40,604 nt of DNA from a virus (IMGVR_UViG_3300047289_000027:1-40604), one strand, 5' to 3'. Positions 1-40,604 are shown, counted from the first letter of the stretch. Notes: generated by a model not told the origin, from the sequence alone. A program made the numbers and translations.

Positions 1-270
1 GTTCCAGTCACGGACGTTGAAGACTTCGATGCAGGTCTTTCATTCGGTGAACTTGCCATTAACTATACAGACGGCAAGTTATATTACAAAACCGCACTTA
101 ACACAATCGGGCAAATCGGTGGTGGTGGCGGCACACCAATATTACGTGTATTCCAAAGAGGCGATGTCAATCAAGAAGACGCTGTTGAAGTATCAATACA
201 GTCTGGCATTCTGTCAGTTGTTTGTAGAACAGAGACAAACCCTAGTGGCGCAATTGGAGTACCAGTATAA
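1..270 (+). CDS. tail fibre/baseplate structural protein, C-terminal fragment
   Basis: The window opens inside this gene; 89 codons remain in frame 1 before a TAA at 268-270. The visible part includes SFGELAINYTDGKLYYKT (roughly residues 14-31 of the fragment), followed by a Gly run. A 'GELAIN..DGKLYYK' segment is a recurrent motif in tail-fibre and other appendage proteins of T4-like and other tailed phages. The stop overlaps the ATG of the next gene by one base (TAATG), so the two are probably translationally coupled. Its place directly before two other tail proteins supports a virion role. Which tail component it is cannot be told from the fragment. Confidence 0.6.
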   Translation, partial: VPVTDVEDFDAGLSFGELAINYTDGKLYYKTALNTIGQIGGGGGTPILRVFQRGDVNQEDAVEVSIQSGILSVVCRTETNPSGAIGVPV

Positions 271-1358
271 TGGCAAATCGTTTTCCCATAGTAATCACCA
301 CAGGCTCAGCTAATGCTTTATCAGAATTAGCTTCTGGTGACAACCTGAACCTAACAGGTAACAACATTATCGTCAACACAGACAAGCTGTTGACTTTACC
401 GACTACCACCGACACATTGGTTGGTAGAGATACCGCAGATACTCTTACGAACAAGACGCTATCACAGGCAGTATTATTCTCCCCACGAATCCAAGACAGC
501 TCTGAAGACCACAGATACATCTTCGGCGTATCCGAACTAACTGGTGACAGAACTGTAACCTTGCCATTGTTGGCAGGTAACGATACATTCGTCTTCGAAG
601 CGTTCACACAAACCCTAACAAATAAGACTCTAACCAACCCTACACTCAACGTTGGTGGTGGTACTATCGTTCTTCCACAAGGTTCTTCTGCTTCTCAGAC
701 AGCTGAAGGTTCAATCTTCTGGGATACAGACGATAACCTATTGTCTATCGGTGATGGTAGTGCACGTAAAGTATTTGTCGACACAACGTCTACCCAGACT
801 CTATCTGGTAAGACAATCAATAACCTAACGCTAACTGGCACACTAACTGCAGACGGTAGCGCTGGCACTACTGGTTATTTGCTTGAGTCGACTGGCACTG
901 GTGTTCGTTGGGTTCCTTCTTCAGCTAACTTGTTGATCACTAGCGTTACTACTAACGCTACCATGTATCCAGTTATCTCGTCTTCTTCCACTGGAAGTTT
1001 GACGGACGCTAAGATCCAATCAACCAAACTAACATTCAACCCAAGCACTGGTGCACTGTTTGCAACTATCCTTAGAGTTGGTTCCAGTAGTGGATTACAA
1101 AATTCTTCAGGCACTGCTTTGGAATTTGCGCCTAAATATAATGCAGATGTGTTCACAGGCGATGGAACTACTACCAATTACGCATTGGGCAAAGTGGTTG
1201 GTGAACAAGAAATCTTTGTGACCGTAGGTGGTGTACCTCAGACTCCAGGTTCTGGTTACTCATATTACATTAGCGGTGGTAGCACTTTGGTATTTACCGA
1301 AGCACCAAACCCTCTCGACAGAATCGTCGTAAGATACAACATCTACAAAGTTAGATAA
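270..1358 (+). CDS. tail fibre-like structural protein with TLTNKTL repeats
   Basis: This 362-residue protein is rich in Thr, Ser, Gly and Asn and has no catalytic motif. It carries repeated 'DTLTNKTL', 'QTLTNKTLTNPTL' and 'QTLSGKTINNLTL' segments (about residues 55-65, 113-126 and 177-189), a hallmark of trimeric phage fibre shafts and baseplate-attached fibres. A 'WDTDDNLLSIGDGSARKVF' stretch near residue 150 is also fibre-like. The C-terminal part ('YALGKVVGEQEIFVTVGGVPQTPGSGY', about residues 305-330, shown in part) looks like a beta-structured domain seen in phage structural proteins. The start overlaps the stop of the upstream gene. It is probably a fibre or baseplate appendage; the T4 equivalent is unclear. 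Confidence 0.7.
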   Translation: MANRFPIVITTGSANALSELASGDNLNLTGNNIIVNTDKLLTLPTTTDTLVGRDTADTLTNKTLSQAVLFSPRIQDSSEDHRYIFGVSELTGDRTVTLPLLAGNDTFVFEAFTQTLTNKTLTNPTLNVGGGTIVLPQGSSASQTAEGSIFWDTDDNLLSIGDGSARKVFVDTTSTQTLSGKTINNLTLTGTLTADGSAGTTGYLLESTGTGVRWVPSSANLLITSVTTNATMYPVISSSSTGSLTDAKIQSTKLTFNPSTGALFATILRVGSSSGLQNSSGTALEFAPKYNADVFTGDGTTTNYALGKVVGEQEIFVTVGGVPQTPGSGYSYYISGGSTLVFTEAPNPLDRIVVRYNIYKVR

Positions 1359-1361
1359 ATA
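1354..1361 (+). promoter_or_regulatory. candidate late promoter (GATAAATA)
   Basis: GATAAATA differs by one base from the T4 late promoter octamer TATAAATA, which gp55-containing RNA polymerase recognises. It overlaps the stop codon of the preceding gene and lies 22 bases before the ATG of the 3074-residue tail gene. Its position before a virion gene, and the gp55 gene in this window, support the call; the short match alone is weak. Confidence 0.4.
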
Positions 1362-1382
1362 GAAAATTAAATTGGAGAAAAA

Positions 1383-4300
1383 ATGTCTCTTGATGTATTA
1401 AAAGCAAATAGAATCGACGGACAGGTATCAATCGAACCTGTAGAAACCTTATACGATCCAGTATCGAAGATGCGTGTGTCAACACCATCTAACTTGATTG
1501 ATACTGACTTCGAATACGGTCTTCAGTCTTCCAAGTGGGAAACCTTGGAACTGATCAACAACATCCCGACATTCTTTTCACGTGATGGTTCTCTTAGCCT
1601 AAACCTTGTTTCGATGACTGGTATTGCCAATAGCAACACTATCACAGTCACTTGTTCAGAAGATCACGGTCTTGTTGTTGGTAACTCTATCCTTATTAAG
1701 GGTGCAGGGTTGCAATTTGCTGACGGTACATACGTTGTATTGACCACTCCAACCTCTAGCACATTCACCTACCGTGCAAGACGTGCTTCTCCAATCACAG
1801 GTTCTTTACTTGATGCTGCCACTGAAATTTACTTGGCTTCTCTGTATCAAGGTACAGAATTTAAGTTGGAATCTCTTGGTGCTATTGGAACCGATGGCGG
1901 TTCTCCTTCCACAATCTCAGTAACAACAAACTCTCCACACGGGTTTAAAGTTGGTACTACGTTCATTCTATTGAACAGCTTGACATCACAACAAGTTGCA
2001 TTCGACGCAACTCTTGTAACCTCCCTAATCTATACAGAATCTCAAGCCATCTTGCGCCTTGATGACGCAGTTGTTGTCAATGATGATGGTTACACAGATC
2101 AAGCATTCGTCACTTACGGCACTGCAGGTGTAACAGATCCAGGTGTTGCTGGTATGACTTTGGTTCTTGATGGTGATGCAACCACAGACAACGAAGGTGT
2201 TGACGATGCCGTCGTACGTGTTCTGTTCCCAGAAGCTATGGCGTTTAAGATATTTGATACAACATATGATCGCCTTTGGGTATCAACTAACGGCGTGGTA
2301 GTTTTCACCAACGATACTCAGTTGGATGGCACTGGTCCATATGTTCCTGTCGGCTACACCATAGCAGAAGTTGTAGCCCCAAGAATTGAGTTTCTGAAGA
2401 AAGACTATCAGTTGAAGAAGTTGTATTCTTCAGCTACAGGAACTTCTCTGCGTTTGCGTTTCGAAGGTCGTGAATATGACGATGGTGGTACAGCTACTAC
2501 TATTATCTGGGAGTTGACATTCGACTGCGAAAACGATACATTTACTGCACGTTTGATCAAAGCAGATCTAATCGTTTCTTCTCTTTCTGCATTAGAGTTT
2601 AAGGTAGTTGGTGAAAATAACGAAGCATACAACGCAACTCTAAATGGTGATGCGTTCTTCGATCCAGCACAGAACTGGAAACGTGAACTAACCATCAGAA
2701 CTACTTCTTCCAACGAAGAAGTTTCAAGTGTTAACGGATACTCTGTAAACTCTTTAGATCTAGACAACACATCTAAGTTCAACCCATACGTTTGGACTTC
2801 AGACAAGGTTAACTTTAACCCAACCTCTGGCACAAGTCGCCCTACTCTATTCTTCAGTCTAGGTAAAAATGCAAGCGACTGGTGGACTGAGCAAGGTATC
2901 AACGACACTAACTACATTAAGTCTACACGTTTCAACGTATTGACTTTCGATCAAGACCACTATCTACAAGACAACCGTCCATACCTATACAATCCAGGTG
3001 TGTTGAATGGTGGCTTGTCTATCGCTGGTTCACAAGTTACTGCACCTACAGTTTACTACGTAAGAACCAAGCCTGGATTCTACAACGGTACTACCACTGC
3101 AGGTAGTGCAGTAACACTAACAGCTGCAGCTTATGCAACTGCATGTTCTGTATCTGGCAACACCCTAACTATTGGTGGCACCATTACTAGCACATTTGAT
3201 GTTGGTACTTATATCGGTGATGGTGCATACGGTGACGTCCCAGACGGAACATACATTGTTGCAAGAGGTACTGGTACTGGTGGTGCTGGTACTTATATCA
3301 TTAACCGCCCATTGAACATTCCAACATTCCCTTGTACTGGTAGAAGAAGCGTGATGACAGTCACTTCTACTACTGGTATGTATCCAGGTGCTGCGATTCG
3401 TTTAACCTCAGTTAACAACGTAACACCTTATAGCACCGCACATATACAAGGTCCATCCGTAACAGCTGGTTCCTTCATAATTGGTTATCAATATACAATT
3501 TCTTCCGTTGGTACAACCAACTTCACATTGATTGGTTCACCTAATAACGTTATTGGTACCACATTTACAGCAACTGGTGCTGGAACTGGAACAGGTACTG
3601 CCAACGGTTCGCTAGGTGGATTGAATGGTCTGCAGACATACTACGTTAAGGATGTGTTATCTGCAACACAGATAACAATCTCTACATCAAAACCATCAGA
3701 CATTAACGACGATGAAGTTAATGTGGCTATGAACTTCACTCAGTCTGCTAACGGTGCGTTTACAGTTCAAGTTGGCACTATTATTGAAGACTCTGCCAAA
3801 CAAGCAGTTCTTGTGACTCAAGCTAACCGTCGTACTGCACTGACTGTAAACTTCGGTGTTCAAGCAGCTACTGCAAGATTCCCATTGGCAACTGATAGAT
3901 TCGGTCCACACTCGTTCATGGCAGCGTCTCGTATCCACAACTACCAGACTGCAGTTGGAACTATGTTCTTGCAATGCCCAGACTCTAAGGGCAACGCTAT
4001 TCTTGACAACCAACCGTTTGTAACTTGGACAACAGCACCTACTGGTTTAACTGCTTCCACAAACAACTGGAACGTTGCAAACAGCGTAATTTACTACGCA
4101 AGAAACGCAAACTCAGATACCCATACATCTAACGGTCTAAATAGCTCACCTGGAAATGCAGACTTCTCCACTTATGGTGCAGATATTGCTACTGTTGCTG
4201 CAGCTGCTCAAGACGCAACTACTGTTACTGTTACGTTCGATGAGGGTAACTATACCACATTGTTGAGCACTGCGGTAACTACAAACATCTTGACTGTACT

Positions 4301-7300
4301 TTCTACAACTGGTATGAAAGCTGGACAGTCTATTTCGTTTGAAGGTACTGTTGGTAACGTACAAGCATACACTGAATACTTTATCGCTGCTGTTGCATCA
4401 GGCACTACTCTAACCATCAGCACTACACGTGGTGGTGCTGTTATGGCGCAAGTTAACGCATCTGGTGTTAAAATCCCTACTGTTGCATATGGTCCATTTG
4501 CCTCTGACCCAACCAACACTAGACAAACCTACTTGGGTGCATTGCAAGTAACAACTTATGCTTCCAATACAACAGCGGGTAGCGACATTGTAACCTTGAC
4601 TAGATCATACGGTCTAGACGTTGGACAAGCTGTTTCGTTTAACGCAACCTTTGGTAGCATAGTTTCTGGCACAACATATTATGTTGCAGAAGTAGTTAGC
4701 GGAACTGAGATCAAAATTAGCGCTACGCAAGGTGGTGCAGTTAAAACACTAACAACTGCATCGTCAACCACAGCAGTGATGACTTCCACACCACTAAGAA
4801 ACAACCAAACTGGTCACTGGATCACATTCAAGACAAACAATGCTGCGTTGAATGCCGCATTCAGTACATCTCCGTTTGGAGAGTTCCCAAGCACATCTGA
4901 ACCAATGGTCGGTTTGGTCACCGCACATACTGGCACTACAACTCGTTCTCTAACCGTTAAGTTACTGAACCCATTGAACAACGCATTGCTATTGCAAACT
5001 AACAACGTTGGTTTCGACTTGCAAGGTTCTGTCTCTGCTCCAGTGTTGACGCTAAACGCTGCAACAACTTCTGGCGGTTCTAATATTGCATTGTCTGGTG
5101 TTGCAGTTGACGGTTACATTGTTCCAGTTAACTATACGCAACCATGGACTACAGGTAGAACATGGTACTCTAAGAATCACGGATTCCAAAACAACGACTT
5201 GGTCTTGTGGGAAGGTTCAGGTGGTACAGTAACTGTTCCTACTGGTCTAACCAACAGAGCATACTATATCGTCGACTCTGCAACAACAAACCGTTTCAAG
5301 CTACTAACTGACGCAGGTACTGCAGTTTCTGTAACTACTGCATTGGGTGCTCAGCTGAACGGTGCTCAACTAGATCGCAATGGTCAATACAGTGGTGTGA
5401 CTACTAAGAACACTGAGTCTTGGTTGTGGCGTTGGGCAGCTGTTGCTGCTGGCGGTACTGCTGCGTCACTAGTATACCCATCTCCATCATATTCTACTGC
5501 TGCCAACATCGTTGTACCTAACATCACAGCTGGTCAGAATACGTTCACATTCACTTCTGCAGCACGTATTGCTGGTGGCGGTGGCTTGTCTAACCAGACA
5601 CATCTTGGTGCAAGAATTAGATTCTACGATCAGTTCAACCAAGCTCTAAAGATGGGTACGCCATATGGTCGTAACGTCTCGGTGACACTAAACCAGAAAG
5701 TGTTCTGGAGAAATAACCTGTACAACGTAAGTGTTGCTGGCACAACAGCATCTGGTCCATACGCTGAACCTACCCACACTAGTGGTACAGAAGTCAGCGG
5801 CACTGCTGAACTAACATGGATCGGTGACGCTCGCTTCAATGAGTATGACATTCGCGTTAGCTCGGTATCAGGTACTGCTCCTGCGTTGTCCGTTGTTGTT
5901 TATGTATTGACTCCAGGCGGTCTACCAGCACCATTTACTACCACATCTACAAACAAAGTTGTTATCGACACTGGCTTGTCTGTGCGTGATGAAGATCACG
6001 TTATCGTAGGTACAAACTGGATGAAGTATCAGTCTGCGTTCGGCAACCTTGATGATAACGCATACTACCCATTCTTAGGTGCACAACTACAAGATAGATT
6101 CGAGGTGTCTCGCTTCCCTTCTACTACATTGAAGAACGGTTCTATCTCTGCGTTGTCTGTGGCTGAAAACATTACTGCAACTTACACCTTCCCTGTAAAC
6201 ACAGTAAACATTGTATCTGCAGTTAGAAGTAATAACGTTGCAACTATCACAACAGCAACTCCGCACGGCTTCAAAGAAGGTACTAACGTTGCTGTTGCCA
6301 GTGTTTCTAACACCACATTCAACAATGCTACTGCTTACATCCTAAGCACAACATACAACACCTTTACCTACGCTAACGCTGGAACAGACGCTACTTCTAC
6401 CAACGGTACAGCTGGTCAGTTGATTCCAAGCATTATCCCTAACGTGTTTGCTATCAGTGCAATGACAAGCAACTCCACTGCTGTAGTAACTACTGCTGCA
6501 CACAGTCAGGTTGTTGGTACTATTGTTCCGTTCCACTTCCAAGGATTTGTTGGTGGATCGCCATGGGCAGACTTGTGGGATCAGAAAGTGTACTACGCTA
6601 AGATCACAGCTGCAACAACTTTCGAAGTATACAAAGACTCCGCAGGTACAGAGCCTCTAAACACAGCAGCGTTTGCAGCATACAATGCTGGTACAAACGT
6701 TGGTCGTATTTGGTTCTTGGGTGTTAAGTTAGATCCAGTTGGACACTCTCATAACTTCACAAAGAGAGCTGCAAACGTAAACGGCGACTCGATCTATAAA
6801 GCATCACATGGTATCAACGAAGGTACTGCGGTAACTTATGCTACAGGTGGTGGTTTAGAAGTTGGTGGTTACACTGGCGGTATGACCAAGTATGTATTCC
6901 AACCAACAAACGATCGTTTCCGTCTAGCGGACACAGCAACTGGTTGGAGCACCGCAGCAATTTCATTCACTCAAAACGTTGGTAACATGGTTGTGTCAAC
7001 TGGTGTGTTTACTACACCAACACATGGCTTTACTACTGGTCGTCAAGTTCAATACTTGTCAAGCACCCCAACAGCAGGATTGACCAACGGTGCATTCTAT
7101 TACGTTCGTGCAGACAGCGCAACAACATGTACACTATACTGGACTCAAGCTGGTGCGATTAACAACGTTGCAACTGATCGTGTTAAATTCGTTGGAACTC
7201 CAGTTGGTACTGGCTCACTAAGAGAAGCGTTGATTGTTGATGTGACTTCCGAGGGTACAGGCGCTAACCAGACAATGACAACTGGTGTTGTGACTGGTGC

Positions 7301-10300
7301 GATTGATGGCTTGTATACTCTTGCTGACGCTGCACCTTCTGGCGATACAAGAAAGTTCTTGTTGAACAACCCAACTGGTGCCGTTATCCCTAAACGTGTG
7401 TTGGGTATTAACCCAGCTGCCAACGTAGACTTTTACTGGAATGCCATCTATAGTCTTGGACACAAACTTGTAACAGGTACTCCTGTAGTTTACACAACAA
7501 GCGGAACAGCGATGGGTCCACTGGTTAGTGGCAACACTTACTACATCATTAAAGTTACTGAAGACTGGTTCAGACTAGCAGACAGCGTTGCAAACGCAGT
7601 TAACCCTGTAGTTGTGCCTGTTATCCTAAACAGCGGAAATTATCTTGGAAGTGGTACACACCAGTTCGAAGCAGCTTCTGTTGTTGGTTCTATCCAAGGT
7701 TCAGGTAACATCCAACTAGCTGCTGGTACAAGAAAGGTTATTGGTAACAACACTAACTTCTCTACAGCGTTTAAGGCTGGTGATAACTTCTACTGGAACT
7801 ATCCAGCAGTGTACACTAACAAGGTAGTAACTCTATCTGGCGGTCCAACATTGTTCGCTTCAGCAGCCCACGGTATGTTGACAGGTATGTCTGTTCGTTG
7901 GAACTCAACAGTTACAGCACCTACAGGTCTGGTCAACGGTAACATCTACTACGTTCGTTGGAACTTGGTTGGTGACTTCTACCTATGCCCAACTTACAAC
8001 GATGCAGTTGCAGGCACTAACTTGATCAACGCAACAGGTGGTTCTGGAACTCACTCTGTGCAATTGATCGAGCCTGGAAATACTGGAGTTAGCTTGATTT
8101 CTTCATTGAACTCACGTACAGTGCTGAACTTGGTTGATACTATCCCTATCAACGAACAGTACAAACTACCAGTGACCTCAGTTGTTACAGCTGCAAGCAC
8201 TACTGCGACTATCAACTTCCCAATGCCTTGCCCATTCCCAGCTGGATCGGTTATTGTATTGACTGGAACTGGTAACGCTACTCTATTGGATAACATTCCA
8301 TTGACAGTGTTGGCAAACACTGGTAGCAACTCTACTTCTATCACAGTAACCTTACAGACTACTGCAACAGTTGCTACTTACCCAGCAACTACAACAGCAG
8401 CTACTCTAGGTACTATCTTCTGCCACGGATTCCCTCTAACCAACACTTATGACGTAACGTCTAGTTTGTTGTTGCGTGCAGACTCTTCTGCGCTACACAG
8501 ACCATATGATGGTGGTGTGGAATTGATTGCAACTGATGCGCCAGATGCACGTGTTATCCGTCAAACTCGTAAATACTTCCGTTACCAATCTGGTAAAGGT
8601 ATTCAAGTATCGTTTGCGGTTAACTTCTCACCTAGCGTTATTATCAACTCGATAACTGGTAACAGTAACTTCTTTGCAACTGTAACTACTCGTGTTGCGC
8701 ACAGAGCAACTGCTGGTTTGGGTATTACAATCAATGGCGATACTACTGGAGTCTACGGCGGTTCATACACTATCGCCAGCGTTATTGACGACTACACATT
8801 TACAATCCCTCTAGGTTCAGCGATTAGCGCTGTGTCAGGTGGACGTCCACAGTTCTATGTGAACAATTGGACTGATGCTGCAGTTCGTTGCGGTTTGTTT
8901 GATGGACAGAACGGTATGTTCTTCGAGTATGACGGTAGCGTGTTGTCTGTGGCTAGAAGAAACTCTACTACTCAACTTGGCGGTACTGCTACCGTGGTGT
9001 TCAACAGCAACACTGTCACTGGTATCAATACTCTGTACTTGTCCGAGTTGGAGCCTGGAGACGATGTTGTTATCAAGGGTATGACCTATAAGGTTATCGA
9101 AATTGCAAGCAACACAACCTTCTACGTCCAACCAGCGTATCGTGGCACTAACGCAGCGAACTGCGTAGTTAGCTTGACTCAAGAAACACGTGTACCACAA
9201 AGCCAGTGGAACCTTGACCCATGTGATGGAACTGGTCCAACAGGATACAACCTTGACATCCACAAGATCCAAATGGCTTACATGGATTACTCATGGTATG
9301 GTGCTGGTAAGGTTCGTTTTGGTTTCAAGGACACAGACGGTGTTGTTCGTTACGTACACCAACTTATCCACAACAACCAAGAAACCGAAGCGTATCTACG
9401 TTCTGGTAACCTACCAGCTCGTTATGAAGTAGACACAGGTGCCGCACCTTCGTTTATTCCTAAGCTAGCTCACTGGGGTACTTCGGTTATTATGGACGGT
9501 GGATTCGATGACGACAAGGCATACTTGTTCTCTGCTACCTCTAACCAGATTCGAACTGCTTCTGCTACCACAACATCAAGTACAATTAACGTAACTGGTG
9601 GTACTACAATTTCTGTATCGCAGACTAAAGCTGCTGGCACGTTTATTGTTGGTAGAACTTACCAGATCGTATTCCCAGGAACTACGAACTTTACGTTGAT
9701 TGGTGCTGCTAACAACAACATCGGAACAAACTTCGTTGCCACAGGTGCTGGTACAGGTACTGGTACTGCTTACGCTCTTGACAAATGGTATGCGTACAAC
9801 ACTGGTGGTAAGTTGATTGGTGAAATCGGTTACGCAATCGAAGTGCCAACCCACTCTGACGCTTACTACAGTATTAACGCTAACTCTCAAGTTACTGGTA
9901 CTGGTGTGACCCCAGGTACTTTGACAGCTAACCCAACAAACGCTGGTGTTGGTTCTCAACCTTATCTGCGTCAAGTTAGAGTTTCGCCTACAACTAACAC
10001 CCTAAAGAACTTGTTGGTTATCAATGCGATTCCAAGTTCTCTACAAGGTACTGGTATTACATACTCTGTGGTGCAGCCAGTCGACTTGTCAAAGACAATC
10101 CCGTTGCTATCGCTACGCTTGTCTCCAACAGTTGATAACGGCATCCCAGGTGCTATGGGTCAACGTGAAATTATCAACCGCATGCAGTTGAACTTGAAAG
10201 CATTGGACGTATTGTCAACCCACGAAATTGAGTTGTCTCTAGTTCTTAACGCTGACTTGGATAACTTGGATTGGAAGCGTGTTACAACACCATCTTTGAG

Positions 10301-10607
10301 TCAGGTTGTTTACCATAACATGTCTGATACAATCGACCAAGGTTCTGTTATCTTCTCGTTCCGTGTGGCACCTGGACCATCACTAGCAGCTACTCCAGTT
10401 GCTGGACGTGCTCAGTCGCTAACCTCTATTGACTTGCGTGAAATTGCAACTCTGGGTAATTCGATTATGGGCGGTGACGGCGTGTTCCCAGACGGTCCAG
10501 ACGTTTTGACCTTGCGTATGAAATACATCGGTTTGACAACTGACGTTGGTGCGAGTGGTCAGTTCGTAACATCTTGCCGTTTGTCTTGGACAGAATCACA
10601 GGCTTAA
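1383..10607 (+). CDS. giant modular tail/structural protein (3074 aa)
   Basis: This is by far the largest gene in the window. It follows TTGGAGAAAA Shine-Dalgarno sequence at good spacing. The N-terminus ('STPSNLIDTDFEYGLQSSKW', near residue 34) resembles the start of large virion proteins of aquatic T4-like phages, some annotated VrlC or generic structural protein. The body is Thr/Gly/Asn/Ala-rich and built from recurring beta modules: an 'HGF/HGL..G..V' turn, then 'YYV' and a 'T.F.L' strand. Copies are encoded near 1658, 1936, 5175, 6262, 6808, 7025 and 7868. Two copies of a 'GTTNFTLIG...ATGAGTGTGTA' module are also present. The C-terminal 500 residues are less repetitive. It sits where T4 has gp10-gp12 and just before the neck genes, so an adsorption or baseplate-periphery role is inferred. 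Confidence 0.75.
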   Translation: MSLDVLKANRIDGQVSIEPVETLYDPVSKMRVSTPSNLIDTDFEYGLQSSKWETLELINNIPTFFSRDGSLSLNLVSMTGIANSNTITVTCSEDHGLVVGNSILIKGAGLQFADGTYVVLTTPTSSTFTYRARRASPITGSLLDAATEIYLASLYQGTEFKLESLGAIGTDGGSPSTISVTTNSPHGFKVGTTFILLNSLTSQQVAFDATLVTSLIYTESQAILRLDDAVVVNDDGYTDQAFVTYGTAGVTDPGVAGMTLVLDGDATTDNEGVDDAVVRVLFPEAMAFKIFDTTYDRLWVSTNGVVVFTNDTQLDGTGPYVPVGYTIAEVVAPRIEFLKKDYQLKKLYSSATGTSLRLRFEGREYDDGGTATTIIWELTFDCENDTFTARLIKADLIVSSLSALEFKVVGENNEAYNATLNGDAFFDPAQNWKRELTIRTTSSNEEVSSVNGYSVNSLDLDNTSKFNPYVWTSDKVNFNPTSGTSRPTLFFSLGKNASDWWTEQGINDTNYIKSTRFNVLTFDQDHYLQDNRPYLYNPGVLNGGLSIAGSQVTAPTVYYVRTKPGFYNGTTTAGSAVTLTAAAYATACSVSGNTLTIGGTITSTFDVGTYIGDGAYGDVPDGTYIVARGTGTGGAGTYIINRPLNIPTFPCTGRRSVMTVTSTTGMYPGAAIRLTSVNNVTPYSTAHIQGPSVTAGSFIIGYQYTISSVGTTNFTLIGSPNNVIGTTFTATGAGTGTGTANGSLGGLNGLQTYYVKDVLSATQITISTSKPSDINDDEVNVAMNFTQSANGAFTVQVGTIIEDSAKQAVLVTQANRRTALTVNFGVQAATARFPLATDRFGPHSFMAASRIHNYQTAVGTMFLQCPDSKGNAILDNQPFVTWTTAPTGLTASTNNWNVANSVIYYARNANSDTHTSNGLNSSPGNADFSTYGADIATVAAAAQDATTVTVTFDEGNYTTLLSTAVTTNILTVLSTTGMKAGQSISFEGTVGNVQAYTEYFIAAVASGTTLTISTTRGGAVMAQVNASGVKIPTVAYGPFASDPTNTRQTYLGALQVTTYASNTTAGSDIVTLTRSYGLDVGQAVSFNATFGSIVSGTTYYVAEVVSGTEIKISATQGGAVKTLTTASSTTAVMTSTPLRNNQTGHWITFKTNNAALNAAFSTSPFGEFPSTSEPMVGLVTAHTGTTTRSLTVKLLNPLNNALLLQTNNVGFDLQGSVSAPVLTLNAATTSGGSNIALSGVAVDGYIVPVNYTQPWTTGRTWYSKNHGFQNNDLVLWEGSGGTVTVPTGLTNRAYYIVDSATTNRFKLLTDAGTAVSVTTALGAQLNGAQLDRNGQYSGVTTKNTESWLWRWAAVAAGGTAASLVYPSPSYSTAANIVVPNITAGQNTFTFTSAARIAGGGGLSNQTHLGARIRFYDQFNQALKMGTPYGRNVSVTLNQKVFWRNNLYNVSVAGTTASGPYAEPTHTSGTEVSGTAELTWIGDARFNEYDIRVSSVSGTAPALSVVVYVLTPGGLPAPFTTTSTNKVVIDTGLSVRDEDHVIVGTNWMKYQSAFGNLDDNAYYPFLGAQLQDRFEVSRFPSTTLKNGSISALSVAENITATYTFPVNTVNIVSAVRSNNVATITTATPHGFKEGTNVAVASVSNTTFNNATAYILSTTYNTFTYANAGTDATSTNGTAGQLIPSIIPNVFAISAMTSNSTAVVTTAAHSQVVGTIVPFHFQGFVGGSPWADLWDQKVYYAKITAATTFEVYKDSAGTEPLNTAAFAAYNAGTNVGRIWFLGVKLDPVGHSHNFTKRAANVNGDSIYKASHGINEGTAVTYATGGGLEVGGYTGGMTKYVFQPTNDRFRLADTATGWSTAAISFTQNVGNMVVSTGVFTTPTHGFTTGRQVQYLSSTPTAGLTNGAFYYVRADSATTCTLYWTQAGAINNVATDRVKFVGTPVGTGSLREALIVDVTSEGTGANQTMTTGVVTGAIDGLYTLADAAPSGDTRKFLLNNPTGAVIPKRVLGINPAANVDFYWNAIYSLGHKLVTGTPVVYTTSGTAMGPLVSGNTYYIIKVTEDWFRLADSVANAVNPVVVPVILNSGNYLGSGTHQFEAASVVGSIQGSGNIQLAAGTRKVIGNNTNFSTAFKAGDNFYWNYPAVYTNKVVTLSGGPTLFASAAHGMLTGMSVRWNSTVTAPTGLVNGNIYYVRWNLVGDFYLCPTYNDAVAGTNLINATGGSGTHSVQLIEPGNTGVSLISSLNSRTVLNLVDTIPINEQYKLPVTSVVTAASTTATINFPMPCPFPAGSVIVLTGTGNATLLDNIPLTVLANTGSNSTSITVTLQTTATVATYPATTTAATLGTIFCHGFPLTNTYDVTSSLLLRADSSALHRPYDGGVELIATDAPDARVIRQTRKYFRYQSGKGIQVSFAVNFSPSVIINSITGNSNFFATVTTRVAHRATAGLGITINGDTTGVYGGSYTIASVIDDYTFTIPLGSAISAVSGGRPQFYVNNWTDAAVRCGLFDGQNGMFFEYDGSVLSVARRNSTTQLGGTATVVFNSNTVTGINTLYLSELEPGDDVVIKGMTYKVIEIASNTTFYVQPAYRGTNAANCVVSLTQETRVPQSQWNLDPCDGTGPTGYNLDIHKIQMAYMDYSWYGAGKVRFGFKDTDGVVRYVHQLIHNNQETEAYLRSGNLPARYEVDTGAAPSFIPKLAHWGTSVIMDGGFDDDKAYLFSATSNQIRTASATTTSSTINVTGGTTISVSQTKAAGTFIVGRTYQIVFPGTTNFTLIGAANNNIGTNFVATGAGTGTGTAYALDKWYAYNTGGKLIGEIGYAIEVPTHSDAYYSINANSQVTGTGVTPGTLTANPTNAGVGSQPYLRQVRVSPTTNTLKNLLVINAIPSSLQGTGITYSVVQPVDLSKTIPLLSLRLSPTVDNGIPGAMGQREIINRMQLNLKALDVLSTHEIELSLVLNADLDNLDWKRVTTPSLSQVVYHNMSDTIDQGSVIFSFRVAPGPSLAATPVAGRAQSLTSIDLREIATLGNSIMGGDGVFPDGPDVLTLRMKYIGLTTDVGASGQFVTSCRLSWTESQA
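3463..3609 (+). repeat. GTTNFTLIG/GTGTGTA module, copy 1
   Basis: The encoded segment runs AGSFIIGYQYTISSVGTTNF, then TLIG, a short Asn-rich loop, and ends ATGAGTGTGTA. It matches the segment encoded at 9631-9773 across about 47 residues, with identical GTTNFTLIG and ATGAGTGTGTA blocks. This looks like a small beta module used as an interchangeable unit in phage tail proteins. Confidence 0.7.
9631..9773 (+). repeat. GTTNFTLIG/GTGTGTA module, copy 2
   Basis: This is the second copy, 6.2 kb downstream in the same gene: AAGTFIVGRTYQIVFPGTTN, then FTLIG, an Asn-rich loop and ATGAGTGTGTA. Protein similarity to copy 1 is clear, while codons differ at many positions, so this is an old duplication or separate acquisition rather than a recent tandem copy. 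Confidence 0.7.
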
Positions 10608-10617
10608 AGGAAATAAA

Positions 10618-11358
10618 ATGGCTGTTCTATCTAGAGAAGGTCTGAAGGAATACTGCCTTAGAGAACTGGGTGCTCCAGTTCTCGAAATCAACGTGGACGA
10701 GGATCAACTCGAAGACCGCATTGATGAGGCAGTAGAGTACTTCCGTATCTATCACCACGAAGGTACTGAGAAGATTTACATGAAGCATCAGATCACGCAG
10801 ACTGATATCGATAACAAGTATATCCCTGTGCCTGATCTAGTATATGGTATCACACGAGTAATGCCTATCGTTGCCGCAACGTCTTCTTCAAACAGTATCT
10901 TCGACTTGCAATACCAATTGCGTTTGAACGACTTGTATGATTTGACTAGCACTTCGATTATCTACTACGAGACAGTGATGAACCACTTGGCTCTGTTAGA
11001 CTTAGTGTTGAACGGACATCCTCTGTATCGATTCAACAGACTACAGAATCGTTTACACCTAGACATTAACTGGACAGAAGACATTACTGTTGGTCAGTTT
11101 ATTTTGGTAGAAGCGTATCGTGCTCTTGACCCAACTTCGTTTCCACGTATGTGGGGTGAGTCGTGGTTGAAACACTATACAACTGCGCTGTTCAAGAAGC
11201 AATGGGGTACTAACCTAAAGAAATTCCAAGGGCTACAACTTCCAGGTGGAGTTACCGTTGATGGCGATTCTATCTACAAAGAAGGTAAGCAAGAGCAAGA
11301 TGAGCTAGAGCAAGACCTTCTAAATAAGTCAGCACCTCTCGAATTCTTCATGGGATAA
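10618..11358 (+). CDS. 13: neck protein gp13-like
   Basis: At 246 residues this is somewhat shorter than T4 gp13 (309). The N-terminus 'MAVLSREGLKEYCLRELGAP' followed by 'EINVDEDQLEDRIDEAVEYF' is characteristic of the gp13 neck family of T4-like phages. gp13 and gp14 form the neck that closes the filled head and provides the site where the tail joins. An AAAGGAAATAAA ribosome-binding region precedes the ATG, 10 bases after the giant tail gene. The next gene, a gp14 homologue, starts two bases after its stop, giving the conserved 13-14-15 order. I am confident of the family; the tail-joining role follows from T4. Confidence 0.88.
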   Translation: MAVLSREGLKEYCLRELGAPVLEINVDEDQLEDRIDEAVEYFRIYHHEGTEKIYMKHQITQTDIDNKYIPVPDLVYGITRVMPIVAATSSSNSIFDLQYQLRLNDLYDLTSTSIIYYETVMNHLALLDLVLNGHPLYRFNRLQNRLHLDINWTEDITVGQFILVEAYRALDPTSFPRMWGESWLKHYTTALFKKQWGTNLKKFQGLQLPGGVTVDGDSIYKEGKQEQDELEQDLLNKSAPLEFFMG

Positions 11359-11359
11359 T

Positions 11360-12067
11360 ATGGCACGCAATGTCTACTTCAGCCACGGAACAAAGAACGA
11401 ACAGTATCTTCTCGAAGACCTGATCGTTGAGTCTCTGTCCATCTACGGACAGGACATGTACTACATTCCTCGAACACTATTTGCTAAGGATGAGATCCTT
11501 GGCGAGGATAGACTAAGCAAATTTAAGAGCGCATATCCTATCGAGATGTACTTCGATAACGTAACTGACTATGCTGGGCAAGGTAACTTCATTCAGAAGT
11601 TTGGTTTGTTCAATGAAACGTCAGCTACGTTTACTGTTGCTCGTCGTCGTTGGGAACAGCTTGTTGGTCGCTTCGGACAAACCATTATCCCTTCTCGCCC
11701 ATGCGAAGGTGACTTGCTATACTTCCCACTAACAAAACACTTGTTCGAGATCAAGTTCACTGACCACTTAGATCCATTCTATCAGTTGGGTAAGTTGTAC
11801 ATCTACAAGTTGCAAGTAGAACTGTTCCAATATTCTTCAGAAGATATCTCTACAGGCATCGAAGACATTGACTTGTTTGAAGGTTTGAAGTCTTACGGCG
11901 AGTTTGGATTGCAGTTGGAAACGGGCGATGCAATGCTTGGCGAAAACGGATTCCCTCTTGGTGGTAATTACGGCACTGATGAGTCCACTTCTTATGGCGA
12001 TAACCAGAAGTTTAAGAATGAATCGAAGGAGATTAACTTCTCTGCTAGCAATCCGTTTGGAGATTAA
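11360..12067 (+). CDS. 14: neck protein gp14-like
   Basis: This 235-residue protein (T4 gp14 is 256) begins 'MARNVYFSHGTKNEQYLLED' and continues with 'YGQDMYYIPRTL' and 'DEILGEDRLSKFKSAYPIEM', the signature N-terminal half of gp14 neck proteins. With gp13 it completes the head after packaging and forms the connector between portal and tail. It begins two bases after the gp13 stop, and its own TAA shares a base with the next ATG, so 13-14-15 look translationally coupled. The C-terminal 50 residues are Gly/Asn/Ser-rich and probably disordered. Confidence 0.88.
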   Translation: MARNVYFSHGTKNEQYLLEDLIVESLSIYGQDMYYIPRTLFAKDEILGEDRLSKFKSAYPIEMYFDNVTDYAGQGNFIQKFGLFNETSATFTVARRRWEQLVGRFGQTIIPSRPCEGDLLYFPLTKHLFEIKFTDHLDPFYQLGKLYIYKLQVELFQYSSEDISTGIEDIDLFEGLKSYGEFGLQLETGDAMLGENGFPLGGNYGTDESTSYGDNQKFKNESKEINFSASNPFGD

Positions 12068-12828
12068 TGATGATTGAAGGACAAACCTTTTACCACAGCG
12101 TTTTAAGAAAGACTATCGTAGCATTCGGTAGTCTGTTCAGCAACATCAAAGTTGAACGCATGACAAAGAACAATCAAGACGACAATGATCTGAGTACAAC
12201 AGATACTGTCGTTCAAACCATTGATGTTCCTATCGCTTATGCACCAAAAGAAAAATGGCTAGTTCGTATTGACTCAGACCCAACCCTAGAGAACAACGTC
12301 TATGGCGTGTTCCCTAGAATGTCGTTTGAGATCACTGGTATGAACTACGACCCATCTCGTAAAGTCAGCAGAATGAATAAGATCGTCTGCGTGGCTACAG
12401 ATTCATCAAGAGAACAGATGATGTCACCTGTTCCTTACAATATAGACATTAGTCTTTACATCATATCTAAGACTCAAGAAGACTGTTTGCAAATCGTTGA
12501 ACAGATTCTTCCATACTTCACTCCAGATTTTACAGTATCTATTACCGTTGTTCCAGAGATGAATGTCCAACAAGACATTCCTATCGTGTTGAACAGCGTA
12601 AACATTCAAGACGACTATGATGGCGACTTCCAGCAACGCCGTTTTGTTTTGTACACTTTGAACTTCACCCTAAAGGTGAACATGTTTGGTCCAGTTAGTA
12701 ACAGCGGTATTATCAATAAGGTTGTGGTGGCTACGGTTAATCCAAACACCGATGGAACTATATCTAAATATACCGCAGACCAAACAACACCAACCATTTC
12801 TGCAGTTGAAGGATGGCTAGATAGCTAA
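12067..12828 (+). CDS. 15: tail sheath stabiliser/completion protein gp15-like
   Basis: This 253-residue protein (T4 gp15 is 272) has the family's N-terminal pattern 'FYHSVLRKTIVAFGSLFSNI', then 'VPIAYAPKEKWLVRID' (about residues 56-71) and 'VFPRMSFEITGMNYDPSRK' near residue 81. In T4, a gp15 hexamer caps the sheath and tube and binds the neck. Two adjacent ATGs (12067 and 12070) could serve as the start; the first overlaps the gp14 stop. Its own TAA shares its final A with the terminase start, leaving no room for the small terminase gene that T4 has at this point. Confidence 0.85.
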   Translation: MMIEGQTFYHSVLRKTIVAFGSLFSNIKVERMTKNNQDDNDLSTTDTVVQTIDVPIAYAPKEKWLVRIDSDPTLENNVYGVFPRMSFEITGMNYDPSRKVSRMNKIVCVATDSSREQMMSPVPYNIDISLYIISKTQEDCLQIVEQILPYFTPDFTVSITVVPEMNVQQDIPIVLNSVNIQDDYDGDFQQRRFVLYTLNFTLKVNMFGPVSNSGIINKVVVATVNPNTDGTISKYTADQTTPTISAVEGWLDS

Positions 12829-14417
12829 TGGCAAAAACTGAAAATTATAATTCTAATGCGAACTTAAAGGCAGTTGGCGTACAAGTAGAGTTCACCGAAG
12901 ACAACATCAAGGAATACTTGAAGTGTAAGGATGATCCTATCTACTTCATCGACAACTACTGTATGATTGTCACGCTTGACCACGGCATTCAGCCATTCAA
13001 GTTGTACGACTGCCAAAAAGAAAAGATTGACGTTATCCATAACAACCGTAAGGTTATCATTATGGAAGGACGTCAGCAAGGTAAGACAACCACCGCTGCG
13101 GCGTATATCCTTTGGTATACCATCTTCAACGATAGCAAGTCGGTTGCGATTCTAGCAAACAAAGCCACCACCTCTCGAGAAATTCTCTCTCGTTACCAGT
13201 CCATGTACGAGGCTCTTCCATTGTGGATGCAGCAAGGTATTAAAGTATGGAACAAGGGTGACGTTGAACTAGAGAACGGTTCTAAGGTATTCACTGCAGC
13301 TACAACTGCTTCTGGTATTCGTGGTAAGTCTGTCAACATGCTATACATTGACGAAGCTGCGATTATCCCGAACCAAGTTGCAGAAGCATTCTTTACTTCT
13401 ATCTTCCCAGTTATCTCTGCTGGTCAAACCACCAAGATTCTTATCACCTCCACTCCACTTGGTTACAACCACTTCTGGAAGTTTTGGAATGATGCTGAGC
13501 AGAAGATTAACGACTTTGTTGCACACTTCATCCCATATTGGAAAATCCCTGGACGTGATGCTAAGTGGGCAGAAGAACAAAAGCGTCAGCTAGGTGAGTT
13601 GAAGTACAACCAAGAGGTCTTGTGTAAGTTCCTTGGTTCTAGCTTGACTCTGATTAGCTCAGACATTATTGCTCAGATGTCTCCAGTGCCACCAATCTTT
13701 AAGAAAGACGGACTGGACATCTTTACCAAGACACAAAAGAACCACACCTATGTTCTCGTTGCAGATACATCACAAGGTTTAGATGGCGACTTCAGCGCAT
13801 TTACGGTAATCGACATTACAAAAACGCCGTATACAATTTGCGCTAAATATAGAAATAACAAGATTAGCCCATTACTGTTCCCGAACATTATTGAGCGAGT
13901 CGCAAAAGATTTCAACAGTGCGTATGTGCTGATTGAGATTAACTCGGATCCACAGGTTGCTGATATCCTGTATACTGAACTTGAATATGAGAACATCCTA
14001 TTCGTGAACAGAAATGCTCAAGGTCAAGTAGTTAGTGGTGGCTTCGGTGGAGGTAGAACTCATTATGGAGTTGCCACCGATAAGCGAGTAAAAAGAATTG
14101 GATGTTCAGTGTTTAAGAGTCTTGTTGAAGAGCAGAAACTCATTATCACTGACGCTGATATTATTTCGGAAATATCTACCTTTATTGAAAAGCGAAACTC
14201 TTTCGCTGCCGATGAGGGATATTTCGATGACTGCGTTATGACACTGGTATTGTTCTCTTGGTTATCGACACAAGCATATTTCAAAGATTTGAATGATGTC
14301 AACCTAAGAAAAGCTATGTATGAAAACCAGATGAAAGCGATCGAAGACGAATTGACACCCTTTGGGTTCTATAACGATGGATCGTCCGAAGATGAACAAC
14401 CGTTGCTGAACTTCTAA
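12828..14417 (+). CDS. 17: terminase large subunit gp17 (ATPase/nuclease)
   Basis: This 529-residue protein is the DNA-packaging motor ATPase and headful nuclease, shorter than T4 gp17 (610). The N-terminal ATPase has Walker A 'EGRQQGKTT' (residues 80-88) and Walker B 'MLYIDEAA' with D175-E176, followed by an 'ITSTP' coupling segment near 207. The C-terminal RNase H-like nuclease starts with 'VADTSQGLDGDF' (D313), with further acidic residues in 'LIEIN' and near the end in 'GYFDDCVMTL'. It docks on the portal encoded three genes downstream. It is coupled to gp15 by a one-base overlap. After it come 77 noncoding bases with a candidate late promoter. Confidence 0.95.
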   Translation: MAKTENYNSNANLKAVGVQVEFTEDNIKEYLKCKDDPIYFIDNYCMIVTLDHGIQPFKLYDCQKEKIDVIHNNRKVIIMEGRQQGKTTTAAAYILWYTIFNDSKSVAILANKATTSREILSRYQSMYEALPLWMQQGIKVWNKGDVELENGSKVFTAATTASGIRGKSVNMLYIDEAAIIPNQVAEAFFTSIFPVISAGQTTKILITSTPLGYNHFWKFWNDAEQKINDFVAHFIPYWKIPGRDAKWAEEQKRQLGELKYNQEVLCKFLGSSLTLISSDIIAQMSPVPPIFKKDGLDIFTKTQKNHTYVLVADTSQGLDGDFSAFTVIDITKTPYTICAKYRNNKISPLLFPNIIERVAKDFNSAYVLIEINSDPQVADILYTELEYENILFVNRNAQGQVVSGGFGGGRTHYGVATDKRVKRIGCSVFKSLVEEQKLIITDADIISEISTFIEKRNSFAADEGYFDDCVMTLVLFSWLSTQAYFKDLNDVNLRKAMYENQMKAIEDELTPFGFYNDGSSEDEQPLLNF

Positions 14418-14429
14418 AATAACGAAAAC

Positions 14430-14437
14430 AATAAATA
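14430..14437 (+). promoter_or_regulatory. candidate late promoter (AATAAATA)
   Basis: AATAAATA, one mismatch from the T4 late octamer, lies in the 77-base gap between terminase and tail sheath, 57 bases before the sheath ATG. This is the only noncoding gap in the 10.6-16.4 kb block, which makes a promoter for the abundant sheath protein plausible. Confidence 0.4.
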
Positions 14438-14494
14438 AGTAGTATGAAGTTTATGCTCTTCAGCACAAAATAACATGTAATAAGGAGAATTACA

Positions 14495-16453
14495 ATGCCT
14501 TTTCAACTTAGTCCAGGAGTTGCAGTTGTAGAGAAAGATTTCTCTTCAATTGTTCCAGCAGTTTCTTCCTCCGCAGGTGCCTTTGCAGGTTCTTTTGCGT
14601 GGGGTCCAGTTCTTGATCCAGTACAGATTTCTTCCGAGAATCAGCTAGTAGAGAGATATGGAAAGCCAAACGACAGTAACTTTATGTCGTTCTTTACTGC
14701 TGCCAACTTCCTTTCTTACACGAGCAATCTATTGATCGCTCGTACTGACGCACCTAACCTAAAGAACGCTGTTGCCATTAAAACTGGTTCAGTGTCTATC
14801 GCTATTGCTGGCGGTGGCGAAGGTTATACTGGTGCACCAACTATCACTATTGCCGCACCTGATCAAGATGGTGGCGTACAAGCTACTGCAGTTGCAACAG
14901 TTACTGATGGTGTAGTTACATCTATCGCTGTGGTCGGCGGTACTGGTTACTCTTCTGTACCAACAGTGACTATCGGTAACGACAACACTAGCACAGAACA
15001 ACTAACTGTTACCACTACTGTAACAACAGCTGGTGTTAAAATTAAAAACGGTCAAACTTATCAAACTGCCTTCTCTGGCGGTCAAGGTCTTACTGGTGCA
15101 TGGGCAGCTAAATTCCCAGGTACTCTAGGCAACTCTATCAAAGTTTCTATCTGCGATAACGATTCGTTTAGCGGTTGGGCTTACAAGTCTGAGTTCGACA
15201 GCGCACCAAGCACTTCCCCAGCTGCTAAAGCTGCAGGTAAGAACTCTGCTCTAGACGAAGTCCACATCATCGTTATTGATGCTACTGGTATTTGGTCTGG
15301 CGTTGCTGGTACTGTTCTAGAGAAGTTTGGTTACATCTCTAAAGCATCTGGCGCTAAACGTGTCGATGGCTCCAACGCTTACTACAAAGATGTAGTGAAC
15401 GGTTCATCCAAGTATATCTGGTGGACTGATCACCCAGAAGCTGTTGATGGTAACGAGTGGGGTTCTACCTTCGCTAACATGACAGAAAGTTCTTTCGCCA
15501 TTCTTGATGGTGATTACACTGTAACTCTATCTGGTGGTGTAGATGATTATACCTTTGGTGATGCGCAAGCTCAAGAAGGTTATGCACTATTCCAAAACGA
15601 TGAAGTGTATGACATCTCTCTAATCCCAATGGGTGCAGCACCTCAAGCTACAGTTATCTGGGCATTGACAAACTTGGTTGGTATGGACGCTTCTAGTGCT
15701 CGTAAAGACGCTATCGTGTTCTGCTCTCCACAAGACTCAACTGGTGGTGTTATCACTTCCCAGTCTTCTACTGCTATCGAAGATACAGTTGAATATCGTA
15801 ACGCTCTTCCAAGCACCAGCTATGGCGTGATGGACTCTGGTTATAAATACCAATACGATCGTTACAACGATAAATACCGTTACGTTCCATTGAACGGCGA
15901 CATCGCTGGTCTATGTGCTCGTACTGACTACACAGCTGACCCATGGTACTCTCCAGGTGGTTTCTCTCGTGGTCAAATCAAGAACGTTATCAAGCTAGCT
16001 ATCACACCAAGCAAAACAGAACGTGACACATTGTACAAAGCTGGTATCAACCCAGTTGTTACATTCCCAGGTCAAGGTACTGTGATGTTCGGTGACAAGA
16101 CTCTATTGGCAAACCCAAGCGCATTCGATCGTATCAACGTTCGTCGTTTGTTCATTGTTCTAGAAAAGTCTATTGCTACTGCTGCTAAGTTCCAGTTGTT
16201 CGAGTTTAACGATGGTTTCACTCGTGCTCAGTTCCGTAACTTAGTTGAGCCGTTCCTACGTGACGTTCAAGGTCGCCGTGGTATCGTTGACTTCCGTGTG
16301 AAGTGTGACGAAACAAACAACACTGGCGAAGTTATTGATCGTAACGAATTTGCTGCCGATATCTTCGTTAAACCAAACCGTTCTATCAACTTTATCACTT
16401 TGACATTCGTAGCTGCTCGCTCTTCTGTTAACTTCGATGAAATTGGCGGATAA
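14495..16453 (+). CDS. 18: contractile tail sheath protein gp18
   Basis: At 652 residues it matches T4 gp18 (659). The start 'MPFQLSPGVAVVEKDFSSIV' and 'AGSFAWGPVLDPVQISSENQ' (residues 31-50) are the sheath family signature. The conserved C-terminal region ('NDGFTRAQFRNLVEPFLRDV' and 'FVAARSSVNFDEIGG' at the very end) contains the part that interlocks neighbouring subunits and contacts the tube. Residues about 98-180 form a Gly/Thr-rich surface region with two 'G.GY....PT.TI' beta repeats. An AAGGAG site lies 7 bases before the ATG. The sheath contracts to drive the tube through the envelope. The downstream tube gene completes the pair. Confidence 0.95.
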   Translation: MPFQLSPGVAVVEKDFSSIVPAVSSSAGAFAGSFAWGPVLDPVQISSENQLVERYGKPNDSNFMSFFTAANFLSYTSNLLIARTDAPNLKNAVAIKTGSVSIAIAGGGEGYTGAPTITIAAPDQDGGVQATAVATVTDGVVTSIAVVGGTGYSSVPTVTIGNDNTSTEQLTVTTTVTTAGVKIKNGQTYQTAFSGGQGLTGAWAAKFPGTLGNSIKVSICDNDSFSGWAYKSEFDSAPSTSPAAKAAGKNSALDEVHIIVIDATGIWSGVAGTVLEKFGYISKASGAKRVDGSNAYYKDVVNGSSKYIWWTDHPEAVDGNEWGSTFANMTESSFAILDGDYTVTLSGGVDDYTFGDAQAQEGYALFQNDEVYDISLIPMGAAPQATVIWALTNLVGMDASSARKDAIVFCSPQDSTGGVITSQSSTAIEDTVEYRNALPSTSYGVMDSGYKYQYDRYNDKYRYVPLNGDIAGLCARTDYTADPWYSPGGFSRGQIKNVIKLAITPSKTERDTLYKAGINPVVTFPGQGTVMFGDKTLLANPSAFDRINVRRLFIVLEKSIATAAKFQLFEFNDGFTRAQFRNLVEPFLRDVQGRRGIVDFRVKCDETNNTGEVIDRNEFAADIFVKPNRSINFITLTFVAARSSVNFDEIGG

Positions 16454-16456
16454 ATA
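16449..16456 (+). promoter_or_regulatory. candidate late promoter (GATAAATA)
   Basis: GATAAATA overlaps the end of the sheath gene, 26 bases before the tail tube ATG. It is identical to the element at 1354-1361, including its overlap with a TAA stop, and sits before another highly expressed virion gene. It could also be a by-product of '..GG ATA AAT' around the stop. Confidence 0.35.
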
Positions 16457-16481
16457 TAACAAGAAAAGACAGGAGATTTAA

Positions 16482-17072
16482 ATGGCAAACATTTCTGATT
16501 TCAAAGCCAACCTGCAAGGTGGTGGTGCTCGCGCCAACCAGTTCCGTGTTGTGCTATCCTTCCCTAGCTACGTGGCTGGTGGACTAGTTGTTGGGCAACA
16601 AGCGCAATTCCTTTGCAAGTCTGCTCAACTTCCAGGCTCTACCGTTGAAAACGTTCCAGTGAATTATCGTGGTCGTGTAATTAACGTCGCTGGCGAGCGT
16701 ACATTCCAACCTTGGTCTGTTACGATCCTTAACGATACTAACTTCTCTATCCGTAATGCACTTGAGCAGTGGCAAAATGGTATCCAAAACTACGCTAGCA
16801 CATTGGGTCGTGTAAACCCACGTGACTATCAAGTTGACCTAGCAGTCTATCAACTAGACCGCAACGGTGCAACTATCAAAGAATATAAGTTCGCTGACGC
16901 TTACCCAATTAGCATTGGTGCTATCGAACTTAGCTATGATACAACAAACGCAATTGAAGAATTTACATGTGAATTCCAATACAACTACTTCACTTCCGCT
17001 ACTGGTGGTGCTGGTGGTAACTTCGGTGTCAACGTTTCCGTTGATACACCAATCGGTTCATTCCCGATTTAA
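16482..17072 (+). CDS. 19: tail tube protein gp19
   Basis: This 196-residue protein (T4 gp19 is 163) forms the inner tail tube by stacking hexamers. The family pattern is visible: 'RANQFRVVLSFP' near residue 17, 'FLCKSAQLPGSTVENVPVNY' at about 43-62, 'PWSVTILNDTNFSIRNALEQ' at about 77-96, and the closing beta segment 'GAIELSYDTTNAIEEFTCEF' (about 146-165). The longer C-terminus is Gly-rich. A GGAGATTTAA ribosome-binding region precedes the ATG. It follows the sheath gene and precedes the portal, exactly as in T4. Confidence 0.93.
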   Translation: MANISDFKANLQGGGARANQFRVVLSFPSYVAGGLVVGQQAQFLCKSAQLPGSTVENVPVNYRGRVINVAGERTFQPWSVTILNDTNFSIRNALEQWQNGIQNYASTLGRVNPRDYQVDLAVYQLDRNGATIKEYKFADAYPISIGAIELSYDTTNAIEEFTCEFQYNYFTSATGGAGGNFGVNVSVDTPIGSFPI

Positions 17073-17091
17073 TTTGATTTGAGGATATACT

Positions 17092-18669
17092 ATGGCTGAT
17101 TTGTTTGGCTTTGAGATTAAACGTAAAGAAAAAAGGGAGGTGGCAACACCAGTTGCTCCTCCTATTGATGATGGATCCACAGTTGTTAATAGTGCCGCAG
17201 CTTACTACGGCATGGTTCTCGACATGGATTCTGTCGTCAAAAATGAAAATGACTTAATCAAGCGTTACCGTGAGATTGCTCATTACCCAGACGTAGACAG
17301 CGCTGTTGAAGACATTGTAAACGAAGCAATTGTTGCAGATGAAAACAAGGCACCAGTGGATATCATCTTAGATGATTTGAAGGTATCCTCTGGTATCAAG
17401 TCTAAAATTACCGATGAGTTCAATAACATTTTGGACTTGTTGGACTTTGATTATAGAGCACACGACATCTTCCGTACTTGGTACATTGATGGTCGTCTAT
17501 TCTATCATATCATGATTGATCCCCAGAATATCAAACAAGGTATTCAAGAACTGCGTTATATCGATCCTAGAAAGATCCGTAGAATCAAAAACGTAAAGCG
17601 TGAAAAGAACGCTAGTGGTGTTGAAGTCATTGTGGGTACTGAAGAGTACTACCTATACAATGACAAGGGTATTACCCAAAACACTTTGCAAGGCATTAGA
17701 ATGCCTCTTGATTCTGTTATCTTCTGTGGTACTGGTAACGTGGATGCCAACACTGGTATGGCATTGAGCTACTTGCACAAAGCAATTAAGCCAACTAACC
17801 AGTTGAAGCTAATCGAAGACTCTATGGTCATCTATCGTATTAGTAGAGCACCAGAGCGTAGAATTTTTTACATTGACGTTGGTAACTTACCAAAGGTTCG
17901 TGCTGAACAGTACGTCAATGACATTATGAATAAGTTCCGCAACAAGGTTCAGTATGATGCAAATACTGGCGAAGTGCGTGACGATCGTAAGCATATGTCA
18001 ATGCTTGAAGACTTCTGGATGCCACGCCGTGAGGGTGGTAAGGGTACTGAAATCACTACACTTCCAGGCGGCACTAACCTTGGTGAGATTCAAGATATTG
18101 AATACTTCCAGCGTAAGTTGTATCAAGCGTTGAACGTTCCTATCTCTAGAATGCAATCAGACAATGGTTTCAATCTAGGTAAGACTAGTGAAATCACTAG
18201 AGACGAAGTTAAGTTTAACAAGTTCATTCAACGTATCCGTAGACGTTTTGCTACTCTATTCCTTGATGCGTTGAGAGTTCAGCTTGTTGCAAAAGGTGTC
18301 ATCAATATCGATGAGTGGGACGAGATGGAAAAGTTGATTAAGTTCAGCTACCATAAAGACAACTACTTCTCTGAATTGAAAGATGCTGAAATTCTTTCCA
18401 ACCGTGTGAACTTGTTAACCGTAATGGAGCAAGGTGGCTTTGTTGGTAAGTACTACTCTAAAGAGTGGGTTAAGAAAAACATTCTTATGCAGTCAGAAAA
18501 GGATATCAAGGAAATTGATAAACAGATCGAAGCTGAACGAGAAGAATCTGTTGGTGAGGCGCAGCATCAAGGTATGTTGCAAGGTGTTCAGCAAGCATGG
18601 GCGCTTGGTCAACAAGAACCTCAACCAGAAGAAGAAATAGAAACTCAACAAAGTGGAGCAAATAAATGA
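17092..18669 (+). CDS. 20: portal vertex protein gp20
   Basis: At 525 residues it is the same size as T4 gp20 (524). It forms the dodecameric portal that starts head assembly, conducts packaging and joins the neck. Recognisable segments include 'LIKRYREIAHYPDVDSAVED' (about residues 55-74), 'DIFRTWYIDGRLFYHIMID' near 124, 'ELRYIDPRKIRRIKNVKR' (152-169), 'RIFYIDVGNLPKVRAEQYV', and 'VPISRMQSDNGFNLGKTSEI' near 345. The C-terminal 60 residues are Gln/Glu-rich. The next gene starts inside its stop codon (ATGA overlap), leading into the prohead core genes. Confidence 0.95.
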   Translation: MADLFGFEIKRKEKREVATPVAPPIDDGSTVVNSAAAYYGMVLDMDSVVKNENDLIKRYREIAHYPDVDSAVEDIVNEAIVADENKAPVDIILDDLKVSSGIKSKITDEFNNILDLLDFDYRAHDIFRTWYIDGRLFYHIMIDPQNIKQGIQELRYIDPRKIRRIKNVKREKNASGVEVIVGTEEYYLYNDKGITQNTLQGIRMPLDSVIFCGTGNVDANTGMALSYLHKAIKPTNQLKLIEDSMVIYRISRAPERRIFYIDVGNLPKVRAEQYVNDIMNKFRNKVQYDANTGEVRDDRKHMSMLEDFWMPRREGGKGTEITTLPGGTNLGEIQDIEYFQRKLYQALNVPISRMQSDNGFNLGKTSEITRDEVKFNKFIQRIRRRFATLFLDALRVQLVAKGVINIDEWDEMEKLIKFSYHKDNYFSELKDAEILSNRVNLLTVMEQGGFVGKYYSKEWVKKNILMQSEKDIKEIDKQIEAEREESVGEAQHQGMLQGVQQAWALGQQEPQPEEEIETQQSGANK

Positions 18670-18866
18670 GCACAATTGATCTAATTAATGCAATCGACGC
18701 TGGCGACTCTGAAGCCATCGAAAAGAATTTTCAAGAGCTAATGGCAGACCGTGTGTCTGAACGTCTAGATGATAAAAGAGCTGAACTTGCACAAAGCATG
18801 TTCAAGGATCCAGAAGCAACTGCAGAAGATGCAGTTGAAGAAGACGAAACTGCTACCGAAGAATAA
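18666..18866 (+). CDS. 67: prohead core protein gp67-like
   Basis: This 66-residue acidic protein starts with the ATGA overlap at the end of the portal gene, the position of gene 67 in T4. The N-terminal half ('LINAIDAGDSEAIEKNFQEL' then 'MADRVSERLDDKRAELAQSM') has the spacing of T4 gp67, a short helix followed by a basic/acidic helix, and the tail is a run of Glu/Asp/Ala/Thr. In T4, gp67 is a minor core protein needed for correct head shape and is degraded by the gp21 protease. The length (T4: 80) and charge fit. The call rests on position plus pattern. Confidence 0.75.
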   Translation: MSTIDLINAIDAGDSEAIEKNFQELMADRVSERLDDKRAELAQSMFKDPEATAEDAVEEDETATEE

Positions 18867-19409
18867 ATGCAATACGCAGCGCTAAACAAAAGAGTTAAAG
18901 GCATCATTAATGGTGCTGACTTGGTAGAGCAGACTCATTACTTTGGGTCTGTTCTAGCGCTGGCTTCCACTGGTGAAGTATACATTGATAATCGTTTGAC
19001 AGAGTTCAAAAGTTTAGATGAGGCGAGGTCTTTCGTTAAACATAAAGATATTGGAAATGAAATATCAAAAGAAATATACGAAGACGTTTTAGAAAATAAG
19101 ATCGCAAATATCATACGTGAAGAGCATAAGGTCAAAGTAACTGATACACTAATAGAATCATACATTGACCTCGCTTCATCTAAACTTTTTACAACTGACA
19201 AGGTAGTGAAAAGAATCCGTGAACTTAACCGTCATGATTCTATTTTGGAAAACAAATTACACTACGTTCTTAATGATGGTTCTACAGTCGCTATTGACGT
19301 AGACACCCAAGAATATCTAAACGGCATTCTTGACCAAGAAGTCGTCGAGTATATGCGTGAGAGTAAAGAAACCTTCATGCATGCTCTACAGTTACTAACA
19401 AAGGAATAA
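18867..19409 (+). CDS. 68: probable prohead core protein gp68-like
   Basis: This 180-residue protein begins immediately after the gp67-like stop, the slot of T4 gene 68 (141 aa, prohead core). It has a short beta-rich N-terminus ('FGSVLALASTGEVYIDNRLT', about residues 26-45), then mostly charged helices, fitting an internal core component. I see no catalytic motif. Similarity to gp68 is weak by eye, so the assignment leans on gene order (20-67-68-x-21-22-23). No strong Shine-Dalgarno site precedes the ATG, which suggests coupling to the upstream gene. Confidence 0.55.
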   Translation: MQYAALNKRVKGIINGADLVEQTHYFGSVLALASTGEVYIDNRLTEFKSLDEARSFVKHKDIGNEISKEIYEDVLENKIANIIREEHKVKVTDTLIESYIDLASSKLFTTDKVVKRIRELNRHDSILENKLHYVLNDGSTVAIDVDTQEYLNGILDQEVVEYMRESKETFMHALQLLTKE

Positions 19410-19412
19410 TAT

Positions 19413-19826
19413 ATGGCAGCTACTAAAACCGTATTAAGAGTTTCAAATAACCGAGCAATCGTTCGTGTTATTGGAACCACAGCAGGTGATACTGCTACAA
19501 TCGCTTTCGCTGACTTGGTAGGTACTGGTGATGCGCTTACTGTTGGTGGCACACCAAGAGCTAACATCTCTAGAGTTAAAACCAGCAGTGCTAACAGTAT
19601 CACTCTAACAAGAGACACAACCGTTGTTGGCGATTTTTATGGTAGCGATGCCATTGAAGAATCCGACTGGGTTATCAGCGATGTCAATGACAAAGCTGTT
19701 GTTGTAACTTTCGTTGGCGGTGGTGGCATGATCATCATTGAATTATCAAAGATCTCTGGCTACTCTCCTAAAGAAGAGTCTGCTCAGTTTGGTTCTTATG
19801 ATGACCCAACAGCAGTAGGAGAATAA
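19413..19826 (+). CDS. unidentified beta-rich protein of the head cluster
   Basis: I do not recognise this 137-residue protein. It lies between the gp68-like and protease genes, where T4 has no equivalent that I know of. It is rich in Val, Thr, Gly and Ala with alternating hydrophobic patterns ('AIVRVIGTTAGDTATIAFAD', 'NSITLTRDTTVVGDFYGSDA') that suggest a small beta-sandwich; the C-terminus is polar. There is no signal peptide or membrane segment. A GGAATAATAT site precedes the ATG. Three bases separate it from the protease start, so it is certainly co-transcribed with head genes. A head decoration or minor capsid role is a guess from context. Confidence 0.65.
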   Translation: MAATKTVLRVSNNRAIVRVIGTTAGDTATIAFADLVGTGDALTVGGTPRANISRVKTSSANSITLTRDTTVVGDFYGSDAIEESDWVISDVNDKAVVVTFVGGGGMIIIELSKISGYSPKEESAQFGSYDDPTAVGE

Positions 19827-19828
19827 CA

Positions 19829-20482
19829 ATGAAACTGATTAGAGAAGAAGTTGCAGAAACCAAACTGATCGTTGAAGAAAAGTTAGGTAAAGGTAAGCAA
19901 TACTTTATCGAAGGCGTGTTCCTTCAATCCGAGATCGTTAACCGTAACGGTCGTATGTACATGGAAAAGGTAATGGACAACGAGTGTGACCGTTACATCA
20001 AAGAGTACGTAGAAAAGAACAAAGCATATGGTGAACTGGGTCATCCAGAAAATCCATCTATCAATCTAGAGCGTGTGTCTCACCTTATCGTTGGTCTTCG
20101 TAAAGAAGGCACTAACTGGATTGGTAAAGCAAAGATTTTAGAAACCCCAATGGGTATGATTGCACGTGGTCTATTAGACGGTGGCGCAAACCTTGGTGTT
20201 TCAAGCAGAGCAATGGGATCCCTTAAAACAAACAATGAAGGTATCCAAGTTGTCCAAGACGATTTCATGCTAGCTACCGCAGCTGATATTGTCGCAGACC
20301 CATCTGCTCCTGATGCATTCGTAAGAGGCATCATGGAAGGTAAAGAGTGGGCATTCGTTGATGGAAGATTTGTGGAGAAGAACATTGATGAAGTTAAGCG
20401 TCATGTACGTGGTGCTTCATCTAAAAACCTAGAGGAAGCGAAGATTCGTGCTTTCCAATATTTCCTGAGTAAAATCAGCTAA
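19829..20482 (+). CDS. 21: prohead maturation protease gp21
   Basis: At 217 residues (T4 gp21 is 212), this is the serine protease that matures the prohead by cleaving core and capsid proteins. Family motifs are clear: 'NRNGRMY' (residues 38-44), 'AYGELGHP' with the presumed catalytic H72, and 'GVSSRAMGS' (123-131) with the nucleophile among S125/S126. The segment 'AADIVADPSAPDAFVRGIME' near residue 151 is also typical. It is flanked by core genes upstream and the scaffold and major capsid downstream, the full T4 maturation set. Confidence 0.94.
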   Translation: MKLIREEVAETKLIVEEKLGKGKQYFIEGVFLQSEIVNRNGRMYMEKVMDNECDRYIKEYVEKNKAYGELGHPENPSINLERVSHLIVGLRKEGTNWIGKAKILETPMGMIARGLLDGGANLGVSSRAMGSLKTNNEGIQVVQDDFMLATAADIVADPSAPDAFVRGIMEGKEWAFVDGRFVEKNIDEVKRHVRGASSKNLEEAKIRAFQYFLSKIS

Positions 20483-20484
20483 AT

Positions 20485-20492
20485 AATAAATA
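20485..20492 (+). promoter_or_regulatory. candidate late promoter (AATAAATA)
   Basis: AATAAATA lies just after the protease stop and 33 bases before the scaffold ATG. The T4 late octamer is TATAAATA. It would allow extra expression of scaffold and capsid, the most abundant head proteins. The surrounding sequence is A/T-rich, so chance matches are likely. Confidence 0.35.
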
Positions 20493-20525
20493 ATAACGAA
20501 TTCATCCAGTTACAGGAGATTACAG

Positions 20526-21476
20526 ATGTCAATTGAAAACAAAATCGCAGAACTTCTAGCTGAGTCTAAGAACACTAGTCTTGCTACGAACGAAGAAGCT
20601 ATCACCCCTGAAAAGGGCACCGAAGAACCAAACGTCAAACGTAACAACGTTGACAAGCAAACTCTACCAGCAGGTCCAAAGACCGTGAAGGAAGAGGAAG
20701 AAGTTTCTGAGGATACACCAGTTATCGAAGAAAAGAAAGAAAGAGAACTAACAGTTGATGTTAGTGAAGATGTTGCCGCTCTAATGAACGGTGAAGAACT
20801 TTCTGAAGATTTTAAAGTTAAAGCAGCTACGATTTTCGAAGCTGCAGTTATCACTCGTGTCAAGCAAGAAGTTGCTAAGATCGAGGAAGAGTTTGAAAGT
20901 AAACTTGCTGAGCAAGTGGAAACTGTCAAAGAGGGACTTGTTGAAAAGGTTGATGGATACCTCGACTACGTTGTCGAGCAGTGGATGGAACAAAATGAAA
21001 TTGCCCTTGAATCTGGTATTAAGTCTGATATTCTCGAAGGTTTCGTTAGTGGTTTGAAGGGTCTCTTCGAAGAACACTATATCGATATCCCACAAGAGAA
21101 GGTTGACGTTCTAGGTAACATGGAAACACATATCGAAGAACTGACAGCCAAGCTAGACGAATCTCTAGCATCTCAAGTTGAGTTGTCCAAGAAATTGGGC
21201 GAGCTATCTCGTCAGCAAACTATTGATGAAGCAGCTGAAGGTCTAACCGACACTGAAGTTGAAAAATTCAAAGGTCTTGCAGAAGAGCTAGTGTTTGAAG
21301 GACAAGAAAACTTCAAAGCTAAACTACAGACAATTCGTGAAAATTATTTCTCTAAAGAGAAAATCGCAACTACTATTCAATCGCCAGTGACTGACTCTAC
21401 TGTGACTATCACAGAAGAAACATTAGTCGACCCATCGATGAAGCAGTATTTGCAGGCACTTGAATCTTTTAAATAA
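20526..21476 (+). CDS. 22: prohead core scaffolding protein gp22
   Basis: This 316-residue, Glu/Lys-rich, largely helical protein sits between protease and major capsid genes, the gene 22 slot (T4: 269 aa). The N-terminal 80 residues are low-complexity and acidic. Residues about 95-260 are long charged helices with coiled-coil-like heptads ('LAEQVETVKEGLVEKVDGYL'; 'LTAKLDESLASQVELSKKLG'). The end 'LVDPSMKQYLQALESFK' is typical of the family. In T4, gp22 forms the core around which gp23 assembles and is then cut up by gp21. An ACAGGAGATTACAG ribosome-binding region precedes the start. Confidence 0.88.
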   Translation: MSIENKIAELLAESKNTSLATNEEAITPEKGTEEPNVKRNNVDKQTLPAGPKTVKEEEEVSEDTPVIEEKKERELTVDVSEDVAALMNGEELSEDFKVKAATIFEAAVITRVKQEVAKIEEEFESKLAEQVETVKEGLVEKVDGYLDYVVEQWMEQNEIALESGIKSDILEGFVSGLKGLFEEHYIDIPQEKVDVLGNMETHIEELTAKLDESLASQVELSKKLGELSRQQTIDEAAEGLTDTEVEKFKGLAEELVFEGQENFKAKLQTIRENYFSKEKIATTIQSPVTDSTVTITEETLVDPSMKQYLQALESFK

Positions 21477-21511
21477 TCGCAAAAAGTAAAACAACCTAAG
21501 GAGTTACTACA

Positions 21512-22801
21512 ATGACTGTACGTCAAGATCTAATGAAAAAATGGGCACCAATCCTAGAACACACTGGTGCACCTGCAATTAAGGATAACTATCGCAGAGA
21601 AGTTACCGCAATCCTATTGGAAAACCAAGAGAAGGCTCTCAAAGAAGAGAAGCAAGCTCTATTCGAAACACCACACGCTAACTACGGTGGCGACTCTATC
21701 GCTACTGGTTCCGCTTCTGGTTCTACTGGCGCTGTTGCTGGTTTCGATCCAATTCTAATCAGCTTGGTTCGCCGTGCTGCTCCACAGATGATCGCTTATG
21801 ACATCTGCGGTGTTCAGCCAATGACCCAACCTACTGGCTTGATCTTCGCTATGAAGTCTCGCTATACAACACAAGACGGTACTGAAGCGTTGTTCAACGA
21901 AGCAGACTCCGCATTCTCTGGTGCTGCATCTCCAGCTCAGTCTGGCTCTCCAATGTCTAGCCCAGTTGCTGGCAAGGGTATGTCTACTCTAGTTGGTGAA
22001 GATAAAGACTTCGCTCAAATGGCATTCTCTATCGAAAAGACTTCTGTTACTGCAAAGACTCGTGCTTTGAAGGCAGAATACACTATCGAATTGGCACAAG
22101 ACTTGAAGTCCGTTCATGGTCTTGACGCTGAAGGCGAATTGACAAGCATCTTGTCTACAGAAATCTTGGCTGAAATCAACCGCGAAGTTATCCGTACAGT
22201 TTACCGTGTCGCTAAGACTGGTGCTGCTGCTGGTACTACAGCTACTGCTGGTGTATTCGACCTAGACGTCGACGCTAACGGTCGTTGGTCTGTTGAAAAG
22301 TTCAAGGGTCTATTGTTCCAAATCGAACGTGAAGCCAACGTTATTGCTCAGCAAACACGTCGTGGTAAGGGTAACTTCATCCTTTGCTCTAGCGATGTTG
22401 CATCTGCTCTAGCAATGGCTGGTGTTCTAGACTACACTCCTGCTTTGTCTACCAACTTGAACGTTGACGAATCCAGCACTACCTTCGCTGGTGTGTTGAA
22501 CGGTCGTTACAAAGTGTATGTTGATCCATACTCTGGTAACGGTGGTGTTAACCAATTCTTCATGGTTGGTTACAAGGGTTCTTCCCCATTCGACGCTGGT
22601 ATGTTCTATTGCCCATACGTTCCACTACAATTGGTTCGTGCTATCGACCCAACTACATTCCAACCAAAGATTGGTTTCAAGACTCGCTACGGCATGGTCT
22701 CTAACCCATTCGTTTCGTTGGACGGTCAAACACCAGGTACTGACTTGGTTACTGGCGAAAACTACTACTTCCGTAAGGTTGCAGTTTCTAACTTGATGTA
22801 A
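21512..22801 (+). CDS. 23: major capsid protein gp23
   Basis: This 429-residue protein is a T4-type HK97-fold major capsid protein, shorter than T4 gp23 (521). It starts 'MTVRQDLMKKWAPILEHTGA'. The conserved core shows 'FDPILISLVRRAAPQMIAYD' (about residues 76-95), 'GVQPMTQPTGLIFAMKSRYT', 'ELAQDLKSVHGLDAEGELTS' and 'GTDLVTGENYYFRKVAVSNL' at the end. T4 gp21 cuts after Leu/Ile-x-Glu; 'LFE' at residues 50-52 is a likely site for removing the N-terminal delta piece. An AAGGAGTTACTACA site precedes the ATG. A strong terminator follows 39 bases after the stop. No gp24 vertex paralogue follows, as in many aquatic T4-like phages. Confidence 0.96.
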   Translation: MTVRQDLMKKWAPILEHTGAPAIKDNYRREVTAILLENQEKALKEEKQALFETPHANYGGDSIATGSASGSTGAVAGFDPILISLVRRAAPQMIAYDICGVQPMTQPTGLIFAMKSRYTTQDGTEALFNEADSAFSGAASPAQSGSPMSSPVAGKGMSTLVGEDKDFAQMAFSIEKTSVTAKTRALKAEYTIELAQDLKSVHGLDAEGELTSILSTEILAEINREVIRTVYRVAKTGAAAGTTATAGVFDLDVDANGRWSVEKFKGLLFQIEREANVIAQQTRRGKGNFILCSSDVASALAMAGVLDYTPALSTNLNVDESSTTFAGVLNGRYKVYVDPYSGNGGVNQFFMVGYKGSSPFDAGMFYCPYVPLQLVRAIDPTTFQPKIGFKTRYGMVSNPFVSLDGQTPGTDLVTGENYYFRKVAVSNLM

Positions 22802-22840
22802 TCAAAGTTAGTAAAAAGCCTACGTAAGATAGGTATTTTA

Positions 22841-22866
22841 AAGGGAGCTTCGGCTCCCTTTTTTTT
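22841..22866 (+). terminator. Rho-independent terminator after major capsid gene
   Basis: A perfect 8-bp stem AAGGGAGC/GCTCCCTT closes on a TTCG tetraloop and runs into eight consecutive T residues (22859-22866). This is a textbook intrinsic terminator and the clearest in the window. It ends the 10.6-22.8 kb virion block. Confidence 0.95.
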
Positions 22867-22870
22867 GCTT

Positions 22871-22878
22871 TATAAATA
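22871..22878 (+). promoter_or_regulatory. late promoter, perfect TATAAATA octamer
   Basis: TATAAATA is an exact copy of the T4 late promoter consensus. It lies 4 bases after the terminator T-run and 26 bases before the next ATG, exactly where transcription must restart. gp55, the sigma factor that recognises this element in T4, is encoded at 26036. Confidence 0.75.
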
Positions 22879-22904
22879 ATAAACTGAATCCTTTAGAGAA
22901 CACC

Positions 22905-23441
22905 ATGGCTGACACAAGAACCTTTACCTGCCCAACACCCCAGAACATTAACCCACTATCACCAGTTGGGTATCAGTTTAGCATAAGCAAGTTGCCTGAC
23001 TTGTCTTTCTTTGCGCAAGAAGTAAACCTTCCAGGGATCACATTGGGTGAGCCAGAGTTCGGCACACCGTTTGCTAGAGTGCCAATCCCAGGTGAAACAT
23101 TGGTTTATGAGCAACTGACATTGACATTCTTAGTTGATGAAGGAATGAAGAACTATCGCTCTATCTACAACTGGATGGTTGCTCTTGGATTCCCTGAATC
23201 ATACAACCAATATATTACGTTGGCATCTGACGACAACATCAACTACACCGAGTTGGCTACCAACTATTCAGACGGTGCTTTGTCAATACTAAATAACAAT
23301 AATACAGCAGCACAGGTTGTCAGCTTCAGAGACATGTTCCCAGTAGCACTCGACAGCCTTCAATTTTCCTCTACTCAAAGCGATGTTCAATATCTAATGG
23401 GTAGAGTGTCATTTAGATTCTCTTACTACAGTTTCCTGTAA
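22905..23441 (+). CDS. tail tube-fold protein (gp54/gp3-like)
   Basis: This 178-residue protein shares the pattern of the gp19/gp54 tube fold: 'YQFSISKLPDLSFFAQEVNL' then 'PGITLG' (about residues 23-48), 'YEQLTLTFLVDEGMKNYRSI' (about 68-87), 'NWMVALGFPE', and a closing beta segment 'DSLQFSSTQSDVQYLMGRVS'. Tube-fold proteins act as tube, tube initiator (gp54) or tail terminator. In related aquatic phages the gene after gp23 is, as far as I recall, often labelled gp3 (tail completion); I cannot separate these by eye. It sits alone between a terminator plus late promoter and a weak hairpin, so it appears to be a separate late unit before the recombination genes. Confidence 0.65.
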   Translation: MADTRTFTCPTPQNINPLSPVGYQFSISKLPDLSFFAQEVNLPGITLGEPEFGTPFARVPIPGETLVYEQLTLTFLVDEGMKNYRSIYNWMVALGFPESYNQYITLASDDNINYTELATNYSDGALSILNNNNTAAQVVSFRDMFPVALDSLQFSSTQSDVQYLMGRVSFRFSYYSFL

Positions 23442-23458
23442 GAGTTGAGTTTTAGTGT

Positions 23459-23476
23459 TGCTCAGTACGCTGAGCA
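23459..23476 (+). terminator. weak hairpin after tube-fold gene
   Basis: TGCTCAG/CTGAGCA, a 7-bp perfect stem with a TACG loop, lies 17 bases after the stop and is followed only by CTTTAC. It may be a weak terminator or an RNA-stabilising 3' hairpin. The short T-run argues against efficient termination. Confidence 0.4.
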
Positions 23477-23494
23477 CTTTACAATGGAGTTATT

Positions 23495-23932
23495 ATGAAT
23501 TTAGAAGATCTACAAGAATCATGGGCAAACGACTGCGTTATCGACGATGACCATCTCGATAAAGAGTCAGTACGTACCCCAAACCTCCACGCAAAATACC
23601 TGAACTACCTTATCTCGTTTAAGCTGAAAGTAGCTAAAGCGAACAAGGACTACAACACACTTCGTCAAAAGAAGTTTCGCTACTACCGTGGCGAAATGGG
23701 CAAGGGTGAGTTGGAACATGAAGGTTGGCAACAATGGCAAGGTAACAAACCACTCAAGAATGAGATGGAAGAATTCCTTGAAGGCGACAGCGATCTAGCA
23801 GACGCTCATCTAAAGATTGAGTACCTCTCTGCTATCGTGTCTTGTTTAGACTCCATCATGCATCAGATCAAGTCAAGAGATTGGCAGATTCGTAATGCAA
23901 TTGAATGGAAGAAATTTATTAGCGGCGCATGA
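23495..23932 (+). CDS. uvsY: UvsY recombination mediator
   Basis: This 145-residue protein (T4 UvsY is 137) loads the UvsX recombinase onto gp32-coated single-stranded DNA. It begins 'MNLEDLQESWANDCVIDDDH', close to the T4 start 'M.LEDLQEE...D..ID', and ends with the conserved helix 'LDSIMHQIKSRDWQIRNAIE', matching the T4 'LDAIKSRGFAIKHI' region. The central segment 'KLKVAKANKDYNTLRQKKFR' then 'YYRGE' also fits. An AATGGAGTTATT site precedes the ATG. Its stop overlaps the UvsW start (ATGA), the usual pairing. Confidence 0.93.
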   Translation: MNLEDLQESWANDCVIDDDHLDKESVRTPNLHAKYLNYLISFKLKVAKANKDYNTLRQKKFRYYRGEMGKGELEHEGWQQWQGNKPLKNEMEEFLEGDSDLADAHLKIEYLSAIVSCLDSIMHQIKSRDWQIRNAIEWKKFISGA

Positions 23933-25416
23933 CACATTTAACAGTTGAAAAAGTAAACGAAGTTTACATTCGTGTTTACTCCCATGATATGGGCATCGAA
24001 CAAGAGTTGGCAGACTTCTTTACTTACGAATATCCAGGTGCTAGATTCACTCCACAATTCAGAGCAAAGTTGTGGGATGGTAAGGTGCGTATGTATGACA
24101 TTATCCGTAAAACTCTCTACTCTGGTTTACTTGAGTATGTTGAAAAGTTTTGCGAACAGAATGGCTACGAGCTAACCTACAAAGACGACATCCGTGTTGA
24201 CGCTGGCATCACCATCGATGAAGTGGAAGAATTTGCCAAGTGGTTAAACCCACACGGACACGGCAAGCCTATCGAGATTCGTGACTATCAACTGGACGCT
24301 GTACATACTGCTCTGAACAAAGAACGTAGTCTGTTACTATCTCCAACTGCATCAGGCAAGTCGTTTATCATCTATACTACAATGCGTTGGCATCTTGAGA
24401 AGAATCGTAAGTGTATCATCATTGTACCAACAACTTCTCTGGTTGAACAACTGTATTCCGACTTTGAAGATTACTCTAGTGAAAATGGCTGGAGGACTGA
24501 TTACCACTGCCAAAAGTTATACAGTGGATTCAGTAAAGACTTCAACAGAGATGTGTTGATCACTACATGGCAGTCTATCTACCAACAACCTAAAGCGTGG
24601 TTCTCTCAGTTCGATGTTATCTTCGGAGACGAAGCACATCAGTTCAAAGCCAAGTCTCTAACTACCGTAATGGAAAGATTGACTGAGGTTAAGTATCGTG
24701 TTGGTACTACTGGCACTATCGACAACAAGAAAGTGCACCGTCTAGTTCTTGAAGGTATCTTTGGTCCACTACATAAGGTTATCTCTACAAAAGAACTTAT
24801 GGATTCGGGTCGTGTAGCAAACCTAAATATAACGTGCCTGTTGATGAAATATGACGACATTACCAGACAAGGAAGAAAGAACAATCAGTATCAGGACGAG
24901 ATTGATTTTCTCGTTACTAACGAAAATAGAAACCGCTTCATTAGAAATCTGGCAATTCGTTCTTCAGGCAACACGCTGGTGTTATTTCAATATGTTGAAA
25001 AGCACGGCAAGGTTCTCTATGATTTGATTAGAGAAAAGGTGGCAGATGGCAGAGATGTGTTCTTTGTTTACGGTGGTACTGAAACATCTGATCGTGAAAA
25101 CATCAGACGTATTATGGAAGGGAAAGATGATGCTATCATTATTGCATCGTTCGGTACGTTCTCTACTGGTATCAACATCCCGTCAATTGAGAATGTTATT
25201 TTCGCTTCACCATCTAAAAGCAAGATTCGTAACTTGCAATCCATTGGTCGTGGTCTACGATTGAAGGACGGCAAGACGCATTGTAATTTGTATGATATAG
25301 CAGATGATTTGTCATGGAAGTCGTGGAAGAACCATACCCTACATCACTTCGCTGAGCGTGTCAAGACTTACTCGGAAGAGAAGTTCACTTATAAAATTGT
25401 AGAGGTTAAAGTATGA
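23929..25416 (+). CDS. uvsW: UvsW-type DNA/RNA helicase
   Basis: At 495 residues it matches T4 UvsW (about 500), a superfamily 2 helicase that unwinds branched DNA and R-loops and switches replication from origin- to recombination-dependent. Motif I 'SPTASGKS' is at residues 138-145, motif Ia 'IIIVPTTSLVEQL' follows, motif II 'GDEAH' has D234-E235-A236-H237, motif III is 'GTTGTI', and motif VI 'QSIGRGLRLKDGK' lies near residue 440. The N-terminal 100 residues form the substrate-binding domain ('TPQFRAKLWDGKVRMYDI'). It overlaps uvsY by four bases and the following gene by four bases. Confidence 0.95.
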   Translation: MTHLTVEKVNEVYIRVYSHDMGIEQELADFFTYEYPGARFTPQFRAKLWDGKVRMYDIIRKTLYSGLLEYVEKFCEQNGYELTYKDDIRVDAGITIDEVEEFAKWLNPHGHGKPIEIRDYQLDAVHTALNKERSLLLSPTASGKSFIIYTTMRWHLEKNRKCIIIVPTTSLVEQLYSDFEDYSSENGWRTDYHCQKLYSGFSKDFNRDVLITTWQSIYQQPKAWFSQFDVIFGDEAHQFKAKSLTTVMERLTEVKYRVGTTGTIDNKKVHRLVLEGIFGPLHKVISTKELMDSGRVANLNITCLLMKYDDITRQGRKNNQYQDEIDFLVTNENRNRFIRNLAIRSSGNTLVLFQYVEKHGKVLYDLIREKVADGRDVFFVYGGTETSDRENIRRIMEGKDDAIIIASFGTFSTGINIPSIENVIFASPSKSKIRNLQSIGRGLRLKDGKTHCNLYDIADDLSWKSWKNHTLHHFAERVKTYSEEKFTYKIVEVKV

Positions 25417-25877
25417 ACGAATACAATCTATCTTTAGAAGATGATTATGTTGTATTGAAGATGATCACAGGCGAGCAACTTATTGCCGTCAAACGTGCAG
25501 AGACGAAAGACTATCTCACCATAGAGTACCCTATGTTAATTAAGGGTTACGCATTTCAAAATGGTGAAGAGATGGGTGAGCATGTAACTGCTGCACCTTA
25601 CTGCAAATTCACAGACGATAAGATTTTTACTTTCGATAAACAGCACATCGTGTTTACGAAGCCGATGCATTCCTACGCAGTTCCATTTTATATTGGATTG
25701 GTAGAGGAGCACGAAGAATATGTGGAAGTCCCAGAAGAAGATCCACCGCAAAGCGTGGAAGAATTGGGAGACAGGGTGAACAAGCTGGCTGGTTTTCTAA
25801 AGAAAATGCAGACGCCAGAAGCAGAAGAATCGCTAAGCGATACAGTCTTTGTAGAGGGTAACGAGACTAAACACTAA
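25413..25877 (+). CDS. conserved phage protein, LSm-like candidate
   Basis: This 154-residue protein starts in the ATGA overlap with uvsW. The N-terminal 95 residues look like a small beta barrel: 'VVLKMITGEQLIAVKRAE' (about residues 13-30), then 'YLTIEYPMLIKGYAF'. The '(I/M)xxGxxLIA' strand-turn-strand motif recurs in short phage proteins and resembles Sm-like folds. The gene that begins at 40491 has the same pattern (RLINGDVLIAET). The C-terminal part is acidic, with a short helix 'VEELGDRVNKLAGFLKKM'. An RNA-binding role would be inference only; I know no function for this family. Confidence 0.6.
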   Translation: MNEYNLSLEDDYVVLKMITGEQLIAVKRAETKDYLTIEYPMLIKGYAFQNGEEMGEHVTAAPYCKFTDDKIFTFDKQHIVFTKPMHSYAVPFYIGLVEEHEEYVEVPEEDPPQSVEELGDRVNKLAGFLKKMQTPEAEESLSDTVFVEGNETKH

Positions 25878-25974
25878 TAGATTACTTCTCGAAACTCTTC
25901 AAACCCCACACCCTGAATTATGCTCTTTGTCAAGCACAAAAGCAACACTTCCAAGCAAATACTTTTAAAATAAT

Positions 25975-26003
25975 TTGTTTTCCCTGTAGTCGTGTGGTAT
26001 ACT
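25975..26003 (+). promoter_or_regulatory. sigma70-like promoter upstream of late sigma gene
   Basis: TTGTTT (25975-25980), a 17-base spacer and TATACT (25998-26003) lie in the 158-base gap before the gp55 gene. The -10 element and spacing are good; the -35 is moderate. It would place late sigma under the host-type polymerase. The rest of the gap (25878-25974) holds a weak TGCTCTTTGT / ACAAAAGCA imperfect hairpin at about 25920-25943 and nothing else I can name. Confidence 0.65.
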
Positions 26004-26035
26004 TAACTTAATTATTCAAACAGGAGTTATTTTTT

Positions 26036-26617
26036 ATGGCTGGGACGCACTATGTCAACAATGCCGATTTTCTACAGGCACTTATAGATTGGCATGCTAA
26101 AATTAAAGAAGCTGAAGAAAGTGGTGATGAGATCCCACGTGTACCAAATTTCGTAGGCGAATGCTTACTTAAAATTGCAACACACTTATCCTACAAAGCC
26201 AACTTTATCAATTACAGTTATCGTGAAGACATGATTCTAGATGGCGTTGAAAACTGCCTACTTTATATTCGCAACTTCGATCCTACCAAGTCTAGCAATC
26301 CATTCTCGTACTTCACACAAATCATATTTTACGCATTTCTTCGCCGCATTGCTAAGGAAAAGAAACATGCGTATGTCAAACAAAAGCTAATTCATCAGAT
26401 GCCATTCGAGATGTTCGAGTTGCAAGACCACGATGAAGACGGTGCTTATCAAAACGCTTATCTAGCCTTTATGCAAAACAACTCTGAGTTTGATGACTAC
26501 ATTGAACGCAAGAAAGATAAAGACAAGAAAAAGAAAGCGGCAATCAAAGAAAAGAACGCATTGGAAAATTTAATAGGAGACCAAGATGACGGACAAGGAT
26601 TGGTTGGAGAAAGTTAA
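26036..26617 (+). CDS. 55: late-transcription sigma factor gp55
   Basis: At 193 residues (T4 gp55 is 185), this is the small sigma70-family factor that directs host RNA polymerase to TATAAATA late promoters. 'YSYREDMILDGVENCLLYIR' (about residues 62-81) and 'FSYFTQIIFYAFLRRIAKEK' (about 94-113) correspond to sigma region 2, the -10 binding part. The following 'KKHAYVKQKLIHQMP' is also typical. The C-terminal part is Lys-rich, then acidic. In T4, gp55 works with the gp45 clamp, encoded here at 36347. An ACAGGAGTTATTTTTT site precedes the start. It has its own promoter. Confidence 0.93.
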   Translation: MAGTHYVNNADFLQALIDWHAKIKEAEESGDEIPRVPNFVGECLLKIATHLSYKANFINYSYREDMILDGVENCLLYIRNFDPTKSSNPFSYFTQIIFYAFLRRIAKEKKHAYVKQKLIHQMPFEMFELQDHDEDGAYQNAYLAFMQNNSEFDDYIERKKDKDKKKKAAIKEKNALENLIGDQDDGQGLVGES

Positions 26618-26744
26618 ACTAGCTGCCACCGTGTATAACGAAGGTAGAATGTGTCGTGACTTCCAGCAGGAAGAAGTGAACAAATTTGTTGAGTGGATGT
26701 ATAAACAGTATGGAGTTGTGTATGAAGGTAGCAGTAATAACTGA
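26586..26744 (+). CDS. small hypothetical protein bridging gp55 and gp47
   Basis: This 52-codon frame (starting MTDKDWLEKVKLAATVYNEG) begins inside the 3' end of the gp55 gene, preceded by TAGGAGACCAAG, a good Shine-Dalgarno site, and ends 23 bases inside the start of gp47. It encodes a charged, probably helical protein with several aromatic residues and no recognisable motif. The strong ribosome-binding site, and the way it fills an otherwise unexplained 104-base gap, support it as a real gene. The overlaps suggest translational coupling of 55, this gene and 47. Confidence 0.7.
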   Translation: MTDKDWLEKVKLAATVYNEGRMCRDFQQEEVNKFVEWMYKQYGVVYEGSSNN

Positions 26745-27789
26745 CCAGCATTTTGGCTGTCGTAATGACAGTATTGCGTTCTTAGATTTTTTTGAGAAAT
26801 TTTATGACAATACTTTCTTTCCTGCATTGGTTGCCAATGATATCCGTGTCGTTCTTGTTTTGGGTGACACCTTTGATCGTCGCAAATACGTTAATTTCTA
26901 TGCGCTCCAGCGAACCAAACAAATGTTTTTTGATCGTCTTGCTGACGCAGGCATCACTGTGCATATGCTTGCTGGTAACCACGATACTTACTTTAAGAAT
27001 ACCAATGATGTAAACTCTCCAGACTTGCTGTTGCGTGAGTATGATAACATCAACGTCATCGACACACCACAAACGATCCACCTGAAGTACGAAGACACTT
27101 CATACGATGTTTGCATGATGCCGTGGATCTGCCCTGAGAACTATGCCAACTCAATGGCTGAACTCAAGAATACCTCTGCTGAAATCTGTATGGGTCACTT
27201 CGAGATCTCTGGCTTCGCTATGTATCGTGGTATGGAATCCCATGAAGGTTTAGATCCTGCCGTGTTCCAGAAGTTTGACCAAGTATTCTCTGGTCACTAT
27301 CACCATCGTAGCAGCAAAGGTAACATCACTTATCTTGGCAACCCATATGAGATGACATGGCAAGACTACAACGATCCTCGTGGCTTCCATATCTTTGACT
27401 TGAGTAATCGTTCACTTGAGTTTATTCAGAATCCTTACACGATGTTCGAACGGTTCGAGTATGATGATGCAGCGTTTGATCCAGATGGCATCGACACCTC
27501 TAGCTTCGAAGGTAAGTATGTGAAGATCGTTGTTGTAAACAAGACTGACCTTTACAAGTTTGACAAGTTCATGGCAAGAGTGTATACTAAGAATCCGTAT
27601 GAAGTAAAAATCATTGAGGACTTCTCTGAGTTCAGCGAAGGTGTTGTATCTTCTGAGATTGATCTTGAAGACACCATGGACGTTCTCAATAATTACATCG
27701 ACTCAATTCAGACAGACTCAGACAAAGAGAAAATCAAGACTTACTTGAAGTCTCTGTATACTGAAGCAGTCAACATGGAGGTAGTATAA
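26722..27789 (+). CDS. 47: recombination endonuclease subunit gp47 (Mre11-like)
   Basis: I chose the ATG at 26722, giving 355 residues (T4: 339), because 'MKVAVITDQHFG' is the family's N-terminal strand and GGAG lies 6 bases before it; a TTG at 26686 in the same frame would add 12 unlikely residues. Metallophosphoesterase motifs are complete: D8-x-H10, 'GDTFD' (G48-D52), 'GNHD' (85-88), 'MGHFE' (157-161) and 'GHYHH' (191-195), which bind two metals. With gp46 it forms the SbcD/SbcC-like nuclease that processes DNA ends for recombination-dependent replication and degrades host DNA. Its stop overlaps the next start. Confidence 0.94.
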   Translation: MKVAVITDQHFGCRNDSIAFLDFFEKFYDNTFFPALVANDIRVVLVLGDTFDRRKYVNFYALQRTKQMFFDRLADAGITVHMLAGNHDTYFKNTNDVNSPDLLLREYDNINVIDTPQTIHLKYEDTSYDVCMMPWICPENYANSMAELKNTSAEICMGHFEISGFAMYRGMESHEGLDPAVFQKFDQVFSGHYHHRSSKGNITYLGNPYEMTWQDYNDPRGFHIFDLSNRSLEFIQNPYTMFERFEYDDAAFDPDGIDTSSFEGKYVKIVVVNKTDLYKFDKFMARVYTKNPYEVKIIEDFSEFSEGVVSSEIDLEDTMDVLNNYIDSIQTDSDKEKIKTYLKSLYTEAVNMEVV

Positions 27790-27959
27790 TGGGTGGATTA
27801 GATAAGAGACCAGAGTTGGCAACAGACATAATGCCAAAGTACGTTGGTGGTTATACCATCGTAGAAGGTTTCGTGATTACTACAGTTAAGAAGCCAAGTT
27901 GGTTTCATCGCACAATGTGCAAATTGATCTTAGGATGGGAATGGCGTGATAGTATTTAA
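27789..27959 (+). CDS. small hypothetical protein between gp47 and gp46
   Basis: A 56-residue frame starts at the TAATG overlap with gp47 and ends 14 bases inside the gp46 gene; both junctions show coupling. A GGAGGTAGTATA ribosome-binding site sits just before the ATG. The sequence (MGGLDKRPELATDIMPKYVG at the start, then a basic/aromatic C-terminus with 'SWFHRTMCKLILGWEW') shows no domain I recognise. The Trp-rich end could be an interaction or membrane-associated helix. Interaction with the 46/47 complex is suggested only by position. Confidence 0.7.
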   Translation: MGGLDKRPELATDIMPKYVGGYTIVEGFVITTVKKPSWFHRTMCKLILGWEWRDSI

Positions 27960-29664
27960 GTCGATTGAATGGCGCAACTTCCTTTCCACAGGAAACAATC
28001 CTAACAAAGTTTTACTCGACAAGACAACAACCACTCTTATCGTTGGTAAGAATGGTGAGGGTAAGAGCACAATCCTTGATGCTCTTACATTTGCTCTGTT
28101 CGGTAAACCTTTCCGCAACATCAACAAGAACCAACTGATCAACAGCATCAACCAAAAGGGTTGTCTCGTTGAACTAGAGTTCACCGTTGGCTCTAATAAC
28201 TACAAAGTTATCCGTGGCATCAAGCCAAACAAATTTGAAATTTATCAGAACGATCAACTGCTGAATCAAGACGCTGCTGCCAAGGACTATCAAAAGATTC
28301 TTGAGCAACAGATCTTAAAGTTGAACTACAAGACCTTCACGCAAGTGGTTATCTTGGGTTCCGCTTCATTCGTCCCGTTCATGCAACTGTCTGGTTCGCA
28401 ACGCCGAGAAGTCATTGAAGACATTCTAGATATCCGCATCTTCTCGAACATGAATTCATTATTGAAAGATCGTGTTCAACAAGCAAAAGAGGAGTTGTTA
28501 AATGTCGAGTCGAAGTTACTCATTTCTAAGGCGTCGATTGAATCTGCGCAAAAGATTATCGCCAACATGGTCACGTCTAAGCAAGAGCAGATTAGCGGAA
28601 TCAGAAACCGCATCATTGCAAATGATGCAGACATCGAATCAAATTCAGCAAGAATCGCAGAACTCAGTGGACGAGTTGCCGAACTCTCAGCAGCAATAGC
28701 TGACAAGAAACAACTGCAGCACGACATCACTGTTTGTGATTCTGCATACAAGAAGAGACTCAGCAAGGCACTTGACCTTCACGACACTATTAAATTCTTC
28801 ACAGAGAATGCTCAGTGTCCTTCTTGCGAGCAAGGTATCCCTCATGAACATAAAGAGAGTATCGTCAACAAACTAGATGCTGAGCGCACAACGGTTGATG
28901 GCGATCGTATGACTCTTGAGAATGCGCTTGTGAAGATGCACAACAGAATGGAAGAGATTGAAAACATCAACTCTGAAATCACTGAGTTGAATACTGAGAT
29001 CTCTGCTCTGAACACTAGCATCACTACTCTGAATAGTCAGAATAAGAAACTGCAAGAAGACGTAGACAATACTAAGTCTGACACTGCAAACATTCAAGAA
29101 GAAAAGGTTCGCTTGAAAGAGTTGGCTACCGAAGGCGTTGAGTTGTACAATCGCAAGATTGAACTGACTGACTTGCGTAACCTTCAAGAAGTTTCTTCTA
29201 CGTTGTTGAAAGACACTGGCATCAAGACAGCTATCATTCGTGAGTATCTACCTGCGATGAACAAGTTGATCAACATGTACTTGCAAGCAATGGACTTCTA
29301 CGTTCACTTCGAGCTAGACGAATCATTCAATGAGACAATCAAGTCTCGTCATCGTGATGAGTTTACTTACGCAAGTTTCTCTGAAGGTGAGAAGATGCGA
29401 ATCGACTTGGCTATCTTATTCACGTGGCGTCAGATTGCTAAGATGAAGAACAGCGTCAATACCAACCTGTTGTTGCTTGACGAGATTTTTGATTCCTCTT
29501 TGGATAACACTGGCACTGATTACTTCTTGACAGTCATGAATCAGCTTGGTGAGAAAACCAATACCTTCGTCATCTCTCACAAAGGCGATCAGCTGTTCGA
29601 TAAGTTTAGAAGCGTTATCAAATTCGAGAAGAGAAACGACTTTAGCGTTATCGCAACCCCTTAA
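27946..29664 (+). CDS. 46: recombination endonuclease subunit gp46 (Rad50/SbcC-like)
   Basis: This 572-residue ATPase (T4: 560) starts with GTG ('MIVFKSIEWRNFLSTGNNPN'). Walker A is 'GKNGEGKST' (residues 34-42). Two long coiled-coil arms flank a zinc hook 'CPSC' (C291, C294), which joins two Rad50-like arms. The ABC signature 'FSEGEK' begins at residue 478 and Walker B 'LLLLDE' ends at D512-E513. It partners with gp47 in DNA-end resection. The GTG start lies inside the small upstream gene; an AGGA site is about 10 bases before it. An imperfect terminator hairpin overlaps its stop, ending the operon from gp55. Confidence 0.95.
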   Translation: MIVFKSIEWRNFLSTGNNPNKVLLDKTTTTLIVGKNGEGKSTILDALTFALFGKPFRNINKNQLINSINQKGCLVELEFTVGSNNYKVIRGIKPNKFEIYQNDQLLNQDAAAKDYQKILEQQILKLNYKTFTQVVILGSASFVPFMQLSGSQRREVIEDILDIRIFSNMNSLLKDRVQQAKEELLNVESKLLISKASIESAQKIIANMVTSKQEQISGIRNRIIANDADIESNSARIAELSGRVAELSAAIADKKQLQHDITVCDSAYKKRLSKALDLHDTIKFFTENAQCPSCEQGIPHEHKESIVNKLDAERTTVDGDRMTLENALVKMHNRMEEIENINSEITELNTEISALNTSITTLNSQNKKLQEDVDNTKSDTANIQEEKVRLKELATEGVELYNRKIELTDLRNLQEVSSTLLKDTGIKTAIIREYLPAMNKLINMYLQAMDFYVHFELDESFNETIKSRHRDEFTYASFSEGEKMRIDLAILFTWRQIAKMKNSVNTNLLLLDEIFDSSLDNTGTDYFLTVMNQLGEKTNTFVISHKGDQLFDKFRSVIKFEKRNDFSVIATP

Positions 29665-29686
29665 CCCCTGTACTCTACAGGGTTTT
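29663..29686 (+). terminator. probable terminator after gp46
   Basis: AACCCCTGTA and TACAGGGTT pair around a 3-base CTC loop with one bulged C, then TTTT. The left arm overlaps the gp46 stop codon. The T-run is short (four), so termination may be partial. It sits directly before a consensus promoter, a sensible unit boundary. Confidence 0.6.
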
Positions 29687-29693
29687 GCAAGGC

Positions 29694-29722
29694 TTGACAT
29701 TTATTCGTAATTAGGGTATAAT
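29694..29722 (+). promoter_or_regulatory. perfect-consensus sigma70 promoter
   Basis: TTGACA (29694-29699), 17 bases, and TATAAT (29717-29722) match the consensus exactly at the optimal spacing. The spacer TTTATTCGTAATTAGGG is very similar to the spacer of the promoter at 31957. It drives the peptidase/VWA gene 24 bases downstream and should be strong with unmodified host polymerase, that is, early. Confidence 0.93.
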
Positions 29723-29745
29723 TCTGTTATTGACAGGAGAACTAC

Positions 29746-31938
29746 ATGATTACGAATAAAGACATTCTTGCAAAATTGCTTGCGTCTGAGAACATTCACG
29801 TTGTGCGTGCACCAATGCGCACAGCGTCTTTTGACATCGTTTCCCGAACACTCAATCTTCCGCAATGGAAAGATATGACCGAAAACATTGAAGACATGTT
29901 AGTCGGTCACGAAGTCGGTCATGCCCTATTCACGGACATGACATATCTCCAAACAGAAAACTACGGCACACTGCACGGCTACTTGAACATCATCGAGGAC
30001 GTTCGTATCGAGAAGTTCATGAAGAACAAGTATCCAGGTCTGCGTAAGTCTTTCCTGCTTGGCTACAAAGAATTGAACGATCGTGACTTCTTTGAGATCA
30101 AAGACAAAGACGTCAACAAGATGTTGTTGATCGATCGTATCAACATCTACTACAAGTGCGGCATCAACAGTGGTGTCAAGTTCACTCCAGAAGAAATGGA
30201 TTTTGTACGCAAGGTTGATCGTTGCGATACCTTGAAACACGTGCAAGACCTTGCCAAACAAATTTACGAATACACCAAGACTGAGGTATCACTCAAGAAG
30301 AAGCAAGCTGCTGAGCGTGGCGAGATGACTGCTGAAGACTTGGAAGACATGCTTGAAGAAGCACTTGACGATCTGGATCCAGATATGGTTGCGTCCATGA
30401 ATATGGACAATCTCGACTTTGAGTATGATCCATATGCTGAAGAAGACGAAAAGCCAGTCAAAGAGTTGACTGCTGAACAGAAAGAAAATGCCAAAGAATT
30501 TGCTGCTGGTACTAACAAGTACACTGAACCAGACTTTGAAGTCAAAGAAGAAGAACTGGAATCGCAAACTGAGCGTGCACTGAAGCGTCGACTTGAAGAA
30601 GTCGCAGACGAATCTACACGTGTAGAGACTTGGGTTCCTGAGATGGCACTTCCAACTAACGATGAGGTTGTTATCTCTTACAAAGAGTTGTTCTCTTTGA
30701 TGGGTGCTTCATATAATGAAGAACGTGGTGAAGAATTTCGCAAAAGCAACCTAAAGCGTTTGGATGACTTCAAGACTGAAACTGGTCGTGTGGTCAACTA
30801 CTTGGTTAAAGAGTTTGAGATGCGTAAGTCTGCCGATGCGTACAAGCGTAACACCATCTCCAAGACAGGTAACTTGAACATCAACAAGCTGGCTGTATAT
30901 CAGTTGACTGACGATGTATTCAAACGAATCACTATTACCAAAGATTCTAAGAATCACGGCATGATGTTTTTGCTCGACTGGTCAGGTTCAATGATTGACA
31001 ATATTGCTGACACAATCAAGCAGTTGATCACTTTGTGTATGTTCTGCCAGCGTACTCAGATTCCGTACCAAGTGTTTGCGTTCACTAATGGTTTCCCATT
31101 CCGTGGCAACCTTGACTACGATGGAGTCTATAACAACTTGCATAAGAATAATTATGACGAAAAAACTTACAAAGGTTTCGGCTATAATAAGTTCAATCTG
31201 TTGGAGTTGTACTCTTCCAAGATGACTACTAGCGAGTTCAATCGTATGTCTGAGTTTATGTTTGCTTCTCCATGGATCTGGTGTAAAGCGATGAACATGA
31301 ACAGTACTCCGCTGAACGAAGCACTGTTGTATATGGCTAACTACTTGGGTGAGTTCAAGCGAGCTAACTCTGTTGAGAAACTCACATTCATCACATTGAC
31401 TGATGGTGAAGGTGGCGGCATGAGTGGTTACGCACGTACTCTTTCTCATCGTCAGTCTGGCTACGATGCGCAGGGTAACTGGAAGTCTTACACGGTGATC
31501 AACTATCTTCACGATCCAGTCACTAAGAAAGACTACAAGATTACACAAGACTCCAGCGTACAGACTCGTGTGCTTTTGAAGTTGATCAAGGATCGTTACG
31601 ATGCTAAGACAATCGGTTTCTATATCGGTCGCAACTCTCGTCGTGACTTGGCTTGGTTCGTTCGTAACAACGCTATGACTTCCAACGCCACTGAAGAATC
31701 CAACCTTGTGGGAATCTTGCAAACTGCTCTTCGTAAAGAAGACTTTGCCTATCTTACAAACTGTGGTCGAGACGAAATGTATTTGCTCCAATCTTCCAAG
31801 ATGGCTATCCAAGAAGGCGACTTGAAGGTGGGTGGAGACATGAGTTCTCGAGAAATTGCAAAGGCATTCAACAAGTACTTGGATGTTAAGAAGACAAACC
31901 GTGTGCTACTCAACAGATTCGTGGCTCAAATCGCCTAA
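29746..31938 (+). CDS. predicted zinc-peptidase/VWA-domain protein (CobT/NorD-like)
   Basis: This 730-residue protein has two recognisable ends. Near the N-terminus, 'VGHEVGHALF' gives an HExxH-type zinc site (H55-E56-x-x-H59), followed by 'NIIEDVRIEK' (81-90), where E84 could be the third ligand. Residues about 180-290 are acidic and low-complexity. The C-terminal half is a von Willebrand A domain with a MIDAS: 'LLDWSGSM' (D411, S413, S415), 'TPLNEAL' near 520 and 'TLTDGEG' near 550. This layout resembles CobT, NorD and related VWA partners of MoxR-family AAA+ ATPases, and such an ATPase is the next gene. Each gene has its own promoter. The substrate is unknown; I infer a metal-dependent AAA+/VWA remodelling machine. 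Confidence 0.8.
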   Translation: MITNKDILAKLLASENIHVVRAPMRTASFDIVSRTLNLPQWKDMTENIEDMLVGHEVGHALFTDMTYLQTENYGTLHGYLNIIEDVRIEKFMKNKYPGLRKSFLLGYKELNDRDFFEIKDKDVNKMLLIDRINIYYKCGINSGVKFTPEEMDFVRKVDRCDTLKHVQDLAKQIYEYTKTEVSLKKKQAAERGEMTAEDLEDMLEEALDDLDPDMVASMNMDNLDFEYDPYAEEDEKPVKELTAEQKENAKEFAAGTNKYTEPDFEVKEEELESQTERALKRRLEEVADESTRVETWVPEMALPTNDEVVISYKELFSLMGASYNEERGEEFRKSNLKRLDDFKTETGRVVNYLVKEFEMRKSADAYKRNTISKTGNLNINKLAVYQLTDDVFKRITITKDSKNHGMMFLLDWSGSMIDNIADTIKQLITLCMFCQRTQIPYQVFAFTNGFPFRGNLDYDGVYNNLHKNNYDEKTYKGFGYNKFNLLELYSSKMTTSEFNRMSEFMFASPWIWCKAMNMNSTPLNEALLYMANYLGEFKRANSVEKLTFITLTDGEGGGMSGYARTLSHRQSGYDAQGNWKSYTVINYLHDPVTKKDYKITQDSSVQTRVLLKLIKDRYDAKTIGFYIGRNSRRDLAWFVRNNAMTSNATEESNLVGILQTALRKEDFAYLTNCGRDEMYLLQSSKMAIQEGDLKVGGDMSSREIAKAFNKYLDVKKTNRVLLNRFVAQIA

Positions 31939-31956
31939 AAATTTGTTGGAAAGTGC

Positions 31957-31985
31957 TTGTCTTTTATTACGATTTAGGGTATAAT
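31957..31985 (+). promoter_or_regulatory. sigma70 promoter of CobS-like gene
   Basis: TTGTCT (31957-31962), 17 bases (TTTATTACGATTTAGGG) and TATAAT (31980-31985). The spacer shares TTTATT, CG and TTAGGG with the promoter at 29694, so the two genes of this pair have matching promoters. I see no terminator between the two genes. Confidence 0.88.
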
Positions 31986-32024
31986 AACTCTATTGATGAT
32001 GTTCATTTTTGAAAGGTATATATT

Positions 32025-33170
32025 ATGAGTAAGATTGACGCCAGCCTGAAAGCTAACTTTGAGGCTAAACTTTTCGAGATGTTCCCTGACGTGAAAGAGT
32101 CAGGTAATGTTACACGTAAACAATTGCTTGCTGTTCGTGACGCACAGGGTGTAGACTTCTATCCAGTTTGGTTGATGACACAACCAATCAGTCGTGGTCT
32201 GTATGCCATCAATGGTACGACACCATCGACTGTTGCACCTAAAGCAAAAACGAAACCTGAATCTGTTATGGTAGACTACACTAACTCATCGTCACTTGTT
32301 CCAAGCGTAGACAAGAACTACGTACCCTTTGGTAACTATCGTGACGTTGAGTCCATTATCAAGTCCAAAATCTTTTACCCTGCATACATCAGTGGTCCAA
32401 CTGGTAACGGTAAGTCAACTATGGTTGAACAAACTTGTGCCAAGCAGAAGCGTCCACTTATCCGTATCAACTTCAACAGCATGACTGACGAAGACCAACT
32501 GATCGGCACTAAAACCCTTATCGATGGCAACGTGGAGATCGTCGAAGGTCCAGTCGTTATCGCCATGCGTATGGGTATGCCAATTCTCTTTGACGAGATT
32601 GACGCAGGTAACTCCAACACTCTGATGTGCTTGCAGCCCATCCTCGAAGGTAAGCCATTCTATTTCAAATTGAAGAATGAGTTGATCTATCCAGCAGAAG
32701 GTTTCAACATCTTTGCTACTGCAAACACCAAAGGTAAAGGTTCAGACGATGGTCGTTACATCGGCACGAACGTTCTGAACGAAGCATTCCTTGAGCGTTT
32801 CGCTGTTACCTTTAACCAAGACTACCCAGCACCTTCAGTCGAATTGAAGATCGTTACTAAACTCATGGAGCAATATGAGTGTGTTGATGCTAAGTTCGCT
32901 GACACATTGATCAAGTGGGCAGACGCTATCCGTCGCACTTTCGATGCAGGTGGTGTTGACGAAACAATTACTACTCGCCGATTGACTCACATCATTCGTG
33001 CGTTTGCTATTTTCAAGAACCAGAAGAAGTCGGTTGAGTTGTGTACTAACCGATTCGATGATGCTACTCGTTTGGCATTCGTCGACTTGTTCGATAAAGT
33101 TTCATCAGAGGATGATGTCACTCCTGTTGCACCTACGGTTGCTGCAGAGACAGACCACATCCCTTTCTGA
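32025..33170 (+). CDS. CobS/MoxR-like AAA+ ATPase
   Basis: This 381-residue AAA+ protein has Walker A 'GPTGNGKST' (124-132), Walker B 'ILFDEID' with D190-E191, a sensor-1 segment 'FNIFATANT' near 229, and the arginine-finger region 'NEAFLERFAVTF' (about 251-262). The inserted 'LKNELIYPAEGF' loop before sensor 1 is typical of the CobS/MoxR clade. CobS is annotated in many aquatic T4-like phages as a cobaltochelatase subunit, but a phage lacking CobN cannot make a chelatase alone. The partner VWA protein just upstream fits the general MoxR-VWA pairing (RavA-ViaA, NorQ-NorD). The N-terminal 80 residues include a charged helical stretch. An unusually clean terminator follows. Confidence 0.88.
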   Translation: MSKIDASLKANFEAKLFEMFPDVKESGNVTRKQLLAVRDAQGVDFYPVWLMTQPISRGLYAINGTTPSTVAPKAKTKPESVMVDYTNSSSLVPSVDKNYVPFGNYRDVESIIKSKIFYPAYISGPTGNGKSTMVEQTCAKQKRPLIRINFNSMTDEDQLIGTKTLIDGNVEIVEGPVVIAMRMGMPILFDEIDAGNSNTLMCLQPILEGKPFYFKLKNELIYPAEGFNIFATANTKGKGSDDGRYIGTNVLNEAFLERFAVTFNQDYPAPSVELKIVTKLMEQYECVDAKFADTLIKWADAIRRTFDAGGVDETITTRRLTHIIRAFAIFKNQKKSVELCTNRFDDATRLAFVDLFDKVSSEDDVTPVAPTVAAETDHIPF

Positions 33171-33177
33171 TGCTTCG

Positions 33178-33216
33178 GTCGGGGTAGTAACTGCCATCGC
33201 TACCCCGACTCTTTTT
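33178..33216 (+). terminator. strong Rho-independent terminator after CobS-like gene
   Basis: GTCGGGGTAG and CTACCCCGAC form a perfect 10-bp stem around a 12-base loop, followed by TCTTTTT. It closes the peptidase/VWA - AAA+ unit, so this pair (29694-33216) has its own promoters and its own terminator. Confidence 0.93.
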
Positions 33217-33241
33217 AAACGATGGTTATTATGGAGATATT

Positions 33242-33502
33242 ATGTCAAAACAAGCAAAATTGCTTTCCCACCTACAATCTGGCGCAGAGTTGACTGCCAA
33301 GCAGATCGCTGGTACATTTGGTTTGAAGAATCCAGGTCGTGCAGTTCATCTGTTGCGTACCCAAGGTTTCTGTGTTTACAGCAACCCAACTACCTTGAGT
33401 AATGGTGCGACAGTAGTTAAGTATCGTATCGGTACACCAAGCAAGCGCATCGTTGCGTTGGCAAATGCCATTGGTGGCGCTGAGATGTTTACTCGCAAGT
33501 AA
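33242..33502 (+). CDS. small winged-helix (HTH) DNA-binding protein
   Basis: This 86-residue protein has the helical pattern of a winged helix-turn-helix: 'KQAKLLSHLQSGAELTAKQI' then 'AGTFGLKNPGRAVHLLRTQG' (about residues 3-42), followed by two beta strands 'FCVYSNPTTL' and 'ATVVKYRIG' forming the wing. It is probably a DNA-binding regulator, though small phage HTH proteins also act as packaging or replication accessories. It follows a strong terminator with no clear promoter in the 25 bases before it, so transcription probably reads through or starts from a promoter I cannot see. A TGGAGATATT site precedes the ATG. Confidence 0.7.
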   Translation: MSKQAKLLSHLQSGAELTAKQIAGTFGLKNPGRAVHLLRTQGFCVYSNPTTLSNGATVVKYRIGTPSKRIVALANAIGGAEMFTRK

Positions 33503-33512
33503 GTAGATTGTT

Positions 33513-33537
33513 TCTGGGTATTCTCTGAGTACCCAGA
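33513..33537 (+). other. inverted repeat in the gap after the winged-helix gene
   Basis: TCTGGGTA and TACCCAGA pair as a perfect 8-bp stem with a 9-base loop, 11 bases after the stop. No T-run follows (GCCAAATATATTTT), so it is a poor terminator. It might be an operator for the adjacent winged-helix protein or an mRNA 3' hairpin. Confidence 0.4.
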
Positions 33538-33560
33538 GCCAAATATATTTTGGAGGTGAC

Positions 33561-33887
33561 ATGACAGACGTAGTTAAAGACTCGCAAACAGCCACTGTTG
33601 GTGGTAGAAAATTTGATGGTGGTAAACTGGAATACGGTTTGCTCCCACCGCTGGCTCTTCAAGAGACAGTAAAGGTTCTGACTTTCGGTGCACAGAAATA
33701 TGAACGAGACAACTGGCAGAAAGTTCCAGACTCGAAACGTAGATACTTCGATGCACTACAGAGACATCTCTGGCAGTGGAAGATGGGTGAAGAACTAGAC
33801 GCAGAATCTGGTATACATCACTTGGCTCATGCGATGTGTTGCTTGATGTTTTTGTATGAGCATGATGTGAAATACTCTAAGGAATAA
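33561..33887 (+). CDS. DUF5664-type dATP/dGTP diphosphohydrolase-like protein
   Basis: This 108-residue protein matches the pattern of the phage family called DUF5664 or 'dATP/dGTP diphosphohydrolase N-terminal': 'GGRKFDGGKLEYGLLPPLAL' (residues 14-33), 'LTFGAQKYERDNW' (40-52), 'RYFDALQRHLWQWKMGEELD' (61-80) and 'ESGIHHLAHAMCCLMFLYE' (82-100). Conserved His, Asp and Glu residues suggest a metal-dependent helical nucleotide hydrolase related to MazG/HD-like folds. A role in nucleotide-pool control is inferred from the family name, and activity is unproven here. TTGGAGGTGAC precedes the ATG; the next gene starts 3 bases after the stop. Confidence 0.75.
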   Translation: MTDVVKDSQTATVGGRKFDGGKLEYGLLPPLALQETVKVLTFGAQKYERDNWQKVPDSKRRYFDALQRHLWQWKMGEELDAESGIHHLAHAMCCLMFLYEHDVKYSKE

Positions 33888-33889
33888 TT

Positions 33890-34270
33890 ATGTGGTCATG
33901 GGAAAAGAAAGAAGACACTAGCTACAAAACCGCTAGTGAGAATATTGAGTTGAAGAGTCGTCTTGAAGACGCAAAACTTCTGGCTGCTCGACTTCAAGCA
34001 CAACTCGACGAGATCAAAGCTAACGTCCACAAAGTTGGTTTCGAGTTTGACTTCAAAGGCATGCGTGCATTCTCCATTGAGCGTAACACCAATAATGATA
34101 TTCCATGTACTGTCATCGGATATCTTCAGGATGAGACTGAAGCCAATACTGACGCCAATGGAATGCGCTGTGTAGTTACTAACACCAAGGTGCGTGAGTG
34201 GTATCTATATTGCGACGAGGCTAATCACAAACGTCTTGCTGATGAATTTAGAAAGGCAATCTTAAAATGA
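33890..34270 (+). CDS. hypothetical protein with N-terminal coiled coil
   Basis: I do not recognise this 126-residue protein. Residues about 15-50 ('ASENIELKSRLEDAKLLAAR' then 'LQAQLDEIKANV') form a predicted coiled coil. The remainder looks like a small alpha/beta domain with 'FEFDFKGMRAFSIERN', a 'CTVIGYLQDE' strand and a final helix 'HKRLADEFRKAIL'. There is no signal or membrane segment. A GGAATAATT site precedes the ATG, and the stop overlaps the following mini-gene (ATGA). It opens a run of membrane-associated genes, which may be functionally linked. Confidence 0.65.
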   Translation: MWSWEKKEDTSYKTASENIELKSRLEDAKLLAARLQAQLDEIKANVHKVGFEFDFKGMRAFSIERNTNNDIPCTVIGYLQDETEANTDANGMRCVVTNTKVREWYLYCDEANHKRLADEFRKAILK

Positions 34271-34443
34271 TTCGTGGTATTTTATTCTTTCTAGCTTTTT
34301 GGGCAGTTCTGCACATAGGTGTTGAGTTGTTTTGGAAGCTAAAGGTTAAAGAGAAAGTTGCTTTAGCCAAAACTTTGGGTTATTCGCTTTCCATGGCAGC
34401 AGTTGCTCTGTGGTTTGTTGTTGGTATTGTTTATATTTTTTAA
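34267..34443 (+). CDS. small two-helix membrane protein
   Basis: A 58-codon frame starts at the ATGA overlap with the upstream gene and fills the gap to the lipoprotein gene. It encodes two hydrophobic segments, about residues 4-22 ('GILFFLAFWAVLHIGVELF') and 40-57 ('SLSMAAVALWFVVGIVYI'), joined by a short Lys-rich loop (KLKVKEKVALAK). Both ends should lie on the same side of the inner membrane. The basic loop would be cytoplasmic by the positive-inside rule. Its size and hydrophobicity are holin-like, but location beside an SPFH protein makes a membrane-scaffold partner equally possible. Confidence 0.7.
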   Translation: MIRGILFFLAFWAVLHIGVELFWKLKVKEKVALAKTLGYSLSMAAVALWFVVGIVYIF

Positions 34444-34452
34444 GGAATCGAA

Positions 34453-35268
34453 ATGAAATCGTTTATGAAAATTGGTTTGATCGTTGGTCTGTTGGCTCTT
34501 GCTACTGGCTGCACTCGGATCGAGACAGGTGAAGTTGGTCTACGTGTTGGCTTCGACAAGCAGGTGAAGAATGAGGAATTGCTTCCAGGTTCTTTCAACC
34601 AAACCTTTGTTGGTGATGTGTTGACATTCCCAGTCAAAGAAGTTGCAGTGAAGGTTGACGACCTGAACCCACAGGCTGCTGATAACTCCACCATGAAAGA
34701 CTTTGACTTGACTGTTATCTACAACATCAATCCAAGTCAGATCGCTGAGATCTACAACACAAAGAACAAGTCGTTCCATGCTGTTCATAATGGCGACACC
34801 TACCTGATGTACAACTACATCTTCAACGCAACTCGTAACGCTGTTTACAAAGCTGCTCGAAAGCATGAAGCATTGAACATGGGTGATAACCGAACACTTA
34901 TGGAAAATGAAATCCGTGAGACTGTGACTGGTACATTGGCTTCTGAAAATCTTGGTGGTGTGATTAACATTACTCAGGTTCTGATTCGTAACGTGATCCC
35001 AGCTGACACTGTTGTTGAATCAGCAAACGCTTTGGTTCGTGCTAAGAATGAAACCAAGCAGAAAGAAGCTGAAGTTCGTACTGCTAAGTTGGAAGCTGAA
35101 CGTATCCAAGCCCTTGCTCAAAACACTGGCGCTATCCAGTATATGGATGCTCAGACTCGTATGATGAATGCTGAAGCAAATAAGATCCAAGCCCAAGCTA
35201 TCGCCCAGTTCAAAGGTGGTACTCTGGTGTTGGGTGGTCAGTCTCCAGTGTTGAACGTAGGTAAGTAA
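34453..35268 (+). CDS. SPFH/Band-7 domain lipoprotein
   Basis: This 271-residue protein begins with a lipoprotein-type signal (MKSFMKIGLIVGLLALATGC; Cys20 is the likely lipidated residue; the box LATGC is slightly non-standard). Next comes 'TGEVGLRVGFDKQ' and 'LLPGSFNQTFVGDVLTFPVK', the stomatin/prohibitin (SPFH) N-terminal strands, then 'DFDLTVIYNINPSQI' and the helical 'ANALVRAKNETKQKEAEVRT' then 'AKLEAERIQALAQ' coiled-coil that drives oligomerisation. SPFH proteins form ring-shaped membrane scaffolds. Lipidation would place this one outside the inner membrane, in the periplasm. A host-envelope or superinfection role is possible but unproven. A TAAGGAATCGAA site precedes the ATG. Confidence 0.85.
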   Translation: MKSFMKIGLIVGLLALATGCTRIETGEVGLRVGFDKQVKNEELLPGSFNQTFVGDVLTFPVKEVAVKVDDLNPQAADNSTMKDFDLTVIYNINPSQIAEIYNTKNKSFHAVHNGDTYLMYNYIFNATRNAVYKAARKHEALNMGDNRTLMENEIRETVTGTLASENLGGVINITQVLIRNVIPADTVVESANALVRAKNETKQKEAEVRTAKLEAERIQALAQNTGAIQYMDAQTRMMNAEANKIQAQAIAQFKGGTLVLGGQSPVLNVGK

Positions 35269-35269
35269 T

Positions 35270-35887
35270 ATGGAAGACATCCTAGCAATCGTTTTCGTTC
35301 TCGTTGCTGTTGCTCTGGTTGTCTTGTCTGTTCGTTGGTTTCAACGAAAGACAACCGAGAGAAAAGAGCGAGAGTATCGTGAGATGCAAGAACAAATCGA
35401 GGCGACTCGCAAGTGGCGTGAAACACAACGAGAAAAGTCTCTAAAGCATGCTGTTAGTAATACACCGAAAGCAGTTGAGAAGCCCCTGTACCAAGAAAGT
35501 CCAAGCGACTTGGCTTATATGCGAGAGCATAACCTGATCACTGCCAAGCAACATCGTGATGCTCTTGCTGCACAATCTAAACCTTCTTATGCCCCATCCG
35601 CTACTCAATCTGTGAATCAATACCAAGATAACTTTATGAGCGACGTTGCCATGGGTATGGTGATTAACTCTCTGATGAGCAGTACTCATAACTCACAGTC
35701 TGGTACTGTCACTGAGGATCGTAATACTGGACGTGTTGATGTTCAAGTGAAAGAAAGTTCTTGGGGATTCGACGACAGCGATAGTCGCAAGTCTGTATCT
35801 TCAAGTATGGATACCTCTAGTTCTTGGAGTTCAAGCGACTCGTCTAGTTCTAGTTCTTCCGACTCTGGACCAAGTTCAGATTGGTAA
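35270..35887 (+). CDS. membrane-anchored protein with Ser/Asp-rich tail
   Basis: This 205-residue protein starts one base after the SPFH gene. Residues 4-22 ('ILAIVFVLVAVALVVLSVR') form one membrane anchor, followed by a highly charged helix to about residue 62. The middle is polar, with a possible amphipathic segment 'DVAMGMVINSLMSSTH'. The last 45 residues are almost only Ser, Asp, Trp and Gly and end 'SSSSSSDSGPSSDW'. Such Ser/Asp tails occur on some membrane and cell-surface proteins, and may be phosphorylated or act as flexible linkers. The tight spacing suggests it works with the SPFH lipoprotein. No known function. Confidence 0.7.
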   Translation: MEDILAIVFVLVAVALVVLSVRWFQRKTTERKEREYREMQEQIEATRKWRETQREKSLKHAVSNTPKAVEKPLYQESPSDLAYMREHNLITAKQHRDALAAQSKPSYAPSATQSVNQYQDNFMSDVAMGMVINSLMSSTHNSQSGTVTEDRNTGRVDVQVKESSWGFDDSDSRKSVSSSMDTSSSWSSSDSSSSSSSDSGPSSDW

Positions 35888-35890
35888 TAT

Positions 35891-36271
35891 ATGAGAAACC
35901 CACTAAGGAATGCTATGCACAGCGTAAAAATGGATCGCAAGGAATTGCTGAAGATCGTTAAAGAAAACAAAGAGAAGCACATCGCTGACTATCTCGAGGC
36001 AGTTGAAGGTTACAAAATTGCTGTTATTAAGACAGCAGCTTCTAATCTAAAGATGGCGAAGACTGCAGACTTGACTAAGTTCAAGTTCCAACATATCCCA
36101 TCTGCACCACAAAGCTACGAAGACAACTACACACGAGCCATTCGTATGCTTGAGTTGTCTGTTGATGGAATCATTGAAGTCGAAGAACACATCTTCAATC
36201 AGTTGGTTCTTGACGAGTGGGGTTGGAAGCAGCAGTTCGTTGCACAATCTGCACTTTACAAATCTGCTTAA
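35891..36271 (+). CDS. conserved phage hypothetical protein
   Basis: This 126-residue helical protein resembles a family of uncharacterised phage proteins containing 'DRKELLKIVKENKEKHIADY' (about residues 15-34) and 'SYEDNYTRAIRMLELSVDGI' (about 74-93). It lacks membrane or catalytic motifs. The start at 35891 has only weak ribosome-binding sequence; an internal ATG at 35915 (MHSVKMDRKE) is preceded by AAGGAATGCT and may be the true start, giving 118 residues. It ends the accessory block, five bases before the promoter of the sliding clamp gene. Confidence 0.65.
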   Translation: MRNPLRNAMHSVKMDRKELLKIVKENKEKHIADYLEAVEGYKIAVIKTAASNLKMAKTADLTKFKFQHIPSAPQSYEDNYTRAIRMLELSVDGIIEVEEHIFNQLVLDEWGWKQQFVAQSALYKSA

Positions 36272-36275
36272 TTAT

Positions 36276-36304
36276 TTGACATACCCCTGTTTTAGGGGTA
36301 TACT
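36276..36304 (+). promoter_or_regulatory. sigma70 promoter with embedded palindrome, before sliding clamp
   Basis: TTGACA (36276-36281), 17 bases, TATACT (36299-36304). The spacer and first bases of the -10 form a perfect inverted repeat TACCCCT (36282-36288) / AGGGGTA (36294-36300), with a GTTTT centre. This could be an operator for a repressor, or a small hairpin from read-through RNA. The TTAGGG before the -10 is shared with the promoters at 29694 and 31957. Confidence 0.85.
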
Positions 36305-36346
36305 TGTTATACATATTGTTATGTACTTTGATAGGAGAAACCTTAA

Positions 36347-37012
36347 ATGAAACTGAGTAAAGAAACCCTTGGACTGTTGAAAAACTATTCGTCCATTAAC
36401 AGCCACCTGTTATTCAAAGAGGGGAATAAACTCTCTACAATTTCTGCACAGAAGAACGTCATGGCATCTGCCACCGTTGCAGAACACTTTGATAAAGACT
36501 TCGCCATCTACGACCTAGTAGAGTTCCTCGGCGCATTGTCTTTGTTTGAAGATCCAGACTTGACCTTTAGCGACAAGTATGTTACCATTAAAGATGGTAA
36601 GAACAGCATCAAGTACTACGCTGCAGATGCTTCCAACATTACTGCTCCACCAGCAAAACAAATCGTTCTTCCTTCTGAAGACGTAACCTTCCACCTGAGC
36701 GCAGCAACCTTCCAGTTGATTCAGCGTACAGCTTCTGTTCTACATTCGTCAGACGTTTCCATCGTTGGTGATGGTAGCTCCATGAAGATTGTCGTTGGTG
36801 ACAAGAAGAATGCAGCATCTAACTGCTACGAATCTGTAGTTGGTGAAACTGACAAGACTTTCAAAGTCAACTTGAAAGTAGAAAACCTGAAGATGGTTTC
36901 TGGCGACTACGAAGTTGCTGTATCTTCAAAGAAAATCTCTCGCTTCAAAGCGACTGGTAATGGTGACTTGACCTATTACATCGCAGTGGAAGCAGATACA
37001 TCTTTCGAATAA
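36347..37012 (+). CDS. 45: DNA polymerase sliding clamp gp45
   Basis: At 221 residues (T4: 228), this is the trimeric processivity clamp for DNA polymerase, also the mobile enhancer for gp55-driven late transcription in T4. The start 'MKLSKETLGLLKNYSSINSH' and 'FAIYDLVEFLGALSLFEDPD' (about residues 52-71), plus 'ASNCYESVVGETDKTFKVNL' near 157, are characteristic of the gp45 family, a two-domain beta/alpha repeat. ATAGGAGAAACCTTAA provides a strong ribosome-binding site. It has its own sigma70 promoter, separating it from the accessory block. The clamp loader genes follow. Confidence 0.94.
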   Translation: MKLSKETLGLLKNYSSINSHLLFKEGNKLSTISAQKNVMASATVAEHFDKDFAIYDLVEFLGALSLFEDPDLTFSDKYVTIKDGKNSIKYYAADASNITAPPAKQIVLPSEDVTFHLSAATFQLIQRTASVLHSSDVSIVGDGSSMKIVVGDKKNAASNCYESVVGETDKTFKVNLKVENLKMVSGDYEVAVSSKKISRFKATGNGDLTYYIAVEADTSFE

Positions 37013-37030
37013 TCTTTACCCCTCTATATT

Positions 37031-37378
37031 ATGTCACACTTGAGAGAAGAAAACATTTCAAGGGTGTGGAGAGAAGTCCCCAAAGACTCTTTCACTCGCA
37101 CCCTGTCAGGTGAAAATACTAGGATGATTAGCTGGTGTAAGTCCTGCAAAGAACATAAGCCACTAACATCCTTCTATTTGAAGATTAAGAAAGAACGACG
37201 TCACGCAAATGACGTTCGTCCAAATTGTATCCCTTGCCACGATGAGCAAGTTGATAAAGCCAGAATCGCAAGGATGATGGCAGCAAAATCTAAACTAGAT
37301 AAAATTTTTATTAATGAAGAAAGTGAAAACTATGGACCATTATTTGTGGGTGGAGAAGTATCGTCCCCAAACGATTGA
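37031..37378 (+). CDS. zinc-ribbon protein overlapping clamp loader start
   Basis: This 115-residue protein has two Cys pairs, 'WCKSCK' (C36, C39) and 'NCIPCH' (C66, C69), spaced as in the phage zinc-ribbon family 'C..C...KP...FY...C..C' related to endonuclease VII/HNH-type fingers. 'KPLTSFYLKIKKE' between them fits the pattern. No catalytic His/Asp set for nuclease action is clear, so a DNA-binding or transcription role is as likely. The ATG lacks a good Shine-Dalgarno site; a start at 37121 (MISWCKSC) is an alternative that keeps both Cys pairs. The last 47 bases overlap the gp44 gene in another frame. Confidence 0.65.
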   Translation: MSHLREENISRVWREVPKDSFTRTLSGENTRMISWCKSCKEHKPLTSFYLKIKKERRHANDVRPNCIPCHDEQVDKARIARMMAAKSKLDKIFINEESENYGPLFVGGEVSSPND

Positions 37379-38270
37379 TGAATGTGTATTACCAGAGGCA
37401 ATGAAGAAGACCTTCAAGGACTTTATTGCAAGTGGTGAACTTCCAACATTCCTGTTTACTGGTACAGCTGGTGTAGGTAAGACCACTGTTGCCAAAGCGC
37501 TGTGCCACGAAGTTGGTGCAGAATATATTATGGTCAACGGTTCAGACGAAGGTCGTTCGATTGATGTTCTGCGAACTACAATCAAATCCTTTGCGTCCAC
37601 TATCTCTTTGACTGATGCAAAGAAGGTTGTTATCATTGACGAAGCTGACTATATGAACGCTGACTCTGTGCAACCTGCTTTACGTTCGTTCATTGAAGAG
37701 TTTAGTAACAACTGTCGTTTCATCTTCACATGTAACTTCAAGCATCGTATCATTGAACCACTCCACAGTCGTTGTGCTGTTGTGGACTTCAAGATTGACA
37801 ATGCAGACAAACCAAAGATTGCAGCAACCTTCTTCAAGCGCATCAGTGAGATCCTGAAGGCTGAAGGTGTCGAGTTCGACCAGAAGGTTGTGGCTGAGTT
37901 GGTCACCAAACACTTCCCTGACTATCGCCGTATCTTAAACGAACTGCAACGCTATGCCGTTTCAGGTAAGATCGACACTGGCATTCTTGTAAACCTTAGC
38001 GATGAAACCTTCCGTGAGTTGGTTGCACATCTTAAGGCTAGAAACTACCAAGACGTTCGTAAGTGGGTTAGTAAGAATGCGGACATGGGCACTACTCACA
38101 TCTTCCGTGAGTTGTACGACAAAGCCAACGAAGTTATGGAGCCAAGCACCATTCCACAGATGGTCGTCACTCTTGCCGACTATCAATATAAGGCAGCGTT
38201 CGTAGCTGACCAAGAACTAAACATCATGGCTGCTCTTACGGAGATCATGGTTCAGTGTAAATTCAAGTGA
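37332..38270 (+). CDS. 44: clamp loader large subunit gp44 (AAA+ ATPase)
   Basis: I take the ATG at 37332 (312 residues; T4: 319) because 'MDHYLWVEKYRPQTIDECVL' is the usual family start; an in-frame ATG at 37314 would add six residues. Walker A 'GTAGVGKTT' (44-52), Walker B 'VVIIDEAD' (D103-E104), sensor-1 'FIFTCNF' near 130 and the 'SRC' motif (146-148) with the trans-acting arginine are all intact. With gp62 it opens and loads gp45 onto primer-template DNA. The start lies inside the zinc-ribbon gene. A small membrane protein gene separates it from gp62. Confidence 0.93.
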   Translation: MDHYLWVEKYRPQTIDECVLPEAMKKTFKDFIASGELPTFLFTGTAGVGKTTVAKALCHEVGAEYIMVNGSDEGRSIDVLRTTIKSFASTISLTDAKKVVIIDEADYMNADSVQPALRSFIEEFSNNCRFIFTCNFKHRIIEPLHSRCAVVDFKIDNADKPKIAATFFKRISEILKAEGVEFDQKVVAELVTKHFPDYRRILNELQRYAVSGKIDTGILVNLSDETFRELVAHLKARNYQDVRKWVSKNADMGTTHIFRELYDKANEVMEPSTIPQMVVTLADYQYKAAFVADQELNIMAALTEIMVQCKFK

Positions 38271-38277
38271 GGACGAT

Positions 38278-38622
38278 ATGGAATTATCTGATTTTGTTTT
38301 TCTAATCCTTGTTTTTATCGCTGGGTTTGCTGGTGGTTGGATCCAACGTGAACGTATAGCCATGAGTCGTGTTGAGACTTTGTTGAGTCAGTTCGAGGGC
38401 GACATTCCACATGGCGAAGAAGTTCCCGATGAGAGAGATGATTTTGTGCGTATCGTTATTGAGAAGCACGGAGAAGTCTTGTATCTCTATACAGAGGACA
38501 ACGAGTTCGTGGGTCAAGGTAGCACCATGGCTGAAATCAAAGAAGTTCTAAGTCGTAAACTTAACGGTGCACGACTAGCCGTAAACGAAGAAGGTGCCAA
38601 GCATCTGGAAGCCTTGCTATGA
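38278..38622 (+). CDS. hypothetical single-pass membrane protein between gp44 and gp62
   Basis: This 114-residue protein has one N-terminal membrane segment (residues about 5-22, 'DFVFLILVFIAGFAGGWI') followed by a basic patch and an alpha/beta domain with 'FVRIVIEKHGEVLYLYTEDN' (about 60-79) and 'AEIKEVLSRKLNGARLAVNE'. I do not recognise it. It is preceded by GTGAGGACGAT and ends in an ATGA overlap with gp62, so it is firmly part of the clamp-loader operon. In T4, 44 and 62 are adjacent. A membrane tether for replication proteins is a speculation from location only. Confidence 0.7.
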   Translation: MELSDFVFLILVFIAGFAGGWIQRERIAMSRVETLLSQFEGDIPHGEEVPDERDDFVRIVIEKHGEVLYLYTEDNEFVGQGSTMAEIKEVLSRKLNGARLAVNEEGAKHLEALL

Positions 38623-39002
38623 CACCGTTCGACTTTATTAATGCAATCAACCAATCAAAGGAGAATCTATTCAAGAGTGATCCTCTAGCCAATAAAGACT
38701 ACAATGCCTTTATTGTGAACAGAGGTCTTTCATACTTTATGGATACAGTGATGTATGCCAACGAGATGAATCGTCTTCACCAAGCGCCAAAAGAATGGCA
38801 ATTTCAGTTTCTACTAAATAGTGTTAGTCAGAAAAAGCGTTGGTCCAAGTGGAACAAAAAAGAAGCAGAAGACAAACAGCTTGCTCTGGTTAAGGAATAC
38901 TTCGGTTATTCCAACGAAAAGGCGAAAGTTGCTATGTCTATTCTTAGCGATGAACAACTGAAACAACTAGAAGAAAAACTATATAAAGGTGGAAGAAGAT
39001 GA
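38619..39002 (+). CDS. 62: clamp loader small subunit gp62
   Basis: At 127 residues this is shorter than T4 gp62 (187) but has the family's opening pattern 'TPFDFINAINQSKENLF' and the next segment 'KDYNAFIVNRGLSYFMDTVM' then 'YANEMNRL' (about residues 28-54), followed by the basic 'KKRWSKWNKKEAEDKQLALV'. Short gp62 forms are common in non-coliphage T4-like viruses. It forms a 4:1 complex with gp44 in T4. It overlaps both its upstream (ATGA) and downstream (ATGA, regA) neighbours. Confidence 0.85.
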   Translation: MTPFDFINAINQSKENLFKSDPLANKDYNAFIVNRGLSYFMDTVMYANEMNRLHQAPKEWQFQFLLNSVSQKKRWSKWNKKEAEDKQLALVKEYFGYSNEKAKVAMSILSDEQLKQLEEKLYKGGRR

Positions 39003-39415
39003 CTGTTGAAATGATTTACTACGATTGGACCCCAGAGTCCATGTTGGAGGTATCCCTACCAGAGCCAGATAACTTTCTGAAGGTAAGAGAAACACTAACA
39101 CGTATTGGTATCGCATCCCGCAAGGATAAGAAGCTATACCAATCATGCCACATCCTACATAAACAGGGACGATACTTTATCGTTCACTTTAAAGAACTGT
39201 TTGCGTTGGACGGTAAAGAATCTAACATTACGGCGAACGATGTAGAACGTCGTAACACTATTGCTGGACTCTTGCAAGATTGGGGATTATTAAAGATCCT
39301 TCACTCTGAACAAGCTGACCAAAAGGCATCCTTGTCTCAAATTAAAGTTGTGTCTCATAAAGAGAAGAACGAATGGGAGTTGGTGCCTAAATATAATATT
39401 GGTAAGAAGAAATGA
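38999..39415 (+). CDS. regA: RegA translational repressor
   Basis: This 138-residue protein (T4 RegA: 122) is nearly collinear with T4 RegA: 'PDNFLKVRETLTRIGIASRK', 'DKKLYQSCHILHKQGRYFIV', 'HFKELFALDG' and the closing 'EWELVPKYNIGKKK'. RegA binds A/U-rich translation initiation regions of early mRNAs, including clamp and clamp loader messages, and blocks ribosome binding. The extra length is at the N-terminus ('MTVEMIYYDWTPESM'); an internal ATG at 39041 lies in another frame. It starts in an ATGA overlap with gp62. Downstream comes noncoding, hairpin-rich sequence instead of the DNA polymerase gene found in T4. Confidence 0.93.
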   Translation: MTVEMIYYDWTPESMLEVSLPEPDNFLKVRETLTRIGIASRKDKKLYQSCHILHKQGRYFIVHFKELFALDGKESNITANDVERRNTIAGLLQDWGLLKILHSEQADQKASLSQIKVVSHKEKNEWELVPKYNIGKKK

Positions 39416-39590
39416 TTGATCTAAACCCAATCGCTATTTAAGTCCCCTACCTTGGGAACGTTGTCGCTACGGCAAAAGGCGTCCGAGCAATTGCACTGCC
39501 ATTCGTAATTGGCGCTGGATAAAGTAACCAGCATTAACGATACGCCTTCGGGGTATCAACTTTAATTACTCGCTTAATAGGAGAAATAAA
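39416..39590 (+). other. 175-base noncoding, hairpin-rich stretch between regA and hsp20
   Basis: No frame longer than nine codons fills this stretch. Several hairpins can be drawn. The first, 39455-39484, has outer pairs GGA/TCC and CG/CG plus an inner TTGTCG-CTA-CGGCAA stem (39461-39475). The second is GCTGG/CCAGC (39514-39518 / 39528-39532). The third, 39539-39557, pairs GATAC/GTATC and CC/GG on a TTCG tetraloop, with one bulged G. The final 33 bases are A/T-rich and hold the ribosome-binding site. It could be a structured noncoding RNA, a processed leader or a 5' control element for hsp20. I see no tRNA fold and no clear sigma70 or late promoter. Confidence 0.45.
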
Positions 39591-40109
39591 ATGACTAAGT
39601 TCATTCCAGATGCAATGCTGCACCCACAGTTCAAAGACTTCGACAAATTCTTTGTCGGGTTTGACGAACAATTCAATCGCATGGCTAAGTTCCATGACGA
39701 CTTCGCAAAAAACATTCCCAACTATCCACCATACAACATCAAGAAGACTGACGAGAATAAGTACGTCATCGAGATGGCTGTAGCTGGCTTCGCCAAGCAT
39801 CAAATTGAGATTGAGTTCGAACAAGACAAACTCATTGTCAAGGGTAATGCATCCGAAGACAAGGAAGCAAAGGAATGGTTGTATCAAGGTATTGCTGCTC
39901 GCAACTTCACCCGCACCTTCGCATTGAACGACCAAGTCGAAATCAATGGCGCTGAGTTGATCAACGGTATGTTGAAGATTGCACTTGAGCGCATTATCCC
40001 AGAAACCAAGAAGACAAAGAAAATTGATATTACTGAGAATGGTTCTACGACTTCTAAAAAGCAAATGCTAACAGAGGATCAGTATGACGAACTTCTTAAC
40101 AAACATTAA
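39591..40109 (+). CDS. Hsp20 / alpha-crystallin small heat shock protein
   Basis: This 172-residue protein has an alpha-crystallin domain at about residues 47-137: 'YNIKKTDENKYVIEMAVAGF', 'IEIEFEQDKLIVKGN', the characteristic 'GIAARNFTRTFALND' (100-114) and the closing 'NGMLKIALERIIPE', with a G-x-L-x-I/V-like strand. The N-terminal arm is Phe/Asp-rich, as in IbpA-type proteins. Small heat shock proteins hold unfolding proteins for refolding by DnaK/ClpB. Phage Hsp20 genes are common in aquatic T4-like phages and may aid capsid or host protein stability. AATAGGAGAAATAAA precedes the ATG. Confidence 0.92.
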   Translation: MTKFIPDAMLHPQFKDFDKFFVGFDEQFNRMAKFHDDFAKNIPNYPPYNIKKTDENKYVIEMAVAGFAKHQIEIEFEQDKLIVKGNASEDKEAKEWLYQGIAARNFTRTFALNDQVEINGAELINGMLKIALERIIPETKKTKKIDITENGSTTSKKQMLTEDQYDELLNKH

Positions 40110-40154
40110 GATTTTTCTTTCCTCGTTTAAACAATATAAACAGGGGAAAGTAAA

Positions 40155-40241
40155 ATGACTCAGTGGATACCAATGACTGACGATGATATGGATTGGGTAA
40201 ACGGCAAGAAGCCAGAACCTACTCCGACAAAGTCAAAATAA
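40155..40241 (+). CDS. 28-residue hypothetical mini-protein
   Basis: A short frame, MTQWIPMTDDDMDWVNGKKP followed by EPTPTKSK, has a strong ribosome-binding region (CAGGGGAAAGTAAA) and sits in an otherwise empty gap between hsp20 and the next gene. Acidic with two Trp residues at the front and a Pro/Lys tail, it resembles tiny 'virion or host-takeover' phage peptides, but no family is recognisable. A G/C-rich hairpin follows 5 bases after the stop. The signals, more than the length, support it. Confidence 0.5.
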   Translation: MTQWIPMTDDDMDWVNGKKPEPTPTKSK

Positions 40242-40246
40242 AAACA

Positions 40247-40264
40247 GGGGGAAGCAATTCCCCC
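40247..40264 (+). terminator. GC-rich hairpin, possible terminator
   Basis: GGGGGAA and TTCCCCC form a perfect 7-bp stem capped by a GCAA (GNRA-type) tetraloop. The following bases are TTCATCATC, not a true T-run, so termination is uncertain. It may instead protect the 3' end of the hsp20 transcript. Confidence 0.55.
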
Positions 40265-40284
40265 TTCATCATCTACTAAATAGA

Positions 40285-40494
40285 ATGATGAAAGCAAATA
40301 TCTTCAAACGTATGGTTACCTTCCAGTTAGTCCGCAGAGGAAACTGGTTGTTGAAGATATCTGTCCTAAACGATAAGAATGTGATGGTAGTTGCTAAGCA
40401 CTATTTTAATTCTGACGTCGTTATCCGCTACTTCGGAAACTTCGAGGTGGCATCCAATTGGGTTGAGTGGCTTATTGAACAGGAGAATATATGA
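40285..40494 (+). CDS. small hypothetical protein
   Basis: This 69-residue basic protein (starting MMKANIFKRMVTFQLVRRGN) has alternating beta-like segments ('WLLKISVLNDKNVMVVAKHY') and a helical end 'SNWVEWLIEQENI'. I recognise no family. Two adjacent ATGs (40285, 40288) follow CTAAATAGA, a partial late-promoter-like sequence; no strong Shine-Dalgarno is visible. Its stop overlaps the next gene's ATG (ATGA), which supports real, coupled translation. Confidence 0.55.
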   Translation: MMKANIFKRMVTFQLVRRGNWLLKISVLNDKNVMVVAKHYFNSDVVIRYFGNFEVASNWVEWLIEQENI

Positions 40495-40604
40495 GCACAG
40501 TAAGAACATTTAGATTGATCAACGGTGATGTATTGATTGCTGAAACCGATGATGCAATTGCAGAAGACGCTACGTCTATCTACGTAACAAATCCAGCTAT
40601 CATC
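40491..40604 (+). CDS. LSm-like candidate protein, N-terminal fragment
   Basis: Thirty-eight codons are present before the window ends. 'TVRTFRLINGDVLIAETDD' followed by 'TSIYVTNPAII' matches the strand-turn-strand pattern of the protein at 25413 ('VVLKMITGEQLIAVKRAE', 'YLTIEYPMLIKG'), including the shared G-x-x-L-I-A core. Small phage proteins with this 'I.G..LIAE......Y.I.NP' pattern may adopt an Sm-like barrel. A AACAGGAGAATAT site precedes the ATG, which overlaps the upstream stop. Confidence 0.6.
   Translation, partial: MSTVRTFRLINGDVLIAETDDAIAEDATSIYVTNPAII

Follow-up and report, generated by a model that had tools for sequence, protein, structure and literature searches.

We propose that two adjoining genes of a T4-like phage, one for a MoxR/CobS-like AAA+ ATPase and one for a metallopeptidase-like protein with a VWA domain, encode a remodelling machine of the NorQ/NorD type, in which the VWA partner bears the peptidase. 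The machine would be expressed early and would cut the target presented to it, and we put the chances of this reading at about even.

The genes lie in a window (the whole stretch of DNA analysed) that is a 40.6-kb virus fragment from IMG/VR, in which the genes follow a T4-like order: terminase, tail sheath, portal, head protease gp21 (19829-20482), scaffold, major head protein and tail tube, then uvsW, gp55, gp47, gp46, the VWA-metallopeptidase gene, the cobS-like gene, gp45, gp44, gp62 and Hsp20 (39591-40109). The pair, on the + strand, is flanked by the recombination nuclease genes (gp46/47) on one side and by the clamp genes (gp45/44) on the other. The first gene (29746..31938) encodes a CobT/NorD-like protein of 730 aa, matching phrog_459 over its full length (E=1e-182), and the second (32025..33170) a protein of 381 aa matching phrog_249 (E=2e-100), with the synteny gp47-gp46-pair-gp45-gp44 as in T4-like phages. 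Both ORFs, the positions of H55, E56, H59, E84, D411, S413 and S415, and the AAA+ set were recovered as given in the initial annotation.

The 381-aa protein has the features of a CbbQ/NorQ/CobS-type AAA+ ATPase, i.e. Walker A and B, sensor 1, an arginine finger and sensor 2, and matches AAA_5 (E=9e-17). Walker A reads GPTGNGKS (residues 124-131; 32394..32417, + strand), and D190 and E191 lie in the Walker B region (32580..32597, + strand). Positions G124, G127, G129, K130, D190, E191, N234, R258 and R318 are invariant in the family alignment. The AlphaFold2 model (32 sequences, mean pLDDT 85) is closest in fold to CbbQ and NorQ, with a TM score of 0.84-0.88 on target length.

The 730-aa protein (all its features being on the + strand) begins with a zincin-like domain (residues about 1-195; 29746..30330), delimited by hhalign and the predicted helices 46-62 and 73-95. 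This is followed by an acidic, low-confidence linker (residues about 196-265; 30331..30540; pLDDT below 50 for 198-262), by a segment preceding the MIDAS (residues about 350-400; 30793..30945), which is conserved in the alignments A1 and A3 and by its position may correspond to the pore 'finger' of NorD, and by the VWA domain (residues 400-730; 30943..31935). The MIDAS signature DWSGS (residues 411-415; 30976..30990) is completed by T521 and D553, and this DxSxS-T-D motif is invariant in the family alignments of the VWA protein adjoining the ATPase gene. Most T4-like members end in Ile/Val-Ala, i.e. in a hydrophobic C-terminus. In the AlphaFold2 model (51 sequences, mean pLDDT 76) the VWA region is closest to the VWA domain of NorD (9qh6_G; Z 15.9 over 262 residues), followed by the MDN1/Rea1 MIDAS domain (Z 15.1), with generic VWA domains at Z of about 11; this fold search effectively covered residues 294-730, and the absence of zincins from it is uninformative on the N-terminal domain. 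Pfam and NCBIfam searches of the 730-aa protein returned no peptidase family and no VWA family, and the family profile found no sequence relative among the PDB sequences; because these searches were empty, homology was bridged via the CobT of phage SSU5, cellular relatives and structure prediction. A match to the defence system Aga2 was dropped as too weak (E=0.006).

The N-terminal domain carries HEVGH (residues 55-59; 29908..29922) and NIIED (residues 81-85; 29986..30000), the latter with E84 as the candidate third ligand. Both motifs, and thus the complete H-E-H...N-x-x-E-D set, are invariant in A1, a 12-member alignment of the T4-like family, together with D411, S413 and S415. An HExxH motif with a conserved downstream Glu ligand makes the domain a candidate gluzincin (clan MA); in peptidases, the position of E56 is that of the general base. 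In the predicted structure, helix 46-62 carries HExxH and helix 73-95 carries E84; these two successive helices are preceded by strands 18-22, 28-30 and 35-39, and this modelled order of strands and helices is the one expected of a minimal zincin. Comparison by hhalign gave a probability of 99.2 with the N-domain of the cellular CobT-like proteins and 42 with M48 zincins, a weak alignment that is in register at HExxH, versus 0.3-1.8 for unrelated controls. DUF2201_N, another putative metallopeptidase-VWA family, was also searched for, but the usable sequences recovered were too few to build a profile for comparison.

Outside the core family, 10 of the 12 sampled phage relatives and all five cellular ones retain the full set of H55, E56 and H59 (N-terminal alignment), the cellular set having been found by motif patterns. 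Most of the divergent CobT-like proteins of phages also retain HEVGH. The two phages hairong and ANB28 have lost HExxH and kept the MIDAS, therefore the pair there works, or decays, without the site. Because the search patterns used on the IMG/VR and genome collections derive from HEVGHAL and NxxEDxRI, which contain these motifs, conservation counts from A3, the IMG/VR contigs and the cellular relatives are biased, the sets free of this bias being A1 (except its member L001) and the divergent phage CobT-like proteins. The sequence evidence points to an apparently intact gluzincin-type metallopeptidase domain, which is probably active. The earlier proposal that this is a MoxR/VWA pair whose N-terminus resembles a zinc peptidase is supported by the MIDAS, the AAA+ motifs and the weak, in-register M48 alignment.

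Upstream of the VWA-metallopeptidase gene there is a sigma70-type promoter, TTGACA-17-TATAAT (29694..29722, + strand), the sole 12/12 match in the window against a Markov expectation of 0. Three matches of at least 11/12 were found versus 0.48 expected: two are intergenic, before the VWA-metallopeptidase gene and gp45, and the third is inside gp47, 358 bases upstream of gp46. The cobS-like gene is preceded by TTGTCT-17-TATAAT (31957..31985, + strand), a 10/12 match, which is not significant alone, since nine matches of at least 10/12 were found in the window versus 9.5 expected. The suggestion of a sigma70 promoter for each gene consequently holds well for the first gene, while the promoter of the second is, on its own, at chance level. 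The pair is closed, as initially annotated, by an intrinsic terminator read from the sequence, GTCGGGGTAG-12 nt-CTACCCCGAC-TCTTTTT (33178..33209, + strand), with a 10-bp stem and a 12-nt loop; it was missed by our terminator scan, because the latter accepts loops of 3-8 only. From these signals we infer that the two genes form their own transcription unit.

Among relatives, a promoter of at least 11/12 occurs upstream of the VWA gene in 9/77 cases and upstream of cobS in 9/45, with 0/82 in coding controls. The T4-type late motif TATAAATA, whose only intergenic occurrence in the window is upstream of the tail-tube gene, was found in relatives upstream of the VWA gene in 2/77 and upstream of cobS in 0/45, i.e. 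near chance. Early-type promoters combined with the rarity of the late motif therefore favour expression of the pair early or middle in infection. The literature searched reports no transcription timing for cyanophage cobS.

A tblastn search of 50,697 phage records identified the VWA protein in 463 and CobS in 526, with identical counts for both in Synechococcus (365), 'Cyanophage' (61) and Prochlorococcus (24) records. The initial annotation had made its joint reading depend on the two genes not often occurring apart, and among gp46-bearing relatives they never do: both are present in all 38 IMG/VR contigs that contain gp46 and extend at least 1.5 kb downstream. Where gp46 is missing, nine contigs that reach at least 1.5 kb downstream have no adjacent cobS; in one of the nine (L045, 87 kb) cobS is about 18 kb away, and of the other long contigs without gp46 a 46-kb one has no detected cobS and a 52-kb one a weak match only. 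Outside the T4-like set, a divergent CobT-like gene adjoins an AAA+ gene in SSU5, ICP2 and Rhizobium, Gordonia, Pseudomonas, Roseobacter and Stenotrophomonas phages. Between the two proteins, evolutionary distances show a correlation of 0.89 and, once gp46 and gp45 are removed, a partial correlation of 0.74; judged from these distances, the two proteins co-evolve beyond the level of neighbouring genes.

The genome scan also revealed cellular counterparts in Trichlorobacter, Methylomicrobium and Vibrio hepatarius, in which an HExxH-VWA CobT-like protein is accompanied by a CobS-like ATPase; at the three loci examined, the two genes are separated by a DUF3150 gene. The V. hepatarius locus also holds Toprim-domain and exonuclease genes. 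Long phage-like matches in metagenome-assembled genomes (L098-L120) probably stem from phage contigs that were binned together with bacterial sequences.

The proposed mechanism draws on the NorQD system, in which the NorD finger (residues 403-448, directly before the MIDAS) enters the NorQ pore, NorD latches by its last residues, and the complex inserts iron into cNOR (PMC13036017). Both products would be made in the early or middle phase, from host sigma70 promoters. The CobS-like ATPase would, judging from its fold, form an AAA+ ring, with the VWA protein as its presumed co-chaperone in a common complex. As in NorQD, the conserved pre-MIDAS segment would plug the pore of the ring and the MIDAS would grip an acidic residue of the target. 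The motor would present or remodel this target, which the N-terminal gluzincin domain may then cut; cutting is included in the model because this arm, unlike those of NorD and chelatase CobT, looks like an intact gluzincin. NorD itself remodels with no peptidase activity reported, which we count against the peptidase part of the model. The likeliest targets would be replication/recombination or host protein complexes, and not corrin rings or late virion parts, because of the early/middle promoters and the place between gp46/47 and gp45/44. For a counter-defence role, also raised initially, no evidence was found.

A different role was proposed for the group 2.2 jumbo phages, which encode a MoxR and vWA pair with an N-terminal metallopeptidase: folding or processing of structural proteins during particle assembly, by analogy with the MoxR-vWA pair of Acidianus two-tailed virus (Iyer et al. 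2021, PMC7824862). The window does hold a possible assembly chaperone, Hsp20. However, the genes stand in the replication block and not in the structural block, their promoters are of the early type with the late motif at about chance level in relatives, and a gp21-type head protease is already encoded by the phage itself, so that we regard a chaperone-protease for virion assembly as unlikely here.

Another possibility is that HExxH and the downstream Glu bind a metal for delivery to a phage metalloenzyme and not for cutting, as the nearest structural relatives, NorQ and NorD, insert iron (PMC13036017) and Fe(II)/2OG oxygenase genes are found nearby in some relatives. Nevertheless, E56 is invariant, though a pure metal carrier could do without the general base of a peptidase, and among the phages examined no metalloenzyme gene is a constant neighbour of the pair. 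We therefore hold a metal-insertion chaperone to be quite improbable.

A further view concerns cobalamin. Phage cobS is a core gene of cyanophages (PMC3037559), and ocean surveys count it both as a vitamin B12 auxiliary metabolic gene and as a cyanomyovirus marker. The initial remark that phage CobS is mostly described by itself no longer holds: pelagimyophages carry cobS and cobT (PMC7029224), and Liu et al. (2021) named the pair cobST and proposed that CobS and CobT recruit host CobN, raising cobalamin supply (PMC8651126). Distant homology agrees with this proposal, for the ATPase directly with CobS (E=9e-26), and for the VWA protein with CobT through SSU5 and the cellular relatives (PF06213, E=2e-37; PF11775, E=3e-112). 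On the other hand, the ATPase scores 90.8 bits against CobS TIGR01650, far under the equivalog cut-off of 558.55, and the VWA protein has no match at E<=1 to CobT TIGR01651 (cut-off 759 bits). In 19 chelatase CobT sequences, extracted from 25 loci of genomes with chelatase-level scores (the others being on the minus strand or failing the motif filter), other residues occupy positions 55, 56 and 59 and there is no HExxH, while E84 and R87 are common to both groups. Because of this, the phage N-domain is, by sequence comparison, homologous to the N-domain of CobT, and the H-E-H metal site is absent from chelatase CobT.

The initial annotation had also argued from the lack of CobN in the window, which is correct but uninformative alone, as the record is a 40.6-kb fragment. 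A search of complete related phages found CobN in 0/13, and one of viral contigs in 0/8. The CobN family was likewise not found in the E. coli control genome and is missing from 56 of 61 Vibrio genomes (present in 5), yet the pair occurs in phages recorded from both hosts. With CobN missing from complete relatives and H-E-H from the extracted chelatase CobT, cobalt insertion is, as initially suspected, unlikely, and we regard a viral cobaltochelatase as very improbable.

More broadly, and only tentatively, we suggest that HExxH-keeping CobS/CobT-like pairs of phages, phage-plasmids and chromosomes could constitute an unrecognised class of AAA+-driven proteases, with the peptidase on the VWA co-chaperone and not on the ring, acting on replication/recombination or host complexes; chelatase CobT would be a descendant that lost the site. 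Should the pair prove to be a remodelling protease made early, the B12 interpretation attached to a core gene of abundant marine phages would be mistaken, and 'cobalamin genes' is a misleading name for it. In the literature on T4-like cyanophage cobST (Sullivan 2010; Liu 2021, PMC8651126), the peptidase annotation of phage cobT is called an error, a view which deserves a second look, since the catalytic residues are in fact conserved. The presence of the H-E-H site, versus its absence from chelatase CobT, offers a sequence rule for annotation.

The pair itself is not novel, as it belongs to the core genes of T4-like cyanophages and was preceded by Liu 2021 and Iyer 2021. New in this analysis are the split in metal-site conservation, the sub-cut-off CobS/CobT scores, the absence of CobN from complete relatives, the structural matches to NorQ/CbbQ and NorD, the early-type promoters and the co-evolution of both proteins.

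Among known systems, the T4-like cyanophage cobST (phrog_459 and phrog_249) has identical gene families in identical order between gp46 and gp45; with 30-35% identity (VWA) and 43-48% (CobS) to typical cyanophage members, the window pair represents a divergent branch. The group 2.2 jumbo-phage pair, compared by description, also sets a MoxR AAA+ gene beside one for a vWA protein with a metallopeptidase domain at its N-terminus, but a virion-assembly role was proposed there, whereas the promoters here are of the early type. The cellular DUF3150 loci share the AAA+ plus zincin-VWA pair and an identical H-E-H-N-E-D set, but have the DUF3150 gene interposed and a mostly shorter CobT-like protein. 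The aerobic cobaltochelatase CobS-CobT is distantly homologous in both partners, with the pre-MIDAS segment and E84 in common, and differs in its far higher equivalog scores, its CobN partner and the lack of H55/E56/H59. NorQ-NorD and CbbQ-CbbO differ in gene context, and NorD is set apart by description, no HExxH having been described for it in the literature; yet these systems provide the closest matches to both modelled phage partners, and the linker, the conserved segment at the finger position and the hydrophobic C-terminus of most T4-like members may parallel the finger and the C-terminal latch of NorD.

Outside the cobT-like/cobS-like pair, sigma70 promoters matching 11 of the 12 consensus positions are located within gp47, upstream of gp46 (27560-27588), and in front of gp45 (36276-36304). 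The window also carries a gene for a dATP/dGTP diphosphohydrolase N-terminal domain (33561-33887; PF18909, E=1e-35), a Band-7/SPFH lipoprotein gene (34453-35268; phrog_200), situated a short distance downstream of the pair, and an unusually long ORF of 3074 aa (1383-10607), which matches phrog_5838 and phrog_1645, two families of structural proteins of the virion.

Neither cobS nor gp46 neighbours the VWA-metallopeptidase gene in the IMG/VR contigs L029, L036, L043, L045, L050, L052, L053, L074 and L083; in the contig of L045, cobS lies approximately 18 kb away. Chromosomal sets of CobS-like, DUF3150 and HExxH-VWA genes are found in Trichlorobacter (L121:3667-7623), Methylomicrobium (L128:1764-7698) and Vibrio hepatarius (L133:2628-7977).

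The CobT-like proteins of Pseudomonas phage hairong (L148:4989-7067) and Stenotrophomonas phage ANB28 (L150:5007-6992) retain the MIDAS but have lost HExxH, with SEIAK and REVST, respectively, in its place. Their state is similar to that of chelatase CobT.
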